Shown piece by piece: positions 1 to 32,921 of a stretch of 32,921 nucleotides of DNA. How positions within the stretch are numbered: the first letter of the stretch is position 1; each line of letters starts with the position of its first letter. The DNA is taken from the NCBI GenBank assembly GCA_902629585.1, contig CACORI010000010.1, positions 1-32,921 of the forward strand. Reading direction: 5' to 3'. Position numbers and translations under genes: made by a program. Source of the DNA: an uncultured Pelagibacteraceae bacterium. GTDB lineage: Bacteria > Pseudomonadota > Alphaproteobacteria > Pelagibacterales > Pelagibacteraceae. A model generated the notes under the pieces. It ran no database searches. It saw only the letters and a program-made list of their open reading frames with translations, and was not told where the DNA came from.

Positions 1-1487
1 CCATAAACAAAACTTTGACTTATCTTTTCATTAAAACATATTAAATTCTCTATTTTTGTCGGTGAAATATTATCACCACCAAGATTTACAATAATTTCTT
101 TTTTTCTATCTGTTATCTTTAAATTCCCATCTATTGTAATTTCTCCTATATCTCCAGTATGTAACCAGCCATCTACAATAATTTCATCTGTTTCTTTTTT
201 CATATTCCAATAGCCAAGCATTACATTCTCACCTTTTACTAAAATTTCACCATCATCTGCAATTTTTACTTTATTAGTTTTAAAAGGTGGGCCAACTGTT
301 TCAATTCTAATTTTTCCTGGGATGTTGCAGCTTACAACTGGTGATGTTTCTGTTAATCCGTATCCTTGTAGAGTAGGCAATCCTATAGAATTCAAAAATT
401 CGCCAATTTTTTGATCCAAAGCCCCACCTCCAGAAACAAAGGCTTTTAATTTACCTCCAAATTGATTTTTGATTTTCTTTCTTACTAATTTTTCACAAAT
501 AAAATTTAAAAATCTTTCTTTGAAATTGAGCCTCTCATTATTCAAAGTTTTTGTTCCAAGCTCAATAGTTCTTTCAATCAATTTTTTCTTAATACCTTTT
601 TGTTTAGATAAATTAAATGAAATCTTACTATGTAAATTTTGATAAAATCTTGGAACCGCTGTCATTATAGTTGGTTTAGCAATCTTCATGTTTGGTAATA
701 ATTTTTCAAGGCTCTCAGCATAGAAAACTTTTGCTCCAAGTAATATTTGCACGTATTGAACAGTATGTTCATATGAGTGAGATAATGGGAGCCAGGTTAA
801 AAAAACTGGGGTATCATTTTGAACTAAGGATTTTAAAATTTCCTGTGCACCTTCACAATTTGAAAGAATACCTCCATGACTTAACATTACTCCTTTTGGA
901 TTACCAGTCGTGCCTGACGTATAAATGATACACGCGAGATCATTTCTTTTAATTTTATTGTTATAATCTAATGATACATCGTTTGTTAAGTTATGTTTAT
1001 TCTCATATATTTCAAAAATATGCTCATAATTTAAAATCTGTTTTGAATTTGAGTTATTATCATTGTTAAAATTATCAAAAGAAAAAATTATTATTTCTTT
1101 TGAGATAAATTTTTTTATCTTTTCATATTGCTCCTTGTTTGAAACAATAAATACTTTAGGCTTACAATCATTGATAATATACTCGTAATCTTTTTCGGAA
1201 TATGTTGTAAATAAAGGTACAGTTACACCTCCCGCATTCATTATTGCTAAGTCAGTTATTAGCCATTCTGGTCTATTTTCTGATAACAAAACAACTCTAT
1301 CTCCTAGGGAAAGAATTTTACCTAAATATTCAGATAATATTCTAATTTTAGTATTAACTTGACCCCAAGTATAAAATGTTTGATTTTGATCTGTTCTTAA
1401 CCATCTTAAAAAAAAATTATCATTATTTTTTTGTTCACATTTCTTAAAGAAAAGTTCAACTAAACTGTTAATTTTATCTAATTTCAT
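1..1487 (-). CDS. Long-chain acyl-CoA synthetase (AMP-forming), C-terminus cut by window edge
   Basis: This activates fatty acids to acyl-CoA through an acyl-adenylate, feeding phospholipid remodelling or beta-oxidation. About 495 residues are visible; the 3' end of the gene lies beyond base 1. The AMP-binding P-loop reads YTSGTTGNPKGVMLSHG (around residues 188-204), followed by WLPLSHSYEHT, the adenylate motif GYGLTETSPVV and the hinge-region motif WLHTGDIGEI, then DRKKEIIVNLGGDNISP. This is the FadD15/long-chain branch of the ANL superfamily; substrate chain length cannot be read from sequence. The start ATG (1485-1487) gives the usual family N-terminus and no earlier in-frame start is possible because tRNA-Leu ends 4 nt upstream. 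No Shine-Dalgarno sequence is visible, and the gene is probably cotranscribed with the tRNA. Confidence 0.93.
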   Translation of the reverse strand, partial: MKLDKINSLVELFFKKCEQKNNDNFFLRWLRTDQNQTFYTWGQVNTKIRILSEYLGKILSLGDRVVLLSENRPEWLITDLAIMNAGGVTVPLFTTYSEKDYEYIINDCKPKVFIVSNKEQYEKIKKFISKEIIIFSFDNFNNDNNSNSKQILNYEHIFEIYENKHNLTNDVSLDYNNKIKRNDLACIIYTSGTTGNPKGVMLSHGGILSNCEGAQEILKSLVQNDTPVFLTWLPLSHSYEHTVQYVQILLGAKVFYAESLEKLLPNMKIAKPTIMTAVPRFYQNLHSKISFNLSKQKGIKKKLIERTIELGTKTLNNERLNFKERFLNFICEKLVRKKIKNQFGGKLKAFVSGGGALDQKIGEFLNSIGLPTLQGYGLTETSPVVSCNIPGKIRIETVGPPFKTNKVKIADDGEILVKGENVMLGYWNMKKETDEIIVDGWLHTGDIGEITIDGNLKITDRKKEIIVNLGGDNISPTKIENLICFNEKISQSFVY

Positions 1488-1491
1488 AATT

Positions 1492-1576
1492 TGGTGGGCG
1501 AAGAGAGAATCGAACTCTCACTTCTTGCGAAACACGATTTTGAGTCGTGCGCGTCTACCAATTCCGCCATTCGCCC
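1492..1576 (-). tRNA. tRNA-Leu (anticodon CAA)
   Basis: This 85-nt gene folds as a class II tRNA. The acceptor strands GGGCGAA and TTCGCCC pair; the D-arm contains TGGTAGACGC; the anticodon stem CACGA/TCGTG closes the loop CTCAAAA with anticodon CAA at 1540-1542; a long variable arm follows; and the T-arm contains GTTCGATTC. The discriminator is A (1495) and CCA is encoded in the DNA (1492-1494). It reads UUG codons. A TATACT-like -10 (1602-1607) lies upstream in the AT-rich gap before the divergent yqaA gene. Confidence 0.97.
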
Positions 1577-1635
1577 TTAATAATTTAATAATTTATTAAA
1601 TAGTATAAGAACTAAAATTATATTAAAACCAAAAA

Positions 1636-2241
1636 ATGTTTAACATTCTTTACAAAAAATGTTTAAATTTAGCAGCTCATAAAAGTTCAAAATATTACTT
1701 GGCTGTTGTTTCTTTTATTGAAAGTTCTTTTTTCCCCATACCTCCAGATGTGATGGTTGTACCTATGGTGATTTCAAACAAAAACGAATTTTTCAAGATT
1801 TTTCTAATTACAACAATCTTCTCAGTTTTAGGCGGTATATTTGGTTATTTCATTGGGGCATTCTTTTTTGATATAGGAATGCAGATAATGAGTGTTTATG
1901 GATATGAGGATAAACTCACTACTCTTAAGAATAATTTGATTAATAGTGATGGATTTTACGCTTGGCTTGGAGTTCTTTTTTTGGCTGGATTTACACCTCT
2001 ACCTTACAAAGTTTTTACAATTTCTAGTGGTTTAATAGGATTTAATATTTTAATTTTCATAATAATAAGCTTCATTTCAAGAGGATTACGTTTTTTTATT
2101 GTTTCTTATTTATCTTATAAATTTGGAGATCATTTCACACAATTTATGAATAAACATGGATCTAAATGGTTTACAATTTTAGGAATATCAATTTGCACTA
2201 TTGGAATTATATTTTATTTAATATTTAAGTATTATGCTTAA
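1636..2241 (+). CDS. yqaA: YqaA-type membrane protein (VTT/DedA superfamily)
   Basis: This is a 201-residue inner-membrane protein with about four to five hydrophobic segments. The N-terminal motif FIESSFFPIPPDVMVVP and the central FLAGFTPLPYKVFTISSGLIG are the paired re-entrant-loop signatures of the VTT (SNARE-associated/DedA) domain in its short YqaA form. Relatives of the wider family are implicated in lipid scrambling or undecaprenyl-phosphate recycling, but the YqaA branch has no firm function, so substrate is unknown. It begins the plus-strand cluster; its stop overlaps the dsbB start by 8 nt, suggesting translational coupling. The name follows family resemblance only. Confidence 0.85.
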   Translation: MFNILYKKCLNLAAHKSSKYYLAVVSFIESSFFPIPPDVMVVPMVISNKNEFFKIFLITTIFSVLGGIFGYFIGAFFFDIGMQIMSVYGYEDKLTTLKNNLINSDGFYAWLGVLFLAGFTPLPYKVFTISSGLIGFNILIFIIISFISRGLRFFIVSYLSYKFGDHFTQFMNKHGSKWFTILGISICTIGIIFYLIFKYYA

Positions 2242-2722
2242 TTTAAAAACTCAAGATTATTTAAAAATAATTTTTTTAATCAGCTTATTCTCAATAATTT
2301 CAGCCTATTTTATAGAGTATGTTCTTGGACATCAACCTTGCAACCTATGTTTGATGGAAAGAATACCTTATGGATTAAGTATGATTCTGGTGATTTTGAC
2401 TGCTATATTTAAGAAAAATGAGAAGTTTTTTCTTTTACTTCTAATTTTAGTTTTTGTCTTCTCTTCCCTTATATCATTATATCATCTTGGAATTGAACAA
2501 GATTTTTTTCAAGAATCCTCTATTTGTGGTTTAAAAAATGCTGAAGAAATAATTTCTAAGGAAGAATTATTAAAGCAATTAAGTAAAAAAACTATAAGTT
2601 GTAGAGATGTGACATTTAAGATTTTTGGATTATCGCTAACAAGTATTAATGTTATTATAAGTTTTATAATAACAATTTTTTTATTAAAAATTTATAATTC
2701 ATATGAAAAAGACAAGCAATAA
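2234..2722 (+). CDS. dsbB: Disulfide bond formation protein B (DsbB)
   Basis: This quinone-linked inner-membrane oxidase would re-oxidise periplasmic DsbA and pass electrons to ubiquinone. It has 162 residues and four predicted membrane helices. The first periplasmic loop has the redox pair C36-N-L-C39 in the motif HQPCNLCLMERIPYG, and the second has C98 and C123 (SICGLK and ISCRD), the four cysteines expected of DsbB. It overlaps yqaA by 8 nt and coq7 by 20 nt. The neighbouring coq7 contributes to the quinone pool DsbB needs, and a TlpA-type thioredoxin (4752-5261) lies nearby, but no dsbA is in this window. Confidence 0.95.
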   Translation: MLNLKTQDYLKIIFLISLFSIISAYFIEYVLGHQPCNLCLMERIPYGLSMILVILTAIFKKNEKFFLLLLILVFVFSSLISLYHLGIEQDFFQESSICGLKNAEEIISKEELLKQLSKKTISCRDVTFKIFGLSLTSINVIISFIITIFLLKIYNSYEKDKQ

Positions 2723-3233
2723 AGTAGAAGAATTTATCAGAGTTGATCATGCTGGCGAAAGAGGAGCTGTGAAAATTTATGAAGGCCAATTACTAGCTCT
2801 TAATACACTTGTTAAAGATGAAAATCTGAAAAAAACCATTGAGGATATGAAGGTACATGAAATTGAACATTGTCAGTTTTTTGAAAATGAAATTAAAAAA
2901 AGAAATATTAAACCAACAAAGTTTTTACCATTATGGGATTTATTAGGTGTTGGTTTAGGATTTGGTTCAACTTTATTAGGAAAAAAGGCTGCTATGTTAT
3001 GTACTGCTTCAGTTGAGGAAGTTATTGATAAACATTATTTAGATCAAATAAATCAATTAGGTCCTGAAGAAAAAGAGTTAAAAAAAAAAATAACTAAATT
3101 TAGACAAGATGAATTAGATCATAAAGATATTGCTTATGAAGAGGGTGCATCAAAGAAAGGTTTGTATGCCATTATGGATAAAATAATTAAAACCGGTTCT
3201 AAAATAGCAATTAATATTTCTGAGAAGATTTAA
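2703..3233 (+). CDS. coq7: Demethoxyubiquinone hydroxylase, Coq7 family
   Basis: This di-iron monooxygenase adds the C6 hydroxyl in ubiquinone biosynthesis (the UbiF step in enterics). It has 176 residues. Carboxylate-bridged di-iron ligands are visible: E19 in IRVDHAGERGA, the E53-x2-H56 motif (HEIEH), a second helix with SVEEVIDKHY, and the C-terminal ELDH motif near residue 140. The start at 2703 lies inside dsbB (20-nt overlap) and gives the expected N-terminus just before the HAGE motif. It ends the plus-strand cluster, converging on the HNH gene with a 2-nt gap. With ubiE and ubiB further on, it indicates an aerobic ubiquinone pathway. Confidence 0.96.
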   Translation: MKKTSNKVEEFIRVDHAGERGAVKIYEGQLLALNTLVKDENLKKTIEDMKVHEIEHCQFFENEIKKRNIKPTKFLPLWDLLGVGLGFGSTLLGKKAAMLCTASVEEVIDKHYLDQINQLGPEEKELKKKITKFRQDELDHKDIAYEEGASKKGLYAIMDKIIKTGSKIAINISEKI

Positions 3234-3235
3234 TA

Positions 3236-3805
3236 TTAAGCCTCTAATTCCACATCCCAATATAAATAATCCATCCAACTTTTATGCAGAAAATTTGGTG
3301 GAAAGTTTTTACCATTTCTATGCAAATCTTCAGTTGAAGGTTGAAATGGATATTTGAATAATTTCATTCCTGATTGTTTAAGTAATTTTCCTCCCTTTTG
3401 AACATTACAAGCGGAACAAGCTGTTACAACGTTATCCCAATTTGTTTCACCACCTTTTGACCTTGGTAATAAATGATCAAATGTCAGTTCTTCTCCACTT
3501 CCACAGTATTGACACATGAATTTATCTCTAAGAAAAACATTAAACCTGGTAAAACTAGGCTTTGATTGAGGAACTATATAATCCTTTAAAGCTATCACAC
3601 TTGGTAATTGCATATTAAATGAGGGGCTTCTTACAATTCTTTCATAATTACTCACAATGATCACCCTATTGAGAAAAACTGATTTAACTGTATCTTGCCA
3701 AGACCATAATGAAAGTGGGTAATAACTTAGTGGTCTATAATCAGCATTTAAAACTAAAGCTGGACATTTTTCTAATGAAACATTTTGTTCAATAAAATTA
3801 TTCAT
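3236..3805 (-). CDS. HNH endonuclease family protein
   Basis: This is a 189-residue protein with a C-terminal HNH/McrA-like beta-beta-alpha-metal fold. Two zinc-knuckle pairs, CQYCG and CSACN, flank the catalytic stretch LTFDHLLPRSKGGETNWDN, in which DH supplies the general-base His and the Asn lies in NWDN. The N-terminal region (PALVLNADYRPLSYYPLS) is typical of the solitary HNH proteins found in Alphaproteobacteria and Cyanobacteria. No methyltransferase, toxin or mobile element is nearby, so it is probably a chromosomal housekeeping or DNA-maintenance nuclease rather than a restriction enzyme; its actual substrate is unknown. The gene is 46 nt downstream of the carboxylesterase on the same strand. 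Confidence 0.88.
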   Translation of the reverse strand: MNNFIEQNVSLEKCPALVLNADYRPLSYYPLSLWSWQDTVKSVFLNRVIIVSNYERIVRSPSFNMQLPSVIALKDYIVPQSKPSFTRFNVFLRDKFMCQYCGSGEELTFDHLLPRSKGGETNWDNVVTACSACNVQKGGKLLKQSGMKLFKYPFQPSTEDLHRNGKNFPPNFLHKSWMDYLYWDVELEA

Positions 3806-3851
3806 AACAAATTTTAACTTAAATAAAAAAAATTTTCAATAAAAGCAAATA

Positions 3852-4502
3852 TTAAATTTTTTTCAAAATATAATTTAAAGCTATACTTGATGCCTCTATT
3901 GGAATATTATGGTCGCAGTTTTTTATTAAATGAGTTTCAATCTCAATGTTATTTCTTAAAAAAAAATCTTTTGCCTCTAATAAAAAGTGAGGCTGAACCA
4001 CTTGATCAGAATCTCCATGAATTAATAACACATTTGACGAATTTTTTTTTCTTCTAGCTAAATTATTTTTATCAATTATTTTACCAGAGAAGCCTACTAT
4101 ACAACTATAAGGCTCCTTAGAAGTTAAACCAACATTAATAGACATCATGCATCCCTGACTAAAGCCTGATAAACAAATTTTACTATTTTGAAGCTTATAT
4201 TCTTCTTTAACCTCATCTAAAAATTGATTTAGTTTTTTTTCAGCTTTAAAAGATTGCTCAAGTATATATTCTTGATTATCTTGAGTTAAATCAAACCATT
4301 GGTATCCGGAAGGATTAATTGAACAACGTTCATGACCATTAGGACAAATAAAAATTGTATTTGGTAAATATCTTTTCCAATTCATGGATAACATACTTAT
4401 ATCTTTTCCATCTCCTCCATAGCCATGGAGCAATACTATAGCATTAGAAATATTAATCCCTTTTTCTGGTTTAATCACCGTTGCATCAAGACAAAATGTC
4501 AT
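3852..4502 (-). CDS. Phospholipase/carboxylesterase, alpha/beta hydrolase
   Basis: This is a 216-residue hydrolase of the carboxylesterase 2/acyl-protein thioesterase family. It has the oxyanion-hole motif LLHGYGGDGKD (residues 24-34), nucleophile S115 in GFSQG, acid D166 in HGDSDQVV and base H198 in NCDHNI. It has no signal peptide, so it is probably cytoplasmic. Family members cleave carboxylic esters or lysophospholipids; the substrate here is not inferable. It is divergent from the small HIG1-like gene (49-nt gap) and lies upstream of the HNH nuclease gene on the same strand. Confidence 0.93.
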   Translation of the reverse strand: MTFCLDATVIKPEKGINISNAIVLLHGYGGDGKDISMLSMNWKRYLPNTIFICPNGHERCSINPSGYQWFDLTQDNQEYILEQSFKAEKKLNQFLDEVKEEYKLQNSKICLSGFSQGCMMSINVGLTSKEPYSCIVGFSGKIIDKNNLARRKKNSSNVLLIHGDSDQVVQPHFLLEAKDFFLRNNIEIETHLIKNCDHNIPIEASSIALNYILKKI

Positions 4503-4551
4503 AGTAAATTAAATTTGTTTTTTATTTCTGAAAACACTCTACAATATAAAT

Positions 4552-4755
4552 ATGATTTCAGGAATAATTGTGAAAATTGTATCGATAATGCTTTTGATAG
4601 CTGTGGGTATTGTATTGATTTTAGGAATTGGCACTTTATTCAAGGGAGGAGACACTAGTAAAAAATATTCTAATAAATTAATGCAACTAAGAGTTCTGCT
4701 TCAATTTATTGCTATTATATTTTTAGTTTCATTTGCTTATTTCTTTAAAGACTAA
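4552..4755 (+). CDS. Small two-helix membrane protein, HIG1-like
   Basis: This 67-residue protein has two hydrophobic helices (about residues 4-28 and 47-64) joined by a short polar loop, GGDTSKKYSNKLMQLRVLLQ. The loop and start of helix 2 (NKLMQLRVLLQFIAI) match the pattern of bacterial twin-transmembrane/HIG1-domain proteins. Mitochondrial relatives assist respiratory-chain assembly, so a role near cytochrome oxidase is possible but only inferred. Its stop codon overlaps that of the convergent tlpA-like gene within CTAA (4752-4755). An overlapping open frame at 4425-4658 is not considered real. Confidence 0.75.
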   Translation: MISGIIVKIVSIMLLIAVGIVLILGIGTLFKGGDTSKKYSNKLMQLRVLLQFIAIIFLVSFAYFFKD

Positions 4756-5261
4756 TTATACTTTGAAAGCCAATCAATAAAATTTTTATCTAAAAAATCA
4801 ATTGAACCTAAAATTCGCGCAAATTCTTGTCCCTTTTTATTAAAAATTATTGTAGTTGGAACTCCTCTTAAAGAAAGTTTTTTTGCTAGGGTATTAGGAT
4901 TGTCAAAATAAATTTGTAAATTTGTAATATTCAAGTTATCAAAAAATTTTTGAGATTTTTTTAAATCATCTTTTCCAACATTAATTGGAAAAATTTCAAG
5001 ATTGTTAAAAGTTTTATTATTTTTTAGTAAATCGAGAGAAGGCATTTCCTCCTTACAGGGCGCACACCAGGATGCCCAAAAATTTAGTAAAATCAATTTC
5101 CCTTTGTAATTACTCAATTCAACTATTTCTTTCTGAGAGTCTAAAAAAGCTAAATTTTCATAGGTTTTTAATTCTTTATTAACAACAATATTTTTTAATT
5201 TTGGGTCATCAATTGCTAAAGCATTTGATAGTAAAAAAATAAATATTATAAATATTCTCAT
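4752..5261 (-). CDS. TlpA/ResA-type periplasmic thioredoxin
   Basis: This 169-residue protein is an exported thiol-disulfide oxidoreductase. Residues 1-16 form a signal sequence (hydrophobic core, then ALA cleavage site). The thioredoxin domain carries the active site W65-C66-A-P-C69 within NFWASWCAPCKEEMP and the cis-proline P135 in RGVPTTIIF. TlpA/ResA proteins reduce specific periplasmic disulfides, typically in cytochrome c or cytochrome oxidase maturation; the partner here is not evident. It starts 24 nt from the divergent argH and ends in a 4-nt stop-codon overlap with the HIG1-like gene. Confidence 0.92.
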   Translation of the reverse strand: MRIFIIFIFLLSNALAIDDPKLKNIVVNKELKTYENLAFLDSQKEIVELSNYKGKLILLNFWASWCAPCKEEMPSLDLLKNNKTFNNLEIFPINVGKDDLKKSQKFFDNLNITNLQIYFDNPNTLAKKLSLRGVPTTIIFNKKGQEFARILGSIDFLDKNFIDWLSKYN

Positions 5262-5285
5262 ATTTAATCAGTATAATTAATTATC

Positions 5286-6674
5286 ATGACTAAAAATAAA
5301 AACAACCAAGCAATATGGAATTCGAGAATTAAAAAAAAAGGTTCAGTTTTATTCCAAAAAGTTGGCAGCTCAATATCAATAGATAAAAGATTGTATAAAG
5401 AGGATATAAAAGCATCTATTGCTCATGTTGAGATGCTTTTCAAACAAAAAATTATTTCTTTTAAAATTAAAAATAAAATTGTTTATGGACTAGGGAAAAT
5501 TGAGAAAGAAATTTACAAAAAAAAATTTGATTTTAAAAATAAATATGAAGATATACACATGAATATAGAAAAGAGACTGTTTCAAATAATCGGTGAAGAA
5601 GCAGGATATATCCATACGGCTCGATCAAGAAATGACCAAGTTATTACAGATTTAAAATTATGGATGAAATCAGCTACGAAAGAAGTTGTTCTCAACTTAG
5701 ACAAAATAATAAAATCAACAATAAAAATATCTGAAAGAAATATTGAAACAATAATGCCAGGTTTCACTCATCTAAGAAACGCTCAAGCAATATCTTTTGC
5801 ACATTATCTTTTATCTTATGTAGAGATGTTTCAAAGAGATAAAAAAAGATTTGAAAATAATTTCTATAATCTTAATGAAAATCCTTTAGGAGTAGCAGCA
5901 CTAACGGGAACATCATTCAATATAGATAGAAATTATACTACAAAAAAATTGGGATTTAAGAGTCCAACAAATAATTCTGTAGATACAGTTTCTGACAGAG
6001 ATTTTGTTTTAGATTTTCTTTATAGTACATCTGTTTGTTCAATACATATTTCAAGAATTGCTGAAGAGCTAATAATTTGGAGCTCAGATAATTTTGAATT
6101 AATTCATTTATCAGATAAAATTGTCACGGGCTCATCAATAATGCCACAAAAAAAGAATCCAGATTTACTTGAATATTTGAGAGGAAAATCAGGTTCATTA
6201 TTTGGAAACTTATTTTCAATGCTTACTATACTGAAAGGATTGCCTTTGTCTTATTTTAAAGACCTGCAAGATGATAAAGAACTTGTTTTTAAATCTTATG
6301 ATAATTTAATTAGCTGCTTAAAAATTTTTAATGAGATTCTAAATAATATTTCACCTAATAAGAAAAAGATGTATGAACTTGCAAATAATGGGTTTGTAAC
6401 TGCTACAGATTTAGCTGATCATTTAGTGAAAAACCACTCTATGTCGTTCAGAAAAGCTTATCAAAAAACTTCTGAAATTGTCAATTTTGCTGAAAGTAAA
6501 AAAAAGAGATTGGACGAGTTAAAAATAGAAGAACTCAAAAAAATAGAGCCAAAACTAAATATGGATGTAATCAAAGTTTTAAATTTAAAAAATTCAGTAA
6601 ATTCAAAAAAATCGTATGGAGGAACATCTTTTGAAAATATCAAAAGAATGATAATGAAATATAAGAAATTATGA
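5286..6674 (+). CDS. argH: Argininosuccinate lyase
   Basis: This catalyses the last step of arginine synthesis, splitting argininosuccinate to arginine and fumarate in the cytoplasm. The 462-residue length fits the family. Signatures are SIDKRLYKEDIKASIAH near residues 31-47, HTARSRNDQV (110-119), catalytic-region H162 in GFTHLRNAQ, and the fumarase/aspartase-superfamily loop GSSIMPQKKNPD (282-293) holding the catalytic Ser. The gene heads argH-lipoprotein-lysA, an arrangement common in Alphaproteobacteria. A perfect TATAAT at 5272-5277 lies only 8 nt before the ATG, so the mRNA may have almost no leader; no good -35 was found. Confidence 0.97.
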   Translation: MTKNKNNQAIWNSRIKKKGSVLFQKVGSSISIDKRLYKEDIKASIAHVEMLFKQKIISFKIKNKIVYGLGKIEKEIYKKKFDFKNKYEDIHMNIEKRLFQIIGEEAGYIHTARSRNDQVITDLKLWMKSATKEVVLNLDKIIKSTIKISERNIETIMPGFTHLRNAQAISFAHYLLSYVEMFQRDKKRFENNFYNLNENPLGVAALTGTSFNIDRNYTTKKLGFKSPTNNSVDTVSDRDFVLDFLYSTSVCSIHISRIAEELIIWSSDNFELIHLSDKIVTGSSIMPQKKNPDLLEYLRGKSGSLFGNLFSMLTILKGLPLSYFKDLQDDKELVFKSYDNLISCLKIFNEILNNISPNKKKMYELANNGFVTATDLADHLVKNHSMSFRKAYQKTSEIVNFAESKKKRLDELKIEELKKIEPKLNMDVIKVLNLKNSVNSKKSYGGTSFENIKRMIMKYKKL

Positions 6675-6808
6675 TGATTAGAAATTTTTTAGTAATAATT
6701 ACATTTTGTTTTTTAATTTCTTCTTGTGGTAAAAAGAATGACCCTATTTTTAATGAGGAGAATAATAATACAAAAATTCAAGTAAATCAGATAAATAGAT
6801 CTGCATGA
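6671..6808 (+). CDS. lptM: Small LptM/YifL-like lipoprotein
   Basis: This is a 45-residue lipoprotein. A hydrophobic signal peptide is followed by the lipobox I-S-S-C with the lipidated cysteine at position 19, then CGKKNDPIFNEE, resembling the CGxKGxP start of LptM (YifL) proteins. In E. coli LptM helps LptD oxidative maturation in the outer-membrane LPS translocon. The position between argH and lysA, overlapping argH by 4 nt (ATGA type) and sharing ATGA with lysA, matches the usual alphaproteobacterial location. The mature protein is short, so the assignment rests on the lipobox plus synteny. A start at the second ATG (6674) is equally possible. Confidence 0.72.
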   Translation: MMIRNFLVIITFCFLISSCGKKNDPIFNEENNNTKIQVNQINRSA

Positions 6809-8019
6809 TCTATATAAAAAATAAGATGAAAATTGGTGGATTGGAAGTTGAAAAACTTGCAAAAAAATTTAGAACACCTCTATATTGTTACTCTTATGAA
6901 GAACTTTATAAAAATGTAATTAATTTAAAAAAAATATTAAGAAAAATTAATCCATTAATCTGTTTTTCTGTAAAATCTAATTCAAATATTAAAATTTTAA
7001 AGGAAATTAAAAAGTTAGGTCTCGGAGCAGACGTTGTTTCCATTGGCGAGTTGATGAAGGCGTTAAAAGCAGGAATTAATCCTAAAAAAATTGTTTTTTC
7101 TGGAGTTGGAAAAACTAAAAACGAAATAGAATATGCAATAAACAAAAAAATATTATTAATCAATGCTGAGTCTAAAAATGAAATTGCACTGATTGAAAAA
7201 ATTGCAAAATCAAAAAAACGAAAGGTGGATATTGGGATTAGATTGAATCCGAATACTGATGCAAAAACCCTAAGCCAAATCTCTACTGGTAAAAAAGAAA
7301 ATAAATTTGGAGTTGATGAAAAAACGTTTCTTAAATTAGTTTCCTTTATAAAACAATCTAGTAATTTAAATTTAAAATGCTTAAGCGCCCATATTGGTAG
7401 TCAAATATTAGATAACCAACCATATTTAAAGATGCTAAATATAATTGATAAAGTTATAAAAAAAACAAATTATCAATTTGAATATATTGACCTAGGAGGC
7501 GGAATGGGAATAGATTATATGCATAATAATAACAAATTTGATTTTAAAAAGTACTCACTAAACATTCAAAAATTTCTGAAAAAAAATAATTCAACTATAA
7601 TATTTGAACCTGGGAGATCAATTATAGGAAATACTGCTATTTTAATTTCTAAAATAATTTACATTAAAAACGGTTTCAAAAAAGATTTTGTAATTTTAGA
7701 TAGTGCAATGAATGACTTTATGAGACCTGCTCTATATAATGCAAAGCATAAAATCCTACCCTTGAAAAAAAATAATACTAAAACAAAAAAAATATATGAA
7801 TTTGTCGGACCTATTTGCGAAAGTACAGATAAATTTTCAACTATCAAAAAATTTCAAAAACTTAATGAAGATGAATATATTGCTATTTGTGATGTTGGAG
7901 CTTATGGAACTTCATTAGCATCAAACTACAATGTTAGACCAAAACCTATGGAAATACTTATCAAAGACTCTAAAATTAAAATAATTAACAAAAGACAAAA
8001 GCTTTCAGAAATAATGTAA
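6805..8019 (+). CDS. lysA: Diaminopimelate decarboxylase
   Basis: This PLP enzyme makes L-lysine from meso-diaminopimelate. It has 404 residues, with an alanine-racemase-like barrel and a C-terminal beta domain. K57 in CFSVKSNSN is the PLP-binding lysine; other signatures are SAHIGSQ, the phosphate-binding YIDLGGGMGIDY, FEPGRSII, and the substrate-contacting motifs GPICESTDKF (with Cys) and DVGAYGTSLASNYN. The start ATG overlaps the lipoprotein stop (ATGA), implying coupling; an internal ATG at 6826 is the alternative. It lies 10 nt before the plsC-type gene. Confidence 0.97.
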   Translation: MIYIKNKMKIGGLEVEKLAKKFRTPLYCYSYEELYKNVINLKKILRKINPLICFSVKSNSNIKILKEIKKLGLGADVVSIGELMKALKAGINPKKIVFSGVGKTKNEIEYAINKKILLINAESKNEIALIEKIAKSKKRKVDIGIRLNPNTDAKTLSQISTGKKENKFGVDEKTFLKLVSFIKQSSNLNLKCLSAHIGSQILDNQPYLKMLNIIDKVIKKTNYQFEYIDLGGGMGIDYMHNNNKFDFKKYSLNIQKFLKKNNSTIIFEPGRSIIGNTAILISKIIYIKNGFKKDFVILDSAMNDFMRPALYNAKHKILPLKKNNTKTKKIYEFVGPICESTDKFSTIKKFQKLNEDEYIAICDVGAYGTSLASNYNVRPKPMEILIKDSKIKIINKRQKLSEIM

Positions 8020-8029
8020 CATTAACATA

Positions 8030-8731
8030 ATGTTAAGAAATTTATTATTTAATACAATTTTTTTTTCAGGAATAATCTTAATATCAATAATATTTTTACC
8101 ATCTCTGATATTACCTCAAAAAGTTGTTATATTTGGAGGTAAATTAATGGGTTGGTGGGCAGGATTTTGTATAAAAATAATTTTATTTACTAAAATAGAA
8201 ATAGTGGGGAAAGAGAACATCATTAAAAATGAAAAATTTTTTATCGCAGCATCACATCAGTCTATGTTTGAAACATTCTTTTTGCAGACGGTTTTTAATT
8301 CACCTGTATTTATTCTTAAAAAAGAATTGTTATTTATTCCGGTATTCGGTTGGTATTTAAAAAAAATTGGTTCAATCTCTATAAAAAGAAACAAAATTGA
8401 CAGAGATAATTTAAGTTTTTTTGGTGATATAAATAAACTTATAAAAAAAACTCACAGACCTTTAATAATATTTCCTCAAGGAACAAGGGTTGATCCTGAT
8501 CAACGTCCCCAATTTAAAAAAGGAGCTGGACGTATTTTTGAAGAACTCAGAATTTCTTGTCAACCAATTGCAATTAATTCAGGGTATGTTTGGCCCAAGA
8601 AAGGTTTAAAAAAACCGAATAAAAAAATCACAATTTCAATCCTTCCAAGTCTTTCCCCTAACTTTAACAAAGAAGATTTTATAAAAACATTAGAGAAAAA
8701 TATTTATGCAGAGTTAGATAGAATTAATTAA
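8030..8731 (+). CDS. plsC: 1-acyl-glycerol-3-phosphate acyltransferase (PlsC family)
   Basis: This is a 233-residue membrane-associated acyltransferase that would acylate lysophosphatidic acid to phosphatidic acid. N-terminal hydrophobic segments (about 7-30 and 40-54) precede block I, H76-QSMF-E81, an HX4E variant of the classical HX4D catalytic motif. Block II is the region around ISIKRNKID and block III is IIFPQGTRVDP. HX4E is seen in alphaproteobacterial members, so the protein is probably active, though a role as a lyso-ornithine-lipid or other O-acyltransferase is not excluded. Its stop overlaps the convergent dnaN by 4 nt. Confidence 0.85.
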   Translation: MLRNLLFNTIFFSGIILISIIFLPSLILPQKVVIFGGKLMGWWAGFCIKIILFTKIEIVGKENIIKNEKFFIAASHQSMFETFFLQTVFNSPVFILKKELLFIPVFGWYLKKIGSISIKRNKIDRDNLSFFGDINKLIKKTHRPLIIFPQGTRVDPDQRPQFKKGAGRIFEELRISCQPIAINSGYVWPKKGLKKPNKKITISILPSLSPNFNKEDFIKTLEKNIYAELDRIN

Positions 8732-9840
8732 CCTTTCATTGGCATAACAACGTAGATGCTGTCAAAGTCACTTGGATCTTTAATTAAAGCTGGTGAACCA
8801 GTATCATTGAAAAAAATTTCAATACTATCACCCTCAAGTTGTGAGGCCACGTCAATCAAATATCTTGAATTAAAACTAATCTCTAAGTCATGATCAAATT
8901 TAACAACTAATGTTTCGTTTCCATCACCACTATTTGTGTTATTGACTGATAAATTTAAATTATCTTTTGTCAAAATAAACTTCACTCCATCTTTTTTATC
9001 AAGAGAAACTGAAGCAACTCTATCTACAGATCCTAAAAATGACTTAAGATCAAGTTCAAGTTTTTTTTGATTATTTTTTGGAATAACTTGTATATAATTT
9101 GGAAATTTACCATCGATTAATTTTGATATCAAAACACTATTATCTAGCTCAAATTTTATCTTAGATTTTGCATTGCAAACTTTTACATTTCCATCGTAAC
9201 TATCGAGCAAAGTGCAGAGTTGAAAAATTGTTTTTTTTGGCAATATTATCGGGTTAAAATTTATCTTATTCTCTAATCTAATTTTAGATATAGACATTCT
9301 ATGACTGTCTGTTGCAACAGCGGTCAGGTAGTATTTATCTTCAAATTCTGTTTGATGAAAATATATTCCACTTAGATAATGCCTTGTCTCATCACCTGAA
9401 ACAGAAAATTTGCATTTGTTTAATAATTTTAAAAGCTTTTTTGAGTAAATCACGAACTCATTTTCATCAAAATCTTCATCAGTTAAAGGAAATTCTGTTG
9501 GACTAATACAATTTAGATTAAATATTGATTTTTCTGACTCTAATTGCAATTTACTAACTTCTGTTAATGATAAGTTTATTTTTTTTCCAGAGGAAAATTT
9601 TCTTACTATATCATACATTATAGATGAAGTTGTTGTAGTTTTTCCCTCATTAATGACTTCTATATTATTAACCTTATGGATAAATATAAGATCTAAATCT
9701 GTAGCTGTAATTGTCAATTTTGAATTACTAGCATCTAACATTACATTGGATAAAATTGGCAATGTACTTCTTTTCTCAATTACTCCCTGGCAATAGTTTA
9801 GTGCTTGCTGTAAGTCTTGCTGATTTACATTAAATTTCAT
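8728..9840 (-). CDS. dnaN: DNA polymerase III beta subunit (sliding clamp)
   Basis: This ring-forming processivity clamp tethers Pol III to DNA. The 370 residues fit the three-domain bacterial clamp. Recognisable stretches are EKRSTLPILSNVML in domain 1, SGIYFH and VATDSHRMS in domain 2, FPNYIQVIP in the domain 2-3 region, FNSRYLIDV and the C-terminal VVMPMKG, close to the canonical MPMRL end that forms part of the protein-binding pocket. It follows dnaA with an 11-nt overlap, the classical dnaA-dnaN order, and converges on plsC with a 4-nt overlap. Confidence 0.97.
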   Translation of the reverse strand: MKFNVNQQDLQQALNYCQGVIEKRSTLPILSNVMLDASNSKLTITATDLDLIFIHKVNNIEVINEGKTTTTSSIMYDIVRKFSSGKKINLSLTEVSKLQLESEKSIFNLNCISPTEFPLTDEDFDENEFVIYSKKLLKLLNKCKFSVSGDETRHYLSGIYFHQTEFEDKYYLTAVATDSHRMSISKIRLENKINFNPIILPKKTIFQLCTLLDSYDGNVKVCNAKSKIKFELDNSVLISKLIDGKFPNYIQVIPKNNQKKLELDLKSFLGSVDRVASVSLDKKDGVKFILTKDNLNLSVNNTNSGDGNETLVVKFDHDLEISFNSRYLIDVASQLEGDSIEIFFNDTGSPALIKDPSDFDSIYVVMPMKG

Positions 9841-11251
9841 TTTCTTTATTGTTGTAAAGTATCTGATTTTTTAATTTATTAATATTTTCAACCATATTTG
9901 GATCTTGCTCTTTCAATTTTTCAATTGTTTTTACAGAATGTATAATGGTCGTATGATCTCGATTTGAAAACTCTCTACCAATCTCTGGTAATGATTTTGA
10001 TGTCAAAATTTTTGTTAAATAAATAGCTGTTTGTCTTGGTCTAACTAAATATCGAGATCTTCTTGATGATAACATTTCATTTTTACTAATTTTAAAAAAT
10101 TTACAAACTATTGTCTGAATTAAATCTATAGTTACCTTATTTTCAGTTAGATTGAGTAAATCTTTAAGAATAACTTTAGTTTCAGATATTTTTGGTACTT
10201 TACTGTAAATTCTTGAAAAAGAGATTACTCTATTTACTGCTCCAACTAACTCTCTAATACTATTGGTAATTTCATTACTAATATATTCTTGTATTTCAGA
10301 TGAAATTTTTATTTCGTCTGGATAAAGTTTGTTCAAATCATTTGATTTATATTCAACAATTTTTTTTCTTAATTCATAATCGGGCTTTTGAATATCAACA
10401 ACTAGACCACCAGAAAATCTTGATTTTATTCTTTCTTGAATTCTAGATAATTTATTTGGAGCTCGGTCAGCTGATACAACAATTTGTGAACCTTTATCAA
10501 GAAGTGCATTAAAGGTATGAAAAAACTCTTCCTGCATAGCTTCTTTACCATTCATAAACTGAATATCATCTATTAAAAGAATATCAGTGTTTCTAAAGTA
10601 TTCTTTAAATTTAACCATATCATTAGATTTAATAGACTTAACAAATTGATACATAAATCTCTCCGCAGAAATAAACATAACTTTATAATTTTTTTTTAAT
10701 TCAAGACCTATAGCATTCAACAAATGTGTTTTACCCATACCAACTCCTGCGTAAATATAAAGGGGATTGTAATGGGAAATATTTTCTGTAACTTTCAATG
10801 AAGCTTCGTAAGCAAGATTATTACTTGATCCAGTTAAAAAGTTTTCAAATCTTTTATTAGGATCGATACGATTGTATTGTAAATAGGAGTCTTTAATGAA
10901 AGAAACGTTCTCAATATTATCAAAATTATTTATATTATGATTAATTTGTCCTTTTTTATCTAATTTTTGATCTATTATTTTAAATTCAATACGTACAATA
11001 TCTTTTTTATAATTTTTAATAATTTGAAGTATTTGGTCTAAATATCTTGAAGTTATCCAATCCCTAATAAAGCGTGTGGGTACTGATAACAAAACATAGT
11101 TATTAAATTCTTCTATGTAATTAATTTTTTTTAACCAACTTTCATAAATTTCTCCGCCTAATTTATTTTTCATTTGATTTTGAATTATATTCCAATCTAA
11201 CTCTTGATTGTTTAAATTAATTTGGTTTTTATTAATAATTGTATTATTCAT
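9830..11251 (-). CDS. dnaA: Chromosomal replication initiator DnaA
   Basis: This 473-residue AAA+ protein binds and melts oriC. The N-terminal domain I (about 15-92) is followed by a low-complexity Asn-rich linker and then the ATPase core: Walker A GVGMGKTH (169-176), Walker B LLIDDIQF (from 225), the sensor region SADRAPNKL and SRFSGGLV. The C-terminal helix-turn-helix has the DnaA signature DHTTIIHSVKTIE (about 432-444). The start ATG gives a normal domain I; an out-of-frame ATG lies just upstream. A TATACT at 11279-11284 is a plausible -10 for a short leader. dnaN follows with an 11-nt overlap. Confidence 0.98.
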   Translation of the reverse strand: MNNTIINKNQINLNNQELDWNIIQNQMKNKLGGEIYESWLKKINYIEEFNNYVLLSVPTRFIRDWITSRYLDQILQIIKNYKKDIVRIEFKIIDQKLDKKGQINHNINNFDNIENVSFIKDSYLQYNRIDPNKRFENFLTGSSNNLAYEASLKVTENISHYNPLYIYAGVGMGKTHLLNAIGLELKKNYKVMFISAERFMYQFVKSIKSNDMVKFKEYFRNTDILLIDDIQFMNGKEAMQEEFFHTFNALLDKGSQIVVSADRAPNKLSRIQERIKSRFSGGLVVDIQKPDYELRKKIVEYKSNDLNKLYPDEIKISSEIQEYISNEITNSIRELVGAVNRVISFSRIYSKVPKISETKVILKDLLNLTENKVTIDLIQTIVCKFFKISKNEMLSSRRSRYLVRPRQTAIYLTKILTSKSLPEIGREFSNRDHTTIIHSVKTIEKLKEQDPNMVENINKLKNQILYNNKENEI

Positions 11252-11340
11252 ATTTCATAGGAAGAGACTCCACTTAGAAGTATATAAATAAATTTGCAAC
11301 AAATTATTCTTTAAAATAAAAAAAAAATTAAATCTATGAT

Positions 11341-11349
11341 TGTGTAAAA
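11341..11349 (-). promoter_or_regulatory. Near-consensus DnaA box
   Basis: The minus strand reads TTTTACACA, which matches the DnaA box TTATnCACA at all but one position. It lies about 90 nt upstream of the dnaA start codon and could serve autoregulation or origin function. In so AT-rich a spacer, a chance match is quite possible. Confidence 0.3.
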
Positions 11350-11527
11350 AAAAAATTTTCTAATTTTTCTTTGACAAATTTTTTTTTTATGTATTAAAAA
11401 AAAAAAAATAATTTATGGCTAAAAAAAACTAGAATAAAATTTCTGATTGAAAATAAAAAATATCAAATTATTAAATCTAAATATTGTGATTATTGATTAC
11501 AAAATCATACATGAAGCGTATGCTTTA

Positions 11528-11540
11528 AGTTGAATCAACT
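11528..11540. repeat. Perfect 6-1-6 inverted repeat after rpsT
   Basis: AGTTGA-A-TCAACT lies 14 nt beyond the rpsT stop codon. On the rpsT strand it is followed by a second small stem, AAGC-ATAC-GCTT (11514-11525 region). Neither is followed by a clear U-tract, so they are more likely mRNA 3'-end structure or a protein site than a standard intrinsic terminator. Confidence 0.4.
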
Positions 11541-11553
11541 AAAAGTATAACCT

Positions 11554-11814
11554 TTAGATTGAAGATATCTTTTTTGTCATCCTTGAAACGTTTCTAGATG
11601 CGTTTTGTTTTTTTATTACACCTGTTTTTGCAATTTTCATTAACTCTGAATTCAACTTAGGGAGGAATTTTAAAGCCTCCTCTTTTTTCTTACCCTCAAT
11701 AAGAATATTCATTTTTTTTAAAGCATTTCTGTATCTGCTTTTTCTTGATTTATTTACAGTGGTTTGTTTAGAAATTCTTCTGATTTTTTTAATTGCTGAT
11801 TTTGTGTTAGCCAT
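11554..11814 (-). CDS. rpsT: 30S ribosomal protein S20
   Basis: This 86-residue basic primary 16S-binding protein has the family pattern ANTKSAIKKIRRISKQ at the N-terminus, the RKSRYRNALKKM segment, and a C-terminal KTGVIKKQNASRNVSRMTKKI. The length matches bacterial S20. It sits between mutM and dnaA, a conserved alphaproteobacterial order. A strong candidate promoter (11824-11852) places the transcript start only a few nucleotides before the ATG, so the mRNA may be leaderless or nearly so; no Shine-Dalgarno sequence is present. Confidence 0.97.
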   Translation of the reverse strand: MANTKSAIKKIRRISKQTTVNKSRKSRYRNALKKMNILIEGKKKEEALKFLPKLNSELMKIAKTGVIKKQNASRNVSRMTKKISSI

Positions 11815-11823
11815 ATGCGCAGG

Positions 11824-11852
11824 GGTATAACTTGAGAATTAATATGGGTCAA
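11824..11852 (-). promoter_or_regulatory. Candidate rpsT promoter
   Basis: The minus strand reads TTGACC (11847-11852), a 17-bp spacer, then TATACC (11824-11829), close to sigma-70 consensus with ideal spacing. It occupies the 50-bp gap between the mutM stop and the rpsT start. Transcription would begin around 11817-11818, just 3-5 nt before the ATG. Confidence 0.6.
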
Positions 11853-11864
11853 TCAAATAATTAT

Positions 11865-12728
11865 TTATTTTTGACAAGAATTACAAAAAAAAGTTGATCT
11901 ACTAGATATAATTTTTTTTTTTATTTTTCCTTTACATCTATCTCTCTTACAATTTAGCCCTTCTCTTGAATAAACGTTAAAATTGTCCTGAAAGCTTCCT
12001 AAATTTCCATTTATGTTTTTGAAATCTTTTATACTTGACCCTCCTTTTTTAATTGCTTTAAGAAGGACTTTTTTTGAGTTTTTAACTATCAGTTTACACT
12101 CATTTATATTAAGTAATTTTGCTTTTTTGTTTGGATTAATTTTACTCAAAAATAGAATCTCACTTGCATAAATATTTCCAATTCCAGACACAAATGATTG
12201 ATCAATTAAAAAATTTTTTAGATTTTTATTTTTTCCCTTAAAAAAAGAAAAAACATATTTTGAATTAAATTTTTTATTAAAAGGTTCATATCCATATTTT
12301 TTAAACTTTTCAATCAAATTTATTTTGTTTTTTATTATTTGAAAAAAACCAAAACGTCTTGGATCGTTATAAATTAATTTTATATTTTCAAAAATTATTT
12401 CAACGTGATTATGTTTTTTTGGAAGAAATGGTGAATGATAAAAGCTTGTGTTAGTCAATATTGATTTTTTTTTCTTATTAAGTATGTGAATAGTGCCTGA
12501 CATGCCTAAATGTATTAGGCAATAGTTATCACCCGATAAATATAAAATGATATATTTTGAAAATCTCTCTATTTTTAGAATCTTTTTATGCCTTAAAAAA
12601 CTTTCAAAATTTAATGGAATTTTAAATCGTAAATTTCTATTTCTAACAATTACTTTTTTAACTTTTTGATAAGAAATATTTTTATTTAAAGATTGTTTTA
12701 TAACTTCTACTTCTGGTAATTCTGGCAT
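11865..12728 (-). CDS. mutM: Formamidopyrimidine-DNA glycosylase (Fpg/MutM)
   Basis: This bifunctional glycosylase/AP lyase removes 8-oxoguanine and ring-opened purines. Its 287 residues begin with the catalytic MPELPEVE (Pro2 nucleophile, Glu3), which fixes the start. K58 lies in the RFSKY motif, HLGMSG is at 73-78, and DPRRFGFF and FVSGIGNIYASE (H2TH domain) follow. The C-terminal zinc finger is C260-x4-C265-x16-C282-x2-C285 with the DNA-contacting RSTFFC; the first pair is spaced Cx4C rather than the usual Cx2C. It is divergent from ubiE (31-bp gap). Confidence 0.96.
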   Translation of the reverse strand: MPELPEVEVIKQSLNKNISYQKVKKVIVRNRNLRFKIPLNFESFLRHKKILKIERFSKYIILYLSGDNYCLIHLGMSGTIHILNKKKKSILTNTSFYHSPFLPKKHNHVEIIFENIKLIYNDPRRFGFFQIIKNKINLIEKFKKYGYEPFNKKFNSKYVFSFFKGKNKNLKNFLIDQSFVSGIGNIYASEILFLSKINPNKKAKLLNINECKLIVKNSKKVLLKAIKKGGSSIKDFKNINGNLGSFQDNFNVYSREGLNCKRDRCKGKIKKKIISSRSTFFCNSCQK

Positions 12729-12759
12729 TTAATACTATATTGATTATATAAATTTAAAT

Positions 12760-13464
12760 ATGCAACAATTTCTTCAAAATAAAAAAGGTCTAGTTCAAAG
12801 TGTTTTTGACCGAGTTTACGACAAATACGATCTTATGAACGATTTCATGTCACTAGGGATTCACAGAGCTTGGAAAAGAAACCTTATCAATATGATGAAC
12901 CCTGGTTCTAACAAAAAATTAATTGATGTAGCATGTGGAACTGGAGATATCGGGAAGCTTTTTTTAGACTCTACGATTAATAACCCAGAAATTACTTGTG
13001 TTGATCCTAATACAGGGATGATTTCAAAAGGGAAAGAAAAATTGATAAAACATAAAAATATTAAGTGGATAGTTGCACCAGCAGAAAATTTACCTGTACC
13101 AGATAATACATACGATTTTTATACTATTAGTTTCGGCTTAAGAAATACAAAAAGCTTAGATAAATCTCTTTCAGAAGCTTTGAGAGTGCTCAAACCAGGT
13201 GGTCGATTTTTATGTTTAGAATTTTCCAAAATTCAAAATTCTAATTTAGATTTTATTTATAGAAGTTATTCCAAACTAATACCACTAGTAGGAAATTTAA
13301 TAGTTGGAGAAAAAAAACCATACGAGTATTTAGTTGATAGCATCCAAAAATTTTTAAATCAGGAAGAATTACTTTCTTTGATGAATAAAAAACAATTTAA
13401 AAATTGTACTTATCAAAATTTATCAGGTGGGATTGTTTGTATACACAGTGGGTGGAAATTCTAA
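12760..13464 (+). CDS. ubiE: Ubiquinone biosynthesis C-methyltransferase UbiE
   Basis: This SAM-dependent methyltransferase methylates the benzoquinol ring in ubiquinone synthesis (and demethylmenaquinone where present). It has 234 residues: the N-terminal FDRVYDKYDLMNDFMSLG signature, SAM motif I DVACGTGD (56-63), the FGLRN motif (125-129) and ALRVLKPGGRFLCLEFSK. It leads the plus-strand cluster ubiE-ubiB-coaBC-dut-moeB-SH3. Its TAA stop shares one base with the ubiB ATG (TAATG), suggesting coupled translation. No menaquinone genes are in the window, so ubiquinone is the likely product. Confidence 0.96.
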   Translation: MQQFLQNKKGLVQSVFDRVYDKYDLMNDFMSLGIHRAWKRNLINMMNPGSNKKLIDVACGTGDIGKLFLDSTINNPEITCVDPNTGMISKGKEKLIKHKNIKWIVAPAENLPVPDNTYDFYTISFGLRNTKSLDKSLSEALRVLKPGGRFLCLEFSKIQNSNLDFIYRSYSKLIPLVGNLIVGEKKPYEYLVDSIQKFLNQEELLSLMNKKQFKNCTYQNLSGGIVCIHSGWKF

Positions 13465-15032
13465 TGATAAAAAAAATAATAACATTATTTAAATTGGGAA
13501 GAAAAGTAGCAAAGTCAGATATACTTAAGATACTATCAAAATTTCAAGATCCACCAGTTACTGTAAAAATTTTATTTAAGGTATTAGCTTTTTCTTTCAG
13601 CAAGAATGAAACAATGAATAAAAATCAAAATGAAGGTGAGCGATTGTCTAGTTCTTTACAATCAATGGGAACAACTTTTATCAAACTTGGACAATTTCTT
13701 GCTACAAGACCTGATATTATTGGAGAAGAATTATCTAAAGAACTTGAAAATTTACAAGATAAACTGCCACCTTTTCAAATTGATCAAGCAAAAGAAATTA
13801 TAAAAAAAGATCTTGGTGAAGATACTTTCAATTCAATAATAAATTTAAGTGAACCAATTGCAGCTGCTTCTATTGCACAAGTACATAAGGCCCAAATTAA
13901 TGACAACGGCACGATCAAAGATGTTGCAATTAAAATTTTAAGACCAGATATAAAAAAAATATTCAATGAAGAAATAGATGCTATGATGCTATTTGCATTT
14001 ATAATCGAGTCTTTAGTTAAAAAAACAAAAAGATTAAAATTAGTTGAAGTTGTTTTCCTACTTAAAGAAATAACAAATCTTGAGATGGATCTCAGATTTG
14101 AAGCAGCCGCCGCAAACGAATATGCTGAAAATACAAAAAATGATGTAGGATTTAGAGTACCTCAAATTTATTGGAATTTTACTAGCGGAAACGTGATGAC
14201 TTTAGATTGGGTTGATGGAGTATCAATTAGAGAAACAGAAGAACTTAAAAAAAGAAATATCAATACAAATAAAATTGCTGAGGATATTATTCAAAATTTT
14301 TTAAGACATGCTGTTAGAGATGGTTTTTTTCATGCGGACATGCATCAAGGAAATATTTTTATAGATGAGAGCGGACAGATAGTTCCAATTGATTTTGGTA
14401 TAATGGGTAGACTTGATAAAATTAGTAAAAGATTCTTAGCTGAAATACTTTTTGGTTTTATACAAAGAGACTATAAAAAGGTTGCTGAAGTGCATCTTGC
14501 TGCAGGTCTTGTGCCAAAAACAGTCCCTTTAAATGATCTTGCTCAAGCTCTAAGATCAATAGGAGAGCCTATTTTTGGTCAGGCAGTAAAAGATATATCT
14601 GGTGGTCGATTGTTGAAACAATTATTTGATGTTACTGAAAAATTTAATATGCAAACTCAACCTCAGTTATTAATGTTGCAAAAAACAATGGTAGTAGTTG
14701 AAGGTGTTGCTAGAAAATTAAACCCTGACACCAACATTTGGACAACTTCAAAGCCAGTTCTCGAAAGTTGGTTAAAGGAAACAAAAGATCCACTAACTAC
14801 TTTAAATGAGACAATACAAAACACATCTGAGGTTTTAAAGCGTCTTCCTGAATTCCCAGAAATAATGGACAAGGCAAATCAAGCATTGACATATCTTGCA
14901 AGTGGGCAAATACCTCAAAATTCTAATTCATATAATGAATTAAATAATAAAAAATCTGAAATGTTAGCGTTTAGAAATCAATCAATAATTGGGATATTAA
15001 TTCTTGTAATTGTTGGTTTATTAGTATTTTAA
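13464..15032 (+). CDS. ubiB: Ubiquinone biosynthesis atypical kinase/ATPase UbiB
   Basis: This is a 522-residue member of the ABC1/ADCK/UbiB family, an ATPase that supports the membrane ubiquinone-synthesis complex. It shows the KxGQ motif (KLGQ, 74-77), the Ala-rich nucleotide loop AAASIAQVH (133-141), the ATP lysine in VAIK (157), the catalytic-loop HADMHQGN (290-297) and DFG (310-312). A C-terminal hydrophobic segment (about 503-522) anchors it in the membrane. The ATG at 13464 is preferred over an in-frame ATG at 13404 because it overlaps the ubiE stop as TAATG, while the longer form would add 20 residues encoded within ubiE. Confidence 0.95.
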   Translation: MIKKIITLFKLGRKVAKSDILKILSKFQDPPVTVKILFKVLAFSFSKNETMNKNQNEGERLSSSLQSMGTTFIKLGQFLATRPDIIGEELSKELENLQDKLPPFQIDQAKEIIKKDLGEDTFNSIINLSEPIAAASIAQVHKAQINDNGTIKDVAIKILRPDIKKIFNEEIDAMMLFAFIIESLVKKTKRLKLVEVVFLLKEITNLEMDLRFEAAAANEYAENTKNDVGFRVPQIYWNFTSGNVMTLDWVDGVSIRETEELKKRNINTNKIAEDIIQNFLRHAVRDGFFHADMHQGNIFIDESGQIVPIDFGIMGRLDKISKRFLAEILFGFIQRDYKKVAEVHLAAGLVPKTVPLNDLAQALRSIGEPIFGQAVKDISGGRLLKQLFDVTEKFNMQTQPQLLMLQKTMVVVEGVARKLNPDTNIWTTSKPVLESWLKETKDPLTTLNETIQNTSEVLKRLPEFPEIMDKANQALTYLASGQIPQNSNSYNELNNKKSEMLAFRNQSIIGILILVIVGLLVF

Positions 15033-15040
15033 TTCACGAG

Positions 15041-16240
15041 ATGGAAAACTTAAAAGATAAAAGGATATTACTTATAATTTGTGGCGGGATTTCAGCTTAT
15101 AAAAGCCTTGAGTTAATAAGAATATTTAAGAAAAATAATTGTAAAATTAGAACAATATTAACTAAAAGTTCTAAAGAATTTATAACACCATTGTCTGTTG
15201 CATCTTTATCTCAAGGAAAAGTTTATGATGATCTTTTTGACGTAGAGAATGAAACAGAAATGGATCATATTACTTTATCAAGATGGGCTGACATAATTTT
15301 AATTAATCCTACCACAGCAAACACTATTTCAAAATTAGCTAAAGGAACTTCTGAAGATTTAGCATCAACAGTGGTCTTAGCATCAAATAAACCAATTTTT
15401 TTAGTTCCTGCAATGAACGTAAGAATGTGGGAGCATCCTTCAACAAAAGAAAATTTAAAAATTTTAAAAAGATATTCATATAAGATAATTGGGCCAGAAA
15501 CTGGTCAAATGGCATGTGGAGAATATGGAGAAGGTAGAGTAACAGAGCCCTTAAAAGTTGCAGAAAAAATTGACGAATACTTTTCTAATTTAAAAAAAAA
15601 TAGAAGATTAAAAGCTTTGGTTACTGCTGGTCCCACAAATGAATATATAGATCCAGTGAGATTTATTTCAAACAAATCAAGTGGAAAACAAGGATATGAA
15701 ATAGCAAAATCACTCTATAAAAACGGTTATCAAACTACTTTAATTTCAGGTCCAACAAACCTTGAAATTGATGAAAATATTAATCTTATAAAAGTCGAAA
15801 CAGCAGAGGAAATGTTTAATGAAACTCAAAGAAATTTACCTGTAGATGTTGCTATTTTTTCTGCAGCTGTTGGTGATTTTAAAATTAAAAAAAGATTAGG
15901 TGTAAAGATCAAAAAACAAGATGAATTAGTTCTTAAATTAGAAAAAAACATAGATATTTTAGATTATGTATCTAAACATAATTCAATGAGACCTAGATTA
16001 GTAATAGGTTTTGCTGCTGAAACTAATGATATTGAAAAAAATTCTTTAGACAAATTAAATAAAAAAAACTGTGACTGGATAATAGCCAATGATGTATCAA
16101 AAAAAGAGATTGGTTTTAGCTCTGATCAAAATGAAGTAACCATTTATTACAAAGATAATAAAAAAGAAAAACTTACGAAAAAAAATAAATCTTTAATTTC
16201 TGATGAAATTATCAATAGAGTTAATAATTTTATAAATTAA
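15041..16240 (+). CDS. coaBC: Bifunctional phosphopantothenoylcysteine decarboxylase/synthetase
   Basis: This makes 4'-phosphopantetheine for coenzyme A. The N-terminal CoaC flavoprotein domain (about 1-185) has GGISAYKSLE, H76 in DHITLSRWAD, the AMNVRMW motif (124-130) and C159 in GPETGQMACGEYGEGR. The C-terminal CoaB domain starts near residue 190 with ALVTAGPTNEYIDPVRF and contains SNKSSGKQG and, near the end, ANDVSKKEIGFSSDQNEV. The 399-residue length is normal for the fusion. It starts 8 nt after ubiB and shares one base with dut (TAATG). CoA supply links it to the fatty-acid genes elsewhere in the window. Confidence 0.97.
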   Translation: MENLKDKRILLIICGGISAYKSLELIRIFKKNNCKIRTILTKSSKEFITPLSVASLSQGKVYDDLFDVENETEMDHITLSRWADIILINPTTANTISKLAKGTSEDLASTVVLASNKPIFLVPAMNVRMWEHPSTKENLKILKRYSYKIIGPETGQMACGEYGEGRVTEPLKVAEKIDEYFSNLKKNRRLKALVTAGPTNEYIDPVRFISNKSSGKQGYEIAKSLYKNGYQTTLISGPTNLEIDENINLIKVETAEEMFNETQRNLPVDVAIFSAAVGDFKIKKRLGVKIKKQDELVLKLEKNIDILDYVSKHNSMRPRLVIGFAAETNDIEKNSLDKLNKKNCDWIIANDVSKKEIGFSSDQNEVTIYYKDNKKEKLTKKNKSLISDEIINRVNNFIN

Positions 16241-16677
16241 TGGTAAAAGTTTTAATTAAAAGGATAAATTCAGAAGTAGAACTACCTTCTTATAAAACAA
16301 GTGGTGCATCAGGAATGGACTTAATGGCGTTCATAGGTTCTCCAATTGTTATAAAACCTAATACATCTAAATTAATTCCGACTGGTATATCCCTAGCATT
16401 TCCAGAGGGATATGAGATACAAATAAGACCTCGCTCAGGATTAGCTGCAAAAAAAAATATTAGTGTTCTAAACACCCCTGGAACTGTTGATAGTGATTAT
16501 AGGGGAGAAATAAAGGTAATAATCTTTAACCATGGTAAAGATGATTTTATAGTCAACAATAAAGATCGTATTGCTCAAATGATTTTAGCCCCTGTAATAA
16601 AAATGGAGCTTGAAAAAACCGAAAGGTTGCCTGAAACTATAAGAGGTGAGGGAGGATTTGGCTCAACTGGAAAATGA
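16240..16677 (+). CDS. dut: dUTP diphosphatase (trimeric dUTPase)
   Basis: This hydrolyses dUTP to dUMP and PPi, keeping uracil out of DNA. All five dUTPase motifs are visible in 145 residues: ASGMDL (23-28), RPRSGLA (63-69), GTVDSDYRGEI (81-91, with the catalytic Asp and uracil-pocket Tyr), RIAQM (110-114) and the C-terminal P-loop-like GEGGFGSTGK (136-145). Its ATG overlaps the coaBC stop by 1 nt and its stop overlaps the next ATG as ATGA, so it is embedded in a tightly coupled operon. The coaBC-dut order is widespread in proteobacteria. Confidence 0.98.
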   Translation: MVKVLIKRINSEVELPSYKTSGASGMDLMAFIGSPIVIKPNTSKLIPTGISLAFPEGYEIQIRPRSGLAAKKNISVLNTPGTVDSDYRGEIKVIIFNHGKDDFIVNNKDRIAQMILAPVIKMELEKTERLPETIRGEGGFGSTGK

Positions 16678-17429
16678 GCATTAAACTTGATAATAAAGAA
16701 TTAGATAGGTATTCAAGACAAATAATACTCAAAAATATTGGGCTAATAGGTCAAAAAAAAATAAAACAATCAAAGGTGTTAATAATTGGAGTAGGGGGAT
16801 TAGGCTGTCCTGTAGCAGAATACCTAACCCGAGCAGGTGTTGGAAAAATCGGTATTTTAGATAATGATTTGGTAAACGTTTCAAATATTCATCGTCAAAG
16901 TCTTTTTAATACAACAGATATTAAAAAATTTAAAGTAATAGCTGCAAAGAAAAAATTAAAAAAAATAAATCCAAAAACATCAATCCAAACGTATAATTTA
17001 AGATTAAATAAAAAAAATTTTAAAAAAATTATTACAAAGTTTGACTACATAATAGATGGAAGTGATAATTTTGAAACCAAATTTTTAATCAACGATTTTT
17101 GTGTTAAATATAGGAAAAAACTTATAGCTGGAGCAATAAGTAAATTTGATGGTCATGTTTTTACTTTTAACTTTCAGAATAAAAAAGATCCTTGTTTAAG
17201 GTGTTTTTTTCAAGAAGAAAAAATATCAGATGATATTCTCAATTGTGAATTTGAAGGAATATTAGGTACAGTAGCTGGAATAATTGGAACTATTCAAGCA
17301 AATGAAGTAATTAAGCAAATATTAAATTTAGGAAGAAATTTAAATGGCTTTATCTTAATTATAGACCTTTTGAATTTAAATTTTAGAAAAGTTAAATTAA
17401 ATAAAAGAAGAAAATGTTTATGCAGCTAG
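16674..17429 (+). CDS. MoeB/ThiF-family sulfur-carrier adenylyltransferase
   Basis: This E1-like enzyme adenylates the C-terminal glycine of a small sulfur carrier (MoaD or ThiS type). It has 251 residues: the N-terminal helix DRYSRQIILKNIG, nucleotide loop GVGGLG (39-44), DNDLVNVSNIHRQ (63-75), DGSDNF (128-133), the conserved Cys region NCEFEGILG with C191, and a zinc site from C174-x2-C177 plus C248/C250. The C-terminal zinc pair is spaced CxC instead of CxxC. No moa, moe or thi gene is adjacent, so MoeB versus ThiF cannot be settled here. It is coupled to dut (ATGA) and overlaps the SH3 gene by 16 nt. Confidence 0.88.
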   Translation: MSIKLDNKELDRYSRQIILKNIGLIGQKKIKQSKVLIIGVGGLGCPVAEYLTRAGVGKIGILDNDLVNVSNIHRQSLFNTTDIKKFKVIAAKKKLKKINPKTSIQTYNLRLNKKNFKKIITKFDYIIDGSDNFETKFLINDFCVKYRKKLIAGAISKFDGHVFTFNFQNKKDPCLRCFFQEEKISDDILNCEFEGILGTVAGIIGTIQANEVIKQILNLGRNLNGFILIIDLLNLNFRKVKLNKRRKCLCS

Positions 17430-17872
17430 ATTCAAGAAAAATTTTAATTATTTTTTTTTCATTTATTTTTTGTAATTTTGTAACTGCTGAAGAAATTTTT
17501 TTATCCTTAAAGAAAAATAGAGTTAATGTTAGATATGGCCCGAGTTTTGAATCACCTATTAAATTTGTATATAAAAAAATAAATCTACCTTTAAAACAAA
17601 TAGATAAAAAAGAAAATTGGAGAAGAGTTATAGATTTAAAAAATAATAGTGGATGGATTCATTGGTCGCAGTTAAAACCGATCAATTCTGTAATTAATAT
17701 AGAAAATAAAATATTATTTAATAAGCCAACAATTTTTTCAAAACCTATTGCAAAAATAGATCAAGGTAGATTATTAATAATTGAAAGATGTATAAACAAT
17801 TGGTGTAAAATTAAATCTAATGAATACAAAGGTTGGATTAAAAAAGATAATATCTGGGGATTAATTAACTAA
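17414..17872 (+). CDS. Exported bacterial SH3-domain protein
   Basis: This is a 152-residue secreted or periplasmic protein. A signal peptide (about residues 8-25, ending FVTA) precedes two bacterial SH3-like repeats: the first contains NRVNVRYGPSFESP and GWIHWSQL, the second GWIKKDNIWG. This is the SH3_4/DUF1058-type pattern, often linked to peptidoglycan or envelope binding; the ligand is unknown. The start overlaps the MoeB/ThiF gene by 16 nt; the second ATG (17420) is an equal alternative. It closes the plus-strand cluster, 9 nt from the convergent hydroxylase gene. Confidence 0.8.
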   Translation: MFMQLDSRKILIIFFSFIFCNFVTAEEIFLSLKKNRVNVRYGPSFESPIKFVYKKINLPLKQIDKKENWRRVIDLKNNSGWIHWSQLKPINSVINIENKILFNKPTIFSKPIAKIDQGRLLIIERCINNWCKIKSNEYKGWIKKDNIWGLIN

Positions 17873-17881
17873 AAATATATT

Positions 17882-18490
17882 TCAATTTTTAAAAGGACTT
17901 TCTAAAACACAGGCTACTAAGTGAACTCTAGATTGTTCACCTCCATTGAAAAAATTATGATATTTTGTGTTGTTTGTAATCCATACTTTTCCATCTGCAG
18001 GTAAATGTTTAGCTACATTTTCAATTACCATTGAACAGCCTTTATTTGTAATAATAGGAACATGAAGTCTGCATTCTGGATCTTTGTGCCAGCTCAGAGT
18101 TGATCTGGGTTCTTTAAGAAGTAATCTTACTCTTCCAAGTTTAAATTTTTCACTTAATATTTCATAAACCTCTTTAAAATACGTATTTTCAAATTCAGGA
18201 ACTAATTGAGTATACTTTGACTCTTCAATGTCAATATCTCTAGATACCTCTTTTCCTGTGTCGTCAGCTATAGTCCAATATTTGCCTCTTATAAAATTTC
18301 CCTTGATTGAATTTTCATCATTAGGGATTTGATTTATTGGAATTGCTCCAAAATGAGTAACTCCTGGAGAATTAAATTTTTTATTTTCTAAAATTTTATT
18401 TAAGTCTTTTCTTAATTTTGAGATGTCAAAACATAACTCAGGCACTTCATAAAAATCCTCAAAACTTACTTTTGCTAATTGATTGGTCAT
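17882..18490 (-). CDS. Aspartyl/asparaginyl beta-hydroxylase-like protein
   Basis: This is a 202-residue member of the Asp/Asn hydroxylase cupin family, putative Fe(II)/2-oxoglutarate oxygenases. The core has H135-K-D137 in LSWHKDPECRLHVPI and a second His-rich segment, KYHNFFNGGEQSRVHLVAC, with candidate ligand H178 and R188/H190 for 2-oxoglutarate. The substrate is unknown; family members hydroxylate proteins, lipids or small molecules. It lies 10 nt downstream of katG on the same strand and is probably cotranscribed with it, a possible iron or oxidative-stress link given the neighbouring irr gene. Confidence 0.78.
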   Translation of the reverse strand: MTNQLAKVSFEDFYEVPELCFDISKLRKDLNKILENKKFNSPGVTHFGAIPINQIPNDENSIKGNFIRGKYWTIADDTGKEVSRDIDIEESKYTQLVPEFENTYFKEVYEILSEKFKLGRVRLLLKEPRSTLSWHKDPECRLHVPIITNKGCSMVIENVAKHLPADGKVWITNNTKYHNFFNGGEQSRVHLVACVLESPFKN

Positions 18491-18500
18491 ATTATATTGA

Positions 18501-20738
18501 TTAATTCAACTTTAAATCAAACCTATCTGCGTTCATTACTTTGACCCAGGCTAATATAAAATCTTTAATAAATTTTTTCTGGGAGTCTTCACATGCATAA
18601 ACTTCAGCCAAAGCTCTTAGCTGTGAATTCGAACCTAAAATAAGATCTACTCTAGTACCTTTCCATTTAATTTTTTTTGTTTTTCTATCAGTACCTAAGA
18701 ATGTTTGCTCAGATTTATCAGTTTCCTTCCAAGATACGCCCATATCCAAAAGATTTACAAAGTAATCATTGGAGAGAGTGCCTGGTTTTTTAGTAAAAAC
18801 ACCAAGTTTTGAGTTATCATAATTTGTGTCTAAAACCCGCATTCCTCCAATAAGCACTGTCATTTCTGGTGCTGTAAGACCCATCAACTGAGCTTTATCA
18901 ATTAATTTTTCCTCTGCCGAAATATTATTTGAAACACTATTTAAATAATTTCTAAATCCATCAGCTTGAGGTTCCAATAATTCGAAGGAATGTATATCTG
19001 TTTGATCTTGTCTTGCATCTCCTCTGCCGGCAGAAAATGGTACACTTACTTTATGACCTGCTTTTTTTGCAGCTATTTCTATGCCAACATTTCCCGCAAG
19101 AACAATCAAGTCAGCCATTGTTACGCTTTTATTTTTAGTATCAAATTTGTTTTTTATTTTTCTTAAAGACTCAAGCACCCTTTGGATTTTTTTTGGATTA
19201 TTTACTTTCCAATTTTTTTGGGGTTCCAACATAATTCTTGCACCATTTGCACCACCTCTTTTATCTGAGCCTCTGAAGGTCGAAGCTGATGCCCAAGCTG
19301 TAAAAACAAGATCAGAAACAGAAATTTTTGATTTAAGAACTTTTAATTTTAAGTCCTTAATATCTTTTGATTTAAGTTTATATTTTGGTTTATCTATTGG
19401 ATCTTGCCAAATTAATTCCTCTTTTGGAACTTCACTTCCTAAATAACATGCTTTTGGCCCCATATCTCTATGAGTTAACTTAAACCATGCTCTTGCAAAA
19501 GCATCATGAAACTCTATGGGGTTTTCATGAAAATGTTTGGTTATTGGTCCATAACTTGGGTCAACTTTCAAGGAAATATCCGTTGTTTGCATCATTGGTG
19601 GATGTAAAACATTTTTTTCATGAGCATCTGGAACCATTTTTATTTCTTGGCCATTTTTTTTAGGTGTCCACTGATGTGCTCCTGCAGGACTTTTTGTTAA
19701 TTCCCATTCATGTCCATATAAACAATCTAAATATCCCATATCCCATTTAATTGGGTTTTGCGTCCACGCTCCCTCTATACCGCTGCTTATTGTATCAACT
19801 CCTTTTCCAGATTTATAATTACTATTCCACCCAGTTGCTTGATCTTGAATTTTTGATGACTCAGGATCTGGACCTTTATGTGCCTCTGGAGCAGCTCCAT
19901 GTGATTTTCCAAACGTATGTCCACCTGCAACCAAAGCTGCTGTCTCGTAATCATTCATAGCCATTCTTCCAAATGTCTCTCTAATATCATGAGCCGCAAG
20001 CAATGGATCAGGATTTGCATCTGGACCTTGTGGATTAACATAAATTAATCCCATGTGTGAAGCTCCTAAAGGTTGTTCAAGATCTCTTTTTCCACTGTAT
20101 CTATTAACACCTAACATTTCTTTTTCAGATCCCCAATAAATATCATCCTCTGGTTCCCAAATATCTTTTCTTCCAGCACCAAATCCAAAAGTTTTAAATC
20201 CCATTGACTCTAAAGCTACATTGCCTACTAAAATAAATAAATCAGCCCACGAGATTTTTTTTCCATACTTTTTTTTTATTGGCCATAAAAGCAATCTAGC
20301 TTTATCCAAATTGACATTATCTGGCCAAGCATTCAATGGTGCAAACCGTTGGTTACCTGTTCCTGCTCCACCTCTACCGTCACCTGTTCTATAAGTTCCT
20401 GCAGCATGCCATGCCAATCTAATAAATAATGGGCCATAATGACCATAATCTGCAGGCCACCACTCTTGAGAATTTGTCATTAATTTTTCAAGATCTTTTT
20501 TTAATGCTTTGTAATTAAGTTTTTTGAATTCTTTTTTATAATTAAATTTATCATCCATTGGATTCGATAATTCAGAGTGTTGGCTTAAAATTTTCAAATT
20601 CAAACTATTTGGCCAAAAATCTCTGTTAGTTTGACCCCTACCCGCTGAAAACTTTGCAGGTGTGCCTGACCCAGTAAATGGACATTTTCCTAGTTGCTCT
20701 AATTTAAAAGATTTTTTTTTATAACTTTCAGTACTCAT
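18501..20738 (-). CDS. katG: Catalase-peroxidase
   Basis: This haem enzyme removes hydrogen peroxide by catalase and peroxidase reactions. It is full length at 745 residues, with both the catalytic and the degenerate C-terminal domain. Distal R107-W110-H111 lies in [14 protein letters not shown]233 in [12 protein letters not shown] and M259 complete the Trp-Tyr-Met cross-link needed for catalase activity; the proximal haem ligand is H274 in [10 protein letters not shown]. There is no signal peptide. It has a strong Shine-Dalgarno sequence, its own candidate promoter with an Irr-like dyad over it, and lies 77 bp downstream of irr, suggesting iron/haem-responsive control. Confidence 0.98.
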
Positions 20739-20742
20739 AATA

Positions 20743-20750
20743 TCTCCTTA
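20743..20750 (-). promoter_or_regulatory. Strong Shine-Dalgarno sequence of katG
   Basis: TAAGGAGA lies a few nucleotides before the katG ATG. Such strong complementarity to 16S rRNA is unusual in this window, where most starts show little or none, and suggests high-level katG translation. Confidence 0.75.
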
Positions 20751-20758
20751 ACATTTCT

Positions 20759-20787
20759 ACTTTATAATGATTCTAAAAAGGTGTCAA
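20759..20787 (-). promoter_or_regulatory. Candidate katG promoter
   Basis: The minus strand has a perfect TTGACA (20782-20787). The -10 is either TAAAGT (20759-20764, 17-bp spacer) or the better-scoring TATAAA (20761-20766, 15-bp spacer). The Irr-like dyad at 20761-20777 covers the spacer and -10, an arrangement suited to repression. Confidence 0.5.
20761..20777. promoter_or_regulatory. Irr/ICE-like operator at katG promoter
   Basis: TTTATAATGATTCTAAA is a 7-3-7 dyad with one mismatch (left arm TTTATAA against the ideal TTTAGAA). It shares TTATAATnnTTCTAAA with a site upstream of irr/fabA (21233-21249). Both resemble the rhizobial iron-control element, recalled as TTTAGAA-spacer-TTCTAAA, bound by Irr. 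The regulator assignment is inferred. Confidence 0.55.
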
Positions 20788-20815
20788 TTGTATATAATGA
20801 AAATAAAAATTTTAA

Positions 20816-21214
20816 TTAGTCTTCGAGTTTTACTAGAACCTCGACTGATTTTATTTTTTTACCATTTATTTTTTTTTTTATATTAATGGGACCAACATCA
20901 GAGTTTTCTAGGTCTATTAATTTATCATTATTTAAATCATAAAAATGATGATGATCAGAGACATTTGTGTCAAAATAAGTTTGACTCGAATTTATAGGGA
21001 TTTGTTTTAAATATCCCTTCTTTTCAAAAGCGTGAACAGTATTATAAATCGTTGCTAAAGAAATATTGCTATCAATTTTAATTTTAATTTTTTTCGCTAA
21101 ATCGTTGACTGTAAAATGAAAAGTTTTTTCACTATCGAACAAAACCTGGCAAATCTTAAGTCTTTGTTTAGTTGGTCTTAATCCAGAATTTCTTAATTTT
21201 TCGATATATTTCAC
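20816..21214 (-). CDS. irr: Fur-family regulator, Irr-like
   Basis: This is a 132-residue Fur-superfamily transcription factor. The winged-helix region has LRPTKQRLKICQVLF and the recognition helix ISLATIYNTVHAFEKKGYL (51-69). The dimerisation domain begins TYFDTNVSDHHHFYD, whose HHH motif (88-90) and YFDTNTSDHHHF-like context are typical of Irr, the haem-responsive iron regulator of Alphaproteobacteria. It lacks the CxxC zinc sites of Fur and the Cys-Pro haem motif of Bradyrhizobium Irr. It starts with GTG (21212-21214); no in-frame ATG lies upstream. Its position divergent from fabA-fabB-fabI is the usual irr location in rhizobia. A dyad in the shared intergenic region suggests autoregulation. 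Confidence 0.85.
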   Translation of the reverse strand: MKYIEKLRNSGLRPTKQRLKICQVLFDSEKTFHFTVNDLAKKIKIKIDSNISLATIYNTVHAFEKKGYLKQIPINSSQTYFDTNVSDHHHFYDLNNDKLIDLENSDVGPINIKKKINGKKIKSVEVLVKLED

Positions 21215-21232
21215 AACAGTTACATCTTATAA

Positions 21233-21249
21233 GTTATAATTGTTCTAAA
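21233..21249. promoter_or_regulatory. Irr/ICE-like operator between irr and fabA
   Basis: GTTATAATTGTTCTAAA shares 14 defined positions, TTATAAT and TTCTAAA with the same 2-bp gap, with the katG site. It lies 19 nt upstream of the irr start, within its probable promoter, and covers the -35 of the candidate fabA promoter, so one site could control both directions. Confidence 0.55.
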
Positions 21250-21268
21250 CAACTGTAAAAAGTATATT
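21240..21268 (+). promoter_or_regulatory. Candidate fabA-fabB-fabI promoter
   Basis: TTGTTC (21240-21245), a 17-bp spacer, and TATATT (21263-21268) form a good sigma-70-type promoter about 40 nt upstream of fabA. AAGGA (21292-21296) is a likely ribosome-binding site. The -35 lies inside the Irr-like dyad. Confidence 0.5.
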
Positions 21269-21307
21269 ATAAACTTACAAAATCAAGTATTAAGGATATT
21301 CAATTTT

Positions 21308-21808
21308 ATGAAAAAAAACTCATATACTTATGATGAGCTAATTAATTGTGGTAATGGCAAACTTTTTGGGCCTGGGAATGCAAAATTGCCTCTCCCTCCT
21401 ATGCTCATGTTTGACAGAATAACGGAAATTAATGATAATGAAGGAGCATTTAAAAAAGGATCTTTAAAAGCTGAGCTGGATATAAAAAAAGACTTGTGGT
21501 TTTTTGATTGCCATTTTAAGGAAGATCCAGTAATGCCAGGTTGTCTTGGGCTTGATGCAATGTGGCAATTAGTTGGTTTTTACTTAGGTTGGATTGGAAA
21601 TCCAGGAAAGGGAAGAGCCTTAGGAGTTGGGACAGTAAAATTTACAGGAGAAGTTTTGAAAAATGTAAAAAAAGTAAAGTATGAGATTGATATGAAAAAA
21701 ATCATGTCACCTGGAGGAACTACTGTTGGTCTGGCAAATGGAGTAGTTTTAGCAGACGAAAAAAAAATTTATTCTGCTGACAGCTTAAAAGTGGGATTAT
21801 TTAAATAA
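21308..21808 (+). CDS. fabA: 3-hydroxydecanoyl-ACP dehydratase/isomerase FabA
   Basis: This introduces the cis double bond in type II fatty-acid synthesis, dehydrating 3-hydroxydecanoyl-ACP and isomerising trans-2 to cis-3-decenoyl-ACP. The 166 residues match E. coli FabA closely in layout: catalytic H69 in [15 protein letters not shown] and D83 in LGLDAMWQL, followed by [11 protein letters not shown]. It leads fabA-fabB-fabI; its TAA shares one base with the fabB ATG (TAATG). The FabA/FabB pair indicates oxygen-independent unsaturated fatty-acid synthesis. Confidence 0.98.
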
Positions 21809-23019
21809 TGAGAAGAGTTGTTGTTACTGGAATAGGAATTGTTTCTTGCTTAGGTAATAATCAAGATGAAGTTTATAAATCTTTACTAAATTCAAAATCT
21901 GGAATTTCATTTGCTGAGGAATATAAAGAACACAATCTCAAAAGTCACGTTCACGGGAAACCAAGCATTAAATTAGAGGATCATATTGATAGAAAAACAA
22001 TCAGATTTATGGGTTCTGGATCTGCTTATAATTATATTGCTATGAAAGAAGCCATTCAGGATTCAGGTTTAGAAGATAGCGATGTGAGTAATTTTAAAAC
22101 TGGAATTGTGATGGGTTCAGGTGGTCCGTCAATTGAAAATGTAATTTTAGCAGCAGATAAAACAAGAGCCAAAACTCCAAAATTAATGGGACCATTTGTT
22201 GTCCCAAGAACTATGGCAAGTACAGCTTCAGCAACTCTTGCTGTTCCCTTTAAAATTAAAGGGACCAATTATACAATGAGTTCAGCTTGTGCAACCAGTG
22301 GTCACTGTATAGGTAATTCAATGGAGTTAATTCAAATGGGAAAACAAGATATTGTTTTTGCTGGTGGAAGTGAAGAAATACACTGGGCCATGACTGCAAT
22401 GTTTGATGCAATGACTGCCTTATCTTCAAAGTATAATGATAAACCTCAAACAGCATCTAGAGCTTATGATAAAACAAGAGATGGTTTTGTAATTGCTGGG
22501 GGTGGTGGAGTTTTAGTATTGGAAGAATATGAACATGCTAAAGCAAGAGGTGCCAAAATATACGCGGAATTGACTGGTTATGGAGCAACATCAGATGGAT
22601 ATGATATGGTTGCTCCATCAGGTGAAGGAGCTGTGAGATGCATGAAAATGGCTATGGAAAAAACCAAAAATAAAATTGATTACATAAATACACATGGAAC
22701 TTCTACTCCTGTGGGAGACATTACAGAGTTAAAAGCTGTAAAAGAAACTTTTGGAGACAACATTCCAAAAATTAGTTCAACAAAATCTTTATCCGGACAT
22801 CCTTTAGGAGCCGCATCAGTTCATGAAGCTATTTATTGTTTAATAATGATGAAAAATAATTTTATTGCAGGATCTGCTAATATTAGTGAAATGGATGAAG
22901 AAGCCAAAAAATTTCCAATAATTGATAAAACTGAAAAAGATGTAAATTTAAATACCGTAATGTCTAATAGTTTTGGATTCGGTGGAACAAATGCTGCTTT
23001 AATTTTTGAAAAGATTTAA
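21808..23019 (+). CDS. fabB: 3-oxoacyl-ACP synthase I (FabB)
   Basis: This condensing enzyme elongates acyl-ACP, including the cis-3 products of FabA. It has 403 residues and a thiolase fold. Catalytic Cys161 lies in [14 protein letters not shown], with the two histidines in [11 protein letters not shown] (near 296) and [14 protein letters not shown] (near 331), and the [12 protein letters not shown]-terminal glycine loop. Pairing with fabA supports FabB rather than FabF. It lies between fabA (1-nt overlap) and fabI (2-nt gap). Confidence 0.97.
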
Positions 23020-23021
23020 TT

Positions 23022-23807
23022 ATGAATTTAATGAAAAATAAAAAAGGACTGATCATGGGAGTTGCAAATGAAAGATCTATTGCTTGGGGTATTTCACAAA
23101 AACTTTCTGAGGCTGGTGCTGAACTAGCATTCACTTATTTAGGAGATGCATTAAAAAAAAGGGTAATCCCACTAGCTGAAAAATTAAATTCAAAAATAAC
23201 ATTTAGCTGTGACGTTGAAAAAAAAGAGGAAATTGTGAAATTATTTGAAGATGTAAAATCTCAATGGGGAGAAATTGATTTTGTTGTTCACGCTGTAGCA
23301 TTTTCTGATAAATCAGAATTATCAGGTCAATATTTGAATACTACTAGAGAAAACTTTTTACGAAGCATGCTAATATCTTGCTTTTCATTCACTGAAGTCG
23401 CAAAAGAATCCTCAAAAATAATGAAAAAAGGCGGTAGCATGCTGACTTTAACTTACGAGTCAACCAAAGCTATTCCAAATTACAATGTGATGGGAGTATG
23501 TAAATCTGCTCTCGAAGCAAGTGTAAAATATCTTGCAAGAGATTTGGGCAATAAAGACATTAGGGTGAATGCTATAAGTGCAGGACCTATAAAAACCTTA
23601 GCGGCTTCAGCAATTGGTGATGCAAAATTTTTATATAAATGGAATGAAGATCATTCTTTTTTAAAGAGAAACGTAGATATCCACGATGTTGGAAATTCAG
23701 CACTATACCTACTCAGTGAACTTTCAAATGGTGTTACCGGTGAAATTCACTACGTAGACGCAGGTTATAACAAAGTTGGAATGCCAGATCCTAAAAATAT
23801 TACCTAA
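23022..23807 (+). CDS. fabI: Enoyl-ACP reductase FabI
   Basis: This NADH-dependent short-chain reductase carries out the final reduction of each fatty-acid elongation cycle. The 261 residues contain the FabI cofactor motif GLIMGVANERSIAWGIS (9-25), CDVEKKEE, and the catalytic Y145 and Y154-x6-K161 in PNYNVMGVCKSALEAS, then RVNAISAGPIKTLAAS. The Y-x6-K spacing separates it from ordinary short-chain dehydrogenases. The ATG at 23022 is used here; ATG at 23031 (M4) would give a near-identical enzyme. Confidence 0.97.
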   Translation: MNLMKNKKGLIMGVANERSIAWGISQKLSEAGAELAFTYLGDALKKRVIPLAEKLNSKITFSCDVEKKEEIVKLFEDVKSQWGEIDFVVHAVAFSDKSELSGQYLNTTRENFLRSMLISCFSFTEVAKESSKIMKKGGSMLTLTYESTKAIPNYNVMGVCKSALEASVKYLARDLGNKDIRVNAISAGPIKTLAASAIGDAKFLYKWNEDHSFLKRNVDIHDVGNSALYLLSELSNGVTGEIHYVDAGYNKVGMPDPKNIT

Positions 23808-23811
23808 TATA

Positions 23812-23922
23812 ATGTCTAAAAGATATAGTGGGAAATCATTCAAAGATGCAAGCGTAATGAAAAAACCAAAATTATCTTTAAAAGAAAAAAGGAAACTTAA
23901 AAAAGAAAAAAGAAAGAAATGA
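23812..23922 (+). CDS. 36-residue lysine-rich basic micropeptide
   Basis: This small ORF begins 4 nt after the fabI stop and encodes 36 residues, 17 of them Lys or Arg, with a central DASVMKKPKLSLKEKRK and an all-basic helix-prone tail. I do not recognise the family. The features supporting it as a gene are its tight placement after fabI, an ATG-to-TGA frame filling most of the fabI-pnp gap, and a non-repetitive first half (SKRYSGKSFKDASV). No Shine-Dalgarno sequence is present. The basic tail suggests nucleic-acid or ribosome contact. It could also be chance coding in A-rich DNA. Confidence 0.5.
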   Translation: MSKRYSGKSFKDASVMKKPKLSLKEKRKLKKEKRKK

Positions 23923-23957
23923 TAATCAATTGCCTGTTACTAAATACGTTAAAAAAT

Positions 23958-26030
23958 TTATTCAGCAGCCTGCTTCATTGAAAGTTTTACTTTACCTCTA
24001 TCAAATCCAATAACCTTGACTTTTACTTCATCACCCTCTTTAACAACATCAGTCACTTTAGCTACTCTTTTATCTGCAAGCTCCGAAATATGAACAAGGC
24101 CATCTTGTTTTCCTAGAAAATTTACAAATGCGCCAAACTCCATTATCTTCATAACTTTACCTGAATAAATTTTGTTTAGTTCAGCTTTAGCAGTAATATC
24201 TTTGATCATTTGCATTGCAATATTTCTGGATTCTTCATCCGGAGCGGCAACTGTTACTACGCCCTCATCATTTACATCTACTTTTGCTCCTGATTTTTCA
24301 ACGATCTCTCTAATAGTTGCTCCACCTTTACCAATTACAGCAGCGATATCTTTTTTATCAACATTTACTTTTTCCATTTTTGGAGTATGTTTTCCCACAT
24401 CAGCTCTTGAAGCCGATAATGCTTTATTCATCTCACCCAAGATATGCACTCTTCCATCTTTTGCCTGATTTAAAGCTTGCTCCATAATTTCAAAGGTAAT
24501 TCCTGTAATTTTAATATCCATCTGAAGTGATGTAATTCCATTTTTTGTCCCAGCAACTTTGAAGTCCATGTCACCCAAATGATCTTCATCACCTAAAATA
24601 TCAGAGAGAACACTAAAATCATTACCCTCTTTAATTAATCCCATTGCAATTCCAGCAACTGGCTCTTTGATTGGGACTCCAGCATCCATTAAAGCTAGTG
24701 ATGTTCCACAAACTGTAGCCATAGAAGAAGAACCATTAGACTCTGTTATCTCTGATACTACTCTAAAAGTGTAAGGAAATAACTCTTTTGATGGTAATGA
24801 AGAATGAATAGCTCTCCATGCTAATTTACCGTGTCCAATTTCTCTTCTTCCTGTTCCAATTCTACCAGTTTCACCAACAGAAAAAGGAGGAAAATTATAA
24901 TGAAGCATAAATCTCTCTCTTTGTAGTCCGTCTAAACTTTCAATTCTTTGTTCATCATCAGAAGTTCCTAAAGTAGCAGTCACAATTGCTTGTGTTTCAC
25001 CCCTTGTGAACAATGCTGAACCATGTGTTCTTGGCAAAACTCCTACTTCACATGAAATTGGTCTTACGTCCGATAAGCCTCTGCCATCTATTCTATTTTT
25101 ATTTTTGAGTATATCTGTTCTTACGATAGATTTTTCGAGATTTTTTAATTGGCTATTGACGTCTAAATCACTAAAATTTTCATCTTCTTCATAAAGTTTC
25201 TTTGCTTTCTCTGTGATTTCAGAAATTTGATTTGATCTATCTTGTTTATCTTTAGTTGCAAATGCTTTTTTTAAGTCTTCGGTGAAAATTTCTTGTAGCT
25301 TCTTTTTAACTTCTGATAAATCCTTCTTTTCAACCACCCAGTCAGGTTTTCTACATTCGTTAGCAAGCTCCTCAATCATTTTGATTACTGGTACAAAACC
25401 CTCATGTCCAAACTTAACTGCATTAAGCATTTCTTCTTCTGTCAAGCCACTCGCCTCAGATTCAACCATAAGAACAGCATCTTTTGTACCCGCTACAACT
25501 AAATCTAATTTTGATTTTTCTAATTCAATTTTTGATGGGTTTAAAACATATTTTCCCTCAATAAAACCAACTCTTGAAGCGCCCACAGGACCCATGAATG
25601 GCATTCCTGATATTGCAAGAGCAGCTGATGAAGCTATGATTGATAAAATATCTGCTTCATTTTCTTTATCATATGAAATCACAGTCGGTAATAATTGAAC
25701 TTCATTTTTAAATTCATCAGGAAACAATGGTCTGATTGGCCTGTCAATTAAACGTGATATTAATGTTTCACTTTCAGTAGGTCTTGCTTCTCTTTTAAAA
25801 TATCCACCTGGAATTTTACCTGCTGCATAATATTTTTCTTGATAATTTACAGAAAGTGGAAAATAATCCATATCAGGATTTACCTTTTTTGCTCCAACTG
25901 CTGTTGCTAAAACAACTGTTTCTCCACATGTTGCAATTATTGCTCCATCTGCTTGTCTTGCAATTTTTCCTGTCTCTAAACTTACTTTCTTTCCTGCTAC
26001 TTCAATTTCCTTCTTGTATACTTTAAACAT
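23958..26030 (-). CDS. pnp: Polyribonucleotide nucleotidyltransferase (PNPase)
   Basis: This trimeric 3'-5' phosphorolytic exoribonuclease is a core RNA-decay enzyme. The 690 residues contain two RNase PH-like domains (first: [21 protein letters not shown]; second: [16 protein letters not shown], with the catalytic-site [20 protein letters not shown]), then a KH domain with [14 protein letters not shown] and an S1 domain with [17 protein letters not shown] and KLSMKQAAE at the end. It is the last gene after rpsO, the classical rpsO-pnp order. The 51-nt leader contains a purine-rich tandem repeat; pnp leaders in other bacteria are targets of autogenous control. Confidence 0.98.
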
Positions 26031-26043
26031 TTCATTTCCATTT

Positions 26044-26061
26044 CGTTTCGTTCGTTTCGTT
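26044..26061 (-). repeat. Tandem AACGAAACG repeat in pnp leader
   Basis: On the minus strand two perfect head-to-tail copies of the 9-mer AACGAAACG lie between rpsO and pnp, ending 13 nt before the pnp ATG. They are flanked by degenerate TGGAA/TGGAAATGAA units, so the whole rpsO-pnp spacer is purine-rich and nearly free of U and C. Confidence 0.7.
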
Positions 26062-26081
26062 CCATTCCATCTATTTTGATT

Positions 26082-26330
26082 TTACTTTCTTAAATTCAAT
26101 TTCGACAGCACATTTTTGTAAGAATCTTTTTTATTTTTTTTTAAATATTCCAACAATTTTTTTCTTCTATTTACCGCTTTTAACAATCCAACTGATGAAT
26201 GTTTATCTTTTTTGAATTGTTTAATATGTTTTGAGAGAGTTTCTATTTTCTCTGTTAGCAATGCAACTTGTATCTCTGAAGATCCAGTGTCTTTATCATG
26301 TATTGCTAATTCTTTTGCCTTACTTATCAT
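26082..26330 (-). CDS. rpsO: 30S ribosomal protein S15
   Basis: This 82-residue 16S-binding protein is recognised from DTGSSEIQVALLTEKIETLSKHI, the central HSSVGLLKAVNRRKKLLEYLKK and a final KLNLRK. It is about seven residues shorter at the N-terminus than the usual 88-89, but the ATG is fixed by its ATGA overlap with the rbfA stop (26327-26330). In many bacteria truB lies between rbfA and rpsO; here it does not. Confidence 0.96.
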   Translation of the reverse strand: MISKAKELAIHDKDTGSSEIQVALLTEKIETLSKHIKQFKKDKHSSVGLLKAVNRRKKLLEYLKKNKKDSYKNVLSKLNLRK

Positions 26331-26704
26331 GCGTTTTCCTTATTTGTTTGTTTTATTAAGTTTTCTATTTTTTCCGCATACTCAAAAGACTCGTCTTTTC
26401 TAAAGAGTAACTTTGGTAAAAATTTCATAAATATTTTTTTTGAAAGAATTTTTCTCACTAAATAAGAATATTCTTTAAGCTTCAATATTGTTTCATCTGC
26501 ATTTTTTCCACCTAAAGGCATTACATATGCTTTAGCAATTTTTAAATCTTGACTCATTCTTACTTCTGTTACAGTTATAGTATTTGTTTCTAAGTTAGGA
26601 ACTTTTGCTTCATTTCTTATAAATATCATACTTAAAGCTTGTTTGATCATTTCGCCAACTCTTAATTGTCGTTGTGATACAGGTTTTGAAATTCTATCAG
26701 CCAT
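26327..26704 (-). CDS. rbfA: Ribosome-binding factor A
   Basis: This is a small KH-fold factor for late 30S maturation. In 125 residues it shows RQLRVGEMIKQALSMIF at the N-terminus, ITVTEVRMSQDLKIAKAYVMPLG in the middle and LSKKIFMKFLPKLLFRKDESF near the C-terminus, the usual RbfA pattern. Its ATG shares one base with the infB stop (TAATG) and its TGA overlaps the rpsO ATG, so the three genes are tightly coupled. Confidence 0.96.
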   Translation of the reverse strand: MADRISKPVSQRQLRVGEMIKQALSMIFIRNEAKVPNLETNTITVTEVRMSQDLKIAKAYVMPLGGKNADETILKLKEYSYLVRKILSKKIFMKFLPKLLFRKDESFEYAEKIENLIKQTNKENA

Positions 26705-28929
26705 TATATTGTTCTCTCTTTTGATGTAACATTAAATGCTTCAATTGTATCGTTTTTTTGGAAATCCATATAGTCTTTTATTGTAATTCCACACTCTTGA
26801 CCATTGATTACCTGTTTCACTTGATTTTTTTCTCTAAAAATAGTTCCAATTTTTCCACTGTGAATTATTGATCCATCTCTAATTAACCTCACATCAGAAT
26901 TATTATTTATCTCCCCCTCAGTTACTTTACATCCAGCAACTTTACCAGCACCTGAGACTTTAAATAGTTCTAATACTAGTGCTGTTCCTGTAATTGTTTC
27001 TTGTATATCAGGTGTTAATAATCCAGACATTTTCATTTTTATAAAATCTAACACCTCATAAATAATATTAAATGAGGAAATTTTAATACTTTCATTTTCG
27101 GCTAATTTTTTAGCCTCTTTACTTGGTTTAACATTAAATGCAATTAATACAGCTTTTGATGCTTTCGCTAGTGTGACATCAGTTTCGGTAACCATCCCTA
27201 TATCTGCTAGAATTATTTTTGGTTTTACTTCCTCATGTTTAATTTGACTAATAGCATTTTTAATTGCTTCTGAGGAGCCATGGACATCAGATTTTATTAT
27301 TAAATTTAATTCCTCAGTAGATTTATCTGAGAAAGCAGACTCCTGCGTAGCAAAAGATAGTGGGTTTTTTCCATCTTTACTTTCTTGAGCTCTATTTTCA
27401 CTCAATGTTTTAGCTTCCTTTTCACTTTCAAGTACAATAAAATCATCTCCAGCTCTTGCAGCACCATTAATTCCAAGAATTTCAACAGGAGTTGATGGTA
27501 AAGCATCATCAACACTTTTGCCCTTATCATTAATAATTGCTCTTGTTTTACCCCATTTTAATCCACTTACAAAAAAATCTCCTCTTTTCAAAGTCCCAGT
27601 AGTTATAATTATAGTTGCAACAGGACCCCTTCCAACATCAATTTTTGACTCGAGCACAACACCTGTGGCTTTAGTTTCAAAATCTGTTTTTAAATCTAAA
27701 ATTTCTGCTTGAAGAATTATTGCCTCAATAAGTTTGTCTAAATTTTTTTTTGTTTTCGCTGAAATTTCAACCATTAAAGTATCACCTGATAAATCTTCAG
27801 CTATTAACTCATGTTCTAATAATTGATTTTTAATTTTTTGAGGATCTGCTTCAGGTAAATCGCATTTATTAATTGCAACTACAATTGGAACATTTGCTGA
27901 TTTCGCGTGTTTAATTGATTCTACAGTTTGTGGCTTTACCCCATCATCTGCTGCAACAACTAGAACAACAATATCTGTCAATTTTGAACCTCTTGCTCTC
28001 ATTTCTGTAAATGCAGCATGTCCTGGTGTATCAATAAATGTTAGCTTGTTCGAACCACTTTCAATTTGGTAAGCACCAATGTGTTGGGTGATTCCTCCAA
28101 ACTCGCCAGATACCACATTCGCACTTCTCAAAACATCAAGGACAGATGTTTTTCCATGATCAACATGTCCCATTACTGTTACAATTGGTGGACGGTTTTT
28201 TAGATTTTCTACTCTGGTGGCCTTTATTTTTTTTATTATTTCCTCGGCTTTTTCTTCTCTAATAGGATTGTGACCAAATTCTTTTACAAGATACTCTGCA
28301 GTATCAGCTGCAAGACTTTGGTTGATTGTTACAGTTACACCCATGCCAAACAAATGTTTTATAACATTGCTTGATTGCTCAGCCATACGATTAGCAAGCT
28401 CTCTAACTGTAATGACCTCGGGAATATTTACATCTCTTTTAACTGGTTTTAGATTTTCTTTATTCTCATTTTTATTAGAATTTTTTTGCTCTTTCTCTCT
28501 TGCTCTCTTCACAGAGGCTAAACTTCTTTGTCTTGCTTCTATCTCGTCACTTAAGGCCCTAGAAACAGTTAATTTAACTTCTCTTTTTTGTGTTCCTATT
28601 TTTTGTTTTTTCTCTTTTACATCGCCTTCCCCTTTTAATCGTCTCGTAGCCCTTTGTTCAGCCAATTTTCTTCTCTCAAAATCATTAGCAATTGATGGTA
28701 TTTTTGCTCCAGGTGTTGGCTTCAAAGGAGATCCACGATTGAATGATGAAGTTGGCCTTGGCTTACCACCTTGATTTGCAGATCTAAAGGAACTTCCTTT
28801 TTTTACAAAATTTTTTTTAGACTTATCAATTAGTACTGAATTTTTACTTTGTGATTTCGCTAGTTCTATATTTTTGATAGATTTTTTGGCTGTACCAGAA
28901 ATAGTTAATTTTGTTTTTTTGTTTTCCAT
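26704..28929 (-). CDS. infB: Translation initiation factor IF-2
   Basis: This GTPase positions fMet-tRNA on the 30S subunit. The 741-residue protein has a basic, low-complexity N-terminal region (about 1-165), an IF2N domain near 170-225 (ITVRELANRMAEQSSNVIKHLF), and the G domain: G1 GHVDHGKT (254-261), then DTPGHAAF, INKCDLP and SAKTKKNLD. Domains II to IV follow, including DVHGSSEAI. There are 10 nt between nusA and infB, with no room for ylxR, which often lies there. The ATG at 28927-28929 has a weak GAGA upstream. Confidence 0.97.
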   Translation of the reverse strand: MENKKTKLTISGTAKKSIKNIELAKSQSKNSVLIDKSKKNFVKKGSSFRSANQGGKPRPTSSFNRGSPLKPTPGAKIPSIANDFERRKLAEQRATRRLKGEGDVKEKKQKIGTQKREVKLTVSRALSDEIEARQRSLASVKRAREKEQKNSNKNENKENLKPVKRDVNIPEVITVRELANRMAEQSSNVIKHLFGMGVTVTINQSLAADTAEYLVKEFGHNPIREEKAEEIIKKIKATRVENLKNRPPIVTVMGHVDHGKTSVLDVLRSANVVSGEFGGITQHIGAYQIESGSNKLTFIDTPGHAAFTEMRARGSKLTDIVVLVVAADDGVKPQTVESIKHAKSANVPIVVAINKCDLPEADPQKIKNQLLEHELIAEDLSGDTLMVEISAKTKKNLDKLIEAIILQAEILDLKTDFETKATGVVLESKIDVGRGPVATIIITTGTLKRGDFFVSGLKWGKTRAIINDKGKSVDDALPSTPVEILGINGAARAGDDFIVLESEKEAKTLSENRAQESKDGKNPLSFATQESAFSDKSTEELNLIIKSDVHGSSEAIKNAISQIKHEEVKPKIILADIGMVTETDVTLAKASKAVLIAFNVKPSKEAKKLAENESIKISSFNIIYEVLDFIKMKMSGLLTPDIQETITGTALVLELFKVSGAGKVAGCKVTEGEINNNSDVRLIRDGSIIHSGKIGTIFREKNQVKQVINGQECGITIKDYMDFQKNDTIEAFNVTSKERTI

Positions 28930-28939
28930 AACTCATCTC

Positions 28940-30493
28940 TCAATCTTTATAAACAATTTCTCTAGCTGACATAATTAATCCATCAGCTTCTTCTTTTGAT
29001 AAGGCAAAATCCTCTAAGTATCCTTGAATTTTTACTCTTTCGCCCTTCACTATGTCAAACCCACCGGTTAATTCATCAGATGCAAGGTCTGCAAAATCTT
29101 CTAGAGTTAAAATTTTTTGCTCACCTAGAGTCACTAACATACCGGGAGTAAGGCCTTTTAAGTTTATTAATGAATCTTCAAGACCAAGATCTTTAATTCT
29201 TTGTGAAATATCCTCTTTATCTTTTTCATAAAATTCTTTAGCTCTCTCGATTAATGCTTTAGCTGTATCTTCCTCTATACCCTCAATTTTTGATAGGTTT
29301 TCAACAGAAGTATCTTTTATATCATCGATTGTGGAGAAACCTTCAGCAACAAGTAGTTGACCAAGTGTTTCATCTAGTTCTAAATTTTTAACAAAGTATT
29401 CTGTTTTTTCCTTAAACTCTTGCTGCCTTCTTTCAGAATCTTCCTGATCTGTCATTATATTAATTTCAAAATTAAGTAATTTTGTTGCTAAACGAACATT
29501 TTGACCTCTTCTACCTATCGCTTTACTTAAATTTTCTTCAGTCAAAATTACATCAAGTTTTTTTCTTTCAATGTCAACATTAACTCTTTGGACTTCAGCT
29601 GGTGATAATGCATTTGATACTAAAATAGCTGGATCTTCTGACCAATTAACAATATCTATTTTTTCTCCTTGAAGTTCGTTAACAACAGCTTGAACTCTAG
29701 AGCCTCTCATTCCTACACAAGCTCCAACTGGATCTAAAGAGGTATCAACTGCTTTAACACATATTTTTGCTCTACTTCCAGGGTCTCTGGATGATGACTT
29801 TATCTCTATCAACCCATCATAAATTTCTGGCACTTCTTGTACAAATAACTTTTCCATAAATTTTGGATGTGCTCTGGATAAGAAAATTTGTTGACCTCTT
29901 GGTTCTCTTCTTACATCATAACAATAGGCTTTTACTCTATCTCCAGCTTTAATATTTTCTCTTGGGATAATTTCATTTTTTTGTATAATTGCTTCTGTTC
30001 TTCCTAAATCAACGATAATATTTCCAAACTCTAATCTTTTAACAATGCCGCTTAAGATTGTATCTTTTTTATCAATAAAATCGTTGAATTGTCTTTCTCT
30101 TTCTGCCTCTCTAACGTTTGAACTAATTACTTGTTTGGCTGTTTGAGCAGCTATCCTACCAAAATCAAATGATGGTAGGGGTTGAAGAACTTCATCCCCA
30201 ATTTTTTTATCCCTATTTATTTCATTAAGATTTATTGCATCTTCAAGGTTTATTTCTGTGTTATTATTCTCAGGATTTTCCGAGATTATTAACTTTCTAA
30301 ATAGTTCAATATCTCCATTTTCTCTATTAATCAAAACTTTAATTTCATTATCATGTCCAAACTTAGATTTTGCAGCTTTTGCAATACCAGTCTCCATGGA
30401 ACTAATAATTAATTCCTTATCAATAGACTTCTCTAAGGCGACTGCCTCAGCTATTCTTAATAATTCTAATTTATCTGCTCTTTTATTTAACAT
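28940..30493 (-). CDS. nusA: Transcription termination/antitermination factor NusA
   Basis: NusA binds RNA polymerase and modulates pausing, hairpin-dependent termination and antitermination. The 517-residue protein begins MLNKRADKLELLRIAEAVA, the standard N-terminus, and continues with an RNAP-binding domain, an S1 domain (ILSGIVKRLEFGNIIVDLG), two KH domains (GACVGMRGSRVQAVVNEL and KAIGRRGQNVRLA) and two C-terminal helix-hairpin repeats (LGQLLVAEGFSTIDDI; LINLKGLTPGMLVTLG). A longer frame from 30532 is rejected because its extra 13 residues are encoded by the terminator hairpin. GGAG (30505-30508) precedes the chosen ATG. It heads nusA-infB-rbfA-rpsO-pnp. Confidence 0.96.
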   Translation of the reverse strand: MLNKRADKLELLRIAEAVALEKSIDKELIISSMETGIAKAAKSKFGHDNEIKVLINRENGDIELFRKLIISENPENNNTEINLEDAINLNEINRDKKIGDEVLQPLPSFDFGRIAAQTAKQVISSNVREAERERQFNDFIDKKDTILSGIVKRLEFGNIIVDLGRTEAIIQKNEIIPRENIKAGDRVKAYCYDVRREPRGQQIFLSRAHPKFMEKLFVQEVPEIYDGLIEIKSSSRDPGSRAKICVKAVDTSLDPVGACVGMRGSRVQAVVNELQGEKIDIVNWSEDPAILVSNALSPAEVQRVNVDIERKKLDVILTEENLSKAIGRRGQNVRLATKLLNFEINIMTDQEDSERRQQEFKEKTEYFVKNLELDETLGQLLVAEGFSTIDDIKDTSVENLSKIEGIEEDTAKALIERAKEFYEKDKEDISQRIKDLGLEDSLINLKGLTPGMLVTLGEQKILTLEDFADLASDELTGGFDIVKGERVKIQGYLEDFALSKEEADGLIMSAREIVYKD

Positions 30494-30508
30494 TTTTTTG
30501 TTTGCTCC

Positions 30509-30536
30509 AAAAAAAAATGGGCTTAAGCCCATTTTT
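30509..30536 (-). terminator. Intrinsic terminator/attenuator in nusA leader
   Basis: TGGGCTTAAGCCCA (30518-30531) is a perfect palindrome that extends with five A-U pairs on each side. On the minus strand it is followed by nine Ts (30509-30517). This is a textbook Rho-independent terminator. The Shine-Dalgarno GGAG of nusA begins at the next base and the start codon is 15 nt after the T-run. It may also end metK transcripts. Confidence 0.9.
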
Positions 30537-30558
30537 GTGAGGTCAATAATTTAAGTGG

Positions 30559-30586
30559 AATATAATAAAGTTTTTTTTTAATTCAA
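30559..30586 (-). promoter_or_regulatory. Candidate nusA operon promoter
   Basis: The minus strand has TTGAAT (30581-30586), a 16-bp spacer containing an A-tract, and TATATT (30559-30564), starting 6 nt beyond the metK stop. Transcription would start near 30552, giving a leader of about 59 nt that contains the terminator hairpin before nusA. Confidence 0.55.
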
Positions 30587-30592
30587 CAGAAA

Positions 30593-31762
30593 CTATTTAG
30601 AAAAAACACTTGCTTTATCAGTCTTTTCCCAAGAAAATGTCCCATCAGACTCTGGGGACCTCCCAAAATGACCATATGCAGCTGTTTTCTCATAAATTGG
30701 TTTGTTCAAACTTAACATTTCTCTAATTCCTCTTGGACTTAAGTCAAAATTTTCTCTAATTTTCTCCTCAACAAATTTATTTTTCTCTAAATCATTATCA
30801 AATAAATCTACATAAACTGATAAAGGTTTTGAAACACCAATAGCATAAGCCAATTGAATTAAGCATTTATCTGTAATATTTGAGGCTACTATATTTTTAG
30901 CAATATATCTTGCTGCATAAGCCGCAGATCTATCTACTTTTGTTGGGTCTTTACCTGAAAAAGCACCTCCTCCATGCGGAGCTGCACCACCATAAGTGTC
31001 TACAATAATTTTTCTACCTGTAAGACCACAATCACCATCAGGTCCGCCAATTACAAATTTTCCAGTTGGATTTACATAAAACTCTTTCTCATTAAAATCT
31101 TCTAAAAAATTTTTAGGTATAGCATTTAACATATAAGGTCTCAAAAGATCTCTAACTTGGGACTGATTTATATCAGCAGAATGCTGTGAAGATATTACTA
31201 CTGATTTTACTTTTTTTGGTTTGTTATTCTCATATTCAAAAGTTACTTGGCTTTTAGAGTCTGGTTCTATATTCTTTAATTTTCCTGATTTACGATCTTC
31301 AGCCATTAATCTTAATATTTTATGAGAATAAAGAATAGGCGCAGGCATTAATTCATCCGTTTCTCTACAAGCATACCCAAACATTATACCTTGGTCACCA
31401 GCGCCTTCATCTTTATTTCCAGATGAATCAACACCCATTGCAATATCTTTAGATTGAGAATGTAAATGACTTTCAATTTTAGTTGCATCCTTCCAAGTAA
31501 ATCCTTTTTGATCGTAACCAATATCTTTAATACAATCTCTTACTTTTTGGATTAGATCTTCTTTTTTAATTTCTGGACCTCTAACTTCACCAGCTAAAAC
31601 TACTTTATTAGTTGTAGTAAGTGTTTCACATGCCACTCGAGAATATGGATCATTAGCAAGATAACTATCAACAACCATATCTGAAATTCTGTCTGAAACT
31701 TTATCTGGGTGTCCTTCAGAAACAGATTCACTGGTAAAAAGATAGTTTTTTATTTTACTCAT
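30593..31762 (-). CDS. metK: S-adenosylmethionine synthetase
   Basis: This makes SAM from methionine and ATP. The 389 residues fit the family. Signatures are the N-terminal [16 protein letters not shown] with catalytic-region H18, [12 protein letters not shown], the [18 protein letters not shown] stretch and the glycine-rich [22 protein letters not shown] loop. Its ATG overlaps the lnt stop by 4 nt (ATGA), so it is translationally coupled to lnt and there is no space for a 5' SAM riboswitch directly in front of it. trmB and rimP, which often follow metK in Alphaproteobacteria, are absent here. Confidence 0.98.
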
Positions 31763-32921
31763 TTGGAATTTCTCTTAAATGAAAAAATTATAAAAATATA
31801 CAATAAAATCATGCTAAAAAATATTTTATTTCCATATTTTGAAAAAAGGGTTGTTTCAACAGTCCTTTTTTCTTTAAAGTCAATGTATCCACTTTGGTCT
31901 AAAGAAAGTTTTTTTTCAGCAACTCCTATTGGATTTATTATGGCTGTAATACCATTGTTTGCTGATCTTATGACATACTTACCATTCTCTATAGCTCTAA
32001 AAATACTATGTGTATAATGTTGATAAGGGCCTATTGAATTTCCAAACCAACCATCTTCTGAAATGTTAACTATATAATCAAAATCATTATTTTTAAAAAG
32101 TCTTCCTGAATAGATAATTTCATAACATATTAAAGGTAATATTTTTATCGAAAAGTTATTATCTTCTAGATCAATAATATTTCTTTTACTTCCAGCACTA
32201 TATGACTGATAATTATTAGTAAGTGATCTTAGACCAATTAATTCAAAAATATTTTCGAATGGCAAAAATTCACCAAATGGCACTAATTTAACTTTTTCGT
32301 AAGAATATAATAATTTTATGTTATTATCATAAACTGAAAAAGAGTTGAAAAATTTATCAACATTATTTCGATTTTTTTGATTATTAATACCTAAACCAAT
32401 TAAATGATTATTATTAAATTTTCCCTCAAATAAGTTTTTAAATCTTATAAGTTCTAATTGTGAAATATTTGGAATAATTCCCTCTGGCCATAAAATAAAT
32501 GTCTTTGTATCTAAAGGTGGATCACTAAGCTCTATTAATTCGCTTAAAATTGAAAAAGTATCTTGATCACCATAAAATCTATTTAAATCTATATTTGATG
32601 AAACTACCCTTATTATATGGTCATTTTTCACTAGGGGTTTTTTTTGGAAACTCTCAATTTTTGAGGTACCAAAAAAATATATGAAAAATGTTGTGAATAT
32701 GAAAAGAGTACCAATTAAAACATCTTTTTTTGAATTTCTAAGAATAATAATTGCTGGACTAATAAATAAAGTTATACAAAATAGGTTTAACGCATATGTA
32801 CCTACTACAGATAATGCTTGTAATATTTCAAGATAGTTTGAAAAACTAAAAACTAAAAGATTCCATGGAAAACCTGTGAGAACATATCCTCTAAAAAATT
32901 CAATTAATCCAAAAAGTAAAG
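31759..32921 (-). CDS. lnt: Apolipoprotein N-acyltransferase, 5' end beyond window
   Basis: This inner-membrane enzyme adds the third acyl chain to lipoproteins such as the LptM-like protein in this window. About 387 C-terminal residues are present; the frame stays open to the window edge, so an apparent GTG start at 32631 is internal. The membrane part contains [14 protein letters not shown] and [14 protein letters not shown], typical of Lnt. The nitrilase-like periplasmic domain has the catalytic triad: Glu in LWPEGIIP, Lys in [15 protein letters not shown] and Cys in LICYEIIY. A final transmembrane helix precedes the stop, which overlaps the metK start. Confidence 0.95.

Follow-up and report, generated by a model that had tools for sequence, protein, structure and literature searches.

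What is a terminator doing at the very start of an operon? In the window, by which we mean the whole 32,921-nt stretch of DNA analysed here, a hairpin followed by nine T residues stands directly before nusA. Domain matches, to nusA itself and to the genes that follow, identify this as the first gene of the operon nusA-infB-rbfA-rpsO-pnp. The window comes from the SAR11 bacteria, which are streamlined and are the most abundant bacteria of the ocean, and an invariant attenuator over the core transcription–translation operon of such organisms would make a clear target for study.

The nusA leader

The features concerned all lie on the minus strand:

30593-31762, minus strand: metK, the upstream neighbour, outside the element
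30559-30586, minus strand: putative sigma70-type promoter, TTGAAT-16-TATATT, 9 of 12 consensus matches, directly after metK
30537-30552, minus strand: putative initially transcribed stretch with +1 near 30552; it resembles the genus consensus acaTt.TtgAAtTt
30513-30536, minus strand: terminator hairpin of 10 pairs, loop UUAA, core GGGC/GCCC, identified by sequence, script search and fold
30509-30517, minus strand: T9 tract, overlapping the hairpin by its first five T, which are paired at the stem base
30505-30508, minus strand: GGAG, a possible Shine-Dalgarno of nusA, from the sequence
28940-30493, minus strand: nusA, 517 aa (TIGR01953, 386.6 bits; NusA_N, S1, KH_5 and HHH_5)

Between metK and nusA, on the minus strand, there are 99 nt (30592-30494). 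The hairpin begins 57 nt past the end of metK; its arms, AAAAATGGGC and GCCCATTTTT, form 10 perfect pairs around a TTAA loop. An earlier sequence-only reading described a perfect hairpin and T9 ending at GGAG, 15 nt ahead of the nusA ATG (30493-30491), and by coordinates that description is exact. When both strands of the 32.9-kb window were searched by script for perfect stems of at least 7 pairs, at least 4 of them G-C, with loops of 3–8 and T runs of at least 6, the nusA leader was the sole site returned, and a terminator of the same description arose in 2 of 5000 dinucleotide shuffles of the gap. The same search placed none of this quality at the ends of other genes or operons, and since the window holds no second terminator, none could serve as a local control for stem drift. 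A consensus terminator scan of the window did not list the nusA-leader hairpin; it found 1 other, against 2.0 expected.

At gathering score, Rfam found no riboswitch, T-box or other leader anywhere in the window, just a tRNA at 1495-1576. A permissive scan, with the limit at E = 10, gave 38 matches, every one of them well short of its gathering score; the best, Bp1_162, reached 25.5 of 50 bits, on the opposite strand. An open reading frame of 530 aa would start nusA at an ATG inside the hairpin, but that ATG is in frame in 32 and out of frame in 20 of 52 loci from the window's genus, and because its frame varies we reject it as an alternative start.

The promoter boxes, TTGAAT at 30586-30581 and TATATT at 30564-30559, are separated by 16 nt. 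The sequence-only reading called this promoter 'good'. It is present, with its 9 of 12 matches, but chance alone yields many such pairs in DNA this rich in AT (34 found against 21.5 expected), and the putative promoter is a weak consensus match. Among the same-genus loci, the best promoter-like pair ends 25–27 nt ahead of TGGG in 44 of 52. For the second SAR11 family a strict promoter scan gave no consistent placement; a probable promoter, TTGATT..GTGTATAGA, is visible in the consensus of that family.

Transcription would start at 30552, 7 nt past the -10 box, and if it does, the leader of about 59 nt proposed in the sequence-only reading holds, along with some 16 nt of RNA ahead of the stem. 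The terminated RNA would then be 44 nt (30552-30509), with a folding energy of -12.3 kcal/mol (z = -3.35) that was matched by 1 of 200 shuffles; the full 99-nt gap folds less strikingly (z = -1.38; 16 of 200). A conserved acaTt.TtgAA stretch, window positions 30552-30537, begins near the expected transcript start in the same-genus loci; it could be an initial-transcription or a protein-binding signal.

Conservation within SAR11

NusA was matched in 86 of 101 near-relative genomes. The start of nusA is present in 85 of the loci, and every one of these was used, 52 from the window's genus and 33 from a second SAR11 family. To these were added 16 loci from four further genera of the order, and then 13 from four genera, the window's own among them, for a total of 114 loci in 11 of the 12 genera (g5 was left out); no locus was dropped from the counts. 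Across the order, 271 of 297 genomes give NusA_N, and most of these 271 lie outside the loci compared.

All 114 loci have GGG..CCC and T9 or T10 directly before nusA. The T run is exactly nine in 113 of them and ten in one (L040). The strict hairpin is present in 100 of the 101 loci of the first two sets, the exception being L110 (genus g7), which has GGGC-TTAG-GCCC and T9 with the outer pairs missing. All 13 later loci have GGGC..GCCC and T9; five of these, from genus g11, also do without outer pairs. In L281-L285 (g11) and L110 (g7), the terminator is thus reduced to four pairs, GGGC-TTAG-GCCC, with T9 directly after. The hairpin of the SAR11 nusA leader is not a product of chance.

The sequence-only reading expected the hairpin to persist in close relatives despite drift, and named its loss there as evidence against an attenuator. 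It is kept in all 52 same-genus loci. Identity was compared in 43 of these 52 genomes, the other nine being left out because their nusA is not 517 stop-free codons from the mapped start. The 10 stem columns TGGGC/GCCCA and the nine T columns are 100% identical across all pairs of genomes, against 42% for fourfold-degenerate nusA sites and 49% for the loop; identity is 53% in the leader, 59% in the promoter stretch and 57% in the 8 nt past T9. Ribosome-binding features follow a different course. The distance from T tract to ATG ranges from 8 to 28 nt in 100 SAR11 loci, and since an SD-like word follows the T tract in 70 of these 100, the Shine-Dalgarno is less conserved than the T tract. The drifting loop reads C-TTCG-G, a stable tetraloop, in 15 of 52 same-genus loci (L027 and L029, for example).

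Pairing is kept where sequence changes. Two positions out from GGG/CCC, 50 of the 52 same-genus loci have A-T and the other 2 have G-T; all 33 second-family loci have G-C there, as do all 21 alphaproteobacterial rimP leaders that bear the motif (see below). The adjacent pairs comprise T-A, T-G and C-G, and A-T, G-T and G-C, with unpaired combinations in a few loci. Thus the outer pairs differ between groups yet stay matched. Pairs were counted by script from the GGG/CCC anchor, because a MAFFT alignment of 66 of 68 non-redundant SAR11 sequences (L040, with its T10, and L110 left out) shifted one family against the other by one base in the 5' arm. The search expression had GGG, CCC and a T run built into it, together with [AG][TC] and [AG][CT] in the case of the alphaproteobacterial rimP leaders, so these letters were partly chosen; the invariance of GGG/CCC is best judged from the identity comparison and from the absence of any lost locus. 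Conservation of the stem in sequence, beyond what pairing needs, suggests that something reads it.

A rimP-leader variant whose rimP is missing

Elements of this kind are known. Naville and Gautheret (PMC2965389) describe the rimP-leader as a short terminator situated ahead of rimP-nusA-infB, 4–130 nt from the gene start. Its stem, GGGc..gCCC, is conserved to an unusual degree and is followed by a U-stretch, and its general form has no visible antiterminator; the taxa they name for it are Firmicutes and Gammaproteobacteria. The SAR11 element has the same conserved stem, a U-stretch directly after it (T9 in 113 of 114 loci, T10 in one), and neither a larger element nor an antiterminator; it lies 8–28 nt before nusA in 100 loci, with infB downstream in the window. 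It differs in standing directly before nusA, in the uniformity of its T9, and in belonging to an operon whose first gene is not rimP. The sequence-only reading missed that the element is known from rimP-nusA-infB operons and that its main interest is the missing rimP. What is already known is the rimP-leader element itself; what is added here is the apparent natural loss of rimP. Among the papers listed by searches, judged by title and start of abstract, none treats the SAR11 nusA leader or rimP loss in SAR11, although the supplementary list of PMC2965389 may include SAR11; the main text of a Pelagibacter RNA survey (PMC2704228) has no occurrence of nusA, rimP or metK.

The RimP_N profile matched none of the 101 near relatives and, over cut-off, none of the 297 genomes of the order; a sub-cut-off match in one of these (G204: 20.1 bits at E 8e-4, within a frame of 458 aa) was taken as chance. 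The same profile is found in 170 of 192 genomes of a sample of the class, and in 10 of 14 control genomes in each search. The second RimP domain was found in none of 23 genomes, 6 of them SAR11 (control: 10 of 14, 8 over cut-off). With no rimP over cut-off in 297 genomes, the SAR11 element is a variant of the rimP-leader rather than a plain member. And since SAR11 has the order trmB or metK, hairpin, nusA, where other alphaproteobacteria have the hairpin followed by rimP, rimP seems to have dropped out between the hairpin and nusA.

In those other alphaproteobacteria the comparison covers the best 30 of 170 rimP loci by score, not a random sample. The motif [AG][TC]GGG..CCC[AG][CT] with T run precedes rimP in 21 of these best 30. 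Among the nine that fail the strict motif, six have variants of it by eye (L119, L132, L137, L140, L141 and L147), one has a different hairpin further up (L121), and two have none (L130 and L146).

The hairpin is not always retained where rimP is missing, and this counts against the feedback model set out below. The 22 genomes of the class sample that lack RimP_N include 3 from SAR11 and 2 that were not listed; a search of the remaining 17 found NusA_N in 13. Four of these 13 non-SAR11 nusA loci (L153, L154, L155 and L156) have a hairpin and T-rich tail before nusA, of the GTGGGTTATCCC type in two; the L155 hairpin was recognised by eye, the script having missed it. One locus is ambiguous (L161, with GGGGCC/GGCCCC and T6, further up). 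The remaining eight lack a hairpin of this type: L149 has a weak, unlike one, and in the other seven none was seen.

Proposed feedback by NusA, and its rivals

We think it probable that the hairpin and T9 form a promoter-proximal attenuator of nusA-infB-rbfA-rpsO-pnp, operated by NusA feedback, and that they are the SAR11 form of the rimP-leader. The attenuator reading by itself is well supported by the sequences; feedback by NusA is likely. The proposed course of events is simple. Polymerase would start just after metK, make about 44 nt, and then meet an intrinsic terminator; nusA would be reached by read-through transcripts only. Polymerase-bound NusA would most likely raise termination at the hairpin, and with sufficient NusA the operon would shut itself down. 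The sequence-only reading had likewise proposed a nusA-operon attenuator, and the comparisons sustain it: the element goes with nusA and not with whichever gene lies upstream, has no antiterminator, and matches the rimP-leader motif.

The leader has no antiterminator, and the RNA ahead of the stem would measure about 16 nt, so the efficiency of read-through is most likely set in trans. A competing GGG segment occurs in 1 of 101 leaders, where it falls inside the putative promoter of that leader, and 16 nt would be too short for a leader peptide or for Rho loading. Control by Rho, leader peptide or riboswitch is unlikely.

Which factor is sensed? PMC2965389 weighed RimP and NusA for the rimP-leader, and favoured NusA. 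In SAR11 the hairpin is kept and rimP is not detected, which argues against RimP and for NusA; once RimP is gone, the sequences suggest NusA as the remaining candidate reader of the stem. That an entire order should lack detectable rimP and yet leave the element unchanged is an evolutionary argument, sufficient by itself to favour NusA. We infer the transcription start, termination in SAR11 cells, NusA as the effector, and a stem whose sequence is read.

There are precedents. In Bacillus subtilis, NusA is reported to be autoregulated by NusA-stimulated termination in the leader (PMC12288461, citing Mondal et al. 2016), which resembles the SAR11 case in having a terminator in the 5' leader of the operon and feedback by NusA, established there by experiment and proposed here. 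The B. subtilis leader is 180 nt and precedes rimP/ylxS (PMC2965389), whereas the SAR11 leader RNA would be about 44 nt and stands directly before nusA. In Escherichia coli, NusA represses its own nusA-infB operon (Nakamura 1985 and Plumbridge 1985, cited in PMC2965389). The SAR11 proposal is alike in having NusA repress its own operon. The E. coli operon begins with rimP or with earlier genes, and its leader has more parts. The Rfam family of gammaproteobacterial rimP leaders, RF01770, likewise concerns a terminator leader in the same operon; it differs in that the SAR11 leader reaches 19.2 bits on the right strand and 19.6 on the wrong strand, far short of the gathering score, which is 47.

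Some observations tell against NusA as the effector. Roughly 75% of the intrinsic terminators of B. subtilis are helped by NusA (PMC12288461), so NusA dependence alone would need no conserved stem sequence. NusA-dependent terminators tend toward interrupted distal U tracts (PMC8060035), and by comparison the SAR11 element, with its uninterrupted T9 and fair stem, may terminate without help. We offer more tentatively, at somewhat less than even confidence, the narrower proposal that some 44 nt of leader suffice as a self-contained sensor of NusA, that GGGC/GCCC is read by the NusA–polymerase complex, and that RimP was never the regulator. If that were true, the loss of rimP in SAR11 would be a natural deletion experiment, with stem and T9 retained directly before nusA, and the same sequence-read terminator would control NusA in Alphaproteobacteria, Betaproteobacteria and beyond. 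The 44-nt form would be a minimal template for asking why the sequence of a terminator stem, and not its pairing alone, should be conserved, and whether NusA is what reads it.

An attenuator of the same construction might respond to something else: to NusG, to effects of NTPs or ppGpp on polymerase speed, or to another RNA-binding protein. A conserved GGGC/GCCC would suit any factor that reads sequence, and the A-U pairs at the stem base resemble those of NusG-helped terminators in B. subtilis (PMC8060035). Nevertheless, the element stays with nusA through changes of gene order and the loss of rimP, feedback by the product of the first gene is the simplest link, and for B. subtilis such self-regulation of NusA, through termination in the leader, has been reported (PMC12288461). 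We regard a different input as unlikely.

Less likely again, and quite improbable, is that the hairpin merely terminates the metK (or trmB) transcript and is leaky enough to let nusA be expressed. At 57 nt past metK, it would indeed stop read-through from that gene, but the upstream gene differs while the hairpin remains, and this ties the hairpin to nusA and not to metK. In the second SAR11 family and in genera g7, g8 and g10 (5 loci, by Pfam) that gene is trmB; in the genus of the window, and in g12 by ORF position only, it is metK; and in the non-SAR11 locus L155 it is a divergent gene of the LptF/LptG family. Moreover, the hairpin precedes rimP in other alphaproteobacteria and in betaproteobacteria, it lies downstream of the putative promoter, and an ordinary terminator would have no need of an invariant stem sequence. 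A post-transcriptional role, in which the hairpin shields the 5' end of nusA mRNA or tunes ribosome access and termination is incidental, seems the least probable of all: the hairpin does end at the Shine-Dalgarno, near the 5' end of the presumed mRNA, yet it is T9, unneeded by a stability hairpin, that is invariant, and not the SD-like word (70 of 100) or the distance from T to ATG (8 to 28 nt).

In 9 of 10 rimP-bearing alphaproteobacterial loci tested, trmB precedes the leader. In the window it is not between metK and the hairpin (30593-30494), and in this genus it appears to have been lost from that place.

Occurrence of the motif elsewhere

The motif is a close companion of nusA. Within the 101 near-relative genomes, TGGGNNNNNNCCCANTTTTTTT occurs at 54 places, 52 of them nusA leaders and 2 elsewhere in second-family genomes, and the same pattern reversed, as a control, has 1 match. 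A second pattern, GTGGGNNNNNCCCRCTTTTTTTT, occurs at 33 places, every one a nusA leader, so that 85 of the 87 places found by the two patterns together are nusA leaders. The 16 genomes that have no leader match comprise 15 without a nusA match and one (G084) whose nusA is cut off at the start.

A GTDB scan with the 20-base pattern ATGGGCNNNNGCCCATTTTTTTTT returned at least 118 loci, all of which were examined. Among the matches listed, 91 lie 8–24 nt before nusA; the titles of 89 of these name Pelagibacter or Pelagibacterales, and two say only Alpha proteobacterium SCGC. Another 20, with betaproteobacterial titles, lie 437–620 nt before nusA. The remaining 7 have no nusA match in the available stretch: in three (L187, L198 and L205) RimP is next, and in two (L179 and L223) the sequence ends 54 and 161 bases past the motif. 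The last two have ample downstream DNA without nusA, and are therefore real exceptions among the matches listed. One is from Rummeliibacillus (L189, motif at 1959-1982), with an ECF sigma factor ORF 321 nt on; the other is from an alphaproteobacterial MAG (L262, motif at 2177-2200), where the next 669 nt contain no ORF of 100 aa.

The ORF that follows the motif in betaproteobacteria is RimP in 7 of 7 tested. Oxalobacteraceae and relatives (L162-L270) have an identical ATGGGC..GCCCAT with T9 ahead of rimP. They share this form of the stem with the family of the window; other alphaproteobacteria read mostly GTGGGC..GCCCAC.
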